From NCBI GenBank assembly GCA_030726725.1, contig JANRDC010000029.1, forward strand, positions 1 through 54,813: DNA of 54,813 nt. The letters are read 5' to 3'. Shown here in pieces: positions 1 through 54,813 of the stretch (positions are counted from its first letter, which is position 1; every line of letters starts with the position of its first letter). The position numbers and the translations under genes were made by a program. A model generated the notes under the pieces. It was not told where the DNA came from and did no database searches. It was given only the letters and a program-made list of their open reading frames with translations. Source of the stretch: Flavobacteriaceae bacterium. GTDB lineage: Bacteria; Bacteroidota; Bacteroidia; Flavobacteriales; Flavobacteriaceae.

Positions 1-1932
1 CAAAGAGGTCTTGGGGCTTCTAAGATGGCGATCAACTCCGTTGGGGGAACCATCAACATGATCACCAAGTCTACCGAGGCTAAAAGATCGACTTTTGCTC
101 AGTTTGATGTGACTTCTTTCGGCCGCTTTAAGGCGCTTTGGGGCTTTAACTCTGGACGTACAGAAAACAATGAAGCGTTCTCTGTGGTGCTTTCTAGAAC
201 CCAAGGGGATGGATATGTTCAGGGCACTTTTGTAGATGCCTATTCTTATTTCTTCTCTTATTCTAAAGAATTCAACGACGATCACAGAATTGTGTTCACT
301 GGAATCGGCGCTCCACAAGAGCACGGCCAACGGACCACGATGATGACCAGAGCTGAATACGATAAATTTGGCACCAAGTATAACAAGGATTTGGGGTATT
401 TAAATGGAGAGGAGTACAATACGCGCATCAACTACTACCACAAGCCTCAATTTGCTTTAAACCACTATTGGACGATTGATGGAGATACTTCATTAAAGAC
501 ATCAGCTTACTTCTCTTTCGGACACGGCGGTGGATCAGGTGGATTGGGCGCGTATGCTAAATACGACCAAAACGGTCACTTGAACTACGACGATATCTAC
601 AACATGAACAGAACGTTGGGTAAGTCTACTTCTATTTTGAGAAACTCTGTAAACAACCACACTTGGGTAGGTGTTTTGTCTACTTTGGACAAAAAGCTAT
701 CGGATAACTACGACCTGACTTTAGGGGTAGATGCTCGTTCTTATTTAGGGGAGCACTTCCGTGAGGTACGCGACTTGATCGGTGGTGATTACTGGATGGA
801 TAGCTTTAAGTACTCCAAAGACGGTGCTTTTGGCAGAACCGGAAAAACGACTGTTGACGCCAACGCTACTTCGTACTGGAATGTGTTTGCTGTTACTCCT
901 TACGATAACCGCATCGCTTACGACAACGACGGCTTGGTGAAATACCTAGGTGGTTTTGGTCAGTTGGAGTACACCAATGACGCACAAAACTTTAACTGGT
1001 TTGTCGCTGGTTCTTACTCTGTAACCGACAACACCAGAATTGACCGTTGGAACTACCAGCCAATTCACGACAGACAGACCTCTGAAACCATCTCTATTGA
1101 TGGGTACAACGCCAAAGTAGGGTTTAACTACAATATTTCAGAAAACGCCAATATCTTTGGTAACGCTGGAAAATATTCTAGAGCGCCTTTCTTTAACTTC
1201 TTATTCCAAAACTACGCCAATGACGTTTCAGACAATATCCTGAACGAAGAAGTGGATGCTTTGGAATTGGGTTATGGATACAAAACCAAAAACTTTGCCG
1301 CTAAAATCAACGCCTACTCTACCCAGTGGACCAACAAAACTTTATTGTCTGGAAACATTGTCGTTCCCGGAGGTGTTACTCGAGCTCTATTGCAAGGTAT
1401 TGGTGCAGACCACAAAGGGGTGGAAATTGAGTTTAACGCTGGTTTAACTGAAGACCTTACGCTAGGTGGTATTGCTTCTTTTGGAGACTGGAAATGGACC
1501 GGAGATGTAGCTTACGAGTTGCGTTCTGATGTCGATCAGTCGATCACCAAAGGATTTGCCTACACAGATGGTTTGAAAGTGGGTGATTCACCACAAACTC
1601 AAGTCGGTGGTAAAATGAGATGGCAAGCTACTGAAGCTTTGGATTTCGGAGCTACTTACGTGTTTAACGACAACTTGTACGCTTCTTATGATCCATCTGC
1701 TTACAACACGCCTGAGAAAAAAGTACAGCCATACGAGCTCGATCCTTATGGAATGCTCGATTTGCGCGCTGGCTTAAAAGTCGGAAAAGGTTACTTCCAA
1801 TTGCAAGTAAACAACGCCTTGGATTACGACGGCTTTGTTGAAGGGGTAAACAACGCAGACGGTTCTGACATCCGCTACGGTTTCCCAGCTTGGGGAAGAA
1901 ACAGCAACCTGTCTTACAAGATTACTTTTTAA
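1..1932 (+). CDS. TonB-dependent outer-membrane receptor, 5' end outside the window
   Basis: The reading frame is open from the first base of the window, so this is a partial gene lacking its signal peptide, any carboxypeptidase-like domain and most of the plug. What remains begins at the end of the plug, where the motif VGGTINMITK (the usual GGxINIITK plug motif) is visible near residue 15 of the visible part. It continues through about 600 residues of alternating aromatic/polar beta-strand sequence typical of a 22-stranded barrel. The chain ends in an aromatic residue (SYKITF), the usual signal for insertion by the Bam complex. The internal ATG at 25 is not the start, because the plug reads through it. 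No SusD-like partner follows; a strong terminator lies directly downstream. The substrate cannot be told. Confidence 0.9.
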   Translation, partial: QRGLGASKMAINSVGGTINMITKSTEAKRSTFAQFDVTSFGRFKALWGFNSGRTENNEAFSVVLSRTQGDGYVQGTFVDAYSYFFSYSKEFNDDHRIVFTGIGAPQEHGQRTTMMTRAEYDKFGTKYNKDLGYLNGEEYNTRINYYHKPQFALNHYWTIDGDTSLKTSAYFSFGHGGGSGGLGAYAKYDQNGHLNYDDIYNMNRTLGKSTSILRNSVNNHTWVGVLSTLDKKLSDNYDLTLGVDARSYLGEHFREVRDLIGGDYWMDSFKYSKDGAFGRTGKTTVDANATSYWNVFAVTPYDNRIAYDNDGLVKYLGGFGQLEYTNDAQNFNWFVAGSYSVTDNTRIDRWNYQPIHDRQTSETISIDGYNAKVGFNYNISENANIFGNAGKYSRAPFFNFLFQNYANDVSDNILNEEVDALELGYGYKTKNFAAKINAYSTQWTNKTLLSGNIVVPGGVTRALLQGIGADHKGVEIEFNAGLTEDLTLGGIASFGDWKWTGDVAYELRSDVDQSITKGFAYTDGLKVGDSPQTQVGGKMRWQATEALDFGATYVFNDNLYASYDPSAYNTPEKKVQPYELDPYGMLDLRAGLKVGKGYFQLQVNNALDYDGFVEGVNNADGSDIRYGFPAWGRNSNLSYKITF

Positions 1933-1945
1933 GCAATCTGCTGAT

Positions 1946-1980
1946 AAAAAAGCCCCGCCATCGGCGGGGCTTTTCTTTTT
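1946..1980 (+). terminator. Rho-independent terminator after TonB receptor
   Basis: Perfect 8-bp GC stem GCCCCGCC (1952-1959) / GGCGGGGC (1963-1970) with a 3-nt loop, preceded by an A-run and followed by TTTTCTTTTT. It sits 20 bp after the receptor stop. Confidence 0.92.
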
Positions 1981-2008
1981 ATGGCTATTTTTAAAAAAAA
2001 ATTGATTT

Positions 2009-2446
2009 ATGGAATTATTGATTTCCCTGCACTCCTTGCTCGCTTATGTAGTATTGATCATTTTGGTGTTGGCCGTGGCCAATGCGTTTAAAGGTTGGCT
2101 GACCAAAGCTGAATTTTTTAGCCTGGGCCGCGATTTTAGACTTTCCCTATTTGCCCTGATTTTATCGCATATGCAACTGTTGATCGGATTGGTGGTCTAC
2201 TTTGTTTCCGCTAATGGACTCAACGCCATCCAGACTTTGGGCATGGGTGGATTGTCTCCAGCCGCGCGCTTGCTCGCCTTGGAGCACCCCACCATCAATA
2301 TCCTCGCTTTGGTACTGATCACCATCGGTTGGTCCAAACACAAAAAGAAAATGGAGGCTACAGATAAATTCAAAACCATCGCCATATTTTATGGCTTAGG
2401 GCTTTTACTGATACTGAGCCGCATCCCTTGGGGACAGTGGTTTTAA
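2009..2446 (+). CDS. Small four-helix integral membrane protein
   Basis: A 145-residue protein with four hydrophobic helices, at about residues 5-27, 46-68, 88-104 and 123-141. Histidines occur at or near helix ends (H8, H54, H92). Similar small proteins in Bacteroidota are often labelled 'cytochrome b-like' without experimental support. The histidines would allow haem or metal binding, but no established haem motif is visible, so I give no function. The gene stands alone between a terminator and a convergent aldo/keto reductase. The ATG at 2009 is preceded by an A-rich stretch rather than a Shine-Dalgarno, as is normal in this phylum. Confidence 0.75.
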   Translation: MELLISLHSLLAYVVLIILVLAVANAFKGWLTKAEFFSLGRDFRLSLFALILSHMQLLIGLVVYFVSANGLNAIQTLGMGGLSPAARLLALEHPTINILALVLITIGWSKHKKKMEATDKFKTIAIFYGLGLLLILSRIPWGQWF

Positions 2447-2459
2447 GCTAATCGCTTAA
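2443..2459. terminator. Possible weak bidirectional terminator between convergent genes
   Basis: A short inverted repeat TTAAGC / GCTTAA with a 5-nt loop spans both stop codons of the convergent genes. The stem is only 6 bp and AT-rich with no clear T-run, so termination here is a guess from position. Confidence 0.25.
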
Positions 2460-3496
2460 GGCGATGGATTGGGGTACTGTACATGTATGGCCTCAATACC
2501 GCGCAAAACATCTTCAGAAAGCGCCACTTGGGCGCTTTCTACATTTTCGCGCAATTGGTCCATGGAGGTCGCGCCTATAATGGTGCTTTGCACAAAGGTA
2601 CGGGTGCGCACAAAAGCCAAGGACATCTGCGCCAAACTCAATCCGTGCTCTTGGGCGAGTTGCGCATATGCTTCGGTGGCTTTTACCGCCTGGGGGTTGC
2701 TGTATCTGTTGTAGTTGGGGAATAAGGTGACGCGCGCACCCTCAGGTTGTACCCCACCTAGGTATTTGCCGGATAAAACCCCGAATCCCAATGGGGAGTA
2801 GGCCAGGAGCCCTACCTGCTCGCGCATGGAGCATTCCGCTAAACCCACTTCATAGCTTCGGTTTAACAAGCTGTAGGGGTTCTGAACGGTTTGAATGCGC
2901 GGCCGTTCCTGTTTTGCTCTGTGTGCATCTAAATACCTCATCAGTCCCCAAGGCGTTTCGTTGGAAAGTCCGATGTGTCTGATTTTGCCCTCGGCGACCA
3001 AGGTCCCCAAGGTATCCAATACTTCTTCAAAGTTTTCTACCCATTGTTCCTCTGAGTCATGGGTGTAGCCCAGCTTTCCGAAATAGTTGGTGTTGCGCTC
3101 CGGCCAATGCAGCTGATACAGGTCGATGTAATCCGTCTGTAAACGCTTTAAGCTGCCTTCTACCGCCTCTTTGAGGGCTGTGGGTTGAAATCCATTGGTG
3201 CGAATGTGTGCGGTAAACCCAGCAGGCCCAGCGATCTTTGACGCCAATACGATTTCAGACCTTTTTCCGGATTGCTTGAACCATTGACCCATGATGATTT
3301 CTGTATGGGCATAGAGTTCAGGAAGGGTAGGCACGGGATACAGTTCCGCAGTATCCCAAAACTGTATGCCCTGCTCCAGGGCGTAATCCATTTGCGCCCA
3401 TCCTTCTGCTTGGGTGTTTTGTCGGCCCCAAGTCATGGTGCCCAGGCAGATTTCACTGATTTTGAGATCGGTACTTCCTAAGGTGTTGTACTTCAT
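2456..3496 (-). CDS. Aldo/keto reductase, Tas-like
   Basis: A 346-residue NAD(P)H-dependent aldo/keto reductase of the AKR superfamily, close in layout to E. coli Tas. The catalytic tetrad is visible: Asp and Tyr in FWDTAELYP (around residues 48-53), Lys in ASKIAG (about 86) and His in LYQLHWPER (about 130). The C-terminal cofactor segment IIGATSMDQLRENV is the expected phosphate-binding region. Substrate cannot be deduced. It is encoded 3 bp downstream of radA on the same strand and is probably cotranscribed with it. A 10-bp perfect inverted repeat lies in its 3' coding part (2516-2540). Confidence 0.92.
   Translation of the reverse strand: MKYNTLGSTDLKISEICLGTMTWGRQNTQAEGWAQMDYALEQGIQFWDTAELYPVPTLPELYAHTEIIMGQWFKQSGKRSEIVLASKIAGPAGFTAHIRTNGFQPTALKEAVEGSLKRLQTDYIDLYQLHWPERNTNYFGKLGYTHDSEEQWVENFEEVLDTLGTLVAEGKIRHIGLSNETPWGLMRYLDAHRAKQERPRIQTVQNPYSLLNRSYEVGLAECSMREQVGLLAYSPLGFGVLSGKYLGGVQPEGARVTLFPNYNRYSNPQAVKATEAYAQLAQEHGLSLAQMSLAFVRTRTFVQSTIIGATSMDQLRENVESAQVALSEDVLRGIEAIHVQYPNPSP
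2516..2540. repeat. Intragenic inverted repeat in aldo/keto reductase
   Basis: AGAAAGCGCC (2516-2525) and GGCGCTTTCT (2531-2540) are perfect complements around a 5-nt spacer, inside coding sequence for the SAQVALSE region. There is no T-run on either strand. Confidence 0.85.
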
Positions 3497-3499
3497 GAA

Positions 3500-4864
3500 T
3501 TATTCATTGTTTTTGCCGAACAAATAGCGGAATACTTCTTCCACTTTTCCCACGGCAATCGTTTTAATTTTTTGTTGTGTCCCCATGGTAGCGTGTTTGG
3601 AGACCACGATAGCGGTAAATCCCAATCGAGCAGCCTCCGAAATCCGCTGATCGATGCGCTGTACGGGTCTTATTTCTCCAGACAACCCCACTTCAGCGGC
3701 AAAACAGATTCCTGGGGCAATGGGAATATCGAGGTTGGAGGAGAGGATGGCCGCGATCACCGCAAGATCCATGGCAGGGTCTTCTAGGCTGATGCCTCCG
3801 GTAATGTTGAGAAACACGTCCTTGGCCGCCAGCTTAAAACCGGCCCTTTTTTCCAAAACCGCCAAAAGCATGTGCAATCGCTTGGCGTTATAGCCAGTCG
3901 TGGACCTCTGAGGAGTCCCGTAAACGGCAGAACTTACCAGGGCTTGAATTTCGACCAACAGCGGCCTCAACCCTTCGACGGTTGCCGCGATGGCTGTTCC
4001 GCTTAACGACTCGGTAGATTGGGTCATCAGGATTTCAGAAGGATTGGCCACCTGACGCAGCCCGTATCCGGCCATTTCGTAGATGCCCAACTCAGCGGTG
4101 GATCCGAATCTGTTTTTTAGCGCCCGTAAAATGCGGTAAACCCCGTGTCGATCGCCCTCAAACTGGAGCACCGTATCCACCATGTGTTCCAAAATTTTAG
4201 GACCTGCGATACTGCCGTCTTTGGTGATGTGGCCGATCAGCAATACCGGGGTATGGGTGTGTTTGGCGTATTGAATTAACTCAGCGGTACAGGCCCTGAT
4301 CTGAGAGACCGATCCCGGACTGGATTCAATGGCGGTAGTGTGCAAAGTTTGAATGGAATCGATCACCACCAGGTCCGGGGACATGGTTTCCGCTTGCTTG
4401 AGTATCGACTCCGTATGGGTTTCCGTCAAAATATAGCATTGACTGCTTTGGGCGTGGATGCGCTCTGCCCTCATTTTGAGTTGTTTGAGGGATTCTTCGC
4501 CCGAGACATACAGCACTTTGTGGGGAAGGGTCAGGGCGATTTGGAGCATCAATGTGGATTTTCCCACTCCGGGCTCCCCACCGATGAGCACCAAGGAGCC
4601 GGGCACGATGCCTCCACCGAGCACGCGGTTGAATTCCTCGTCTAAGCTGTCGAGTCTTTGTTCTGCCGATAGGGTGATGTCTTCTACGCGCACTGGATGA
4701 GCGGCGGCCACTTGGTTTTTGCTCCCCCAAAGCACGGTAGTGTTGGTTTGGATCAGCTCCTCCACCACGGTGTTCCAGGCTTTACACGAATTGCACTGCC
4801 CCACCCATTTGGCGTATTGGGTGCCACAAGACTGACAAAAGAAACTGGTTTTGGATTTGGCCAT
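3500..4864 (-). CDS. radA: DNA repair protein RadA
   Basis: RadA/Sms, a RecA-like branch-migration ATPase acting in recombinational repair. All family landmarks are present in 454 residues: an N-terminal four-cysteine zinc finger (C10, C13, C24, C27), Walker A GGEPGVGKS at 95-103, Walker B LVVIDSIQT, the RadA-specific KNRFGS motif, and a C-terminal Lon-protease-like domain (GGISLEDPAMDLAV). Length is normal for the family. It lies upstream of the aldo/keto reductase and 21 bp from the membrane protein before it, so it may belong to the pan transcript or use its own promoter. Confidence 0.98.
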   Translation of the reverse strand: MAKSKTSFFCQSCGTQYAKWVGQCNSCKAWNTVVEELIQTNTTVLWGSKNQVAAAHPVRVEDITLSAEQRLDSLDEEFNRVLGGGIVPGSLVLIGGEPGVGKSTLMLQIALTLPHKVLYVSGEESLKQLKMRAERIHAQSSQCYILTETHTESILKQAETMSPDLVVIDSIQTLHTTAIESSPGSVSQIRACTAELIQYAKHTHTPVLLIGHITKDGSIAGPKILEHMVDTVLQFEGDRHGVYRILRALKNRFGSTAELGIYEMAGYGLRQVANPSEILMTQSTESLSGTAIAATVEGLRPLLVEIQALVSSAVYGTPQRSTTGYNAKRLHMLLAVLEKRAGFKLAAKDVFLNITGGISLEDPAMDLAVIAAILSSNLDIPIAPGICFAAEVGLSGEIRPVQRIDQRISEAARLGFTAIVVSKHATMGTQQKIKTIAVGKVEEVFRYLFGKNNE

Positions 4865-4885
4865 GGGATAATTTCAGGCCTAAAT

Positions 4886-5881
4886 TTAAGGCTTACCGGC
4901 CAATTCTGAGTTGCTTTTTCCCACAAAGGGGATCAAAATAAATGATGCAGCGCCGATCACCACCACCAACAGGGTTTGGGTCAACCACATCACCCAGCCA
5001 AAAGCGAGGCCAGAGGCGGCAGAAACACCGAAAAGCATCAGCGATTGTTGCACGGCAATCGGGTAGAGTCCAATGCCGCCGTTGGTCGCGGTCATGGCAA
5101 ATGCGCCCGCCACAAAAGCCACCAAAACCGGTCCAAGCCCCAGTTCCTGGGTGTCCGGCAGCGCAAATTTCACCACCCAAAACATGGCGACGTAACACCC
5201 CCAAATCAATGCAGTATGCCCCCAAAAAGCGGCTTTATTTTTCATGTGAAAAACCGTGGAGCTGCCTTCTAGCAATCCGGCAACCTTCTCTCTGAGCACC
5301 ACCAAGGGTTTGATCTGGGTGCGCTGCATCCACTGCAGTCCAAAATAACCCCCTGCGATCAGAGCGGCCAGCACTCCTCCGGTTTGGATCAGCGAAATAT
5401 TCTTTTCGGCCAATGTATCCAGCAACACTTCTGTCTGCAAGACTAAGGCACATAGGATGACCACAAAGAGCATCAATAAATCGATGATGCGCTCAGTGAC
5501 AATGGTGCCAAACCCTTTTTGAAAGGGCACACCTTGATAAGTCTTTAGGGTGGTGGCGCGCAAGAGTTCGCCAGAGCGGGGAATGCCTAAGTTGGTCAGG
5601 TAGGCCATCATGATGATCAGGGCATTGGCCATAATGCGGGGTCGATACCCCATAGGGGCCAGGAGGTAGTTCCAGCGTATGGCGCGCGAAATATGACTGA
5701 CCACCCCTAGGGCTACGGAGACCAACAGCCAAAAAATATCGACTTGTTGCATCGAGGCCATCATGGCGGCTCTGTTTTCTGCAGAGGTGAGTCGGTAGGT
5801 CAGAAAAACCAGCAACAAGCCCAAGGCAATGGGCGCTGTCTTTTTGATCCAAGTAAACAAAGGTTGGCCTTTTTTAGGCAT
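4886..5881 (-). CDS. Lysylphosphatidylglycerol-synthase-like integral membrane protein (UPF0104/YbhN-type)
   Basis: A 331-residue polytopic protein with about eight hydrophobic segments, matching the membrane (flippase-like) domain of the LPG synthase/YbhN/AglD family. Diagnostic stretches are [26 protein letters not shown] and the late [13 protein letters not shown]. The cytosolic aminoacyltransferase domain of MprF is absent, so it is not a lysyl-PG synthase. Membrane-only members are thought to move lipids or lipid-linked sugars. Its start overlaps the end of panD by 8 bp, a conserved-looking translational coupling whose functional meaning is unclear. Confidence 0.85.
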
Positions 5882-6227
5882 GGAGTAGGTTGGTGGCTTC
5901 GTCTGGAAATACCAGGGCTGGCTTGAAGTTCTTGGCCTCTTCGAGTTCCATCATCGCATAGGTGATCAAAATCAATACGTCACCTACAGATACTTTGCGT
6001 GCAGCAGCTCCATTCAAGGTGATTTCACCGCTTTGGCGGGGTCCAGGAATGACATAGGTTTCCAGGCGTTCTCCATTGGAGTTGTTGACCACCTGAATCT
6101 TTTCGCCGGCAATGACATTGGCGGCATCCATCAGGTCTTCATCAATGGTGATGCTTCCGATGTAATTCAGGTCTGCCCCGGTGACTTTCACGCGGTGGAT
6201 TTTGGATTTTACTACGTGCACAAACAT
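5874..6227 (-). CDS. panD: Aspartate 1-decarboxylase (beta-alanine for pantothenate)
   Basis: Makes beta-alanine from L-aspartate using a pyruvoyl group formed by self-cleavage. With the ATG at 6227 the protein has 117 residues, and the family numbering falls exactly into place: K9, H11, the cleavage pair G24-S25 in [10 protein letters not shown]54 and Y58. An upstream in-frame start at 6263 would add 12 residues not found in the family and would overlap panC, so it is rejected. It follows panC by 16 bp, placing both beta-alanine supply and its consumer on one transcript. Confidence 0.97.
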
Positions 6228-6243
6228 GGCGCAAATATAAGAA

Positions 6244-7128
6244 TTAAAGCGCGATATTATCAATAAGCCGAACGCCGTGAAAGACTACAGCGATCAAAGC
6301 CCGGTATTTTTCACCGGTCACCCATTGGTCTACAGGAGTCATTCCTCCTTCTGTGACTATGTCAAAATAGGCGATTTGAAAATCGGGGGCTTCTTGGGCG
6401 GCTCGGGTGACGAGCGACCTGAGTCCATGCGGACTCAGTCGGTTCGGGGCCGCAGCGCGGCCCCGATCAGCCACCTCCTGTAGGGTTTGATAAATCCAGG
6501 CAGCGCGATTTCTTTGGGAGTCGGTGAGTCGCTCATTTCTCGAGCTCATCGCTAGACCGTTGGGTTCCCGAACAATGGGACAAGGGATGATTTCCAAGTC
6601 GCGGTGTTCCATGCGCTTCAGGGCCTGAACCACACAGAGTTGTTGGTAGTCTTTTTCTCCGAAATACACCCGATGAGCGGGGACTGCCTTCCAGAGCAAG
6701 GAGACCACGGTGCCTACCCCGTTGAAGTGGCCCGGTCGGTCTGCGCCTTCAAAGACTGAATCCAATCCTTGAAAGTCAAAACTTTGCGCTTTGACCCCAT
6801 CGGAATACAAGTCTTCAGCTCCGGGTGCGTACACCCAAATAGGGGTGCCTAGGTGGAGCAAGGTGCTCAGCAGTGCTAAATCTCGATCTAGGGTATGGGG
6901 ATAAAGCGCCAGGTCTTGGGCATTGTTGAACTGAGTTGGGTTGACAAAAATGCTGACGACCACCGCTTTGTTTTCCAGGGCTGCGCGTTCGACCAAAGCC
7001 AAGTGCCCTGGGTGCAAGGCGCCCATGGTGGGGACAAATCCTATGGATGAAGCCCATTGCGTGTGTTTTGCCAGAGAATCAGCTAGCTCAATCCGGTGGC
7101 GAAGCAAAAGAATTTCGGGGTGGTTCAC
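6244..7128 (-). CDS. panC: Pantothenate synthetase, GTG start
   Basis: Condenses pantoate and beta-alanine with ATP. The nucleotidyltransferase signature is seen as [14 protein letters not shown], followed by [23 protein letters not shown] and the KMSKS-like SSRNERL. The start codon is GTG at 7128 and an upstream -7 box ends only 4 bp before it, so the mRNA may be leaderless. The segment between SSRNERL and the C-terminal IAYFDI is Arg/Ala/Pro-rich and is encoded by two adjacent perfect hairpins (6419-6438 and 6444-6466). From memory, other flavobacterial PanC proteins are slightly shorter and lysine-rich there. panD follows 16 bp downstream. Confidence 0.97.
6419..6438. repeat. Intragenic hairpin 1 in panC
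   Basis: CTGAGTCC (6419-6426) and GGACTCAG (6431-6438) form a perfect 8-bp stem with a 4-nt loop. With one bulged base (6418) three further pairs form. It lies inside panC and is followed after 5 bp by a second hairpin. Confidence 0.88.
6444..6466. repeat. Intragenic GC-rich hairpin 2 in panC
   Basis: TCGGGGCCGC (6444-6453) and GCGGCCCCGA (6457-6466) are perfect 10-bp complements around the loop AGC. It resembles a terminator stem but has no T-run on either strand and is inside coding sequence. Confidence 0.92.
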
Positions 7129-7132
7129 TCGG

Positions 7133-7140
7133 CAAACTTA
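7133..7140 (-). promoter_or_regulatory. -7 box of panC, possibly giving a leaderless mRNA
   Basis: On the minus strand TAAGTTTG matches the Bacteroidota -7 consensus TAnnTTTG and ends 4 bp before the panC GTG. A -33 TTTG is not evident. Confidence 0.5.
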
Positions 7141-7171
7141 CTATAATTAAGGCGATTCCGCATATTTTTTG

Positions 7172-7179
7172 TAAATTTG
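7172..7179 (+). promoter_or_regulatory. -7 box upstream of GT5-like gene
   Basis: TAAATTTG matches TAnnTTTG 35 bp before the ATG at 7215, in the short gap divergent from panC. No convincing -33 element is seen. Confidence 0.55.
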
Positions 7180-7214
7180 CATCTCCTAAGTTGGAATCGA
7201 AAAATAACGTCCTT

Positions 7215-8024
7215 ATGAACGGTAAAAAGATCTTGTTTGTCTCTTCAGAGCTAGCGCCCTACCTCCCCCAAAACCCTGTCTCGCAGATGTCCTACGAGGC
7301 TCCTCGGATGGTGAACAGCAAAGGGGGTGAAATCAGAATCTTTATGCCCAAGTACGGAATCATCAACGAGCGCAGACATCAACTGCACGAAGTGATTCGT
7401 TTGTCTGGGATGAACATGGTGGTCAACGATATGGATATGCCCTTGATCATCAAAGTGGCGTCCATTCCCAAAGAGCGCATCCAGGTGTATTTTATAGATA
7501 ATGAAGAGTACTTCAAACGCAAGCACACCTTTAAAGACTTAGAGGGTTGCATGTACGACGACAACGACGAGCGCGCTATCTTTTTTGCCAAAGGGGTGGT
7601 GGAAACTGTAAAAAAACTCAATTGGATTCCGGACATCATCCACGTACACGGATGGATGGCTTCTTTGTTGCCGCTTTATTTGCGCAAATACTACGCCGAC
7701 GAGCCCTTGTTTGCTGAAAGCCGCATTGTCACTTCTGTCTATGCGTCTGATTTTGAGGGAACCCTAAGCGACTGCATGCGCAAGAAAATCGCCTTTGACG
7801 GAATTGATGAAGCGTCTATTGCCTGCCTGGAACACCCTGACTATAATAATCTGTTAAAAGTCGCCGTGGATCATTCCGATGCGGTTATATTAGCCACCGA
7901 GGAGATTCATCCAGATTTATTGGCCCATATAGAGTCACTCGACAAGCCAATCCTTCCCTATGTTCCCTTCCACGAATTTGAAGAGGCTTATGCAGGATTT
8001 TACAACACCAAAGTACTAAAGTAA
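7215..8024 (+). CDS. Truncated glycogen/starch-synthase-like protein (GT5 N-terminal domain only)
   Basis: A 269-residue protein that corresponds to the N-terminal Rossmann half of GT5 glycogen synthases: ILFVSSELAPY at the start, IRIFMPKYG, and IIHVHGWMASLLPLYLRK. Two things separate it from a working synthase. The C-terminal catalytic half (residues beyond about 280 in GlgA) is missing, and the ADP-glucose-binding KTGGL loop after SELAP is replaced by LPQNPVS. Such short versions are common in Flavobacteriia in this same context and are annotated as glycogen/starch synthase. I infer a non-catalytic or diverged role. The ATG at 7215 is preferred to an upstream in-frame start that would run into panC. 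The DUF4270 gene follows by 4 bp. Confidence 0.85.
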   Translation: MNGKKILFVSSELAPYLPQNPVSQMSYEAPRMVNSKGGEIRIFMPKYGIINERRHQLHEVIRLSGMNMVVNDMDMPLIIKVASIPKERIQVYFIDNEEYFKRKHTFKDLEGCMYDDNDERAIFFAKGVVETVKKLNWIPDIIHVHGWMASLLPLYLRKYYADEPLFAESRIVTSVYASDFEGTLSDCMRKKIAFDGIDEASIACLEHPDYNNLLKVAVDHSDAVILATEEIHPDLLAHIESLDKPILPYVPFHEFEEAYAGFYNTKVLK

Positions 8025-8028
8025 CCGA

Positions 8029-9825
8029 ATGAATTGGAACACCAAACAGGTCCTGGGCTTGCTCTTTGCAGGGTTAATGGGCAGTGGTTTAGTCAGCTGT
8101 GAAGACGAACTCTTTATAGAAAATCAAGCTTTAATCAACGCGGAAGGGTTCAACACCCAAAAAGCGGTTTATCCGGTACATGTTTCCCAGACCCAAATCC
8201 AGGCGGCGATGACCAATAAGCTCAGCGTGTATCAACTGGGCAACTACAATGATCCTATTTTTGGCACTACCCAAGCGTCAATTGCGACCCAAGTAAGGCT
8301 GGCTTCAGGTGGAGGCAATCCTGTCTTTGGAATCTACTCTCAAAACCTGGAGGACTCAGGCAGTTACGTCGATGAAGCGGAGAAAGTCACCAAAGTAATT
8401 CTCTACCTTCCATTTACCTCAGGTTCGGACAAAGACTCCGATTCAGATGGGGTCCCCGATGTTTTAGATATCGATCCCTTGGATCCAGGAAGCGATACCG
8501 ATGGTGACGGAGTCAACGATTTAGCGGAACTCGCCAATGGCACCAACCCTTTGTCCAAGGACACGGATGCCGATGGCATTTTTGATAACCTAGATGAAGA
8601 GTTCTTGGCCAATACCTACCCGAGAACCTATACCTTGGATTCGATTTACGGAGACAAGGAGTCCACTTTTAGGGTTCAGGTGCGCGAGCTCAAATACTTT
8701 CTGAATGATTTGGACCCTCTAAGCGATTATTTGGCGCCCAGCGAATACTATTCAGATCAAGATTTTCACCCCAATTTTACCGGAGCAGTGCTTTATGATG
8801 GAAATGCTAGAATAACCAATCAGGAGTTCATTCAATACCTGAAAGATAATTCGGATACCGAAGTAGATGAGTCGCTGCAAATCGATTACAGACAGCCGCC
8901 AGGGTTGAGGTTGGAGTTAAACAAAGATTTTTTCCAAACCCATCTGCTCAGCCAGGAAGGCAGAGATCCCTTGTTGAGTCAATCCAATTTTGCCGACTAT
9001 TTCCGGGGATTGCACATCAGTATTCCCGAGGAGCACAACTTGATGATGCTTTTGGATTTAACCCAGGCCAAAATACGGGTGGAATACCTCTACAGCGGAA
9101 TAGATGCTGATGGTAACCAAACCGGAAAAGAAGGCGTATACACCCTTGATGTATTGGGATTAAACACTTCTGGCGTTATTGGGAACGCGGTCAACACCAT
9201 CAAAAGAGAAAATCCAGCTGCCCTCAATCAAGCTTTGGCTGCCGGAGCTGATCAAAAAATATACCTCAAGGGTGGAAATGGAGTATTTGCCCAGGTCCAG
9301 CTCTTTGGCGCTGATGGCGGTGCGGATATGATCGCACAAATCAAGGCCAATAAGTGGATCATCAACGAAGCGCGTTTGTCTTTTTATGTCGATCGCGAAA
9401 CATTGGCCCAAGCCGGTTACGGTGAAGAGCCCCCCCGTTTAAATCTGTACAACGCGGCCACCAATCAAATCATATTCAATCCTGCCTATGACCAAGGACA
9501 GGTGAATACTGCCTTGGGCGCTTATCCCAATTTCAATGGATTGCGTCAAGAGGGCACCGATGGATTGGTCAAGTACACTTTTCGGGTCACGGATTACCTC
9601 AATAATTTAGTGCTGCGCGACTCGGTCAATGCCCCTCTGGCATTGACGGTTACACCTGATTTCCGCTATACGGATGTCACCCCGATCAAAACCCCTGAGG
9701 GAAATAAAAAAATTCACCGCATGTCGGTGATGACCCCGCTGGGCACCGTTTTGTACGGTCCTTCAACCGCTGTTCCACAGGACCGCAGGTTGCAACTAGA
9801 AGTATTTTACACCCCAAATCAATAA
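8029..9825 (+). CDS. DUF4270 family lipoprotein with inserted calcium-binding type TSP3-like repeats
   Basis: A 598-residue lipoprotein. It has an N-terminal hydrophobic signal ending in the lipobox LVSC, and the acidic residues right after the cysteine (C-E-D-E) resemble the surface-export signal described for Bacteroidota lipoproteins. The body matches the DUF4270 family typical of the locus between the starch-synthase-like gene and glmS. Around residues 134-191 there is an Asp-rich stretch with repeated DxDxDGxxD units (DSDSDGVPD, DTDGDGVND, DTDADGIFD), the pattern of thrombospondin type 3 calcium-binding repeats, which looks inserted. Function unknown; likely an outer-surface protein needing calcium for folding. 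It is 4 bp after the previous stop and 18 bp before glmS. Confidence 0.88.
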   Translation: MNWNTKQVLGLLFAGLMGSGLVSCEDELFIENQALINAEGFNTQKAVYPVHVSQTQIQAAMTNKLSVYQLGNYNDPIFGTTQASIATQVRLASGGGNPVFGIYSQNLEDSGSYVDEAEKVTKVILYLPFTSGSDKDSDSDGVPDVLDIDPLDPGSDTDGDGVNDLAELANGTNPLSKDTDADGIFDNLDEEFLANTYPRTYTLDSIYGDKESTFRVQVRELKYFLNDLDPLSDYLAPSEYYSDQDFHPNFTGAVLYDGNARITNQEFIQYLKDNSDTEVDESLQIDYRQPPGLRLELNKDFFQTHLLSQEGRDPLLSQSNFADYFRGLHISIPEEHNLMMLLDLTQAKIRVEYLYSGIDADGNQTGKEGVYTLDVLGLNTSGVIGNAVNTIKRENPAALNQALAAGADQKIYLKGGNGVFAQVQLFGADGGADMIAQIKANKWIINEARLSFYVDRETLAQAGYGEEPPRLNLYNAATNQIIFNPAYDQGQVNTALGAYPNFNGLRQEGTDGLVKYTFRVTDYLNNLVLRDSVNAPLALTVTPDFRYTDVTPIKTPEGNKKIHRMSVMTPLGTVLYGPSTAVPQDRRLQLEVFYTPNQ

Positions 9826-9843
9826 CCTACCAAACTTTAACTT

Positions 9844-11694
9844 ATGTGTGGAATTGTCGGCTATATCGGATACAGAGAAGCGTATCCTATTCTGATTAAA
9901 GGCCTAAAGCGATTGGAGTACCGCGGGTATGACTCCGCTGGAATTATGCTCTATTGCGGTGATGACCTTTCAGTGACCAAAACCAAGGGCAAAGTGTCTG
10001 ACTTGGAAGCCAAGTCGCAGGTATTGGCCAAAAGCACTGCAAAAATAGGGATTGGACATACGCGCTGGGCGACTCACGGAGTGCCCAATGACGTGAATTC
10101 TCACCCCCACGTTTCTAATTCAGGCAAAATCGCTTTGATCCACAACGGAATCATAGAAAATTACGATTCGATCAAACGCGAGCTGACCAAGCGCGGTTAT
10201 GTTTTCCACTCGGATACCGATACTGAGGTGTTGGTCAATCTGATCGAAGACGTCAAAACCAAAGAAAAGGTCAAGCTGGGTAAAGCGGTTCAAATCGCGC
10301 TTCAAAAAGTGATTGGCGCTTATGCCATTGCGGTGTTTGACCTGGACAAACCCAATGAATTGGTAGTGGCCAAGCTCGGCAGCCCTTTGGCGATTGGACT
10401 CGGTGAAGACGAGTTTTTTATCGCTTCAGATGCCACTCCTTTTATTGAGTTCACCAACAACGCCCTATACCTGGAAGATGGTGAGATGGCGATTGTTCGC
10501 CTAGGTCGCGAGGTGCGGGTGCGCAAGATTCAAGATGACATTCATGTGACCAACCCAGAAATTCAAGAGTTGGAGCTCAACTTGGAACAAATTGAAAAGG
10601 GCGGTTACGACCACTTTATGCTCAAAGAGATCTTCGAGCAACCCAATGCAGTGCGCGATACCCTTAGGGGGAGACTTCAAGCAGAACAAGGGGTGGTGAA
10701 GATGTCGAGCATTGACGATTACCTGGAAAAATTTGTTCGCGCTGACCGGATTTTGATCATTGCTTGTGGTACTTCATGGCACGCAGGTTTGGTGGCTGAA
10801 TATTTGTTTGAGGACTTAGCGCGCATCCCCGTTGAGGTGGAATACGCTTCAGAGTTCCGCTACAGAAACCCGGTGATCACCTCCAGAGATGTAGTGATTG
10901 CCATTTCACAGTCCGGAGAAACTGCCGATACTTTAGCGGCGATTAAGCTCGCTAAGGAACGCGGTGCTTTTGTGTACGGGGTGTGTAACGTAGTGGGCAG
11001 TTCTATCGCCCGCGAAACCCATACGGGAGCATATACCCACGCAGGTCCAGAGATCGGAGTGGCCTCTACCAAGGCATTTACAACCCAACTCACCGTGCTT
11101 TCGCTGATCGCTGCCAAAATGGCTAGAGCCATCGGCACGATTTCTCAGTCTGAGTTTATCGCCTTTTTAAGTGCCTTAGATCAAGTTCCTTCAAAAATCG
11201 AAACGGTTTTAAAAACAGAGGAAGCGATCAAAAAAATTGCTGAAGTATACAAAGACGCGACCAATTTCTTGTACTTAGGTCGGGGGTATAATTTCCCAGT
11301 TGCGCTTGAGGGTGCTTTAAAACTTAAGGAAATTTCATACATCCACGCGGAGGGCTATCCAGCCGCGGAGATGAAACACGGTCCCATTGCGCTGATCGAT
11401 GAACACATGCCCGTGGTGGTGATTGCGCCCAAAAGAGGTCACTACGAAAAGATTGTGTCCAATGTCCAAGAGATCAAAGCGCGCAAAGGAAAAATCATTG
11501 CCATCGTCAGTAAAGGAGATACAGATATCGCTGCTTTAGCTGACCACGTCGTGGAAATACCAGACATTCACGAAGCGCTCACCCCTATGGTGACCACAGT
11601 TCCCTTGCAAATTTTGTCCTATTACATCGCTGTCATGCGCGGGTGTAATGTGGATCAACCCCGAAACTTGGCCAAGTCAGTTACGGTGGAATAA
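9844..11694 (+). CDS. glmS: Glutamine--fructose-6-phosphate aminotransferase (isomerizing)
   Basis: First step of hexosamine synthesis: fructose-6-P plus glutamine to glucosamine-6-P. The initiator Met is followed by the catalytic cysteine (MCGIVGYIG), and glutaminase residues appear in GHTRWATHG and HNGIIENY. Two SIS domains follow, with CGTSWHAG, SQSGETADTLAA and GPEIGVASTKAFTTQ. The C-terminal LAKSVTVE is the standard ending. Its 616 residues are full length. It is likely cotranscribed with the two genes upstream. No glmS ribozyme-like leader is present. Confidence 0.99.
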   Translation: MCGIVGYIGYREAYPILIKGLKRLEYRGYDSAGIMLYCGDDLSVTKTKGKVSDLEAKSQVLAKSTAKIGIGHTRWATHGVPNDVNSHPHVSNSGKIALIHNGIIENYDSIKRELTKRGYVFHSDTDTEVLVNLIEDVKTKEKVKLGKAVQIALQKVIGAYAIAVFDLDKPNELVVAKLGSPLAIGLGEDEFFIASDATPFIEFTNNALYLEDGEMAIVRLGREVRVRKIQDDIHVTNPEIQELELNLEQIEKGGYDHFMLKEIFEQPNAVRDTLRGRLQAEQGVVKMSSIDDYLEKFVRADRILIIACGTSWHAGLVAEYLFEDLARIPVEVEYASEFRYRNPVITSRDVVIAISQSGETADTLAAIKLAKERGAFVYGVCNVVGSSIARETHTGAYTHAGPEIGVASTKAFTTQLTVLSLIAAKMARAIGTISQSEFIAFLSALDQVPSKIETVLKTEEAIKKIAEVYKDATNFLYLGRGYNFPVALEGALKLKEISYIHAEGYPAAEMKHGPIALIDEHMPVVVIAPKRGHYEKIVSNVQEIKARKGKIIAIVSKGDTDIAALADHVVEIPDIHEALTPMVTTVPLQILSYYIAVMRGCNVDQPRNLAKSVTVE

Positions 11695-11748
11695 ATTGAT
11701 ATATCAAAAAATTAACTACCTTTCCTTTTAAAAACTAAAATCAACCTC

Positions 11749-14514
11749 ATGAAAAATAACACTTTACTCACTTTGTTGGTGGCTTTGTTTTGCGGATTTA
11801 CAGCCGCCTGGGCACAAACCAATGTTAAAGGATCTGTGGTCGACCAAGGCCAGATGCCGATTCCAGGGGCCAACATTATTGTCGTAGGCACTTCAGAAGG
11901 TGCAGTTTCCGATTTTGACGGAAACTTCAGTTTAACTACGTCGAAATCCTTCCCGTTGACTTTGCGCATCACCAGTATTGGGTACGCGGAATCCACGGTA
12001 GTCGTGTCTGCACAAGATCAGTCCATCCGTGTAGTGCTCAGCGAGTCCAGCACTATGTTGGACGAGATTGTGATCTCTGCGTCAAGATCTCCAGAGCGTT
12101 TGTTTGAGTCGCCAGTATCCGTAGAGCGCTTTGGTTTAAAAGAAATCAAAAACACTACGTCAGCTGACTTTTACGACGGTTTGGTCAACCTGAAAGGTGT
12201 GGATATCAACACCAACTCATTGACCTTTAAATCGATCAACACCAGAGGGTTTGCCACTTTTGCCAATACGCGTTTCATGCAGTTGGTAGACGGGATGGAC
12301 AACTCCTCACCTGCGCTTAACTTTGTGCTTGGAAACTTAGTGGGGATGAGCGACTTAGATGTTCAGAGCGTTGAAATCTTACCAGGAGCTTCTTCCGCAC
12401 TATACGGGGCCAACGCCTTTAACGGAATTTTGTTTATGACTTCTAAGAGTCCTTTTGACTCTGAAGGTTCTAGCGCTTTAGTGCGCACTGGGGTTACTTC
12501 TCAAAAAGATGCAGGTACCAATCAGTTTTACGATGTGGCTGTTCGTTATGCCAACAAGGTCTCTGATGAGTTTGCCTACAAGATCAATATCGCTGCGATG
12601 CGCGGTGAAGATTGGCACGCCGAGCGCACAGATGATCTATCCAACCCGCTAGCTACCAGAGCCAACAACCCTGGATACAACGGATTGAACGTGTACGGTG
12701 ATGAGGTGGCTACTACCTTGAACTTTGACGCATTGGCCGGTCTGCCATCAGGAACTGTGGGTAAAGCATTTGTGTCGCGCACAGGTTACGAAGAGCAAGA
12801 CTTAACCGACTACGACGCCAAAAGCTTGAAGTACGACCTAGCCATGCACTACCGTCCTAAGGGAACAGACTTAGAGTTTATCTTCAACACCAGAACCGGT
12901 AGAGGGTCTACTATTTTTCAAGGTTCCAGCCGCTACTACATCGACAACTTTACCCTGTCTCAACACAAATTTGAAGTGAAGAACGACAATTTCTTTGTGC
13001 GCGGATATATCACCAATGAAGATGCTGGAGATTCTTACGATACCCGTTTTGCCGCGATCAACGTCAACCGCTCTTGGAAATCGGATGCTGCTTGGTTTGG
13101 AGATTACGCCGCCACTTACATCGGGGCCCGTTTGGGTATGGGTACAGGCATTCAATTCAATGAAACCGCAGCTCATGCATTGGCCAGAGCGAAAGCTGAC
13201 CAAGGCCGTCCGCTTCCAGGTTCATTAGGATTTAACGAAGTGTTTAATCGAATCATTCAGGACGGTAACATATCTACAGGAGCGCGATTTATCGACGAAA
13301 CCAAGTTGAAGCACGTTGATGCCAACTACAACTTGAGCTATTTGACCAAAGACTTTGCAGATGTTCAAGTAGGTGGATCATTTAGAGAATACCGTTTGAA
13401 TTCACAAGGAACCATCTTTACAGATGTCGATGGACCTATTGCTTACAAAGAATTAGGGGTGTATACTCAGATCCAGAAAAAAGCCATGGATGAGCGTTTG
13501 AAATTGACCGCCTCTATGCGTTTTGACAAAAACGAATTGTTTGATGGATTTGTTTCACCTAGAGGTTCTGTGACCTATACTGCTGGCGAAAAGAGAAACC
13601 ACAACATCCGCGGTTCTTTCCAGACAGGTTTTAGAAACCCAACTACTCAGGATTTATATATCGGATTGAATGCAGGTACTGCTTTGTTGGCTGGGTCTTC
13701 TCCAGATAACTTGGATAGATATTCAATTCAGGTGCCTGTTTCTGCAGCTGGTGCGCCATACGCCGGTGGATCTACAGTCACTTTAACTGGACGCGATGCT
13801 TATGAAAATGCGTTTAGCTTGGCTTCAGTACAAGCGGGCGCGCCTAAAGCTACTTTTGTGCCTTTGGTAAAACCAGAGCAAATCTCAGCTTTTGAATTGG
13901 GCTACCGCGGACAGATCAAAGATGTCACCTTAGACGTAAGCTGGTACTACAACGAGTTCCAAGATTTTATCTCTAACCAAACTGTATTGGTGCCTAAATA
14001 CGGACAAGCAGGAGACAATACTCTGTCATTGCTCGCTTTGCAAAATGGAGATTATCAAGCGTTCCAAACGTACACCAACAGCGCTATAGACATCACCTCA
14101 CTGGGTGTTAATGCTGGTGTTGACGTCCGTTTGATGAAGAAATACGAGTTGGGTGTGAACTATACCTATGCTGACTTCGAGTTCGATCAAGCCGCTAACC
14201 CTGATTTCCGCGCTGGATTCAACACCCCAAAACATAAGGTAAAAGCTAGTTTTGGCGGAACTGAGGTGTTGAAAAACCTAGGTTTCTTTGTGAACTATCG
14301 CTGGTCAGACAGCTATGAGTGGCAAGCTACTTTTGCAGATGGAACTATTCCTTCATTCAGTGTAGTTGATGCTCAAGTGAACTTAAATGTTCCTGCTTGG
14401 AAAGCTAATGTAAAGCTGGGAGCATCTAACTTATTGGCAGATGAGTACTTCTCTGCCATCGGTACCGGTAATGTAGGATCACAGTATTACGTGTCTTTGG
14501 TGTTTAACCAATAA
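11749..14514 (+). CDS. TonB-dependent receptor with carboxypeptidase-regulatory-like N-terminal domain
   Basis: A complete 921-residue outer-membrane receptor. Residues 1-23 are a signal peptide (cleavage after AWAQ region). Residues about 25-105 form a CarboxypepD_reg-like beta-sandwich (VKGSVVDQGQMPIPGANI ... SDFDGNFSL). LDEIVISASR at about 106 resembles a TonB box. The plug follows with VEILPGASSALYGANAFNG, and then a 22-strand barrel. No SusD homologue is adjacent, so it is not an obvious polysaccharide-utilisation pair; substrate unknown. A TACCTTTC sequence at 11717-11724 could be a diverged -7 box, and a strong terminator follows the gene, so it is probably a single-gene unit. Confidence 0.93.
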   Translation: MKNNTLLTLLVALFCGFTAAWAQTNVKGSVVDQGQMPIPGANIIVVGTSEGAVSDFDGNFSLTTSKSFPLTLRITSIGYAESTVVVSAQDQSIRVVLSESSTMLDEIVISASRSPERLFESPVSVERFGLKEIKNTTSADFYDGLVNLKGVDINTNSLTFKSINTRGFATFANTRFMQLVDGMDNSSPALNFVLGNLVGMSDLDVQSVEILPGASSALYGANAFNGILFMTSKSPFDSEGSSALVRTGVTSQKDAGTNQFYDVAVRYANKVSDEFAYKINIAAMRGEDWHAERTDDLSNPLATRANNPGYNGLNVYGDEVATTLNFDALAGLPSGTVGKAFVSRTGYEEQDLTDYDAKSLKYDLAMHYRPKGTDLEFIFNTRTGRGSTIFQGSSRYYIDNFTLSQHKFEVKNDNFFVRGYITNEDAGDSYDTRFAAINVNRSWKSDAAWFGDYAATYIGARLGMGTGIQFNETAAHALARAKADQGRPLPGSLGFNEVFNRIIQDGNISTGARFIDETKLKHVDANYNLSYLTKDFADVQVGGSFREYRLNSQGTIFTDVDGPIAYKELGVYTQIQKKAMDERLKLTASMRFDKNELFDGFVSPRGSVTYTAGEKRNHNIRGSFQTGFRNPTTQDLYIGLNAGTALLAGSSPDNLDRYSIQVPVSAAGAPYAGGSTVTLTGRDAYENAFSLASVQAGAPKATFVPLVKPEQISAFELGYRGQIKDVTLDVSWYYNEFQDFISNQTVLVPKYGQAGDNTLSLLALQNGDYQAFQTYTNSAIDITSLGVNAGVDVRLMKKYELGVNYTYADFEFDQAANPDFRAGFNTPKHKVKASFGGTEVLKNLGFFVNYRWSDSYEWQATFADGTIPSFSVVDAQVNLNVPAWKANVKLGASNLLADEYFSAIGTGNVGSQYYVSLVFNQ

Positions 14515-14550
14515 GACAAGTGTTTGATAATTAGGGGGAAACCCTGAGAT

Positions 14551-14587
14551 GCGGGGCGCCTATTGGCGCCCCGCTCATTTTTTATTT
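14551..14587 (+). terminator. Rho-independent terminator after TonB receptor
   Basis: Perfect 10-bp stem GCGGGGCGCC (14551-14560) / GGCGCCCCGC (14565-14574) with loop TATT, then TCATTTTTTATTT. Confidence 0.93.
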
Positions 14588-14613
14588 CCCTTGGTTTTTG
14601 GTTTTCTATTTAG

Positions 14614-16161
<1,548 letters not shown>

Positions 16162-16170
16162 TTAGGATAC

Positions 16171-16455
16171 ATGCAACTAGATATCATTTCACCTGAATCC
16201 ACCCTTTTTTCTGGAGAAGTTACTTCGGTAACCGCCCCCGGAAAAGACGGTTCTTTTCAGATTTTAGAAAACCACGCGCCTATTGTTTCTGTATTGCAAG
16301 CGGGACAATTGCGCATTCAAGGGGTCGTTGGTGAGTTGCCTAAATCTGCGGCAGCCCTGTTCCAGAAAGCGGAAAAAGACACCTATTTATTGTCGGTTAG
16401 CGGAGGTACTTTAGAAATGTCACAGAACAAAATTGTTGTCTTGGCAGACGCTTAA
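16171..16455 (+). CDS. atpC: F-type ATP synthase subunit epsilon, short form
   Basis: A 94-residue epsilon subunit consisting only of the N-terminal beta-sandwich (LDIISPESTLFSGEVTSVTAPGKDG, FQILENHAPIVSVLQAG). The C-terminal pair of helices, which in E. coli and Bacillus can insert into F1 and block ATP hydrolysis, is absent. Short epsilon subunits are usual in Bacteroidota, so this is a lineage trait rather than a truncation. It is cotranscribed with atpD and followed by a strong terminator. Confidence 0.95.
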   Translation: MQLDIISPESTLFSGEVTSVTAPGKDGSFQILENHAPIVSVLQAGQLRIQGVVGELPKSAAALFQKAEKDTYLLSVSGGTLEMSQNKIVVLADA

Positions 16456-16476
16456 TCTCTGGATTTTAAATATTGA

Positions 16477-16504
16477 GCCGCCCACTAGGGCGGCTTTTTT
16501 TTTG
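16477..16504 (+). terminator. Rho-independent terminator after atpC
   Basis: Stem GCCGCCC (16477-16483) / GGGCGGC (16488-16494), loop ACTA, followed by nine T. The bioF -7 box begins 15 bp after the T-run. Confidence 0.93.
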
Positions 16505-16518
16505 TGGTGTTTCCCACT

Positions 16519-16526
16519 TATCTTTG
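16519..16526 (+). promoter_or_regulatory. -7 box of bioF, possibly giving a leaderless mRNA
   Basis: TATCTTTG fits TAnnTTTG and ends 4 bp before the bioF ATG at 16531. The nearest TTTG upstream (16501-16504) is only 14 bp away, so the -33 element is unclear. Confidence 0.5.
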
Positions 16527-16530
16527 GCCC

Positions 16531-17655
16531 ATGTCCCATTCTTTGCCCCCAAAGCTGAAACATCTTTTGGCACAGCGCGCCCACAGTGGATTGTTGCGCA
16601 CACCGAAAGTGTTGTCCGGCGTCGATTTTATGTCCAACGACTATTTTGGTTGGGCCAAGCAGGTCGATACCGGAACAGGATTGGCCTTGGGCGGAAGTGG
16701 ATCTCGATTGATTTCTGGACATACTGTCGCCCTAGAGGTTTTGGAGCAGAGGGCAGCAACTGATTGGGGTGGTGATCAGGCCTTGTTTTTCCCTTCAGGC
16801 TACGCCGCCAATATCGGTTTTTTTGCCTCAGTACCCCAAAGGGGAGATGTTGTTTTGGCGGATGCACATGTGCATGCCAGTATCGTCGATGGCCTTAGGC
16901 TGTCCATGGCCCATACCTTCAAGTTTGCACACAATGACCTCAATGACCTCAATGCCAAGGCGGTACATGCCCGTGCAAAAATGCACCCTGACGGGGTGCT
17001 GTTTGTGGTTACGGAAGGTCTTTTTTCTATGGATGGGGACTCCGCTCCCTTGTCGGCTATGGCTGATTGGTGCGCTGAGTTCGGCGCTTACTTAGTTGTG
17101 GACGAAGCCCACAGCACAGGAGTTTATGGAGAGCGAGGTGGCGGTTTGGTGCAGGATTTGGGCTTAGAAGACAAGGTCTGGGCCCGTTTGCTCACCCTGG
17201 GCAAGGCGATGGGACGACAAGGGGCATTTTGGTTGGTCGATCAACCCCTGAAATCTTTTTTGGTGAATTACGCCCGTTCTTTGATCTACAGCACCGCTCC
17301 TAGTCCTGCCGAGGTGGCACACATCACCCAAACCTTGATTTTGGCCCAGGAGCGCGGGCCCGAGGCCCGCGCTCAACTGAGAGAACGCATCCAATTTTTT
17401 CGCGACACCGCCCAAAATCTAGGTGTTTTGGATCACCTTTGGCCAGCTTTTGGACCGATACAGGCGTGGAAATGTCCCAGCCAACAGTCTGCTGTCCTAT
17501 GGGCAGAACAGGTGCAACAATCAGGGTTTGGCGTCAAGGCTATTTTGCCCCCTACCGTACCTGAGGGCACTGCAAGACTGCGTTTGTGTATTCATGCGGA
17601 CCACACCGACGAGGATATTGCAGGTTTGTTGTCCGCTTTAAAACAGTGTTTATGA
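16531..17655 (+). CDS. bioF: 8-amino-7-oxononanoate synthase
   Basis: PLP enzyme of the alpha-oxoamine synthase family that joins L-alanine and a pimeloyl thioester. Landmarks are FMSNDYFGWA, GSGSRLISGHTVALEVLEQ, the PLP-facing DEAHSTGVYGERG, and the catalytic lysine in LTLGKAMGRQGAFW. The ATG at 16531 is chosen; an in-frame start at 16504 would lie before the -7 box. 374 residues is normal. It opens the biotin locus, and its stop overlaps the bioD start (ATGA). Inside the gene are a perfect 11-bp hairpin (17350-17374) and a 2.5-copy 9-bp tandem repeat (16932-16954). Confidence 0.95.
   Translation: MSHSLPPKLKHLLAQRAHSGLLRTPKVLSGVDFMSNDYFGWAKQVDTGTGLALGGSGSRLISGHTVALEVLEQRAATDWGGDQALFFPSGYAANIGFFASVPQRGDVVLADAHVHASIVDGLRLSMAHTFKFAHNDLNDLNAKAVHARAKMHPDGVLFVVTEGLFSMDGDSAPLSAMADWCAEFGAYLVVDEAHSTGVYGERGGGLVQDLGLEDKVWARLLTLGKAMGRQGAFWLVDQPLKSFLVNYARSLIYSTAPSPAEVAHITQTLILAQERGPEARAQLRERIQFFRDTAQNLGVLDHLWPAFGPIQAWKCPSQQSAVLWAEQVQQSGFGVKAILPPTVPEGTARLRLCIHADHTDEDIAGLLSALKQCL
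16932..16954 (+). repeat. 2.5 copies of a 9-bp direct repeat in bioF
   Basis: CAATGACCT is repeated twice and then CAATG, encoding N-D-L-N-D-L-N. Being a multiple of three it keeps frame and probably arose by slippage. Confidence 0.7.
17350..17374. repeat. Intragenic GC-rich hairpin in bioF
   Basis: GAGCGCGGGCC (17350-17360) and GGCCCGCGCTC (17364-17374) are perfect 11-bp complements around the loop CGA, inside coding sequence for ERGPEARAQ. No T-run on either side. Confidence 0.93.
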
Positions 17656-18311
17656 GCAAAACCCCCCAACGGATTTTTGTCACAGGTATTTCTACTGAAG
17701 TCGGTAAAACAGTGGCCTCTGCAGTCTTGGTGCGCGCACTAAAAGCAGATTATTGGAAGCCGATACAGTGTGGTGACCTCCACGATTTGGAGTTTGAAAA
17801 AGTATTGGCCTGGGCAGATTGTCCCGAGTCTGAGGCACATCCCAGCAGTCATTTGCTCGAACATCCCATGAGTCCCCACGCAGCAGCCGAGCGGTCGGGA
17901 ATAAGGTTAAAGCTCAGCGATTTTACGCGTCCCAATCCCGACAAAACATTGGTCATTGAAGGGGCAGGCGGTGTTTTGGTGCCCTTAAACGACACAGACA
18001 CCGTAGCTGATTTGATGCAACCAGGCGATCAAGTGGTGGTGGTTTCCAGACATTATTTGGGCAGCATTAACCACAGTTTACTCACGGCTGAGGTGCTTAA
18101 GGCTCGAGGTATTCAAGGATTTTGGGTATTTAATGGAGATCCTAATCCAGAAACCGAATCCGTGATACTGTCCAAGACGGGTTGGCCATTTTTAGGGCGC
18201 TTGCTCCCAGAGCCCTTAATCGATGCAGATTGTATCGATCGATACGCTCAAGATTGGGGGAGGCGTTGGACCCAAATAACGGCTGAACCCAAGGTATCAG
18301 AGGCAAAATAG
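17652..18311 (+). CDS. bioD: Dethiobiotin synthetase
   Basis: ATP-dependent carboxylase closing the ureido ring of dethiobiotin. The BioD P-loop variant is seen as FVTGISTEVGKT at the N-terminus, followed by YWKPIQCG and the VIEGAGGVLVPL motif. The ATG at 17652 overlaps the bioF stop (ATGA), so translation is coupled. The protein has 219 residues. Its last 21 codons and stop (18248-18311) overlap in convergent orientation with the end of a glycosyltransferase gene on the other strand, an unusual arrangement inside a biosynthetic locus. Confidence 0.94.
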   Translation: MSKTPQRIFVTGISTEVGKTVASAVLVRALKADYWKPIQCGDLHDLEFEKVLAWADCPESEAHPSSHLLEHPMSPHAAAERSGIRLKLSDFTRPNPDKTLVIEGAGGVLVPLNDTDTVADLMQPGDQVVVVSRHYLGSINHSLLTAEVLKARGIQGFWVFNGDPNPETESVILSKTGWPFLGRLLPEPLIDADCIDRYAQDWGRRWTQITAEPKVSEAK

Positions 18312-19765
18312 CGTTGGTGAAGTGTCTGGTCAAGCTGGCGCTGCAGCGATAGGTGATCTTTGCCAAAAAGCGCTTTGGGGCCGGTGACTATGTATTGAGG
18401 ACTCAGTGTATCCAACAGATAACTCAGTTCCTCCTCGCTGGTTTTTCGGGGGTTAAAGTAGGGGAATAGCCCTTCTCTGGCGATATTACTCGGATGGGTA
18501 CTCGCTGCAGACAGCGGTTTTCCCCCCATGATCCAGCTTCCGATGTGGTATTCCAGCCAGAGCACACTTTGTGGGTCTACACCTTGGTTTTGCAAGGCGC
18601 GGGCCACCTCAAAGCCTTCACCCTGGGTGGCATATCCAGTCTTTATCAAGGTTTCCCCCCAACGATAGGCTTCCAGGTAGGATTCCACCGGCAAGAGCAA
18701 CATGCCCCAGGCAGTGATCAGCCGGGCCCTGTCCCCCATCGGTTTTAACGACCATCCGCTGAAAGACCAAGCCAGAGCGCACAGCCAGATCGGATAGACC
18801 AGCAGCAAATAGTGTCCGTTCAGCTTGCCCACAGACCAGATGCTGTAGGAAACACCGGCCAAAGCCCCCCAGATCATCCAAAATGAGGGTTTGGTGGCTT
18901 TATGCGGAGGTTTTATCAGCCATAATACTAAAGGAATCAGCAACCACAACACGATGGCCACCAGCCCGGGTGTCTGCATTTTTTGCAGTTGGGTGTAGGC
19001 CCAAGAGGCCAATACCGCCGAAGACCACAACAGCTCCAGGTGTTCCCGGTACAGCCAAGCGAACAGCGCGACAGGCACAGCTCCCGCCAAAGCCAGTTGA
19101 ACGATTTGGCGTGTATTTCTGACGGAGATCATCCAGGGCACGACCAGTCCCAAAACCGCATAGGCCATATTGAGTTTGGTAGCCACCGATAAACTGAGCA
19201 AGATTCCTGCGCACCAGATCAGCGCTGTTTTGTGTTGGGTAGACCTCAAGGTGCTTTGGATCAACGCCCAAACTCCCGGCATCCAGAAAAACAGCGCGAT
19301 GTGCTCGGACATCACTCCTTGAACGCTGCCAAATAAACTGAGCAGGGCCACCGTCAATGCCCCAAGCGCTTGAGCCGTGGTTTCTCTGGCGTGTATTCGA
19401 ATCAGTCGATAGGTGCTGTAGCCCACAGCGGCGACCAGTGCGGCGCCAATCAATCGTATCAACCAGAGGTGCTGGCCAAAAAGCCCCACCACCCCGGCAA
19501 AGTAGGCAAAGGTCATCGGTGGTTTTAGGTCCCAAAGTTCTGTGTAGGGCAGATGTCCCTCGGCCCAAGAAGTGCCCATGTGCACAAAAGTGCTTTCGTC
19601 TTTGTCGATGTAGTCCCGACCAAAAAATGGCCCACGGATCCAAATACTCCAGGCCAATAGGCCCAAAAAAACCAACAGAGGATGCGCCAAACGCCATCCA
19701 GAAAACGGAGTCCACGGGGCGGTTTGGGTCCTGGATTTAGCGCGGTAGTTTATGGGCGAGCGCAT
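18248..19765 (-). CDS. Polytopic GT-C glycosyltransferase, PMT/ArnT-like
   Basis: A 505-residue membrane protein with about ten to twelve hydrophobic helices. The first periplasmic loop carries the acidic pair in YIDKDESTFVH, followed by WDLKPPMTF, the layout of the ArnT/dolichyl-phosphate-mannose mannosyltransferase (GT39/GT83, PMT_2) group, which uses polyprenyl-phosphate sugars. A soluble C-terminal region follows. Acceptor and sugar cannot be told. It lies on the opposite strand between bioD and bioA, overlapping bioD by 64 bp at its 3' end and the possible upstream start of bioA at its 5' end. This suggests a gene that moved into a formerly continuous bio operon. Confidence 0.85.
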   Translation of the reverse strand: MRSPINYRAKSRTQTAPWTPFSGWRLAHPLLVFLGLLAWSIWIRGPFFGRDYIDKDESTFVHMGTSWAEGHLPYTELWDLKPPMTFAYFAGVVGLFGQHLWLIRLIGAALVAAVGYSTYRLIRIHARETTAQALGALTVALLSLFGSVQGVMSEHIALFFWMPGVWALIQSTLRSTQHKTALIWCAGILLSLSVATKLNMAYAVLGLVVPWMISVRNTRQIVQLALAGAVPVALFAWLYREHLELLWSSAVLASWAYTQLQKMQTPGLVAIVLWLLIPLVLWLIKPPHKATKPSFWMIWGALAGVSYSIWSVGKLNGHYLLLVYPIWLCALAWSFSGWSLKPMGDRARLITAWGMLLLPVESYLEAYRWGETLIKTGYATQGEGFEVARALQNQGVDPQSVLWLEYHIGSWIMGGKPLSAASTHPSNIAREGLFPYFNPRKTSEEELSYLLDTLSPQYIVTGPKALFGKDHLSLQRQLDQTLHQRYFASDTLGSAVIWVQRLPQS

Positions 19766-19811
19766 AGGCGGTTTGGTGGGTTTTTACGTTCTTTGCAAGA
19801 TAGAAAAATCC

Positions 19812-21113
19812 TTGATTCCAGAAGCATTGGCCCTATCACTTGCCCAAAGAGACCGCGCCCATTTATGGCACCCTTTAACCCAGCACAAAACCAGTCCATT
19901 GATGACTGCTTTGGTGCGCAGTGAAGGGATTTACTTGTACGACGAGGAAGGCAATCGGTATATGGACGGGATTTCTTCGTGGTATACCACTGTATACGGT
20001 CACAGACACCCGCATATTGTCGGTGCGATGAAACAGCAGCTCGACCAGCTCGATCAAGTGGTGTTTAGTGGATTTACCCACGAACCCGCGGTGTTGCTTT
20101 CCGAAAAATTGGTGTCACTGCTGCCCGAAGGCCAGCAAAAGCTGTTTTTTTCAGATAATGGATCCACAGCGATCGAAATTGGGATTAAGATGGCCCTGCA
20201 ATATTTTCACAACCAAGGGCAACCCAAAACGGTTTTGATGGCCTTGAACGATGGGTTCCACGGAGATACTTTTGGGGCGATGTCTGTTTCAGGGCTCAGC
20301 GTGTACAACGGCCCTTTTGAAGCTCATCTGATGCAGGTAGAGCGCATTGAGGTCCCCAGACACGACAATATTCAGGAACTGATCGACCAATTGGAAGCGC
20401 GGTTGACCGATCGCCCAGATGTAGCGGGTTTTGTCTACGAACCTTTGGTGCAAGGTGCTGCAGCCATGCAGATGCACGAACCGGAATATTTGGATCAAGT
20501 GTTGTCGGTGATGCGCAAACACGGGGTTTTGTTGATCGCCGATGAGGTCATGACCGGATTTGGCAAAACAGGGACCCTTTGGGCCAGTGACCAACTTCAG
20601 GTGAAACCAGATGTGATGTGCCTGTCCAAAGCCTTGACTGCAGGTGCCTTACCTATGGCGGTGACCACGTGCACCCAGCAGATGTTCGATGCTTTTTACA
20701 GCGACCACACCGCCCATGGATTGTTTCACGGGCACACGTATACCGCCCACCCATTGGCCTGTGCTGCGGCCATGGCCGCTTTGGATTTGGCCGTCGACCC
20801 AGAGGTGGTTCAGCGCAGAAAAATTATTGAAGTCATGCAGGCGGCCTACGCCGCCAAAAGGGCGGGCCACCCGCAGGTGGCCCGCATCCGGGCCAAAGGA
20901 GTGATTATGGCCCTGGATCTGGCCGTGGAAATCCCCAGATATGGAAGTTTTCGCGATACCATGTACCGCTGGTTTATGGATCGGGGATTGAGTATCCGAC
21001 CACTGGGCGCTACCTTATACCTGATGCCCCCTTTTATCACCACAGCGGAAGAGCTCCAACAAATGCACGATTTGTTTGATCAGTTCCTCGAAGAAATACC
21101 CGCTTTGTTGTGA
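19812..21113 (+). CDS. bioA: Adenosylmethionine--8-amino-7-oxononanoate aminotransferase
   Basis: PLP transaminase that makes 7,8-diaminononanoate using SAM as amino donor. Family motifs are AHLWHPLTQHK near the N-terminus, GISSWYTTVYGHRHP, FSDNGSTAIEIGIKMA, LIADEVMTGFGKTG and the PLP lysine in CLSKALTAG. The start is unresolved. I place it at TTG 19812 because the conserved region begins at about residue 15 from there; an ATG at 19752 would overlap the divergent glycosyltransferase start by 14 bp and add 20 non-family residues. The stop overlaps the next gene by one base (TGATG). Two adjacent GC-rich hairpins lie near the 3' end (20841-20886). Confidence 0.93.
   Translation: MIPEALALSLAQRDRAHLWHPLTQHKTSPLMTALVRSEGIYLYDEEGNRYMDGISSWYTTVYGHRHPHIVGAMKQQLDQLDQVVFSGFTHEPAVLLSEKLVSLLPEGQQKLFFSDNGSTAIEIGIKMALQYFHNQGQPKTVLMALNDGFHGDTFGAMSVSGLSVYNGPFEAHLMQVERIEVPRHDNIQELIDQLEARLTDRPDVAGFVYEPLVQGAAAMQMHEPEYLDQVLSVMRKHGVLLIADEVMTGFGKTGTLWASDQLQVKPDVMCLSKALTAGALPMAVTTCTQQMFDAFYSDHTAHGLFHGHTYTAHPLACAAAMAALDLAVDPEVVQRRKIIEVMQAAYAAKRAGHPQVARIRAKGVIMALDLAVEIPRYGSFRDTMYRWFMDRGLSIRPLGATLYLMPPFITTAEELQQMHDLFDQFLEEIPALL
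20841..20856. repeat. Intragenic hairpin 1 in bioA
   Basis: GGCGGC (20841-20846) / GCCGCC (20851-20856) with loop CTAC, perfect, inside coding sequence and 6 bp before a longer hairpin. Confidence 0.75.
20863..20886. repeat. Intragenic GC-rich hairpin 2 in bioA
   Basis: GCGGGCCACC (20863-20872) / GGTGGCCCGC (20877-20886) is a perfect 10-bp stem with loop CGCA. With the two preceding G residues the 5' arm reads GGGCGGGCCACC, close to the arm of the inverted repeat in the neighbouring ketosynthase gene. Confidence 0.92.
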
Positions 21114-22300
21114 TGGATCAAGCGAAACAACCGGTGATTTCAATTCGTTCTTGGGCCTCGCTGTCTGCCTTGGGAAGCAGTGATGCTGAAGTGTTGGCCT
21201 CCTATCAATCGACCGAAAGTTCATTGACCCCTTGGTCAGTACCCCACCACCATCAAATGGTGGAGACCTGGGCGGGTCGCCTGACACCTCAAGGCCAACA
21301 ACAGTGTGCGGATCTCCAGGCGACCCGCCCTGATTACGCCTCTTTGGATCCTTCGGTGTGGTATGCTTTAATCGCAGCCCGCCGCGCTTTTCATCAGTCT
21401 GGTTGGGATCAGCAAACGCCTGTGGGGATCAACATCGGTTCTTCCCGAGGAGCTACCCAAACCTGGGAGTCCGCTCATGCGGATTTTGTACAGGGTGGGC
21501 GCATACCCGTATTGACCTCTCCGCTGACTACTTTGGGAAACCTCTCCACTTGGGTCGCTCAGGATTTAGGTGTACAGGGGCCTGAATTTTCGCATTCGAT
21601 CACCTGTTCTACTTCCTTGCACGCGTTGCTCAATGCCGTGGCTTGGATGCGGGCAGGTATGGTTTCCCGTTTTTTGGTCGGCGGTAGTGAGGCTGCTTTG
21701 ACCCCCTTTACCTGGGCCCAAATGAAAGCGCTTAAACTCGTTTCTTCCCTGAATGACCCCTATCCCTGTCGCGCGTTAGATCCCCTCAAAAAGGCCAATA
21801 CCATGGTCTTGGGCGAGGGCGCAGCAGCCCTTTGCCTGGAAGTAGGTATCCGACCAGGTGCTCAAGCGGTTGTTTTAGGGGTGGGATATGCTACCGAGGC
21901 ATTGGCCCATGCTATTTCTATTTCTGATGAGGCGGATTGCTTTGTCCGATCGATGCACATGGCCTTGGGGGTTCACGACCCCTGTCAAATAGATGCCGTA
22001 GTCATGCATGCTCCCGGAACAGTCAAAGGAGATCGCGCAGAAAACGCCGCCATAGATGCCGTATTCGGCGCTCGAGCGCCCTGGCGAACCTCCCACAAAT
22101 GGCGCACCGGACACACCTTTGGCGCCTCAGGCGCTTTGGGCTTGGAATGCGCGTTGTTGATGTTGAAACACCAGCATTTGCCAGGTATTCCCTACCTGAA
22201 CCAACCTGTTTGGCAGCCAGCCTCTGTAAGGCGGGTGATGGTCAATGCGGTAGGCTTTGGGGGAAATGCGGTTTCCGTATTGTTGGGCCTTCCGGAGTAA
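21113..22300 (+). CDS. Beta-ketoacyl synthase (KAS I/II-like) of the biotin locus
   Basis: A 395-residue condensing enzyme of the FabF/KAS fold. The catalytic triad is intact and spaced as in FabF: Cys165 in SITCSTSLHA, His299 in MHAPGTVKGDRAEN and His334 in GHTFGASGALG; GFGGNAVSVL is the C-terminal glycine loop. It departs from housekeeping FabF in the N-terminus and around the first histidine (HAPGTVKGD instead of HGTSTPLND), so it is a diverged paralogue. It sits between bioA (1-bp overlap) and bioB, and no bioC or bioH is visible in the window. I infer that it works in making the pimeloyl thioester used by BioF. Inverted repeats lie inside it (21247-21263, 21270-21330, 22067-22080). Confidence 0.88.
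   Translation: MDQAKQPVISIRSWASLSALGSSDAEVLASYQSTESSLTPWSVPHHHQMVETWAGRLTPQGQQQCADLQATRPDYASLDPSVWYALIAARRAFHQSGWDQQTPVGINIGSSRGATQTWESAHADFVQGGRIPVLTSPLTTLGNLSTWVAQDLGVQGPEFSHSITCSTSLHALLNAVAWMRAGMVSRFLVGGSEAALTPFTWAQMKALKLVSSLNDPYPCRALDPLKKANTMVLGEGAAALCLEVGIRPGAQAVVLGVGYATEALAHAISISDEADCFVRSMHMALGVHDPCQIDAVVMHAPGTVKGDRAENAAIDAVFGARAPWRTSHKWRTGHTFGASGALGLECALLMLKHQHLPGIPYLNQPVWQPASVRRVMVNAVGFGGNAVSVLLGLPE
21247..21263. repeat. Intragenic short hairpin in ketosynthase gene
   Basis: CCACCAT (21247-21253) / ATGGTGG (21257-21263) with loop CAA, immediately before a long inverted repeat. Confidence 0.8.
21270..21330. repeat. 14-bp perfect inverted repeat with 33-nt spacer in ketosynthase gene
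   Basis: GGGCGGGTCGCCTG (21270-21283) and CAGGCGACCCGCCC (21317-21330) are exact complements, 11 of 14 bases being G or C. The repeat lies within coding sequence for the region GRLTPQG...LQATRPD. Confidence 0.93.
22067..22080. repeat. 14-bp perfect palindrome in ketosynthase gene
   Basis: GGCGCTCGAGCGCC is its own reverse complement, inside the coding sequence between the two active-site histidines. Confidence 0.85.
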
Positions 22301-22338
22301 TCAACCATCATCTGTGGAGAAATATCACTTTTTTGCAC

Positions 22339-22369
22339 GGTTATGGCCCGGGGATTTTGCCCTATAACC
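22339..22369. promoter_or_regulatory. Inverted repeat upstream of bioB
   Basis: GGTTAT (22339-22344) and ATAACC (22364-22369) flank 19 bases in the 97-bp gap before bioB, and a wobble extends the stem by two pairs. A TACATTTA sequence (22372-22379) follows and could be a diverged -7 box. The repeat could be an operator or a leader hairpin; it does not read like the classical BirA operator. Confidence 0.4.
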
Positions 22370-22397
22370 CGTACATTTACCCACCAAATAGCTCGAT

Positions 22398-23474
22398 ATG
22401 CAACAGTCTTGGACCAAAGAAGCCATACTAGAATTATACCATACCCCACTGATGGACTTGATGTACCGCGCAGCATCAGTGCACCGTACCCACCACGATC
22501 CCAATACCGTACAGGTTTCGACCTTGTTGTCGATAAAAACCGGTGGATGCCCTGAAGATTGTGGCTATTGCCCACAAGCAGCACGATACCACACGGATTT
22601 GGAAGGCAATGATTTGATGAGTGTTGCTCAAGTGAAAGCGCAAGCTTTGCGGGCAAAAGCATCAGGCAGTTCACGTGTTTGTATGGGAGCGGCCTGGCGC
22701 AATGTCAAGGATGGTCCAGAGTTCGACAATGTGTTGGAGATGGTGCGTACCATTAACAAACTCGATATGGAGGTGTGCTGCACCTTAGGCATGATCACTG
22801 AAAATCAAGCCAAGCGTCTTGCAGAGGCAGGTCTTTACGCCTACAACCACAATTTGGACACTTCTGAGGATTATTACAAGGACGTGATTTCCACCCGGGC
22901 CTTTCAAGACCGTTTGGACACCATCGAAAATGTGCGCAAGACCAATGTAACGGTCTGTAGCGGGGGTATTATTGGGATGGGAGAGTCTGTGGAGGACCGT
23001 GCTGGTATGTTGGTGGCCTTGTCCTCGCTGAGTCCACAGCCTGAGTCAGTGCCCATCAATGCCCTAGTGCCCGTAGAGGGCACGCCTTTGGAGGACCAAC
23101 CGATCATTCCGATTTGGGACATGATTCGCATGATTGCTACCACCCGAATTGTGATGCCCCATACCCAGGTACGCCTATCAGCGGGACGCACCCAAATGAG
23201 TCAAGAAGGCCAGGCGATGTGCTTTTTTGCGGGCGCTAACTCGATATTTGCCGGGGATAAATTGTTGACCACACCCAATCCAGACATAGAACAAGACAAG
23301 GCCTTATTCGACTTGTTGGGACTCGTTCCGCAAAAGCCATTTGTGAAACACAGTCAGCCGTTGACCGTTGAAGCGTCCGATAGCGCTTGGACGGCTTTGG
23401 GCGAGAAGCCAAAATGGACGCGCCCTGGGCATGAAATTGAACGCAACAAGGCCAAGGAGCGCAAAGCGCAATAA
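22398..23474 (+). CDS. bioB: Biotin synthase
   Basis: Radical SAM enzyme inserting sulfur into dethiobiotin. The SAM-cluster motif CxxxCxxC is present as GGCPEDCGYCPQ, preceded by VQVSTLLSIKTG. Residues of the second [2Fe-2S] cluster lie in the expected positions (SSRVCMGAAWR, LDMEVCCTLGM, and RLSAGRTQMSQEGQAMCFFAGANSIF with the arginine). The protein has 358 residues. The 97-bp upstream gap with an inverted repeat suggests its own promoter in addition to readthrough from bioA-ketosynthase. The gene converges on recX with 6 bp between stops. Confidence 0.98.
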   Translation: MQQSWTKEAILELYHTPLMDLMYRAASVHRTHHDPNTVQVSTLLSIKTGGCPEDCGYCPQAARYHTDLEGNDLMSVAQVKAQALRAKASGSSRVCMGAAWRNVKDGPEFDNVLEMVRTINKLDMEVCCTLGMITENQAKRLAEAGLYAYNHNLDTSEDYYKDVISTRAFQDRLDTIENVRKTNVTVCSGGIIGMGESVEDRAGMLVALSSLSPQPESVPINALVPVEGTPLEDQPIIPIWDMIRMIATTRIVMPHTQVRLSAGRTQMSQEGQAMCFFAGANSIFAGDKLLTTPNPDIEQDKALFDLLGLVPQKPFVKHSQPLTVEASDSAWTALGEKPKWTRPGHEIERNKAKERKAQ

Positions 23475-23480
23475 GCCGAT

Positions 23481-23972
23481 TTATTTGAGCTGGTTGATCC
23501 AGTCATAGACCCATTCAGATTCCCAACCCCGGTAGAGCAAGTAATCGGCAATCTTCTTTTTGCTGGCGGCAGTTTTTCCGCCTTGGGTGGTTTCGGTAAT
23601 CCGTCGGGCAAGTGTTTCAAAAGATCCTCGATAATCCAACTCGTTGAGTTCACTCATCCCCGCTTTGATCGCATAAGCGGAGAGCTGCTTTTGTTTGAGC
23701 CCTTGGTTCAGTCGTTTTTTCCCCCAGTGTTTTTGGTTGAATTTGCCGCGTACATACGCCCTAGCAAATCTTTCTTCATTCAAAAAATCCTCCTGAATCA
23801 AATGATCGACCACAGCATCAATCGCCTCGGGAATCATGCGCATGCCCCGGAGTTTTTCCACCACCTCGCTGTGGGCCCTCTCTTGATACGCGCAGTAGTT
23901 TTCCAGCGCTCGTTTGGCTTCGGTCAAGGTGTAGGCCTTGGTTTTATGGGGGAAGGGTTCTTTGTTGATCAC
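23481..23972 (-). CDS. recX: Regulatory protein RecX, GTG start
   Basis: A RecA modulator built of helical repeats: the N-terminal YTLTEAKRALENYCAYQERAHSE... segment, then QEDFLNEERFARAYVRGK and KKRLNQGLKQK. The frame is open further upstream to 24053, but that part reads through a strong terminator, so it is not coding. The first usable start after the terminator is GTG at 23972, giving 163 residues, normal for RecX. A sequence resembling a -7 box (TATATTCG) ends 3 bp before the GTG, so the mRNA may have no leader. The gene is not linked to recA here. Confidence 0.88.
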   Translation of the reverse strand: MINKEPFPHKTKAYTLTEAKRALENYCAYQERAHSEVVEKLRGMRMIPEAIDAVVDHLIQEDFLNEERFARAYVRGKFNQKHWGKKRLNQGLKQKQLSAYAIKAGMSELNELDYRGSFETLARRITETTQGGKTAASKKKIADYLLYRGWESEWVYDWINQLK

Positions 23973-23997
23973 GCCCGAATATAGGTCAAAAACAGGC

Positions 23998-24031
23998 AAA
24001 AAAAAAGCGGGGCGCACATCGTGCGCCCCGC
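23998..24031 (-). terminator. Rho-independent terminator of RNase G gene
   Basis: Perfect 11-bp stem GCGGGGCGCAC (24007-24017) / GTGCGCCCCGC (24021-24031), loop ATC, followed on the minus strand by nine T (24006-23998). Confidence 0.93.
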
Positions 24032-24056
24032 TTGGGTCAACCGTGCTGAGCACAGT

Positions 24057-25604
24057 TTAGTAAATGGTTTTCCCCTCTGGATTTTTAAATCGGTATTCTA
24101 AATACCTGTAAGCATCTCTGGGTTCTATGCGCACCCAGCGCTTGTGTTCCAGCCACCACCTCATTCTGATGGAGGGCCAACCTATAGTGAGGTATGCAGC
24201 GATAAAGGGATGCAAGTGCAAAACCACTTTATCTTTGGTGCCGCTTTGGAGCAATCGCTCCAGGTCGCCTGTGATTTTGTCGATCAATACAATGGGCGCT
24301 TCTACTTCCTTACCGGTAACGGTAGGTGCTGGCTCACTGGTTTTGATATTCATCTCAGGTCGTACCCGTTGTCTGGTGATTTGGACCAATCCGAACTTGC
24401 TCGGAGGCAAAATTTTGTGTTTTGCTCGGTCTTCACTCATTTCTTCTTTCAGGTGTTCATACAGTTGTCTGCGGTGGTCTGGATCAGCCATGTCGATAAA
24501 ATCGACTACGATGATTCCGCCCATATCCCTCAGCCTAAGCTGTCGGGCAACTTCTGATGCAGAAGCGAGGTTTACTTGAAGCGCAGTGTCTTCTTGTGTT
24601 TTGGCTTTGTTGGACCTGTTGCCTGAATTGACATCGATCACGTGAAGTGCTTCGGTGTGTTCAATGACCAAATAAGCTCCTTTTTTCATGGTCGCAGTGC
24701 GCCCAAAGGAGGTTTTGATCTGGCGCTCAATCCCAAATTTTTCAAATATGGGTGAGGGATCTGTATGCAACTGAACGATAGATTCTTTTTCCGGTGCAAT
24801 CTCTTGCACGTATTCTTTGATTTCTGAGTACATGGTTTCATCATTCACGTGGATTCCCGTGAAGCTGTCGTTAAAGAGGTCTCTTAAAATAGAGGCAGCT
24901 CTGTTGAGTTCCACAAGTACCTTGGAAGGATGGGGTGCCTTGTACAATTTTTTGCACATACCTGTCCACTTTTGGAGCAGGTTCTGTAAATCTTTATCTA
25001 ATTCTGCGACTTTGGTGCCTTCTGCTACCGTTCTGATAATCACCCCAAATCCTTTGGGTTTGATACTTTTTACCAGTTTGGTCAGTCTATCGCGCTCTTC
25101 TCTAGATTCAATTTTTTGAGAAACTGAAACCCGGTTAGAGAACGGAACCATCACCAAATAACGTCCCGCTATGGAGATTTCGGAACTGATCCGAGGTCCT
25201 TTGGTGGAGATGGGTTCTTTGACAATTTGAACCAACATGGATTGATTGGCTTTCAGGGCATCGTTGATGCTTCCTTCTTTTTCAATATCCGGTTCAAGGG
25301 GAAACTTTTTTAACAGGTAATCACGGCTCTTTCCTGTGCTCACTTCTTTGACGAATTTGAGCATGGTGGACAATTGCGGTCCTAGATCTTGATAGTGTAG
25401 AAAGGCGTCTTTCTCATAGCCAACATTGACAAATGCGGCGTTGAGTCCTGTGATGGGCTTGCGCACTTTTGCGATAAAAATATCGCCGACAGCGAAGTTG
25501 TCGCTCTCTTTTTCCGTGTGCAGCTCTACGAGTCTTCCCTCTTTAAGCAGGGCAAAGTCAACAGTATCAGAATTAGATCGAATGACTAATTCTTTTGTTG
25601 CCAT
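24057..25604 (-). CDS. rng: Ribonuclease E/G family endoribonuclease
   Basis: A 515-residue RNase G-type enzyme for rRNA maturation and mRNA decay. It starts KELVIRSNSDTVDFALLKEGRLVELH, followed by an S1 domain (FAVGDIFIAKVRKPITGLNAAFVNVGYEKDAF split over residues 40-72). A 5'-sensor region and the DNase I-like catalytic part follow, with the metal-binding aspartates in VIDVNSGNRS and IIVVDFIDM. The long C-terminal scaffold of RNase E is missing, so it is RNase G-like. The gene has its own terminator and a leader of about 100 bp containing a small hairpin (25649-25663). Confidence 0.96.
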   Translation of the reverse strand: MATKELVIRSNSDTVDFALLKEGRLVELHTEKESDNFAVGDIFIAKVRKPITGLNAAFVNVGYEKDAFLHYQDLGPQLSTMLKFVKEVSTGKSRDYLLKKFPLEPDIEKEGSINDALKANQSMLVQIVKEPISTKGPRISSEISIAGRYLVMVPFSNRVSVSQKIESREERDRLTKLVKSIKPKGFGVIIRTVAEGTKVAELDKDLQNLLQKWTGMCKKLYKAPHPSKVLVELNRAASILRDLFNDSFTGIHVNDETMYSEIKEYVQEIAPEKESIVQLHTDPSPIFEKFGIERQIKTSFGRTATMKKGAYLVIEHTEALHVIDVNSGNRSNKAKTQEDTALQVNLASASEVARQLRLRDMGGIIVVDFIDMADPDHRRQLYEHLKEEMSEDRAKHKILPPSKFGLVQITRQRVRPEMNIKTSEPAPTVTGKEVEAPIVLIDKITGDLERLLQSGTKDKVVLHLHPFIAAYLTIGWPSIRMRWWLEHKRWVRIEPRDAYRYLEYRFKNPEGKTIY

Positions 25605-25648
25605 AGTAATATATTATTTCGTTGAAATAAATCAATAATTGGGTTGAA

Positions 25649-25663
25649 GCGGTATAAAACCGC
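25649..25663. other. Small hairpin in the 5' leader region of the RNase G gene
   Basis: GCGGT / ACCGC with a 5-nt loop, 45 bp upstream of the start codon and downstream (minus strand) of the preceding terminator. It could be part of the leader; E. coli RNase E autoregulates through leader hairpins, but nothing here proves the same. Confidence 0.3.
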
Positions 25664-25709
25664 CAAAATTCTCTGGGAATTTTTATGTCAATGAACGCGT
25701 AATAAAATG

Positions 25710-25735
25710 AAAAAGTAGTGGTTACACTACTTTTT
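25710..25735 (-). terminator. Terminator overlapping the end of the 29-codon gene
   Basis: AAAAAGTAGTG (25710-25720) and CACTACTTTTT (25725-25735) are perfect 11-bp complements with loop GTTA. On the minus strand the stem begins inside the last codons of the small gene and includes its TAG stop. Confidence 0.85.
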
Positions 25736-25816
25736 CTTGTGACGGTTAGCTCTCCGGCGCTTCTTGCGCTTGTGTGTAGCTACCTTATGTCTCTTTCTCT
25801 TCTTACCACTAGGCAT
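25727..25816 (-). CDS. 29-residue highly basic protein, conserved in Bacteroidota
   Basis: The minus strand encodes a 29-residue protein starting MPSGKKRKRH and ending NRHKKK; 20 of 29 residues are Lys, Arg or His. I recall near-identical tiny proteins in many Bacteroidota, usually unannotated because of their size. The composition suggests an RNA or ribosome-binding peptide, similar in kind to but different in sequence from bTHX; this is inference. It lies 24 bp after the HU gene and ends in a terminator hairpin that includes its stop codon, so it is most likely cotranscribed with HU. Confidence 0.8.
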   Translation of the reverse strand: MPSGKKRKRHKVATHKRKKRRRANRHKKK

Positions 25817-25840
25817 AGATGCTCGTTTTTTGGGTTAATA

Positions 25841-26131
25841 TTATTTTACTTTCACGTTGTTTTTTACTCCTTCTACAAAAACTTTTGCAGGTTTGAAGGA
25901 GGGAATGTTGTGTGCTGGAATTTTGATGGTGGTGTTTTTGGAAATATTTCTCCCTGTTTTTTCCGCCCTAGTTTTGATGATAAAACTTCCAAAACCTCTT
26001 AAAAAAACATCCTCACCAGCTTCCAAAGACAATTTTACTTCTTCCATAAAGGCTTCTACGGTTGCTTGTACATCGCCTTTCTCAATACCCAGTTTCTCTG
26101 AAATTTTAGTAACAATATCTGCCTTTGTCAT
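25841..26131 (-). CDS. HU/IHF family DNA-binding protein
   Basis: A 96-residue nucleoid protein: MTKADIVTKISEKLG at the N-terminus, FGSFIIKTRAEKTGRNISKN for the DNA-binding arm, and PAHNIPSFKPAKVFVEGVK at the end. The ATG at 26131 matches the family start; an in-frame ATG at 26233 would lie upstream of the -7 box and is rejected. It probably bends or compacts DNA as a dimer. The 29-codon gene follows on the same strand. It is divergent from mutY. Confidence 0.96.
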   Translation of the reverse strand: MTKADIVTKISEKLGIEKGDVQATVEAFMEEVKLSLEAGEDVFLRGFGSFIIKTRAEKTGRNISKNTTIKIPAHNIPSFKPAKVFVEGVKNNVKVK

Positions 26132-26171
26132 GGAGTTAAATTTTGATTGTATTCTCTCTTTTTTAGGGTTG

Positions 26172-26179
26172 CAAATATA
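26172..26179 (-). promoter_or_regulatory. -7 box of HU gene
   Basis: On the minus strand TATATTTG fits TAnnTTTG, 40 bp before the HU ATG. Confidence 0.65.
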
Positions 26180-26233
26180 CAATTTTAAATCATAATTAAA
26201 GATAAGCTTGTGATATTTTATCGTTGAATCCAT

Positions 26234-26241
26234 TACTTTTG
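26234..26241 (+). promoter_or_regulatory. -7 box of mutY operon
   Basis: TACTTTTG fits TAnnTTTG, 13 bp before the mutY ATG; a TTG at 26208-26210 is a possible -33 element with a 23-bp spacer. Confidence 0.55.
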
Positions 26242-26254
26242 AACGGATTAGCTT

Positions 26255-27322
26255 ATGGATTTTTCAAAACAACTGCTGAATTGGTATAGCGCTCACCAGA
26301 GGAATCTTCCCTGGAGACAGGACAAAGATCCGTACCGTGTATGGCTGTCTGAGGTGATGTTACAACAGACCCGAGTGGCCCAGGCGATCGATTACTTTGA
26401 GGCGTTTACCCGCGCCTTTCCCCAGGTGGATGCATTGGCCGATGCTTCAGAGGAAGAAGTGCTCAAACTTTGGCAAGGCCTGGGTTATTACTCCAGGGCT
26501 AGAAACATGCACGCGACTGCTAAACAAGTCACCCACCAGTTTAATGGGGTGTTTCCCCAAACCGTAGGTGAGTTATTGCAGCTCAAAGGCATTGGCCCCT
26601 ACACGGCCCGAGCCATTTCATCCATTTGTTTTAATACCCCAGTAGCTGTGGTCGATGGGAATGTATATCGCGTTTTGTCCCGGTACACTGGAGGGGATTT
26701 GCCGATTGATTCCACCTCGGGCATCAAGCATTTTGCCGAGCTGGCCCAAAGTTTTTTAATACACACCGATCCAGGGGGATACAATCAAGCAATTATGGAG
26801 TTTGGGGCCACGATGTGCACCCCGAAAAAACCGCAATGCGCAGAGTGTCCTGTTCAATCGAGCTGTGTCGCTTACGCCACGGGAACTGTGGCCGAGCTGC
26901 CCAAAAAGTCACCTAAAAAACCACCTCAAGCACTTTGGATTCACTATTTGGTTGCTGTCGATCCCGTGGGAAACACCTTGATGCTGCCCCGAAAAGGAGG
27001 GGGAATCTGGGCCGGTTTATACACTTTTCCCTCCCTGGAACGACCAAGTGCCGAGTTAGCTGAAGGCAGCGTGCTTTTAGAAGCCCAAAAGATTTGGCCT
27101 GATCAAGTCGGGCAGGTGACCCTGCTCCATGAAGCACCTGTAGTACACCGCCTGACGCATCGTTTGATTCGCGCCTTTTTTTGGCGGGTGGAGCTGCATC
27201 GCGCTTTAGCGGGGGGGTATTCCCCATCCGCAGCGCAAAATCTGCCCATGCCTGTTTTGATGGCGGAGTGGTTTAGTGCACAAAAAAATCCGTATTTTTG
27301 GGATTCAAATTACACCCCATGA
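26255..27322 (+). CDS. mutY: Adenine DNA glycosylase
   Basis: Removes adenine mispaired with 8-oxoguanine. The catalytic Glu is in VWLSEVMLQQT, the helix-hairpin-helix in LKGIGPYTARAIS, and the catalytic Asp in VAVVDGNVYRVLSR. The [4Fe-4S] cysteines have the family spacing C-x6-C-x2-C-x5-C in MCTPKKPQCAECPVQSSC. The C-terminal third is the NUDIX-like 8-oxoG reader. The stop overlaps the ssb start (ATGA). The order mutY-ssb-gldE-gldD is a known Flavobacteriia gene neighbourhood. Confidence 0.97.
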   Translation: MDFSKQLLNWYSAHQRNLPWRQDKDPYRVWLSEVMLQQTRVAQAIDYFEAFTRAFPQVDALADASEEEVLKLWQGLGYYSRARNMHATAKQVTHQFNGVFPQTVGELLQLKGIGPYTARAISSICFNTPVAVVDGNVYRVLSRYTGGDLPIDSTSGIKHFAELAQSFLIHTDPGGYNQAIMEFGATMCTPKKPQCAECPVQSSCVAYATGTVAELPKKSPKKPPQALWIHYLVAVDPVGNTLMLPRKGGGIWAGLYTFPSLERPSAELAEGSVLLEAQKIWPDQVGQVTLLHEAPVVHRLTHRLIRAFFWRVELHRALAGGYSPSAAQNLPMPVLMAEWFSAQKNPYFWDSNYTP

Positions 27323-27771
27323 GCGGCACATTGAATAAAGTTATGTTGATCGGTCACCTCGGAGACGATGTGAAACTTCACTATTTTGAGGCAGGCAATT
27401 GCATAGGCCGATTCCCTTTGGCTACCAATGAAACCTACACCAACAAAACCACAGGTGAGAAAGTGTCCAATACGGAGTGGCACAATATTGTAGTGCGCAA
27501 TAAAGCTGCTGAGATCTGTGAGAAATACGCCAAAAAGGGAGATAAAATGTATGTGGAGGGCCGGTTAAAAAATCGCCAGTGGCAGGGTGAAGATGGCCAG
27601 ACCCGATATTCAACTGAAATACAAGTCACCGATTTTACCTTTTTAACCGCAAAGCCTGATGCTCCAGATACCGGAATGTCTGGTCAGCGCCCTGCTGCTC
27701 AAGTCCACAGCAGACCGGTAGCTCCACAAACCACAGCCCCTGTGGACCAGGAAGACGACCTTCCCTTTTAG
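27319..27771 (+). CDS. ssb: Single-stranded DNA-binding protein
   Basis: A 150-residue SSB with an OB fold (LNKVMLIGHLGDDVKLHYFEAG, NKTTGEKVSNTEWHNIVV) and a Pro/Gln-rich linker. It ends in the acidic tip EDDLPF, which docks partner proteins. The ATG at 27319 overlaps the mutY stop. An earlier in-frame start would only add residues from mutY coding sequence. Confidence 0.96.
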   Translation: MSGTLNKVMLIGHLGDDVKLHYFEAGNCIGRFPLATNETYTNKTTGEKVSNTEWHNIVVRNKAAEICEKYAKKGDKMYVEGRLKNRQWQGEDGQTRYSTEIQVTDFTFLTAKPDAPDTGMSGQRPAAQVHSRPVAPQTTAPVDQEDDLPF

Positions 27772-27789
27772 TAAACCAAACCCCGCGCA

Positions 27790-29124
27790 TTGGATCCTGA
27801 CCCCAGTAATATTTCACAGAGCATTTGGTGGCTTTTGTCCCACGACTTTAACCTGGTCAAAGTGGGCGTCCTGTTCTTATTGTTGTTTTGTTCTGCACTT
27901 ATTTCAGGGGCAGAGGTGGCGTTCTTTGGACTCAGCCCACTTGAAATTGCACAGTTAAAAGAGGCCAAAAAACAGCGGTCTGAGTGGGTGCTCCTCATCC
28001 TGCAAAAGCCCAAGCGTTTGTTGGCGACTATTTTGATCGCCAACAATGCAGTGAACATCGGTATTGTTTTGTTGTTCAGCAATTTGGGCGATGTGTTCCT
28101 CAGCGCATCAGACCTGACCCTCTGGGGAATTATCGATCTAAAGTTTTTGATCGAAGTGGTTTTGGTCACGTTTTTGATTTTGATGTTTGGCGAAATCCTG
28201 CCCAAGGTGTATGCCAATAGAAACCGAATGCCTTTTGCTTTGGCTATGGCCCTACCCATCAGGGTAATCGATATTGTTTTTCGCCCATTGAGCGTACCCA
28301 TGCAGCAGCTCTCCTTAAAGCTACACGAAAAGCTGGGCCGTCAAAAATCAAACTTGAGTGTTGACTATCTGTCTCAAGCATTGGAGTTGACCCAAGAGGG
28401 GGATACCACCCAAGCCGAACAAAAGATTTTGGAGGGCATTGTCTCTTTTGGCAATACGGACACCAAGCAGGTGATGAGTCCGCGCATCGATGTGTTTTCG
28501 CTTTCCGAGGACATGAAATTCTTAGAGGTGCTGGAAGCGATTAAAAATCACGGGTATTCCCGTGTGCCTGTGTACCGAGAAAACATCGATCAGATTATCG
28601 GCATACTGTACATCAAAGATTTGCTGTCCTATTTGGACAGAAAAACATTTAACTGGACTACCCTTCTAAGAGCACCTTACTTTGTTCCTGAAAACAAAAA
28701 GCTGGATGATTTATTGGCAGAGTTTCAGCAGAAAAAAATTCACTTAGCGATAGTCGTTGACGAGTTTGGGGGTACGTCTGGCGTGGTCACTTTAGAGGAC
28801 ATTATTGAGGAAATTGTCGGGGATATCAGCGACGAATTCGACGAGGAAGATTTGGAGTTTACCCAACTAGACCCACAAAACTTCTTGTTTGAAGGCAAAA
28901 CCACACTCAAAGATTTTTATAAAGTCGCTCAGGTGGAAGACCCAACCGCTTTTGAGGCCCAAAAAGGGGAGTCAGAAACCTTGGCTGGATTTGTGCTGGA
29001 AATATCCAAAAGTTTCCCCAAGGTAGGGGAGGTTATTCGTTTTGAAGGCTTTAGTTTTCGCGTGGAGGCGATGGATCGCAAACGCCTCAAACAAATCAAA
29101 GCTACACTGCCCTATGCGGTTTAG
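27790..29124 (+). CDS. gldE: Gliding-motility-associated protein GldE (DUF21/CBS/CorC domains)
   Basis: A 444-residue inner-membrane protein of the HlyC/CorC family: a DUF21 membrane domain at about 20-200, a CBS pair at about 215-340 (MSPRIDVFSLSEDMKFLEVL ... VTLEDIIEEIVGDI), and a C-terminal CorC/HlyC domain. In Flavobacterium johnsoniae GldE lies with gldD and suppresses gldD defects, which fits the neighbours here. The start is TTG at 27790, 18 bp after ssb; no better ATG precedes the first helix. The gene overlaps gldD by 11 bp. Confidence 0.9.
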   Translation: MDPDPSNISQSIWWLLSHDFNLVKVGVLFLLLFCSALISGAEVAFFGLSPLEIAQLKEAKKQRSEWVLLILQKPKRLLATILIANNAVNIGIVLLFSNLGDVFLSASDLTLWGIIDLKFLIEVVLVTFLILMFGEILPKVYANRNRMPFALAMALPIRVIDIVFRPLSVPMQQLSLKLHEKLGRQKSNLSVDYLSQALELTQEGDTTQAEQKILEGIVSFGNTDTKQVMSPRIDVFSLSEDMKFLEVLEAIKNHGYSRVPVYRENIDQIIGILYIKDLLSYLDRKTFNWTTLLRAPYFVPENKKLDDLLAEFQQKKIHLAIVVDEFGGTSGVVTLEDIIEEIVGDISDEFDEEDLEFTQLDPQNFLFEGKTTLKDFYKVAQVEDPTAFEAQKGESETLAGFVLEISKSFPKVGEVIRFEGFSFRVEAMDRKRLKQIKATLPYAV

Positions 29125-29701
29125 CCGAGTCTCCCATCGGGCGCTTCTGTGGCCCGTATTGCTTTTGGCCTTGGCCAATAGCTGCCAGTCCGCCCCTGAT
29201 CCTCAGCCCAAGCCCAAGGCGCTTTGGGCTATGTCTTACCCCGACCCCGTTCCTGTACTGCACCAAACCCAATGGTTCACGATGAGCTATAATCGAGCAG
29301 CGCTGTTAACCCCCCTGAGTCAAGGAAGGTTTGTTTGGTATTATCCAGCGCTAAAAGCCGATGTGTGGGTGAACTATTTGCCCCTGGATCCTGCAGAAAG
29401 CGAGGATTGGAAGCGAGGAGTTCAAGACGTCGAGGATAAAGTAGCCCTGCATCAAGATCACGCTTCAGCTATTTTGGTGCAGCCGTACGAAAATCCAGAG
29501 AAGTCTGTTTATGGCGCTATTTATGAAATTCAGGGCAATGCTGCGTCCCAAGCTCATTTCTACCTCACTGACCGCCACAAGCACCTCTTACACGGAGCGC
29601 TTTATTTTAGAGCTAAACCGCAATACGACTCCTTGATGCCAGCCGCCCAGTATGTGCTCAGGGATTTGAGGGACCTTACAGAGTCCTTGACCTGGAAGTA
29701 A
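29114..29701 (+). CDS. gldD: Gliding motility lipoprotein GldD
   Basis: A 195-residue lipoprotein with lipobox LANSC. The body carries the GldD-type stretches PYPDP-like YPDPVPVL, RFVWYYPALKADVWVNYLPL, and HFYLTDRHKHLLHGALYF. GldD is required for gliding and for type IX secretion in F. johnsoniae. The ATG at 29114 lies inside the end of gldE (11-bp overlap), suggesting coupled translation. The presence of gldD predicts, but does not prove, a type IX secretion system elsewhere in the genome. Confidence 0.88.
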   Translation: MRFSRVSHRALLWPVLLLALANSCQSAPDPQPKPKALWAMSYPDPVPVLHQTQWFTMSYNRAALLTPLSQGRFVWYYPALKADVWVNYLPLDPAESEDWKRGVQDVEDKVALHQDHASAILVQPYENPEKSVYGAIYEIQGNAASQAHFYLTDRHKHLLHGALYFRAKPQYDSLMPAAQYVLRDLRDLTESLTWK

Positions 29702-29755
29702 TTCTCCCCGTTTTTTTCTGATCAAATCACTATCTTTAGGCTTTAATTTTTCACG

Positions 29756-30250
29756 ATGAAACACCCTTATTTTTCCGTTGTCTTAGGGCTTTTTAGCCTG
29801 TTGATATCCTGCCAATCAAAAACAGAACAGACTTCAGCCGAAGACCAAATCAACATGAAGATGGTGATGGAAGTTCACGACCAGGCTATGCCACAGATGG
29901 GGGCATTGGCCCAGCTAACCGCCCGTATTAAAACACAAAGAGATCTAGACACCACCGATTTGGCCCTGACCCAGTCTATGAAAGATCTTCAAGAGGCACA
30001 CACCCTAATGATGGATTGGATGAAGGGTTTTGGCGCTCAGTTTACCGCAGAAGAGATCATGAAGGGCGCTTCTTTAAGCCCTGAAAAGCAAGCTTTGTTA
30101 AACCAGGAGTACGAAAAAGTGCTCCAGGTACAGCAAGCGATGCAACAAAGTATGGCGCGCGCACGCGCTATTTTAGGGGACTCGTTAGCGGGGCACGATG
30201 CAGTAGACGAACACGCAGCGACCAATCACGAAAACCACGGACATGAGTAA
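29756..30250 (+). CDS. Met/His-rich lipoprotein of unknown function
   Basis: A 164-residue lipoprotein with lipobox LLISC. The mature part is mostly helical and methionine-rich (INMKMVMEVHDQAMPQMG, TLMMDWMKGFG) and ends in a histidine cluster (NHENHGHE). Similar flavobacterial lipoproteins are often labelled 'viral A-type inclusion protein', a label with no functional meaning. The Met and His pattern would suit copper or other soft-metal binding in the periplasm; this is inference. A TATCTTTA sequence at 29731-29738 may be its -7 box. It overlaps dgt by 8 bp. Confidence 0.7.
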   Translation: MKHPYFSVVLGLFSLLISCQSKTEQTSAEDQINMKMVMEVHDQAMPQMGALAQLTARIKTQRDLDTTDLALTQSMKDLQEAHTLMMDWMKGFGAQFTAEEIMKGASLSPEKQALLNQEYEKVLQVQQAMQQSMARARAILGDSLAGHDAVDEHAATNHENHGHE

Positions 30251-31628
30251 TCTGAGCGAAACGGCCTCAGATTCAACCCCTATGGATTGGGTGCGCTTGT
30301 TGTCCCTGAATCGACAAGGCGATACTGCACCACGACTGCGCAAGGATCAAGATCCCACCAGACTTGGATTCGAAGTGGATTATGACCGCGTCATTTTTTC
30401 TGCACCTTTCCGCAGTTTACAGGACAAAACACAAGTTATCCCATTGTCGGATACAGATTTTGTACATACCCGACTGACCCACAGTTTGGAGGTATCCGTG
30501 GTCGGGCGCAGTTTAGGCCGTTTGGTCGGGCAGCAAATACTCGAGAAACATCCAGAGCTCAACGCGTTACACGGATATGAAGCACATGATTTTGGCGCTA
30601 TTGTAGCTGCCGCTGCTTGTGCCCACGACATTGGAAATCCGCCTTTTGGACACAGTGGAGAAAAAGCCATAGGCGCTTTTTTTAGCCATGGACCAGGAGC
30701 GGTCTACCGAGATCAACTCACCGATCTTCAGTATCAAGAGCTGATCGATTTTGAAGGAAATGCCAATGGATTTAGGCTGTTGAACGCTTCAAGACCCGGG
30801 GTCCCTGGAGGTTTGAGGTTGAGTTATGCTACTCTTGGCGCCTTTACCAAATACCCCAAAGCAGCGCTGCCCAAGAAACCCACTGCTCAGGTGTCGGACA
30901 AGAAGTACGGATTGTTTAGTCAAGACCTACCCCTGTACCGCGCCATGGCAGAAAACATGGGGTTGAAATCAACGGGTTCGGGCGAGCTCACCCGATATAC
31001 CCGACACCCACTGGCTTACCTGGTTGAGGCGGCGGATGACATCTGCTACACCATCATCGATTTTGAGGACGGAATTCACCTGGGTTTAATCGCAGAGGAT
31101 TACGCGTTGGAATACTTGATTAAATTGGTCAAGGACAGCATTCAAACCGATAAGTACCACAGCATGAGTTTGGCTTCGGATCGATTGAGCTATTTGCGGG
31201 CATTGGCCATCAATACGCTGATCGGTGATGCAGCACGTGTGTTTATGGAGCACGAACAAGAGATACTTCACGGGGATTGGGGGCACGCTTTATTGGATAA
31301 AAGCCGTTATACAGCGCAGATCAAAGACATCATCGATCTGAGTGTAAAACAAGTTTATCAGTGTGCTGACGTTGTTCAGAAGGAGATTTCTGGGTACCGG
31401 ATTATTTCGGATTTGTTGGAGGTGTTGGTTCATGCCAGCCTCGGCCAATGGAACGGTCAACCCACCCCCTATGATCGATTGGTGTTGCGCATGATGCCTG
31501 GCGCATTCGATGCTCAAGCAGACAGTGTTTACAGCGTGCTTTTGGGTTGCTGTGCCTATGTGGCGAGCCTTTCCGACGGAAGAGCATTGCACTTGCACCA
31601 GCGCATTCAAGGAAAAATCAAGGTTTAG
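30243..31628 (+). CDS. dgt: Deoxyguanosinetriphosphate triphosphohydrolase-like HD protein
   Basis: A 461-residue dNTPase of the HD superfamily, releasing tripolyphosphate from dGTP or other dNTPs. The metal site is seen as RLTHSLEVSVVG (His), CAHDIGNPPFGHSGE (HD) and VEAADDICYTIIDFED (Asp). The N-terminal RSLQDKTQV motif is family-typical. In E. coli Dgt restrains dNTP pools and phage T7. The start overlaps the lipoprotein gene by 8 bp, implying cotranscription. Confidence 0.94.
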   Translation: MSNLSETASDSTPMDWVRLLSLNRQGDTAPRLRKDQDPTRLGFEVDYDRVIFSAPFRSLQDKTQVIPLSDTDFVHTRLTHSLEVSVVGRSLGRLVGQQILEKHPELNALHGYEAHDFGAIVAAAACAHDIGNPPFGHSGEKAIGAFFSHGPGAVYRDQLTDLQYQELIDFEGNANGFRLLNASRPGVPGGLRLSYATLGAFTKYPKAALPKKPTAQVSDKKYGLFSQDLPLYRAMAENMGLKSTGSGELTRYTRHPLAYLVEAADDICYTIIDFEDGIHLGLIAEDYALEYLIKLVKDSIQTDKYHSMSLASDRLSYLRALAINTLIGDAARVFMEHEQEILHGDWGHALLDKSRYTAQIKDIIDLSVKQVYQCADVVQKEISGYRIISDLLEVLVHASLGQWNGQPTPYDRLVLRMMPGAFDAQADSVYSVLLGCCAYVASLSDGRALHLHQRIQGKIKV

Positions 31629-31633
31629 CCAGA

Positions 31634-32827
31634 TTAGAAGGCGTATACGACACCAAACCCAAGCAGCTGCTTAAACTGCAATTTGGGTCTTCCGTTTTGT
31701 TCGACAAAACCCAGGTCGTTGACCACTCGATCAAAAAGAATATCGTCGTCGTAAATAAAGTGCATCCCGATATTGCTGCTGATAAACTTATTGACCTTGA
31801 GGTGGATGTCTAAAAACCAGTCCACGTCAATATTTCCAAAGCTGGCCAAGTAATCGGTGTACAGGGAAAGGTTGCTTTTCACCAATACATTTTCAGCTAC
31901 GGTTCGCTCATAAGTATTGGTCACCAAGATCCCCAATTCCATAAATACCTTTTCCCCATCGGTGATTTTGTTGCCCAAAGCGTCATAAGTGGCTTTGCGC
32001 ACCCCAAATGCTCCGCGATCTGCCAAGTCCTGGTCCAACACAAACGTAGCTTTTTGGGTGAGTGGGGACAGGTAAATATTCAGTTTTTTCGCATCGTCAA
32101 TATAGGAGGTTCCCACCCCGAGAAATAGATATCCCGGCGCCATCAATCTGGAGATGGGGGTGGTTCTGTCCGGATATTTATAACCGTTGGAGAGCTGGGT
32201 GTTAAAATTCATTTTTCCCGAGCTGTACCATTTGCTGATGGTGTCTTTTCGGTGGCCAAACGTTGAACTCAATCTGATTTGGTCGTCCGTTTTTCGGATC
32301 GTTTGCCCCTCTTGGGCGTTGAGTCCATACCGAAAATCCAAGCTGTTGTTCCACTGGACATAACGGAATTTATAGTTGCGTTCGCTGTGCAAGCTCATGA
32401 TTCCCGAAACCGAATTGTTCCCCCCGGCATTCCAATTGACAAAGGCAACTTCGTTGAGGTTGATGGTCGCTCGGTTGGTTTTGGTCCAGAAAGACGGCAT
32501 GTGGAAACGCTTGATTTTTTCTTGGATGTTGGCTCCTCGAACACTGCTGGAGTCTATGGGTTTGATCGCGGCGCCTTGTCTGCGGGTGTAGGCCATCGGC
32601 TGACTGAGTCGGATCACAATGGTGTCCAGTCGCTCGGTGGTGTCCTGTTTTTGCCGCATCGAATCTACAGCTCGTTTTGAGTGAGTGTCTAGTGCGCGCA
32701 AACGGTTGATCGCTTTAGCCGCCTCCGCCTTGATGGAGTCGATTTTTTGCTGGGTGGCATCTGTGGTTTGCGCCTGAATCGGGAGCGCCACCAATACCCA
32801 CACCACCAATAGTTGAATTATACGCAT
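31634..32827 (-). CDS. DUF3078 family exported protein
   Basis: A 397-residue protein with a signal peptide (cleavage near LPIQAQ) and a short coiled-coil-like region rich in Lys, Ala and Arg. It then has a beta-strand-rich body with alternating aromatic residues (YKFRYVQWNNSLDFRYGLN, LSSTFGHRKD), which suggests an outer-membrane beta-barrel. The final LLGFGVVYAF, with terminal Phe, supports insertion by Bam. DUF3078 proteins are widespread and uncharacterised in Bacteroidota. It overlaps the end of dxs by 10 bp and is probably translated from the same mRNA. Confidence 0.85.
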   Translation of the reverse strand: MRIIQLLVVWVLVALPIQAQTTDATQQKIDSIKAEAAKAINRLRALDTHSKRAVDSMRQKQDTTERLDTIVIRLSQPMAYTRRQGAAIKPIDSSSVRGANIQEKIKRFHMPSFWTKTNRATINLNEVAFVNWNAGGNNSVSGIMSLHSERNYKFRYVQWNNSLDFRYGLNAQEGQTIRKTDDQIRLSSTFGHRKDTISKWYSSGKMNFNTQLSNGYKYPDRTTPISRLMAPGYLFLGVGTSYIDDAKKLNIYLSPLTQKATFVLDQDLADRGAFGVRKATYDALGNKITDGEKVFMELGILVTNTYERTVAENVLVKSNLSLYTDYLASFGNIDVDWFLDIHLKVNKFISSNIGMHFIYDDDILFDRVVNDLGFVEQNGRPKLQFKQLLGFGVVYAF

Positions 32828-34578
32828 TCGTTCAGGGTTTTGATCAAATGATTTAAGTCCAGTCCCACAGAGGCTTTTTGCTGGTCCGGGGTCCCATGGG
32901 GAATAAACCGGTCAGGGACTCCGAGATGTTTGATGCTCTTTGGTCGACTATTTTCTATCAAAAACGGGACCAAAGACGCGCCAAATCCACCGGAAATACA
33001 TCCTTCTTCTGCGGTGATGATCTGATCAAATCGACGGCTGATCTCAGATAAAGCATCCTTGTCCAACGGCTTGACAAAGGGAAAATGGTAATGGGCAAAT
33101 GCGTCCGGTTGCGCGCACTGCTCGATCGCTTTTTCCATTTCAGCGGTGATGACCCCTGTGGTCAACACGGCTATTTTGGGTTGTTTCTCCTGGTTGCCCA
33201 GGCGCGTGGCTCTTCCGATATCCATCAACGCAAACGGATGGTATTGAGCGGGATAGCGCGCATTTCCTCGGGGGTACCTGATGGCCATGGGTCGATCCAG
33301 ACCTTTTTGAGCGGTGTACAACAGATTTCTCAGTTCAATTTCATCCTGAGGTGCAGCGATCCATAGATCGGGAATGCAACCCAGAAATGCCAAGTCAAAT
33401 ACCCCTTGGTGGGTAGCTCCATCGGCCCCAACCAATCCCGCCCGATCAATGGCAAAGATGACGGGCAATTTTTGCAGGGCTACATCGTGGATGATTTGGT
33501 CATATCCCCGCTGTAAAAAAGTCGAATAGATACAACAGATGGGCACTCCACCTTGGGCGGCTATTCCGGCGGCTAGCGTCACTGCGTGTTGTTCGGCAAT
33601 GCCCACATCGATCACTCGATCCGGCATCAGCTCCATCAGCGTTTTCAGACCACTGCCCGAGGGCATCGCCGGCGTGATGGCCCAAATTTTTGGGTTCATA
33701 CGCATGAGTTCAGCCAGGGTGGCCCCAAAAACTTCTGGGTATTTCGGAGGTGTTCCTGATGCGGTATTCGGGGACAAAACTCCGGTGTCTTTGTCAAACT
33801 TGCCTGGTGCGTGGTAGGTCACTTGATCTCGTTCAGCCGCCGCCAGTCCTTTGCCTTTGACCGTTTTTACGTGCAGCACCCTGGGACCCACGCGTTTTTT
33901 TTGCGCCTTAAGGGCAGCGATTAATTCAGGGAGATGGTGTCCATCTACAGGGCCTTCATAAGCCAGACCCATAGCGGTAAACAGGTTGGGTGTTCCGGGT
34001 GTGAGGCTGGAAAAATGTTCTTTCAATCCACCGACACTAGGGTCAATGCCCATGGCGTTGTCGTTAAAAACAATCAGCAGATCCGCTTGGGTTGCCCCAG
34101 CGTGGTTGAGTCCCTCTAAGGCCATACCGCTGCACAGCGCTGCATCCCCCACCACAGCGATATGTTTGTGGTTGTTTCGTTTTTGTCCATCGACCAAGGC
34201 CATGCCCAAGGCTGCTGATATAGCGGTGGAGCTGTGTCCAGTGCCAAAAGCGTCGTAAACAGATTCAGCCCGAACGGGAAAACCGCTTAATCCATCCCAT
34301 TGACGGTTGGTGCTAAATTCCGCCCAACGGCCTGTGAGCATTTTGTGTCCGTAGGCTTGATGACCGACATCCCAAATCAGGGTGTCTTTTGGGGTATCAA
34401 ACACGGTGTGTAGCGCGATGGTGAGTTCTACCACGCCCAGCGACGCCCCTAGATGCCCTTCTTTGGTGGAAACTGCTTCGATAATCGAGGACCTGAGTTC
34501 CTGGGCCAATGCGCCCAATTCCTCCATAGAAAGCGCTTTTAAATCGTCGGGACTCTTGATGTGTTGGCTGAAGGACAT
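32818..34578 (-). CDS. dxs: 1-deoxy-D-xylulose-5-phosphate synthase
   Basis: First enzyme of the methylerythritol phosphate route to isoprenoids, condensing pyruvate and glyceraldehyde-3-P with thiamine diphosphate. Motifs: WDVGHQAYGHKMLTGR, the ThDP motif from GDAALCSGMALEGLNHAG to NDNAMGID, and the catalytic glutamate in VGIAEQHAVTLAAG. The ATG at 34578 is chosen (586 residues); an in-frame ATG at 34620 would overlap the divergent tadA start. TAATTTTA ends 6 bp before the ATG and may be a -7-like box. Confidence 0.97.
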   Translation of the reverse strand: MSFSQHIKSPDDLKALSMEELGALAQELRSSIIEAVSTKEGHLGASLGVVELTIALHTVFDTPKDTLIWDVGHQAYGHKMLTGRWAEFSTNRQWDGLSGFPVRAESVYDAFGTGHSSTAISAALGMALVDGQKRNNHKHIAVVGDAALCSGMALEGLNHAGATQADLLIVFNDNAMGIDPSVGGLKEHFSSLTPGTPNLFTAMGLAYEGPVDGHHLPELIAALKAQKKRVGPRVLHVKTVKGKGLAAAERDQVTYHAPGKFDKDTGVLSPNTASGTPPKYPEVFGATLAELMRMNPKIWAITPAMPSGSGLKTLMELMPDRVIDVGIAEQHAVTLAAGIAAQGGVPICCIYSTFLQRGYDQIIHDVALQKLPVIFAIDRAGLVGADGATHQGVFDLAFLGCIPDLWIAAPQDEIELRNLLYTAQKGLDRPMAIRYPRGNARYPAQYHPFALMDIGRATRLGNQEKQPKIAVLTTGVITAEMEKAIEQCAQPDAFAHYHFPFVKPLDKDALSEISRRFDQIITAEEGCISGGFGASLVPFLIENSRPKSIKHLGVPDRFIPHGTPDQQKASVGLDLNHLIKTLNECV

Positions 34579-34605
34579 GGTGGGTAAAATTACAAAATCT
34601 CTTCT

Positions 34606-34613
34606 TATCTTTC
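34606..34613 (+). promoter_or_regulatory. -7-like box of tadA
   Basis: TATCTTTC differs from TAnnTTTG only at the last base and ends 5 bp before the tadA ATG. Confidence 0.4.
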
Positions 34614-34618
34614 GATCC

Positions 34619-35080
34619 ATGACAGAGATCGATCAACTGGAGACAGACCAAGCCATGATGCGCAAAGCATTGGACGAAGCCATGCGCGCTTATGAGGCAG
34701 GAGAGGTCCCCGTGGGGGCTGTTATTGTTGCCTCAGGTCGTGTGATCGCCAGGGCCCACAACCTGACTGAGCGGTTGAGCGATGTGACCGCTCACGCAGA
34801 GATGCAGGCCATCACTGCAGCGGCCCATTATTTGGGGGGCAAATACCTCAAGGGGTGCACTTTGTATGTCACTTTAGAGCCCTGTATGATGTGTGCAGGG
34901 GCATTGGCCTGGGCTCAGATCGATCGGGTGGTGTATGGCGCGAGTGATCCTGGTCGCGGAGGTTTGTCCCACCCTGGAGCGCTACACCCGAAAACTCAGC
35001 TGACCTCAGGTGTTTTGGCAGAAGATTGCGCGTCGCTCCTGCAAAACTTTTTTGCCCAAAGGCGTAAAAAAACCCCGTAG
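34619..35080 (+). CDS. tadA: tRNA-specific adenosine deaminase
   Basis: Converts the wobble adenosine of tRNA-Arg(ACG) to inosine. The zinc site is HAEMQAI with PCMMCAGALAW, and VPVGAVIV precedes it. The protein has 153 residues from the ATG at 34619. A much longer open frame extends upstream over dxs but is antisense to it and is not used. The last codons overlap a terminator that serves the convergent cold-shock gene. Confidence 0.96.
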   Translation: MTEIDQLETDQAMMRKALDEAMRAYEAGEVPVGAVIVASGRVIARAHNLTERLSDVTAHAEMQAITAAAHYLGGKYLKGCTLYVTLEPCMMCAGALAWAQIDRVVYGASDPGRGGLSHPGALHPKTQLTSGVLAEDCASLLQNFFAQRRKKTP

Positions 35081-35094
35081 CAAAGCTCGAGGTT
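35066..35094 (-). terminator. Terminator of cold-shock gene, overlapping the tadA 3' end
   Basis: On the minus strand AACCTCGAGC pairs with GCTACGGGGTT through one bulge, followed by seven T (35072-35066). The T-run and part of the stem lie within the last tadA codons. Confidence 0.7.
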
Positions 35095-35126
35095 CCTTCA
35101 TTGGTGGGTTGGAAAGTGTGTATCTT

Positions 35127-35318
35127 CTATAACATGCTTACATTGACAGCGATTCTTCCTTTTTTGCCATCTTCCTCTTCGTAGCTCACTTTGTCGCCTT
35201 CGTTGAGTTGGATGCCTTTGAGGGCGGTAGCGTGCACAAAAATGTCGCTTCCCGTCTGATCATTGGTAATGAATCCATACCCTTTTGATCCATTAAAAAA
35301 TTTTACAGTTCCAGTCAT
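35127..35318 (-). CDS. Cold-shock domain protein
   Basis: A 63-residue single-domain CSD protein, an RNA chaperone. RNP1 is KGYGFIT and RNP2 is DIFVHAT. The start MTGTVKFFNGSKGYG is typical. The upstream region is very T-rich on the coding strand and contains TACCTTTA, a diverged -7 box. A terminator follows it. Confidence 0.96.
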   Translation of the reverse strand: MTGTVKFFNGSKGYGFITNDQTGSDIFVHATALKGIQLNEGDKVSYEEEDGKKGRIAVNVSML

Positions 35319-35404
35319 GGGAGAAAAAATAAAAATGTTAAAGAATAAAGGTATAGAAAAAACGATTTAAAAAAATAAGGGAATCAAAAAAAATCGTTCA
35401 AAAA

Positions 35405-35665
35405 TTATTGATTATCAGCGTCTTTCGTCTGTTTTCCCTGCATTTTTTCGATGTTTTCCGGGGTGAGCATATAGTTTTTTAGGGATTTCCCGCGGGAGGC
35501 TAGGGCGATAAAAGCAGGCATCACCAATAGAAATAGCGCAGCAGTTCCTCCACCGGTCCATCGATGGGCTTCTGCTTCAGGCAGCTCGCCTAAAATCCCG
35601 TAAGCTATGGCGCCTAGACAGCTCAAGGCAGCAGCGGCCAGTATGTTTTTGGTCAGTCGATTCAT
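35405..35665 (-). CDS. Small two-helix membrane protein of unknown function
   Basis: An 86-residue protein with two hydrophobic helices at about 9-27 and 42-60 and a polar C-terminus rich in Lys and Gln. I do not recognise a family. It starts at the ATG that overlaps the ClC channel stop (TGATG), so it is translated with the channel and could be an accessory subunit; nothing else supports that. A preceding TTG in frame is possible but less likely. Confidence 0.7.
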   Translation of the reverse strand: MNRLTKNILAAAALSCLGAIAYGILGELPEAEAHRWTGGGTAALFLLVMPAFIALASRGKSLKNYMLTPENIEKMQGKQTKDADNQ

Positions 35666-37455
35666 CAAATGGTAAAGTGAATTAGTTTTCTGCGGTAGGC
35701 GGTGAGCAATTTAGATTTTGAGATAAAACCGTAGTATTGGCCTTCTTTGACTAGGGGTAGGTTCCACGCAGAGCTCTCTTGGAATTTTTGCATGATGCCG
35801 ACCATGTTGTCCTGATCCACATCGATCACTTCTGGAGGTTCGTGCATGAGATCACGCACTTTAATCGAATCGTATTGACTGGGGTCAAACATGATGGAGC
35901 GTATGTCGTCCAACAGTACAATGCCCAATAAGGCGCCCGTTTCCGGGTGGGTTACAGGAAAAATATTTCTGGAGGAGGGAACCACGGCTTGGTGAATCAT
36001 CTCTCCTAAGGTCATTTTTGGGTGAACGGGTATAAAGTTGCGTTCCACTACCGATTCCATGTCCATCAAGGTGAGTACAGCGTGGTCTTTGTTGTGGGTG
36101 ATCAGTTCGCCTTTTCGGCCCAGTTCCATGGTGTACACCGAGTGGGGGTGGGCCCATTTGGTAATCCCATAGCCCAGCGCTGCGGTGATCATCAGCGGGA
36201 TAAAAAGCGTGTAGCCCCCGGTGAGCTCAGCGATCAAGAATATGGCGGTCAATGGAGCGTGCAAGACACCAGCCATCAATCCGCCCATGCCCACCAAGGC
36301 AAAGTTGGCCTCGGAGACGGGGGTGAAAAATCCGGTGAGGTTGATCACGCGTGCCACGGTAAAGCCCATCACACTGCCCATAAACAAGCTGGGTGCGAAT
36401 ATACCCCCTACACCCCCAGCGCCAAAAGTGATGCTCGAGGCGATTACTTTGATCATGACCAAGGCGCCGAGCAACAAAACAATGGACCACGGATGGTCGA
36501 GGAATGAGGCAAAAATCGTGTCCGCAAATATTTGCTCGCTGCTTCCGTACAGCAAATTGTTGATGGTGCTGAATCCCTCTCCGTACAAGGCGGGAAAAAA
36601 GTAGATCAGCACCCCCAACAGCGCACCGCCGATCACCAAACGCACCCAAGGACGGGGGATGGATTCAAATCTTTTGTGGATCCAGTCATAAGTGCTGGCA
36701 AAATAAATGGAGGTAATTCCAGCGACCAAACCGAGCAGCATAAAAAAAGGCATCTGTTCGATTAGAAATGGTTCAATGACCTGAAAAGGCAAAACGGTTT
36801 GTGCCCCAAAAAAGAAATAGGAGGTGATGATGGCAGACAGTGAAGCCAGCAGTAACGGCAAGAGCGACATCAGGGTGAGGTCTAAAGAAAACACCTCTAT
36901 AGCAAAAATAATGGCGGCGATGGGCGCTTTAAAGATGGAGGAAAGGGCTCCTGCAGCTGCACAGCCGATCAGCAGTGTTCTTTGGGATTGGTTGATGTGA
37001 AACAGCCTGGACAAGTTGGAGCTGATGGCAGCACCTGTGGCAACGGTAGGGCCTTCAAGTCCCACAGACCCGCCAAACCCAACGGTGATGGGGGCGGTGA
37101 GTATCGAACCAAACATTTGATAACGCTTCATCAACCCTTTTTTCTTGGAAATGGCGTACAAGGTGGAGGGAATCCCGTGGCTTACCTTTCTGCGAATGCC
37201 AAAATTGATGATCACAAACACCAACGCCAGTCCCACTACTGGAGATAAAAAGTAGAAGGCATCGTGGTAGGACTTGATCAGGTTTCCCTCGAGCAAGTTT
37301 TGAAAGAAATGGGTGGCGTTTTTAAGCACGGCCGCACCCAATCCTGAGGTGAAGCCCACGAGCACACTCAGCAGATAGATAAATTGTTTCTGCGAGATGT
37401 GTTTGGCGCGCCAAATCAGAAATCGAGTGATGAAGTCGTTCTTTTTGGCGGGCAT
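35665..37455 (-). CDS. ClC-family chloride channel or H+/Cl- antiporter with C-terminal CBS pair
   Basis: A 596-residue ClC protein. The selectivity-filter motifs are present: HGIPSTLYA (GSGIP region), GGSVGLEGPTVATGA, which contains the gating glutamate, and GAGGVGGIFAPSLFMGSVMG. A CBS pair occupies about residues 450-590 (FIPVHPKMTLGEMIHQ, RDLMHEPPEVIDVDQDN) and may bind nucleotides. I could not place the internal proton glutamate with certainty, so channel versus exchanger is open. The start is ATG 37455; a GTG at 37458 is in frame. The gene abuts the aspS stop by 3 bp, so it is in the aspS operon. Confidence 0.93.
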   Translation of the reverse strand: MPAKKNDFITRFLIWRAKHISQKQFIYLLSVLVGFTSGLGAAVLKNATHFFQNLLEGNLIKSYHDAFYFLSPVVGLALVFVIINFGIRRKVSHGIPSTLYAISKKKGLMKRYQMFGSILTAPITVGFGGSVGLEGPTVATGAAISSNLSRLFHINQSQRTLLIGCAAAGALSSIFKAPIAAIIFAIEVFSLDLTLMSLLPLLLASLSAIITSYFFFGAQTVLPFQVIEPFLIEQMPFFMLLGLVAGITSIYFASTYDWIHKRFESIPRPWVRLVIGGALLGVLIYFFPALYGEGFSTINNLLYGSSEQIFADTIFASFLDHPWSIVLLLGALVMIKVIASSITFGAGGVGGIFAPSLFMGSVMGFTVARVINLTGFFTPVSEANFALVGMGGLMAGVLHAPLTAIFLIAELTGGYTLFIPLMITAALGYGITKWAHPHSVYTMELGRKGELITHNKDHAVLTLMDMESVVERNFIPVHPKMTLGEMIHQAVVPSSRNIFPVTHPETGALLGIVLLDDIRSIMFDPSQYDSIKVRDLMHEPPEVIDVDQDNMVGIMQKFQESSAWNLPLVKEGQYYGFISKSKLLTAYRRKLIHFTI

Positions 37456-37458
37456 CAC

Positions 37459-39216
37459 TTAAGATTTTAAGGATAAGGCAATGTTGAGCTCGTCGAGTTG
37501 GGCTTGATCCAGCATCGAAGGGGCATCGATCATCACGTCTCTTCCAGCATTGTTTTTGGGGAAGGCGATAAAATCTCGAATGGTCTCTTGACCGCCCAAA
37601 ATGGCCACCAAACGGTCTAGTCCAAAGGCCAATCCGCCGTGTGGAGGTGCTCCGTATTCAAAGGCATCCATTAAAAAGCCAAACTGAGCGCGCGCTTGTT
37701 CTGGGGTGAAGCCCAATAGTTGGAACATGCGCTGTTGGGTGGTTTTGTCGTGGATTCGAATGGATCCTCCTCCGATTTCATTGCCGTTGAGCACTAAATC
37801 GTAGGCATTGGCCTTGACGGCTCCTGGATCAGTGTCCAGCAAATGCATTTGGTCCGGTTTGGGCGAGGTAAAAGGGTGGTGCATCGCATGCCAATGACCG
37901 GTTTCTTCGTCTTGCTCCAAGAGCGGGAAATCTACCACCCAAAGCGGGGCAAATTCGTCAGCTTTTCTCAAGCCCAATCGCTGGGCTGTCTCCATGCGCA
38001 AGGCGCTCAGCTGAGTTCTGGTTTTCGAAGCGGGACCACTCAGCACCCAGATCAAGTCTCCGGGTTGTGCTCCAGTGGCTTCGGCCCAGGCAGCGAGGTC
38101 TTGTTCGGTGTAAAATTTGTCGACGGATGATTTATAGCTTCCATCTTCACCGCAACGAACATAAACCATACCACTGGCACCGATCTGTGGTCGTTTGACC
38201 CAGTCAATCCATCCGTCGATGTCTTTGCGGGTCATGCTGTTGCCACCTGGAACAGCGATACCTACTACGAGTTCAGCTTGGTTAAATACGGAAAAATCTT
38301 TGTGTTGGGCCACTGCGTTAAGCTCCCCGAATTTCATGCCAAATCGAATATCTGGCTTGTCGTTCCCATAAGTTTTCATGGCCTGGTCAAAGGTCATGCG
38401 CGGAAAAGGCTCAGCGTAAGTCAAGCCCAAAATCTCTTGCAACAAGTGCTTGGTCATGCCTTCAAAAGTGTTGAGTACATCTTCTTGAGTGACGAACGCC
38501 ATTTCGCAATCGATCTGGGTAAATTCTGGTTGGCGGTCAGCCCTTAAGTCTTCATCGCGGAAACACTTAACCAGTTGGTAGTAACGATCCATACCCCCAA
38601 CCATCAACAGCTGCTTAAAGGTTTGTGGAGATTGAGGCAAGGCGTAAAACTGCCCTGGATTCATTCGGCTAGGCACCACAAAATCGCGGGCGCCTTCTGG
38701 GGTAGATTTGATCAAGTACGGGGTTTCAACATCGATAAATCCTTGATCTGACAAGTATTTACGGACTTCCATAGACACGCGGTGTCTAAAGATGAGGTTG
38801 TTTTTTACTGGATTGCGGCGTATGTCGAGGTATCTGTATTTGGCTCTGATTTCTTCGCCTCCATCGGTTTGGTCTTCAATGGTAAAGGGCGGGAGCTTAG
38901 CGGTGTTGAGCACGGTGAGTTGATCTACCAATACTTCGATGGCGCCCGTGGGCAGGTTGGGATTGGCTGAATCGCGCAAAATCACAGTTCCACTGATTTG
39001 GATCACTGTTTCTCTGCCCAAACTTTTGGCCAAATCCACCAAGGCGGCTTCAGTTCTATCCGCGTCAAAGATCAACTGAGTGATCCCATAGCGGTCGCGC
39101 AGGTCAACCCAGCACATAAAACCTTTATCTCTTACTTTTTGCACCCATCCGCTTAGGGTGACTCTTTGTTGTACATCGCTGGCCCTCAGGGCGCCACAGG
39201 TGGTATCTCGAAACAT
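37459..39216 (-). CDS. aspS: Aspartyl-tRNA synthetase, bacterial type
   Basis: Class II synthetase of 585 residues: an N-terminal OB fold ([27 protein letters not shown] split at residues 17-43), motif 2 in [18 protein letters not shown], the bacterial GAD insertion, and motif 3 in [15 protein letters not shown]. The ATG at 39216 matches the family start ([12 protein letters not shown]) and lies after the -7 box; the in-frame ATG at 39246 lies before the box. The first gene of an aspS-ClC-membrane protein unit. Confidence 0.98.
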
Positions 39217-39235
39217 AAGTGCGCTTAATCTGCCG

Positions 39236-39243
39236 CAAAAATA
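39236..39243 (-). promoter_or_regulatory. -7 box of aspS
   Basis: On the minus strand TATTTTTG fits TAnnTTTG, 19 bp before the ATG at 39216. It would give a leader of about 14 nt. Confidence 0.6.
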
Positions 39244-39291
39244 CAAAGTATTCTGCAGCTCTTAAGCGCACATGTTTAAATTACCCTCGGA

Positions 39292-42200
39292 TTAGCCCTG
39301 GGTGTATCTTCTAGCGGCAAATAAGCCCCACTTGATTCGGTAGGTCATGTACAAAAGCACCGGCACAATGATCAAGGTCAAGAAGGTAGCTACCGTTAGT
39401 CCGAAGATTACCGTCCAGGCCAGTGGCCCCCAGAAAATCACATTATCTCCACCGATATACACCTGTGGGTCTCCGGTAGTAAACAAACTGATAAAGTTGA
39501 TGTTGAGTCCAATGGCCAAGGGGATCAAGCCCAGCACCGTGGTGATGGCGGTCAATATGACCGGACGCAAACGGGCTTTTCCAGCAGCAACAATGATGGG
39601 AATCAATATTTCTTTAGGAAGCAACATTTTGTCCTCGATTTCTTTGGCCACTTTGTAGCGATCGATCAGCAGTTGGGCGTAGTCCAGAAGTACTACTCCG
39701 TTGTTGACCACAATACCCGCCAAGGCGATAATACCCATCATGGTCATCATGATCACAAAACTCCATCCCGTTAAAATCAATCCGCCAAATACCCCGACAA
39801 AACTCAAGAAGATAGCGATCATGATGATCAGCGGTTTGGAAATTCCAGAGAATTGGAAGATCAGCAGAAACATAATCAGTCCGAGACCGGAGAAAAAGGC
39901 CCCCATCAAAAATTGCATCTGCTTGTTTTGCTCTTCGATTTGGCCTGTGTAGTCAATCCTGATCTGTTTGGGAAGATCGTCAAAGGACAACATTTCTTTT
40001 TGGATGCTGTTCACCACGGCTTGCGCGTCGCTAAATCCAGGTTTTAATCCGGAGTAAACGGTAACCACACGTTTGTTGTCGCGGTGTTTTACCGCGCTAA
40101 ATCCTGTGGTGTTTTTGCGTTGGGCCACAGCGGAGATCGGCACTTCTTTGATCTGTCCATTGGCGGGATCTCTAAAGACAATATTTTGGTCAAATAGCGC
40201 CGAAGGGTTGTGTTTCAGCGACTCGTTAAAGCGCACATTGATGTCGTAGTCTTCGCCGTTTTCTTTGTAGACCCCAGCTTTCTCTCCAAAAAGCGATCTT
40301 CTGAGTTGCATACCCACCTGTCCAACAGCAATACCAAGCGCACCAGCTTTTTCGCGATCTACTGCTACCGTCATGGAAGGATTTCCTTTGTTGACGTCTA
40401 TTTTAAGCTCTTCCACCCCGTCGATATTGCGCGTGTTGAGGAATGCGCGCATGCGTTCTGCCGTTTGGATTAATTCGTCGTAGTCCGGGCCTTCAAGTTC
40501 GATGTTGATGGGGTAACCTACCGGAGGACCATTGGCGTCTTTTTCTACCGAGATAGCAACTCCGGGAAATAGTCCGTGCAAGGCTTCCTGTACCTTGAGT
40601 CTCAAGAGTTCTGAATCCTGTCCTCTGCGGTACTTGTATTCTCTGAGCGAGGCGGTGATTTTACCCCTATGCGGCATTTCAGCAGCTGATCCACCGTCGG
40701 TTTGTGGGTTTCCAGCGCCTTCGCCAACCTGTGACACCGCGGAGTCCAACATATAGTTGTAATCTCCGTCCAAATAGGTGGGGTCGTTTAAAACTGCGTA
40801 AACCTCTTTTTCGATGGCCAAGGTCATCTCGTTGGTTTTCTCGATATCGGTTCCTTGTGGGTATTCGATATAGACCACAATTTGGTTGGGTCGGTTGTCT
40901 GGGAAAAATTCGATTTTTGTGCGTCCCATTCCTACAGAGATGCCAAAAAAGACAAAGGAAGCCAGGAGCAACACCACTGTAGTGGCCACGTAGTAATACA
41001 TATTGCGGCCTTTGAATGCGCGACCGAGTTGTCGTTCGTACCAAGATTCAAAACGGACCAAACTGTTGTTTTGAAAAGCATTGGCCCATTTTTTTATGGC
41101 GTATTTATAAATCCAGAACAGGAGTGCAGTCACGAGCATCAAGCTGCCTAGCCCGCGCATGGTTCCCCCAAACACCAAGATTAACGACCCAAAACCACCG
41201 AGTATCGCGGTGATGCGCCACAGTTGTTTGTTGGTGAGTACTTTTTCCTCTATGTCCATAAACTGAGCGACCAACATGGAATTCATGAATATAGCCACCA
41301 CCAATGACGAGCCTAATACCACCGATAAAGTGATGGGAAAATAAATCATAAACTGTCCAAAAATACCTGGCCATAGGCCTAAAGGCACGAAGGCTGCTAC
41401 GGTAGTTGCGGTAGATATGATGATGGGGTAAGCGATCTCGCTGATGCCCTGTTTCGCTGCTTGAATTCTGGGTATGCCCTCGCTCATCAGTCGGTAAACG
41501 TTTTCCACGACCACAATACCGTTATCCACCAACATCCCTAGCCCCATGATCATTCCAAATAAGATCATGGTGTTTAGGGTATATCCCAGCCAAGACAGCA
41601 CCATAAAGGAGATAAACATGGACATAGGGATCGCAAATCCTACAAACAGCGCGTTTCTAAAGCCCAAAAAGAACATGAGCACCAGTACGACCAGTAGAAT
41701 ACCAAAAATGATGTTGTTGACCAAATCATCCACTTGGTTGAGGGTCTTTTCAGAGGTGTCGTTTGAGATGCTGATGTCCAGGTTGGCCGGGAGTACTTGA
41801 TCTTGCGCCTCTGCGATAATTGCGCGAATATCTTCAGCGGCCTGAATCATGTTTTTTCCCGATCTTTTTTTCACGGACAGCATCACTACTTCTTCCCCGA
41901 ACATACGGGCGTAGGTGGTGCGTTCTTTGTCTTGAAAGCTGATTTCAGCGACATCGGACAGATAGATGGTTTTGCCTTCAGACTTGACGACAAAGCGTTC
42001 TAAGTCCTCTGGGTTTTCAATTTCTCCAATCACACGCAGTGTGCGTCTTTGCCCGCTTTGCACCAAGTTACCGGCAGAAACTGTCATGTTTCCATTGCTG
42101 ATCGCGCCCAAGACGTCGTTAAAGCTGACCTGAGCGGCCATCATTTGATACACGTCGACAGCCACCTCTACTTCTTTTTGTTGTACGCCTAGAATATCTA

Positions 42201-42768
42201 CTTCTTTGATCTGGGGCAAAGATTCGATGCGTTCTTCTAGGTATTCAGCAAACTCGTTGAGCTTTTCTACGGGAAAATCTCCAGTGAGGTTGATGTTCAT
42301 GATCGGAACCTCCTCGGAGAGGGTAAGGTCAAATACGTTGGGTTCTACCTTAGATCCGTTAAACGTCGGCCAATCCTCTGAGGCTTTCTCCCCGTCAACC
42401 TTGTCTTTGATCAATTGCTTGGCGGTTTGCACTTCGATGTCTTCGTCGAATTCCACCATGATCATTCCGTAGTCTTGCTGAGCGGTAGAGACGATTTCTA
42501 CCACATTGCGCACGGTTTTTAATTCGTCTTCAAGCGGTTCTATGATCAAACGCTCAATATCCTCAGCAGAGTTTCCGGGGTAGGGCACGCTGACATAGAT
42601 ATTGGTTTCTTTGATTTCCGGGAAATCTTCTCGAGGCAAATCGTAGTAGGCGCCTAAACCTAAAAACAGGAAAAAGGCGATCAGCACATAGATGATCGAG
42701 GGGTTGTCAATGGCCCAAGCGGCTGGCTTGAACAGTTTGCTGACATTGCGTTCTTGTTTACTGTTCAT
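39292..42768 (-). CDS. RND efflux pump inner-membrane subunit with two extra membrane segments
   Basis: A 1158-residue proton-driven transporter of the AcrB/HAE superfamily: N-terminal helix, periplasmic porter domains (SVPYPGNSAEDIERLI, IEYPQGTDIEKT), and a repeat of six helices in each half. It is about 100 residues longer than AcrB. The extra length lies between the two halves (about residues 490-590), where two additional hydrophobic stretches occur (WRITAILGGFGSLILVFGG and LGSLMLVTALLFWIYKYAI). Similar long forms are common in Bacteroidota. The ATG at 42768 overlaps the adaptor gene by 11 bp. Substrate unknown. Confidence 0.93.
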   Translation of the reverse strand: MNSKQERNVSKLFKPAAWAIDNPSIIYVLIAFFLFLGLGAYYDLPREDFPEIKETNIYVSVPYPGNSAEDIERLIIEPLEDELKTVRNVVEIVSTAQQDYGMIMVEFDEDIEVQTAKQLIKDKVDGEKASEDWPTFNGSKVEPNVFDLTLSEEVPIMNINLTGDFPVEKLNEFAEYLEERIESLPQIKEVDILGVQQKEVEVAVDVYQMMAAQVSFNDVLGAISNGNMTVSAGNLVQSGQRRTLRVIGEIENPEDLERFVVKSEGKTIYLSDVAEISFQDKERTTYARMFGEEVVMLSVKKRSGKNMIQAAEDIRAIIAEAQDQVLPANLDISISNDTSEKTLNQVDDLVNNIIFGILLVVLVLMFFLGFRNALFVGFAIPMSMFISFMVLSWLGYTLNTMILFGMIMGLGMLVDNGIVVVENVYRLMSEGIPRIQAAKQGISEIAYPIIISTATTVAAFVPLGLWPGIFGQFMIYFPITLSVVLGSSLVVAIFMNSMLVAQFMDIEEKVLTNKQLWRITAILGGFGSLILVFGGTMRGLGSLMLVTALLFWIYKYAIKKWANAFQNNSLVRFESWYERQLGRAFKGRNMYYYVATTVVLLLASFVFFGISVGMGRTKIEFFPDNRPNQIVVYIEYPQGTDIEKTNEMTLAIEKEVYAVLNDPTYLDGDYNYMLDSAVSQVGEGAGNPQTDGGSAAEMPHRGKITASLREYKYRRGQDSELLRLKVQEALHGLFPGVAISVEKDANGPPVGYPINIELEGPDYDELIQTAERMRAFLNTRNIDGVEELKIDVNKGNPSMTVAVDREKAGALGIAVGQVGMQLRRSLFGEKAGVYKENGEDYDINVRFNESLKHNPSALFDQNIVFRDPANGQIKEVPISAVAQRKNTTGFSAVKHRDNKRVVTVYSGLKPGFSDAQAVVNSIQKEMLSFDDLPKQIRIDYTGQIEEQNKQMQFLMGAFFSGLGLIMFLLIFQFSGISKPLIIMIAIFLSFVGVFGGLILTGWSFVIMMTMMGIIALAGIVVNNGVVLLDYAQLLIDRYKVAKEIEDKMLLPKEILIPIIVAAGKARLRPVILTAITTVLGLIPLAIGLNINFISLFTTGDPQVYIGGDNVIFWGPLAWTVIFGLTVATFLTLIIVPVLLYMTYRIKWGLFAARRYTQG

Positions 42769-43924
42769 CTGCTGGGGCAATTACTTTAACTTTTTGACCA
42801 TCGCGTACTTTTCTGGATCCTTCAAGAACCACCCATTCGCCAGCGCTCAATCCTGAGGTGATTTCAATCAAGTTTCCTTGGGCGAGACCTGTGGTCACGG
42901 TGCGTTGTTGGGCTTGGGTCACCCCGTTTTCATCAGGAGCGCTAACCACATATAGGTACTGTGCTCCTTGTGCGTTTTCTGACAAGATACTCAAGGGCAC
43001 CATCAATGCGGCTTGATTTTCGTAGTCCCTGATCAACACACGTGCGTTGAGGTTTGGTTTGATGGCGTTTTGTGCGTTGGGCACGGCGATTTCCGCGTTA
43101 AAACTTCTGTTGGCGGGAGCGATATAGTTGCCGGTTTCTCTCACTGTTGAGGTGATGGTGTCTCCCAAAACTGGAATCACCACCAGTGCCTTATCTCCTT
43201 TTTGCACCTTGCCGATGTATCGTTCAGGCACATCGACAGCTACATACATGTCTTTGAGGTTGATCAAACGGAACAAGGCTGATCCAGGTCCGGGAGCTAC
43301 TACGGTTCCAGGATCTTGCAGCAATTCATCCACGATCCCGGAGAAGGGAGCTCTCACTTCCGCTTTGGCTAGGGTGCGTTCCAATTGATCCAATTGACCT
43401 TTTTGAGCGCTGTAGTTGGTTTTGGCTTGAAGGTATTGAATTTCAGACCCTATGTTTTGTTTCCACAAGGCGCTTTGACGCTCATAGGTGGTTTTGGCCA
43501 GCTCGGTGGCTGCCCTCAAAGCCTCTGCCTGGGCGCGTAGGGAAGCTGCGTCAATACGCGCAAGAACTTGTCCTTTAGTAACTTGCTGCCCTTTTTTGAC
43601 CTTAATCTCCAGGAGTGTTCCCGATAATTCAGGATAAATCAAGATGTTTTCTTGGGTGGTTACATCCCCTTGAAGATCGACATAGTGCTCAAATGCTGAG
43701 GTGGTTACATCGCGGGCGGTAATCAACTGAAGGTTATCGGTAGATTCCCAAGCCGTCAAGGCCTCCTCTACTTGTTGCAGTTCAGATTCCAGTGTTTCGA
43801 TCTGTGTTTTTAAAGCGGCTCGCTGATCGATGAGGGCTTGTTGTTCTGCAGGCAGTTCCGTTGCTTGGGGACCACAGGAGGAGATCCATAGTACAGCGCT
43901 CAGGGCAAATAAGATTTTTTTCAT
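42758..43924 (-). CDS. RND efflux periplasmic adaptor lipoprotein
   Basis: A 388-residue membrane-fusion protein anchored by a lipobox (ISSC). A coiled-coil segment (residues about 28-60, Glu/Gln-rich) is followed by a lipoyl half-domain (LEIKVKKGQQVTKGQVLARID), an alpha-hairpin, the second lipoyl half (AEVRAPFSGIVDELLQDPG) and beta-barrel/MP domains. Placed between tolC-like and RND genes, it links the pump to the outer-membrane channel. Confidence 0.95.
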   Translation of the reverse strand: MKKILFALSAVLWISSCGPQATELPAEQQALIDQRAALKTQIETLESELQQVEEALTAWESTDNLQLITARDVTTSAFEHYVDLQGDVTTQENILIYPELSGTLLEIKVKKGQQVTKGQVLARIDAASLRAQAEALRAATELAKTTYERQSALWKQNIGSEIQYLQAKTNYSAQKGQLDQLERTLAKAEVRAPFSGIVDELLQDPGTVVAPGPGSALFRLINLKDMYVAVDVPERYIGKVQKGDKALVVIPVLGDTITSTVRETGNYIAPANRSFNAEIAVPNAQNAIKPNLNARVLIRDYENQAALMVPLSILSENAQGAQYLYVVSAPDENGVTQAQQRTVTTGLAQGNLIEITSGLSAGEWVVLEGSRKVRDGQKVKVIAPADEQ

Positions 43925-43937
43925 GGCAGGTGCGTTT

Positions 43938-45269
43938 CTAGTCGTTGATAGATAAGGTTTCTAAGGCAGTTTTGGCATTGATCAGGTCAAGCATCGCTTG
44001 TAAATAGGCGCTTTGAGCGCTGTAGAGTTGCAGTTGGGCTTCTCTGAGCTCAAATCCACTCGCGATACCTTCTTTAAATTTGATTTGGTTTTTTTGCTCG
44101 ATTCTTTCGGCGAGTTTTAGGTTTTGGCCTGAGGTGTGGTAGTTATCCATGGCGAGCGACCAAGCGCTCTGGGCTTGTTCCCACTGAAGCAACACCTGTT
44201 TTTGGGTCAAGGTGAGGTTGTTTTGCGCTTTTAAATAGGCGATTTTGGCTCTTTTGGTCTTGGCAGTGTTTCCCAGTGAGCTAAAAATGGGCATGTTGAT
44301 GTTGACGCCCAAAATAGAGGAATCAAACCACTGCTGTTGACTTTGGGTAAAGGCAAATGTGTCCGCAAATGCGCTTGAGTTATAGTTGACAAAGGTATTT
44401 AGGCTGGGCAACGCATAGCTTTTTTGCAATTTCAGCTCAAGTCGTTTTTGTTCTTGAACATTGAGTCCTAAACGATAATCTATATTTTTTTCCGCGGTAA
44501 AGGCATCATCTACAGGCTCAAGCAATTCCTGGGCGGCAAGTTTTGACAAGTCGTCGGTCAACGCTATGCTTTGGTCGAGCGCCACGCCGAGCAAAAGGTT
44601 AAGCATTTGCCTGGAGATGGCGACAATGCGGCTGCTGTTTCTCCCTTGGTTTTCCAAGTTGGCTAGGGTGATTTGGATTTGCTCCAAGGCTTCTTCCTCC
44701 ACCATGCCTTGTGCCCACATTTTTTGTGTTTCTTCAGCCGTCGCTTTGAGTTGTCGGATGTTGTCGGCAATAATGCGCTCGCTTTCTTGGGCTGCCAAAA
44801 CATTGGTGTAGGCATTGACCACCGCTTTTTGCACTTCGATTTTTGTTTTCACCTCTGAAAGCGCGCTGATCTCGATAAAGGTCTTGATGGCTTGAAGTCC
44901 CACCAAGTATGAACCGTTAAATATTTGTTGCTTGAGTGTAGCCGTAGCGGACACTTGTTGTTTTTGGCCAAAAGTCACCGGGATAAAAGTCCCTGGTTCC
45001 CCGCCAAAAAACTCACCTGGCAAGAGCGAAACCGGTCTTTTTAACTGGTTTTGATAGTCGACACCTCCATCGATCTGGGGCAAACCCGATGCAATGGTCA
45101 CCCATTTTTGGGCATAGGCATCGCGCACATCTTGGCCGGCGTTGATCATTTGGTTGTTGTGTGTATAAGCGTAGGCCAATGCTTCCTCCAAGCTCAACTG
45201 ACTTGGAATCTCTTGTGCAGCAGCGATCAGCCAGGAGCTGCATAAAGCGATAAATAATCTTATTTTCAT
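43938..45269 (-). CDS. TolC-family outer-membrane efflux protein
   Basis: A 443-residue protein with a signal peptide ending at AAAQE. Two OEP repeats are present (LEEALAYAYTHNNQMINAGQD; LAERIEQKNQIKFKEGIASGFEL), the long alpha-helical barrel pattern with QxQL-type repeats (REAQLQLYSAQSAYLQA). It forms the exit duct for the pump. Its start overlaps the tetR stop by 4 bp and the adaptor follows by 13 bp. Confidence 0.95.
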   Translation of the reverse strand: MKIRLFIALCSSWLIAAAQEIPSQLSLEEALAYAYTHNNQMINAGQDVRDAYAQKWVTIASGLPQIDGGVDYQNQLKRPVSLLPGEFFGGEPGTFIPVTFGQKQQVSATATLKQQIFNGSYLVGLQAIKTFIEISALSEVKTKIEVQKAVVNAYTNVLAAQESERIIADNIRQLKATAEETQKMWAQGMVEEEALEQIQITLANLENQGRNSSRIVAISRQMLNLLLGVALDQSIALTDDLSKLAAQELLEPVDDAFTAEKNIDYRLGLNVQEQKRLELKLQKSYALPSLNTFVNYNSSAFADTFAFTQSQQQWFDSSILGVNINMPIFSSLGNTAKTKRAKIAYLKAQNNLTLTQKQVLLQWEQAQSAWSLAMDNYHTSGQNLKLAERIEQKNQIKFKEGIASGFELREAQLQLYSAQSAYLQAMLDLINAKTALETLSIND

Positions 45270-45865
45270 GATTTTGCAGTGATTTTATCGATGATTTCCA
45301 ACCCTTTAGGTGTGGCGATTCCCCGAAGATGATAGGCTAGATGAAGGTTAAACAATTTGGATTTATTGAAGTGATCACTGGGGAATAGTTCTTCGTGGCG
45401 GACCGCGTTAAATCCAGCAAAAAACATACGGGTGATAAATTCAAGATCTATATCTGATCGGTATATCCCCATTTCTATCCCGCGCTTGATGTTGTCCTGG
45501 GTGCAGTTTTGCATCGTTTGGAATTGTTTGCGCACCAAAACGGCAAAAATTTTGGGATAGTAGCGTTGCAGCTGATAGTGGGGAGACGATTTCTCGTCTT
45601 GCAAGGCGGAACGTGAGAACTCCTTGATGGCAAACATCTCCTCAATGGGGTTTTTTTCTCCGTCGCAAATGCAGCTAATCCCTGTGGAAATATGTTCGAA
45701 CAAATGGTCGGTCACCGCGGAGACCAAGGCGGTCTTGTCGCTGTAAAATTGGTATATGGTCTTTTTAGAAATACCTAGCTCCTTGGCGAGATCGTCCATA
45801 GTGACGCTCTTAAACCCGTGGTTTAGAAATAATTCTTTGGCTTTGAGAAGGATGTCGTTCTGCAT
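45266..45865 (-). CDS. TetR/AcrR-family regulator of the efflux operon
   Basis: A 199-residue repressor. The N-terminal helix-turn-helix is plain: AKELFLNHGFKSVTMDDLAKELGISKKTIYQFYSDK split at residues 9-44. The ligand-binding C-terminal domain is diverged, as usual. The gene is first in its operon (tetR-tolC-adaptor-RND, each overlapping or within 13 bp), so it regulates itself and the pump. Its own promoter is covered by an 8-bp inverted repeat (45885-45914), a strong operator candidate. Confidence 0.95.
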   Translation of the reverse strand: MQNDILLKAKELFLNHGFKSVTMDDLAKELGISKKTIYQFYSDKTALVSAVTDHLFEHISTGISCICDGEKNPIEEMFAIKEFSRSALQDEKSSPHYQLQRYYPKIFAVLVRKQFQTMQNCTQDNIKRGIEMGIYRSDIDLEFITRMFFAGFNAVRHEELFPSDHFNKSKLFNLHLAYHLRGIATPKGLEIIDKITAKS

Positions 45866-45873
45866 AGGCGGCG

Positions 45874-45881
45874 CAAAAGTA
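45874..45881 (-). promoter_or_regulatory. -7 box of efflux operon
   Basis: On the minus strand TACTTTTG fits TAnnTTTG, and a TTG (45902-45900) lies 18 bp upstream as -33 candidate. The box ends 8 bp before the tetR ATG, so the leader is a few bases or absent. Confidence 0.65.
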
Positions 45882-45884
45882 CGC

Positions 45885-45914
45885 CGGAAACTGAAAAAAC
45901 AATTTTAGTTTCCG
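45885..45914. promoter_or_regulatory. Candidate TetR operator over the efflux promoter
   Basis: CGGAAACT (45885-45892) and AGTTTCCG (45907-45914) are perfect complements 14 bp apart. The inner arm lies between the -7 and -33 elements and the outer arm just upstream of -33, where a bound dimer would block transcription. Confidence 0.6.
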
Positions 45915-45943
45915 CAGTTTTTACACAAAATTAACATATTGGT

Positions 45944-46915
45944 TTAGACCTTTCGATCCATCAATTGATGCGCAAAATTTTCAAGTCCCGCACCAGCGTG
46001 TCCTGCAGTGCTCAGTTGGCGACAGTTTTCTAAGGCTGATTCAGTGTACTGTTCGATCAACGAACGGGTATAAATATCAGCTCCAGTGGCGCGAAACAAG
46101 GCCAATACTTCTTCAATTTTATGGGGTTGATTTCCCTTTTCACTATACCATTGATTAAGCGCTTGTCGCTGCTGCTCATTGGATTGTTCCAAGGCATGTA
46201 GGTAAAGCACTGTTTTTTTATTGTTTAAAATATCCCCGCCAATGGATTTTCCAAAGGTAGCCTCATCTCCAAAACAGTCTAGATAGTCATCTTGTAATTG
46301 GAAGGCCAATCCTAGGTCTCTCCCAAAGGCATAAATCAGCGCTTGATCCTTTGCTGAGGCCTCGGCGATGATCGCGCCCATTTTTAACGCAGCAGCGACG
46401 AGCACTGCGGTCTTAAATTCGATCATCTTCAAGTATTGGGTTTGGCTCACTGAGTTGCTGGTTTCAAAATCCACATCCATCTGTTGTCCTTCACACACCT
46501 CAAGGGCAGTTTTTGACAACAATTGATACAAGGACTTAAACACATCTCCCTGGTAAACCTCCAGTTGTTTGTAGGCCAAGATCAACATGGCATCTCCAGA
46601 TAAAATACCGGTGTTTACATCCCACTTGGTGTGTACTGTGGTTTTTCCCCTTCTCAGGGGTGCAGCGTCCATAATATCGTCGTGGACCAGGGAAAAGTTG
46701 TGAAAAATCTCGATGGCTAGTGCCGCTTGAAGTGCGTTTTCAGCCGGTGCGCCAAAAGCCTCTGCACCCATCAAGGCCAAAATCGGACGCATTCTTTTTC
46801 CGCCCAAATGCATCATATAGTCTATGGGAATGTACAACCCTTCAGGAGTTTTGGGCAAAGGCCACTGGGCTAAATGATCCAAAAAAAGCTTTTGGTAAGA
46901 TTGGAGGGGCTGCAT
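45944..46915 (-). CDS. Trans-isoprenyl (polyprenyl) diphosphate synthase
   Basis: A 323-residue head-to-tail prenyltransferase. The first aspartate-rich motif is HDDIMD at D79, D80 and D83, without the two-residue insertion of bacterial FPP synthases; the second is QLQDDYLDCFG. LHLGGKRMRP-type residues (MHLGGKRMRPIL) bind IPP. A phenylalanine five residues before the first motif argues for a short product, C15 or C20, rather than a long quinone chain; this is inference. The ATG at 46915 is preferred to 46933, which lies next to the -7 box. Confidence 0.9.
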   Translation of the reverse strand: MQPLQSYQKLFLDHLAQWPLPKTPEGLYIPIDYMMHLGGKRMRPILALMGAEAFGAPAENALQAALAIEIFHNFSLVHDDIMDAAPLRRGKTTVHTKWDVNTGILSGDAMLILAYKQLEVYQGDVFKSLYQLLSKTALEVCEGQQMDVDFETSNSVSQTQYLKMIEFKTAVLVAAALKMGAIIAEASAKDQALIYAFGRDLGLAFQLQDDYLDCFGDEATFGKSIGGDILNNKKTVLYLHALEQSNEQQRQALNQWYSEKGNQPHKIEEVLALFRATGADIYTRSLIEQYTESALENCRQLSTAGHAGAGLENFAHQLMDRKV

Positions 46916-46930
46916 AAGGCTTGTTTGCCC

Positions 46931-46938
46931 CAAAAATA
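46931..46938 (-). promoter_or_regulatory. -7 box of polyprenyl synthase
   Basis: On the minus strand TATTTTTG fits TAnnTTTG, 15 bp before the ATG at 46915. Confidence 0.6.
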
Positions 46939-46982
46939 CACGATTTTATCGCAGACCCTCAGGCCTTTGGGCAAATAAAATT

Positions 46983-46990
46983 TATATTTG
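46983..46990 (+). promoter_or_regulatory. -7 box of ZIP-DUF2141-DUF423 unit
   Basis: TATATTTG fits TAnnTTTG, 22 bp before the ATG at 47013. The nearest TTTG (46966-46969) is closer than usual. Confidence 0.6.
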
Positions 46991-47012
46991 AACGACTAAA
47001 AAAACCTTTGTG

Positions 47013-47837
47013 ATGATCGAAGATGTAATCGCTTATTTTGAGACGATTCCCCCAGTTCGGGCAGCCCTGTACGCTTCTTTATTTACTTGGGCACTTACCG
47101 CCCTTGGCGCCTCTTTAGTTTTCTTTTTTAAGACGATGAATCGCGCTTTTTTGGACGGAATGTTGGGATTTACGGGCGGCGTCATGGTGGCGGCTAGTTT
47201 TTGGAGTTTGCTGGCACCTGGTATTGAGATGAGTGAGGGGGAGGGATTTGTCAAGGTGATTCCTGCTGCAGTAGGGTTTTTGGCCGGCGCCTTGTTTTTG
47301 TTTGCCTTGGATAAAATACTGCCGCACTTACACATCAATTTTAAAGAGAATAAAACCGAGGGCATTAAAACCCCTTGGCACAGAACCATTTTGCTCACCC
47401 TGGCAATCACCTTGCACAATATCCCAGAGGGGTTAGCGGTAGGTGTGCTTTTTGGGGGTGTAGCCGCTGGATTTGAAGGGGCCTCCATAGGGGCCGCAGT
47501 AGCCCTAGCGCTAGGTATTGGGTTGCAGAATTTTCCAGAGGGATTTGCCGTGTCTATGCCTTTGCGCAGGCAAGGTTTGAGCAGAACTAAAAGTTTTTTA
47601 TACGGTCAGGCTTCAGCCATAGTGGAACCATTTGCCGCAGTGCTCGGCGCATGGGCTGTGTTGACCTTTGAGCCGATTTTGCCTTACGCCCTATCATTTG
47701 CTGCAGGGGCTATGATCTTTGTGGTGGTCGAGGAAGTGATTCCAGAAACCCAGCAGGACAAATACACAGACATCGCCACCCTCGGGTTTATCGGGGGATT
47801 TATTGTGATGATGACGCTCGATGTTGCGCTGGGTTAG
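47013..47837 (+). CDS. ZIP-family divalent metal transporter
   Basis: A 274-residue transporter with eight helices, related to ZupT. The metal-binding helix motifs are HNIPEGLAVGVLFGG and QNFPEGFAVSMPL, where the first His-Asn-Pro-Glu-Gly is exact and the second has Gln in place of His. A short loop after helix 3 (LPHLHINFKENK) holds histidines. Zinc is the likeliest substrate, with iron or manganese possible. GTG at 47010 is in frame just before the ATG. The gene overlaps DUF2141 by 17 bp. Confidence 0.92.
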   Translation: MIEDVIAYFETIPPVRAALYASLFTWALTALGASLVFFFKTMNRAFLDGMLGFTGGVMVAASFWSLLAPGIEMSEGEGFVKVIPAAVGFLAGALFLFALDKILPHLHINFKENKTEGIKTPWHRTILLTLAITLHNIPEGLAVGVLFGGVAAGFEGASIGAAVALALGIGLQNFPEGFAVSMPLRRQGLSRTKSFLYGQASAIVEPFAAVLGAWAVLTFEPILPYALSFAAGAMIFVVVEEVIPETQQDKYTDIATLGFIGGFIVMMTLDVALG

Positions 47838-48246
47838 TTTTCTTTGCGCCATTTCATTGGGCCTTTTCGGAACGGTGATGCCCAACACGGCTTCAATTCG
47901 GGTCGGTGTATCTCAAATCTCTCAAATAAAAGGTACCGTTAAGTGGGCGCTGTACGACAATGAAAAAGCCTATGAGCAGCGAACACCAGCTGTAAAATCT
48001 GGAAGTATCTCCGTGTCGGGAGAAAGCTTAACCTGGGAGGTTACTGGACTAGCTCCAGGACCATACGCGCTGGCCATTTATCACGATGTAAACAACAACG
48101 GAGTGCTCGACCTCAATTTTTTAGGAGTGCCTAAGGAACCGTATGCGTTTTCTGGCACAAGCTCGTCCAAATGGCTTCCGCCGAGTTTCAACAAGGCCGC
48201 AGTTCAGGTCGCCAAAAACACCCTCATCAAAATTTCATTTCCATGA
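47821..48246 (+). CDS. DUF2141 exported protein
   Basis: A 141-residue protein with a hydrophobic N-terminus acting as signal peptide. The DUF2141 hallmark is clear: GPYALAIYHDVNNNGVLDLNFLG followed by PKEPYAFS (residues about 80-115). The DxNxNGxLD stretch resembles a calcium-binding loop. Function unknown. The start lies inside the end of the ZIP gene and the stop overlaps the DUF423 start (ATGA), so the three genes form one translationally coupled unit. Confidence 0.88.
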   Translation: MLRWVSFLCAISLGLFGTVMPNTASIRVGVSQISQIKGTVKWALYDNEKAYEQRTPAVKSGSISVSGESLTWEVTGLAPGPYALAIYHDVNNNGVLDLNFLGVPKEPYAFSGTSSSKWLPPSFNKAAVQVAKNTLIKISFP

Positions 48247-48632
48247 CCGAATTACTCACTCACTTTTTAGGCGCTTTATACGGAGCAATGGCATTAATTT
48301 TAGGCGCTTTTGGCGCCCATGCCCTGAAGAAAAAGGCGACTGCTGAACAGCTGGCCAGCTTTGAAACAGGCGTGCGTTATCAATTTTATCACGCTTTATT
48401 GTTGGTGGTTTTGGGCTATGGATTGGGTTTTCAACATCCGGTAGAAACCTGGGTGGTGAATTGTTTTATGGTAGGTACACCCCTTTTCTCCTGGAGTATT
48501 TTCGGGTTGGTGTGGAGCGATATACGCGGAAACAAATGGCGTTTTTTAGGCCCGGTGACGCCGATTGGCGGACTTATTTTAGCAATCGGGTGGCTGCTTT
48601 TGGCCTACGACAGCGTGCGATTTATCTTCTGA
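48243..48632 (+). CDS. DUF423 family membrane protein
   Basis: A 129-residue protein with four predicted helices. The family signature GAFGAHALKKK follows the first helix, then YQFYHALLLVVLG and FSWSIFGLVWSD, ending with PVTPIGGLILAIGWLLLA. It is related to E. coli YgdD; no function established. The ATG at 48243 overlaps the DUF2141 stop. Its stop abuts the convergent gene's stop in the palindrome TGATCA. Confidence 0.92.
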   Translation: MTELLTHFLGALYGAMALILGAFGAHALKKKATAEQLASFETGVRYQFYHALLLVVLGYGLGFQHPVETWVVNCFMVGTPLFSWSIFGLVWSDIRGNKWRFLGPVTPIGGLILAIGWLLLAYDSVRFIF

Positions 48633-49973
48633 TCAGTTGACCTTACTGAGCTTAAATGCTTCCATGGACTCATTGGGGGGTAATTGAAGCGCAGGACCCC
48701 AAAACGACTTGTCATAGGAATTAAGTTTCGTCCATTCTATTTGATGATTGGGCTTCCAAGTCGATATTTCTTCTGATTTTAGGGGCTTTTGGGTCTGCAA
48801 GAGGTAGGTGAACTCCTCTTGTGACGTTGCTTTAAAGTCCACATTAAAGTCTACCTCATTGAGTTTTTTACTCCCGATGGTTCTGCTTTTGCGTTCCATC
48901 ATGGACAGTGGTCGATCTACCCGAACCCAAGCTTCTTTTCGGAGCATCCCCACATGCAGTTGGTACCCGCCTTGGGTGTTGGGTTTATAGATGTAATGTC
49001 CTTTATAGCCGGTTACTTTGTAGGCAATGCCCAGCAAGGCAAATGACTTAATGGGCTTTAGGTTGTTGAATTTGTATTGCACTACGGCGTAGTCTGTTTC
49101 ATTGATCCAAAGTGTGCCGTTGAATGAAGCTCCTGACTTTGGTTCAAACCGCACCACATAGACCCAGTCGTTTTGGTACCAGCGGTAATCGATGATTTGA
49201 AACCGATACTTTTTATAGTTTTCAAAAACAGCTACCTGCCCGTCCTCGGAATAAAACGCGGCCTCATCCATTTCTTTTCGCCACCCCTGGGCTTGCATGG
49301 CTTGTCCAGCAGAACGTTTGATGCGTTCTTGCGTAAGCTGTTCTTGCGTTTTTGCGCTGTCTTTGGCTTTTTTTGAGGAAAACTCAAAGTCGTCTTCTTT
49401 GAGTTTTTTGCCAAACACTCCAGACTTCACTTTAAAAAAGTGACCTGCTTCTAGGCCTTTGGCAATCTTTTTTTCCAGTTGTTCTTCGATGTTGGCGATG
49501 TCAAAGGTTTTGTCTTCATCCTCTAGGATCATTCCTTTGACCATTTCTGTTTGGAGACCTGTATTGGTATTACCGATGGCCGCGCGAAATATTCCTTCTT
49601 TGTGCACATCCGACCGAGTGGGGATGGATTGCGCTAAATTTTTGAAGAACGTTGGGTTAAATGCCGGGTCTGTAGACTTTTTCAGGGTAAAATTTGTGTT
49701 TTGCTGGGTGTAATCAGATCTGCGGATAAAGTATTGAATTTCTTGAGGTGGCTGTTTGAGGTAGTGCTTTCCCACAGCGGCCCTCGCTTTTGAAATCAAT
49801 TCATCCACCCCAATTTTTTTGTTGGACAAAACCACTTCGTTAAGCGAAATGGGAGCGATCGACAGATCAAGTGTGTCCCCTGTACCCAGTACGGTTACGG
49901 GTTCTTTTTTCTGTCCCCAAACCAGGAGCGCAGTACCTAAAAACAAAACAGTGAGCCAATTTTTCATCTGCAT
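48633..49973 (-). CDS. Exported protein of unknown function
   Basis: A 446-residue protein with signal peptide (LLVWGQ). The start of the mature part (LDLSIAPISLNEVVLSNKKIG split by several residues) looks like the tail of a carboxypeptidase-like domain plus a 'NEVVV' strand seen in Bacteroidota outer-membrane proteins. The central part is charged and helical (residues about 160-230), and the C-terminal half is beta-rich (YRFQIIDYRWYQNDWVYVVR, GTLWINETDYAVVQYKF). It resembles flavobacterial proteins annotated as carboxypeptidase-like, but without the domain. ATG 49967 is an alternative start. It follows the feo genes by 27 bp; no role in iron uptake can be shown. Confidence 0.75.
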   Translation of the reverse strand: MQMKNWLTVLFLGTALLVWGQKKEPVTVLGTGDTLDLSIAPISLNEVVLSNKKIGVDELISKARAAVGKHYLKQPPQEIQYFIRRSDYTQQNTNFTLKKSTDPAFNPTFFKNLAQSIPTRSDVHKEGIFRAAIGNTNTGLQTEMVKGMILEDEDKTFDIANIEEQLEKKIAKGLEAGHFFKVKSGVFGKKLKEDDFEFSSKKAKDSAKTQEQLTQERIKRSAGQAMQAQGWRKEMDEAAFYSEDGQVAVFENYKKYRFQIIDYRWYQNDWVYVVRFEPKSGASFNGTLWINETDYAVVQYKFNNLKPIKSFALLGIAYKVTGYKGHYIYKPNTQGGYQLHVGMLRKEAWVRVDRPLSMMERKSRTIGSKKLNEVDFNVDFKATSQEEFTYLLQTQKPLKSEEISTWKPNHQIEWTKLNSYDKSFWGPALQLPPNESMEAFKLSKVN

Positions 49974-50000
49974 AAGGACGATTTCCAGGGGGGAATGTTA

Positions 50001-50120
50001 CTAGTGGCAACCGCAATCTGTGCCGCATTTGCCCTTATTTTTTTTCCCGATTAAGGGGCGAATGAGGAAAAAAAGCGCGGCTGCCACGATGAGGTACACC
50101 AAGATGTGTTGTAGGTCCAT
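50001..50120 (-). CDS. FeoB-associated Cys-rich membrane peptide
   Basis: A 39-residue protein: one hydrophobic helix (LVYLIVAAALFFLIRPLIG) followed by a lysine-rich turn and the cysteine cluster KCGTDCGCH. It matches the short 'FeoB-associated Cys-rich' peptides found after feoB. Its ATG overlaps the feoB stop by one base (TGATG), which fixes the start; a longer frame upstream only reads through feoB. The cysteines may bind Fe2+ delivered by FeoB or a cluster; this is inference. Confidence 0.87.
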   Translation of the reverse strand: MDLQHILVYLIVAAALFFLIRPLIGKKNKGKCGTDCGCH

Positions 50121-52225
50121 CACGATAGGGTTTGGTAAGCGATTAGGGCCAGTAGGTAAGCGATTGAACTCATCACAATCAACTGAGCCGCCGGCCAATA
50201 CCATGAGTTGGTCTCTCTTTTGACTACAGCCAGGGTGCTCATGCACTGCATGGCAAATGCGTAAAACAACAAAAGCGAAATACCAGAGGCCAAGTTAAAC
50301 AAGGGTGCTCCAGTGACGGGATCGCGCTCCGAAGCCATGCGTTGTTTGATGGTCTCTCCTTCATCGGAGCCCACAGCATACAGGGTGGCCAAGGTGCCGA
50401 CAAATACTTCCCGAGCGGCAAATGAGGTGATGATGGCTATCCCCATTTTCCAGTCAAATCCCAAAGGCCGCACCACAGGCTCAATGGTTTTACCCATTTG
50501 CCCGATCAGCGAATGCTCGAGTTTGTAGCTAGAAATCTCTTGGTCGATGCGGGTTTGGTCCCATTGGCCAGAGACTACTTCAGGACGCTCCTGCACGTGC
50601 TGTTCGGCGTTTTGAAATGCTTCACTCCAGCCGTTTGAGCCCATAAACCAAAGCACAATCGATAAGGCTAGGATGATTTTTCCGGCACCCAACACAAAGC
50701 TTTTGGTTTTTTCCACCACGGTGAGCGCTACATTTTTAAACAGCGGCATTTTGTAGTGGGGCATTTCCACCACAAACAGGGTGCGTTTTTTTACTTTGAC
50801 AGTTTTGTTGAGCAAGGCGGCGGCCAGCAGGGCCGCGATAAATCCTAGGGCGTACAGCGCCATGAGGGTCAGGGCTTGAAAGCTCAGCCCCAAATAGGTG
50901 GTTTGGGGAATGACCAGGGAAATAACAATCAGATAAACGGGCAGACGAGCAGAGCAAGTGGTAAACGGCGTGACCAGAATCGTGATCAATCGTTCCTTCC
51001 AATCCTCAATAGTTCTGGTGGCCATGACCGCTGGAATGGCACAGGCAGTTCCTGAGATCAGGGGCACTAAACTCTTGCCGCTGAGCCCAAAGGGACGCAT
51101 CAACCGGTCCATCAAAAAAACCACTCGGGACATATAGCCGGATTCCTCCAGCAAAGAGATAAATAAAAATAAAAAGGCGATCTGGGGCACAAAAATCACA
51201 ATACCGCCAATACCGGCCATCACGCCTTCGGCCAACAAATCAGTCAATACGCCAGGAGGTAATGTCGCTTTGATCCAATCGCTGCTTTGGGCAAAAAAGG
51301 AGTCGATCAGGTCCATGGGGATCGAGCTCCAGGTGTATATGGCCTGAAAAATTGTGCTTAAAATCACCAAAAATATCAAGTAGCCAAACACCTTGTGGGT
51401 CAGGATTCTGTCGATGCGCTCCCGGGTTCCTTTGGCCGCTTTCTGATCGACCACCAATGATTTTTTCAGGGCATTGTTGATCAGCTGATACCGCAAAATA
51501 GTCTCCCGCTGCTGCAAACGCTTCAGGTCGGCCTTCGATTTGGTTTCAAAGGTAGCCTCGGGCGTTTGGTAGGTTTTTTCCAAGGTGGAAAAGTTCACAT
51601 CTTGGGTGATGACCAGCCAAAGTTTGTACAGAGACTCTTTGGGATAAGTGTTTTTCAGCTTGGCAAAATAAGCGGAATCGATACAGCTCGGATTGAGCAG
51701 TGACTGGGTGGAGAGCTGAGCGTGGTCGATTAAAAATTGTTTGATCTGGTCAATGCCCTCGCCTTTTCGGGTGCTCACTAAAGCGATTTTAGTGTCCAAA
51801 TCAATTTCCAATTGCCGGATATCGAGCTGAATCCCTCTTTTGGACATCTGGTCCGCCATGTTGATCACCAATAGGGTGGGGATGTTGAGGTCTTTGATCT
51901 GGGTGAACAGCAACAAATTGCGTTTGAGGTTCTCCACATCCGCAATCACCACCGCCACATCGGGATAGTCTTTATCGTTTTTGTTGAGCAGTAATTCTAC
52001 AGCAACACTCTCATCTAAAGAAGTTGAATTCAACGAGTAGGTCCCGGGAAGATCGAGAATGTGGGCCTTTAGGTTGCGCGTCAATCGGCAAATCCCTTCT
52101 TTTTTTTCTACCGTAATCCCCGGGTAGTTGCCCACTTTTTGGTTTAAACCGGTCAATTGGTTAAACACGGAAGTTTTACCGGTATTGGGATTCCCGATCA
52201 GGGCTACATTGATGCGCTTACTCAT
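50120..52225 (-). CDS. feoB: Ferrous iron transport protein B
   Basis: A 701-residue Fe2+ transporter. The N-terminal G domain shows G1 GNPNTGKTS, the GNYPGITVEKKEG switch, G3 DLPGTYSL and G4 NMAD. The membrane part has two Gate motifs (SGTACAIPAVMATRT; TTCSARLPVYLI) and the FAAREVFVGTLATLY helix near the end. The ATG at 52225 is the family start, overlapping feoA by 8 bp. It is coupled to the Cys-rich peptide downstream. Confidence 0.98.
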   Translation of the reverse strand: MSKRINVALIGNPNTGKTSVFNQLTGLNQKVGNYPGITVEKKEGICRLTRNLKAHILDLPGTYSLNSTSLDESVAVELLLNKNDKDYPDVAVVIADVENLKRNLLLFTQIKDLNIPTLLVINMADQMSKRGIQLDIRQLEIDLDTKIALVSTRKGEGIDQIKQFLIDHAQLSTQSLLNPSCIDSAYFAKLKNTYPKESLYKLWLVITQDVNFSTLEKTYQTPEATFETKSKADLKRLQQRETILRYQLINNALKKSLVVDQKAAKGTRERIDRILTHKVFGYLIFLVILSTIFQAIYTWSSIPMDLIDSFFAQSSDWIKATLPPGVLTDLLAEGVMAGIGGIVIFVPQIAFLFLFISLLEESGYMSRVVFLMDRLMRPFGLSGKSLVPLISGTACAIPAVMATRTIEDWKERLITILVTPFTTCSARLPVYLIVISLVIPQTTYLGLSFQALTLMALYALGFIAALLAAALLNKTVKVKKRTLFVVEMPHYKMPLFKNVALTVVEKTKSFVLGAGKIILALSIVLWFMGSNGWSEAFQNAEQHVQERPEVVSGQWDQTRIDQEISSYKLEHSLIGQMGKTIEPVVRPLGFDWKMGIAIITSFAAREVFVGTLATLYAVGSDEGETIKQRMASERDPVTGAPLFNLASGISLLLFYAFAMQCMSTLAVVKRETNSWYWPAAQLIVMSSIAYLLALIAYQTLS

Positions 52226-52457
52226 GATGTTGAACCAAGGTGACCACAATATTTTCTGCCAATGATTTGCGGATGGCTAAATGCGTGCCATTCACATCGA
52301 TGTACAGGGGATCTCCCAAGGGAGCCACCTGAACTAATTCAACTAAATTCCCAGGAAGACAGCCGAGTTCAAACAGCTTGATCGGCAGGAAATCATCGGG
52401 AAATTCCTGAATAATTCCTTTTTGTCCTTTTTTGAGCGAAGCTACAGTTGCCTTCAA
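52218..52457 (-). CDS. feoA: FeoA-domain protein, TTG start
   Basis: A 79-residue SH3-like protein: ASLKKGQKGIIQEFPDD, LFELGCLPGNLVELVQVAPLGDP (split at residue 42) and GTHLAIRKSLAENIVV are FeoA features. There is no ATG in the frame before the conserved part, so the start is TTG at 52457, in an A-rich context. FeoA is thought to regulate or dock to FeoB. A -7 box lies 30 bp upstream. A weak start codon could keep FeoA levels low. Confidence 0.93.
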   Translation of the reverse strand: MKATVASLKKGQKGIIQEFPDDFLPIKLFELGCLPGNLVELVQVAPLGDPLYIDVNGTHLAIRKSLAENIVVTLVQHHE

Positions 52458-52487
52458 TTTTTATTTAGATTGATTATAAGCAGTGGA

Positions 52488-52495
52488 CAAAAATA
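52488..52495 (-). promoter_or_regulatory. -7 box of feo operon
   Basis: On the minus strand TATTTTTG fits TAnnTTTG, 30 bp before the feoA TTG. No Fur box was recognised with confidence. Confidence 0.55.
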
Positions 52496-52529
52496 CACAA
52501 AACTGAGGATTGGTCGCTCTTTTTTGGGA

Positions 52530-53222
52530 TTAATTACGGGGTGTTGAAGCTTCCTTTTCGAGCTCTTTCAACAGTAGAATATCCTCTTTTAATTGTTCCA
52601 TAGCCTCAGCGGAGGTCCCGTCGTAATATCCGCGAATTTGTTTTTTGCTGTCTACCAACACAAAGTTTTCCGTGTGTATCATGTCAAATGGCCCTCCGTC
52701 TCCATCGGTTTTGACCACGAGGTAAGACTTTCTGGCCAGCTCATAAAGTTTTTTCTTGTCTCCAGTGACCAGGTGCCATTTGCCGGGTATCGCTCCTTTT
52801 TTTTCTGCATAGGCGCGCATCACGGGGACTGAATCGATTTCAGGAGTGACGGTGTGGCTGAGAAAAAGGACCTGCTCATCCTGGGCAAATGCCTGCTGCA
52901 GTTCACTCATATGGTCGCTCATCACCGGGCAAATCGTCAGGCAGGTGGTGAAGAAAAAGTCAGCCACATAGATCTTTCCCGTAAAATCTTCTTGGGTGAT
53001 CGTGTCTCCCCACTGATTGACCAATGAAAAATCTGCGATTTTGTGGTATTTCTTAACGTGTTGTAGGCTGTCGGCTACCAAGGATACATCCACCTGATTG
53101 GGCTGATAAATCGGCAGTGTTTTCTTGGGCTTTAACGCTTGGTAAAAAAGCGAAACCACCACTGCGGAAACTACAGCGAGTGCGATAAAAAATTTTTTGT
53201 AGGCGCCCAAAAAGGATTTCAT
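52530..53222 (-). CDS. SCO1/SenC-family copper chaperone
   Basis: A 230-residue protein anchored by an N-terminal helix (residues 10-30), with a thioredoxin-like fold facing the periplasm. The copper ligands are C94 and C98 in TTCLTICPVMSDHM and the distal His in DMIHTENFVLVD. SCO proteins deliver copper to the CuA site of cytochrome c oxidase or handle redox stress. No oxidase gene is near. It lies upstream of feoA on the same strand but 72 bp away with a -7 box between, so it is probably separate. Confidence 0.95.
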   Translation of the reverse strand: MKSFLGAYKKFFIALAVVSAVVVSLFYQALKPKKTLPIYQPNQVDVSLVADSLQHVKKYHKIADFSLVNQWGDTITQEDFTGKIYVADFFFTTCLTICPVMSDHMSELQQAFAQDEQVLFLSHTVTPEIDSVPVMRAYAEKKGAIPGKWHLVTGDKKKLYELARKSYLVVKTDGDGGPFDMIHTENFVLVDSKKQIRGYYDGTSAEAMEQLKEDILLLKELEKEASTPRN

Positions 53223-53271
53223 GTCCCAAAGATACTGCAGCCAGCTCAGCTTTAAAAATAACCCGGGTTGT

Positions 53272-53302
53272 TTTGGGCTTGGTGGCGAATGACGTACTTT
53301 TG
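53272..53302 (+). promoter_or_regulatory. Promoter of rseP
   Basis: TTTG (53272-53275) and TACTTTTG (53295-53302) are separated by 19 bp, an exact fit to the Bacteroidota -33/-7 consensus. The rseP ATG follows 18 bp later. Confidence 0.8.
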
Positions 53303-53320
53303 AACTTTAAAATTTTGACC

Positions 53321-54673
53321 ATGAGTCCTATTGCGATCCAAGCCATACAATTTTTAATCAGCCTTTCCCTGTTGATTGTGCTTCACGAACTCGGCCACTT
53401 CATCCCCGCTAAGTTGTTTAAAACACGCGTGGAAAAATTCTACCTTTTTTTTGATGTAAAGTTCTCCCTGTTTAAGAAGAAAATTGGGGAAACAGAATAC
53501 GGTATTGGTTGGTTGCCTTTGGGAGGCTACGTAAAGATCGCTGGAATGATCGACGAGAGCATGGATACCGAAGCGATGAAACTACCGCCACAGCCCTGGG
53601 AGTTTAGAACCAAGCCAGCTTGGCAGCGATTGATCATTATGTTGGGAGGAGTTACCGTAAACTTTGTGCTCGCCGTGTTGATTTTCATCGGAATGGCATT
53701 TGCCTATGGCGAACAGTATATCGTCAACAACAGCTTAAAGGACGGCATTTACGTGTCAGAACCCGCCCTAGGAGATAAGCTAGGGATAAAAACAGGGGAT
53801 AAAATCCTGGCCGTGGACGGACAACCTGTAGAGCGATTTAGCGCCTTATTTCTGGAAATTGTCAACGGAAACACCCTCACCATTGAACGCGATGGATCAC
53901 TGATCGAACAAGAGATCCCCGTGGACTTTATCGCCACCCTCCTAGAGGATGAGGAAAAAGCAAGGTTTCTCGGATTCAGACAGCCATTTGTCGTGCAAGA
54001 AATCAGCCCAGACAGTCCCAATGCAGGGGCTTCCCTCCAAGAAGGTGATCAGATGATCTCGGTCAACGGCGCGCCATTTTACTACGTAGATCAGGCAGAT
54101 CAAGTACTCTCCCCCTATAAAGGTCAAAAAGTAGCCGCTGTTTTTGAAAGAAACGGACTAGAGATCAGAGACTCTCTGATGGTAACTGACCAGGCTAAAC
54201 TAGGGATTGCCCTAAAACCGCTGACCATGCAAGAGTATGTGGACAAAGGATTGATGGCCATTGAAACCAAAGAATACGGTTTGCTGGAGTCTATTCCCGT
54301 AGGTATTGATCGCGGTGTGACCACCCTAAGCGGCTATGTAAAGCAACTCAAGAAAATCTTTAATCCAGAAACCGGCGCCTACAAGGGCGTAGGAGGATTT
54401 GCCGCCATCGGCGGACTCTTTCCAGACACCTGGGACTGGCAAGCCTTTTGGGGCACCACCGCACTGATCTCCATCATCTTGGCCTTTATGAATATCCTCC
54501 CTATCCCAGCGCTTGACGGAGGACACGTAGTCTTCTTGCTCTACGAAATCATCAGTGGACGCAAACCCAGCGACAAGTTTTTGGAATACGCTCAGATGGC
54601 CGGATTCTTCCTGCTGATCGCACTCCTGCTCTTTGCCAACGGAAACGACCTATTCAAACTCTTATTCAAATAG
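53321..54673 (+). CDS. rseP: Site-2 protease RseP, membrane zinc metalloprotease
   Basis: A 450-residue intramembrane protease that cleaves anti-sigma factors and remnant signal peptides. The zinc site HELGH is at residues 22-26 in the first helix, the third ligand is in FMNILPIPALDGGH, and one or two PDZ domains lie between (AVDGQPVERFSALFLEI; ISPDSPNAGASLQEGDQMIS). The ATG at 53321 follows a consensus promoter; an earlier in-frame ATG at 53273 lies inside the promoter. Length is normal. Confidence 0.97.
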   Translation: MSPIAIQAIQFLISLSLLIVLHELGHFIPAKLFKTRVEKFYLFFDVKFSLFKKKIGETEYGIGWLPLGGYVKIAGMIDESMDTEAMKLPPQPWEFRTKPAWQRLIIMLGGVTVNFVLAVLIFIGMAFAYGEQYIVNNSLKDGIYVSEPALGDKLGIKTGDKILAVDGQPVERFSALFLEIVNGNTLTIERDGSLIEQEIPVDFIATLLEDEEKARFLGFRQPFVVQEISPDSPNAGASLQEGDQMISVNGAPFYYVDQADQVLSPYKGQKVAAVFERNGLEIRDSLMVTDQAKLGIALKPLTMQEYVDKGLMAIETKEYGLLESIPVGIDRGVTTLSGYVKQLKKIFNPETGAYKGVGGFAAIGGLFPDTWDWQAFWGTTALISIILAFMNILPIPALDGGHVVFLLYEIISGRKPSDKFLEYAQMAGFFLLIALLLFANGNDLFKLLFK

Positions 54674-54694
54674 TCCCACAACCCGAATTTTTGT

Positions 54695-54724
54695 TTTGCG
54701 AATTACAAATTTCTTGTATATTTG
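54695..54724 (+). promoter_or_regulatory. Promoter of tRNA-Asn
   Basis: TTTG (54695-54698), an 18-bp spacer and TATATTTG (54717-54724) give an exact match to the Bacteroidota consensus. The tRNA starts 42 bp downstream. Confidence 0.8.
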
Positions 54725-54766
54725 CAGCCGCTGTAACGCCCAATGGCACTCAGCGGGCACATAAAT

Positions 54767-54813
54767 TCCTCCTTAGCTCAGTTGGTTAGAGCATCTGACT
54801 GTTAATCAGAGGG
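54767..54813 (+). tRNA. tRNA-Asn(GTT), 3' part outside the window
   Basis: The acceptor strand TCCTCCT, D arm with AGTTGGTTA, and anticodon arm TCTGA-CTGTTAA-TCAGA are complete, with anticodon GTT (54801-54803). The window ends in the variable region, so the T arm and the 3' acceptor strand are not seen. Confidence 0.95.

Follow-up and report, generated by a model that had tools for sequence, protein, structure and literature searches.

A biotin-linked ketosynthase of Flavobacteriaceae as a putative pimeloyl-forming enzyme derived from KAS I/II

We describe a ketosynthase (KS) encoded between bioA and bioB in a genome of Flavobacteriaceae, which is best explained as an enzyme that evolved from the KAS I/II family (FabF/FabB) and is dedicated to making 3-oxopimeloyl-ACP for biotin; we put the probability of this reading at roughly 0.7, its chemistry being inferred without biochemistry. 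The original prediction had proposed a dedicated pimeloyl-forming KS with a role like that of BioZ in another KAS subfamily. This idea finds support, of a purely comparative kind, because neither BioW nor BioE is found in the host and no BioC there passes the cut-off, the gene is linked to bioA and co-occurs with it, BioE replaces it elsewhere, and the biotin-linked proteins form a clade with a fixed Arg. In a wider sense, and with somewhat less confidence, we think it probable that KS represents a fifth pimeloyl route, KAS I/II-derived, independent of BioZ and provided with an Arg/Ser carboxylate site, which serves the biotin-making Flavobacteriaceae (20/20 of the sampled bioA-positive genomes) and scattered other Bacteroidota. 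We found no published description of such a KS, a search restricted to open-licence papers that is hence no proof of absence.

Gene layout of the biotin locus

The window, that is, the whole stretch of 54,813 nucleotides that was analysed, contains the following genes:

16504-17655, plus strand: bioF (ORF; the true start may be an inner ATG), TIGR00858 320.9 bits, cut-off 426.45
17586-18311, plus strand: bioD (ORF; the true start is likely the ATG at about 17652), TIGR00347 92.6 bits, over cut-off
18248-19765, minus strand: membrane protein gene
19752-21113, plus strand: bioA, TIGR00508 515.9 bits, over cut-off; its stop shares one base with the KS start
21113-22300, plus strand: KS, biotin-linked KAS I/II-type ketosynthase of 395 aa, PF00109 and PF02801 matches and AF2 model
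22398-23474, plus strand: bioB, TIGR00433 398.6 bits, over cut-off

The four bio genes named in the original prediction were thus recovered with NCBIfam, bioF with TIGR00858 as the top of 11 families though under its own cut-off. The position noted for KS between bioA and bioB with a 1-bp overlap also holds, as the KS ORF runs from the ATG at 21113 to a stop ending at 22300 and the bioA stop TGA occupies 21111-21113, so that exactly one base is shared (TGATG). The minus-strand membrane protein gene separates bioD from bioA, so that the bio locus does not form a single continuous operon; in 13/80 related loci a homologue of this protein stands between bioD and bioA. The window had been read as lacking bioC, bioH, bioW and bioI, and in agreement no methyltransferase, alpha/beta-hydrolase or P450 was found by Pfam in 27 other ORFs, ten more of the 42 ORFs of >=110 aa being outside the scan.

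Enzyme family, fold and catalytic residues

The KS protein matches PF00109 and PF02801 in Pfam; PF08541 is absent from its Pfam matches and PF08545 reaches 21.1 bits against a cut-off of 24. In NCBIfam it stays far under every KAS cut-off, with 131.8 against 493.75 for TIGR03150 (fabF) and 82 against 630 for PRK07967. The AF2 model (pLDDT 89.0; a monomer, with residues 136-141 at pLDDT <50) has FabF as its closest solved folds. Alignment to E. coli FabF, with Met counted, pairs Cys165, His299, Lys329 and His334 of KS with Cys164, His304, Lys336 and His341, which bears out the Cys-His-His set that had been read as intact and adds the Lys. The codons are, by alignment:

21605-21607, plus strand: catalytic Cys165, TGT
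22007-22009, plus strand: catalytic His299, CAT (HAPGT motif)
22097-22099, plus strand: Lys329
22112-22114, plus strand: catalytic His334

The divergence noticed around the first His is real as well, KS having HAPGT where E. coli FabF has HGTST, and His299, Pro301, Gly302 and Thr303 are invariant across 19 aligned biotin-linked KS. Placement in a KAS tree, which had been proposed as a check, gives a separate clade: one branch with support 100/99 splits 22 biotin-linked KS from 32 other KAS I/II sequences, the latter including E. coli FabF and FabB plus the FabF of the host. The Arg column described below was excluded from this tree.

Acyl-pocket residues and proposed mechanism

The acyl pocket of KAS and fatty acid synthase (FAS) enzymes is normally hydrophobic, and FAS active sites are thought to be intolerant of unmasked dicarboxylic chains. 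Alignment places two polar residues of KS at positions that are hydrophobic in FabF:

21446-21448, plus strand: Arg112, CGA (position of FabF Ile108, acyl pocket)
21518-21520, plus strand: Ser136 (position of FabF Val134)

The Arg is found in 22/22 biotin-linked KS and in 0/32 other KAS I/II, and again in 24/24 against 0/5 in a later set which includes three genomes of the earlier one. Ser136 is present in all 22 and all 24 biotin-linked rows, and a Ser also occurs at this position in one of the five FabF-type paralogues (L194). The position of FabF Ala162 holds Thr in all biotin-linked rows but one, and that of Phe133 holds Thr, Ser, Ala or Leu. Conservation of the Arg in the 80 named loci considered below is biased because the Arg motif was part of a pattern used to retrieve some of them. 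In the accessible portions of two papers on FabF, F202 and I108 are named as gating residues of the acyl pocket (PMC7138838) and the I108F change alters this pocket (PMC3996569).

We propose that, when Cys165 carries a short dicarboxylic acyl chain, Arg112 may bind the chain's free omega-carboxylate, an inference made without pocket geometry, and that Ser136 perhaps reaches into the pocket from the partner subunit, which a monomer model can only leave as a suggestion. If the Arg binds the carboxylate in this way, masking by BioC methylation would not be needed. The starter, most likely glutaryl from glutaryl-CoA, would first be attached to Cys165; its condensation with malonyl-ACP would give 3-oxopimeloyl-ACP, which the ordinary FabG/FabZ/FabI cycle would convert to pimeloyl-ACP, the presumed substrate taken by BioF. 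A glutaryl-CoA dehydrogenase-like gene is present in the host genome and suggests that glutaryl-CoA occurs there.

As a second choice, the glutaryl group would be made by KS itself. In this variant the role is the same and a malonyl starter would be held without decarboxylation through two rounds, malonyl to 3-oxoglutaryl and glutaryl to 3-oxopimeloyl, as an unmasked BioC-like route. We regard it as a possibility that deserves attention although it is the less likely of the two. The usual task of KAS I/II enzymes is to extend chains carried by ACP (PMC7645780, accessible part), a charged pocket would make methylation unnecessary, and glutaryl-CoA dehydrogenase is not specific to KS-positive genomes because it is present in 137/149 genomes of the class. 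However, a single Arg would have to serve both C3 and C5 carboxylates, the FAS reductases would need to work on a C5 free acid, and BioZ uses glutaryl-CoA, with no malonyl adduct seen on it as far as the available text goes (PMC7645780).

Distribution and genomic context

The reading of KS as a pimeloyl-forming enzyme rests also on the company that the gene keeps. In 67/80 named loci, mostly of Flavobacteriaceae, bioA lies directly upstream of KS, and in 78/80 BioA is encoded somewhere in the fetched stretch. BioF, not bioA, adjoins KS in four genomes of one family and in G308, bioB-F-D-A-KS are grouped in G028, G105 and G109, and G138 has a lone KS away from bio genes. Linkage to bioA or bioF extends to nine GTDB families, of which one belongs to a different class within the same phylum. 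In the family of the host (30 genomes sampled), bioA was found in 20/20 KS-positive and 0/10 KS-negative genomes (Fisher 3.3e-8, no kinship correction). In the class sample, both bioA and bioB exceed their cut-offs in 12/12 KS-positive genomes, compared with 84/149 overall; the number 12 is a minimum, as inspection at residue level covered only 30 loci and some further stretches, and weaker matches were assigned to FabF or other KAS by score. Alignment removed several candidates: the matches in G239, G339, G359 and G388, from a phylum search at E<=1e-50, are FabF-type paralogues (L190-L193), as is the second match in G193 (L194). A plasmid search returned distant KS only (781 records, all <60% identity).

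In another family of the order (no species tree was available), 5/5 bioA-positive genomes have BioE in their cluster and lack KS. Across the class sample KS and BioE never occur together, with 12 and 6 of the 84 genomes respectively, and this exclusion is not significant (p=0.59). Up to 64 of these 84 genomes have no KS, no BioE and no BioC over cut-off, an upper bound because the weaker KS matches were not all inspected. Another pimeloyl route therefore probably exists and could serve the host too; by eye, no new enzyme was evident among some bio-gene neighbours in seven KS-less loci.

This would leave room for KS as an accessory protein that helps or regulates, for example by giving more flux of a short acyl-ACP, with the pimeloyl moiety coming from an as yet unidentified pathway that further Bacteroidota would also use. 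Such a role seems unlikely to us, given the co-occurrence of KS and bioA in the host's family, the intact catalytic residues with an invariant pocket Arg, and the replacement of KS by BioE in the other family.

Pimeloyl-route genes in the host genome

The genome-wide check for bioC, bioW and bioZ that had been proposed came out in favor of the dedicated KS. No BioC over cut-off was found in the host genome, where the best TIGR02072 match reaches 44.9 bits against 184.95 and is a UbiE/MenG protein (PF01209, 225.6 bits); there are ten BioC matches, none on the contig of the window. BioW (no match at E<=1) and BioE (no match at E<=0.001) could be ruled out, as could a BioZ-type KAS III in the bio cluster, the three KAS III genes of the host being all on contigs other than that of the bio genes.

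The TIGR02072 model is strict, as just 2/149 genomes of the class sample have a match that passes its cut-off, and therefore a divergent BioC could be missed. In this sense, one can imagine a pathway of BioC/BioH type whose methyltransferase has diverged strongly and in which KS would be the dedicated elongase of malonyl-ACP methyl ester; the host has at least two methyltransferases without specific family (L044 and L047), both among its five best BioC matches. We consider it quite improbable: the best match belongs to UbiE/MenG, no BioC- or BioE-like protein was found in 1375 ORFs of the 80 named loci at E<=1e-5, and a methyl ester would require no pocket Arg. Finally, an ordinary FabF paralogue hitch-hiking in the bio cluster would account for the KAS fold and motifs and is hardly tenable, being rejected on the residue alignment and the separate clade, with the bioA or bioF linkage kept in nine GTDB families, one in another class, and a canonical FabF retained elsewhere in the host genome.

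Comparison with known systems and significance

The dedicated KS proposed here resembles BioZ in that a ketosynthase gene lies inside the biotin cluster, in a host without BioC over cut-off. According to the sections available of the two papers on this enzyme, BioZ is a KAS III type of alpha-proteobacteria and Rhodothermus that bypasses BioC and BioH (PMC8024396, PMC7645780), its substrates are glutaryl-CoA and malonyl-ACP (PMC7645780), and Arg and Ser are proposed at the bottom of its acyl pocket for the free carboxylate (PMC8024396, PMC7645780). Neutralisation of this carboxylate is ascribed, as a proposal, to S84, R147 and S287, which lie at the bottom of the tunnel; R147A retains partial activity while S84A and S287A give no growth support (PMC8024396), and an Arg is thus not necessarily the residue that matters most. 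The difference lies in the scaffold: BioZ belongs to FabH/KAS III and has a Cys-His-Asn triad, whereas KS is of KAS I/II type, with Cys-His-His plus Lys, PF00109/PF02801 and a FabF-like model fold, and we infer an origin independent of BioZ. From FabF and FabB, with which it shares the fold, the Pfam families and the catalytic Cys-His-His and Lys, KS differs by its separate clade (100/99), by Arg for Ile108 and Ser for Val134, and by scores under the model cut-offs.

BioE occupies in the bio clusters of the other family the place that KS has in the host's family. It is, however, a ferritin-like protein unrelated to KS that cleaves long-chain acyl groups, a diiron oxygenase described from Weeksellaceae and Chlamydia in the accessible part of PMC12915131. 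The BioE of L132 has E28, E55, H58, E127, E157 and H160, with the spacing published for EmBioE.

The four late biotin genes are common in this large bacterial group (PMC9561691, as far as its available text goes), and in the papers that could be searched we found no named pimeloyl gene for the group other than BioE. If our interpretation is true, the first half of biotin synthesis would be filled in for this group, and a condensing enzyme would have been recruited to the pimeloyl job a second, independent time. It would also offer a simple rule for free-acid acyl chains, namely a charged residue in the pocket, and with a malonyl starter it would amount to direct, unmasked dicarboxylic fatty-acid synthesis. 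Furthermore, calls of vitamin auxotrophy that require BioC or BioW would need correction.

Against the proposed role one may also set a gene for a Cupin_8 protein, possibly an enzyme, which comes after bioB in 32/80 named loci; within the window no such gene is adjacent to bioB.

A ketosynthase within the biotin locus

The genes bioF, bioD, bioA and bioB were all recognised in the window by NCBIfam models (bioF under its strict cut-off), in agreement with the original prediction. This also placed a FabF-like ketosynthase between bioA and bioB with a 1-bp overlap, and the coordinates bear it out, as the bioA stop (21111-21113) and the ATG of the ketosynthase have one base in common; 97 bases separate the ketosynthase stop from the bioB start, and recX follows bioB. 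The locus includes:

21113-22300, + strand, biotin-linked ketosynthase (KS) ORF, 395 residues
18248-19765, - strand, membrane protein weakly matching PMT_2, between bioD and bioA

Both ketoacyl-synthase domains are present in the KS (Pfam), and all NCBIfam KAS models score it far below their cut-offs. Its AF2 model (mean pLDDT 89.0, pTM 0.91) has FabF structures as top PDB matches. Aligned to E. coli FabF, Cys165, His299, Lys329 and His334 find their counterparts, so the proposed intact Cys165-His299-His334 set holds. In the literature searched, with subscription papers largely outside its scope, we came across no account of a KAS I/II enzyme devoted to making biotin.

Linkage to the biotin genes

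We scanned KS-bearing stretches from named genomes, mostly Flavobacteriaceae by title, keeping the best 80 of 574 relatives (named loci; every count out of 80 below refers to these best 80 of 574). bioA lies directly upstream of the KS in 67/80, with gaps of -4 to 271 bases as the ORF caller sets them, and the stretches hold bioA in 78/80 and bioB in 53/80. None of the 1375 ORFs of these named loci matches BioC or the recently described diiron oxygenase BioE (PMC12915131) at E<=1e-5. At least 12 of 149 genomes of the class carry the KS; bioA and bioB are over cut-off in 12/12 of these, versus 84/149 overall. Beyond the host's family, the KS is also found downstream of bioA in other families, one further family and the genome G308 have it overlapping or abutting bioF, and it lies near bioA in G178, from another class of the phylum; in G138 it is located apart from the bio genes. 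Divergent KS forms abutting or overlapping bioF, not bioA, were observed at five loci (L007, L008, L010, L015 and L188).

A search of 296 genomes of the phylum (E<=1e-50) returned 28, which by alignment carry 24 biotin-linked KS and four FabF-type paralogues. The host's family has 30 genomes in this sample, and bioA is over cut-off in 20/20 with the KS versus 0/10 without it (Fisher 3.3e-8, kinship ignored). In another family of the same order bioA occurs in 5/6 genomes; BioE sits in the bio cluster of these five (5/5), and the KS is in none of their genomes (0/5). Three more distant genomes matched only via FabF (G339, G359, G388) have bioA, and the one inspected, G339, has a BioC-like gene inside its bio cluster. 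BioE genes were recognised next to bioF or bioA at eight loci (L132, L134, L137, L140, L195-L198), which belong to another family of the order and to three more families of the class.

Known pimeloyl genes in the host

The search for bioC and bioW, noted as missing from the window, covered the whole host genome (1.73 Mb, 31 contigs, 98.4% complete). No protein passes the BioC cut-off (TIGR02072); of ten matches the best reaches 44.9 bits and belongs to the UbiE/MenG methyltransferases (225.6 bits with PF01209), and matches two to five are other methyltransferases, the host proteins L044 and L047 being without a specific family. A genome-wide search did not find BioW. Nor did BioE have a match in the host with an alignment of four proteins, recognised by bioF/bioA adjacency and diiron ligands spaced as in EmBioE, that matched in 6/149 class genomes. 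As for bioZ, the host's three KAS III genes are all on contigs other than the bio-gene contig. The last four biotin genes occur in the vast majority of Flavobacteriia of the set studied in PMC9561691, which fits a hidden pimeloyl step.

Up to 64 of the 84 class genomes with bioA and bioB have neither KS nor BioE nor BioC over cut-off, and the BioC model passes in only 2/149. This figure means at least one further unknown route, or BioC missed by the model, or divergent KS overlooked; missing known genes are therefore weak evidence alone, and the weight rests on linkage, family co-occurrence, BioE replacement and the pocket.

The acyl pocket and the proposed chemistry

Position 112 of the KS, which aligns with Ile108 of FabF, is Arg in 22/22 biotin-linked KS, 19 of which (window protein included) show 26-84% identity to the window protein; the 32 others have Ile, Val or Asn there, or else a gap. 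A second set gave Arg in 24/24 biotin-linked rows, three of them repeating earlier genomes; its 5/5 other rows have Ile or Val. FabF Val134 is Ser in every biotin-linked row, and also in one FabF-type paralogue (L194), Phe133 is replaced by Thr, Ser, Ala or Leu, and Ala162 by Thr in all rows but one. Residues 133-134 of FabF presumably reach into the neighbouring subunit's pocket. In a tree built without the Arg column, one branch (100/99) divides the 22 biotin-linked from the 32 other KAS I/II rows; inside the clade the deep branching order is uncertain and L006 forms a long branch. Ile108 and Phe202 have been named as gating residues of the FabF acyl pocket (PMC7138838), and I108F alters this pocket in B. 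subtilis FabF (PMC3996569; structure 4ls6).

The reason given for BioC is that FAS enzymes were not thought to accept a free carboxylate (PMC7645780). BioZ uses glutaryl-CoA; three residues at the bottom of its tunnel, S84, R147 and S287, have been proposed to hold the carboxylate, and of their mutants R147A has the mildest effect (PMC8024396). The biotin-linked KS has the same kind of pocket change in a different KAS family, and because of this we infer that it would join malonyl-ACP to a free-acid starter, giving 3-oxopimeloyl-ACP. By analogy, this starter is more likely glutaryl-CoA. A host gene whose nearest solved structures are glutaryl-CoA dehydrogenases (E 7e-117) suggests that glutaryl-CoA occurs in the host, but such a gene is near-universal in the class sample. 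Two rounds from a malonyl starter stay open. Of the predicted BioZ-like enzyme of another KAS subfamily, the family part stands on Pfam domains, catalytic residues and nearest PDB folds, and the pimeloyl-forming role is inferred, without assay; we file the KS as functionally BioZ-like, by family not BioZ.

Other genes around the bio clusters

The membrane-protein homologues occur in 14/80 named loci, 13/80 between bioD and bioA. Just upstream of bioF the window has atpD- and atpC-like genes (14620-16455); such a pair lies near or before bioF in about 30/80 (clusters c9, c8), with atpC directly before bioF in 11/80. Three loci (L143-L145), examples of the up to 64 class genomes with bioA and bioB but none of the three markers, show a bioA-bioD-bioF-x-bioB cluster without an evident pimeloyl enzyme, where x resembles a repeat protein or one of the outer membrane. 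Three further kinds of gene recur, none adjoining the bio genes in the window: a DUF2007-like gene (41/80, in 40/80 between bioF and bioD), a pair including a Band_7 protein after the KS (15/80), and a Cupin_8 (JmjC-like) gene (directly 3' of bioB in 32/80). Examples are:

L111, 7557-7961, gene for a small DUF2007-like protein, 21.3 bits against a cut-off of 25.7
L081, 14569-15429, Cupin_8 protein gene, present in 35/80 named loci
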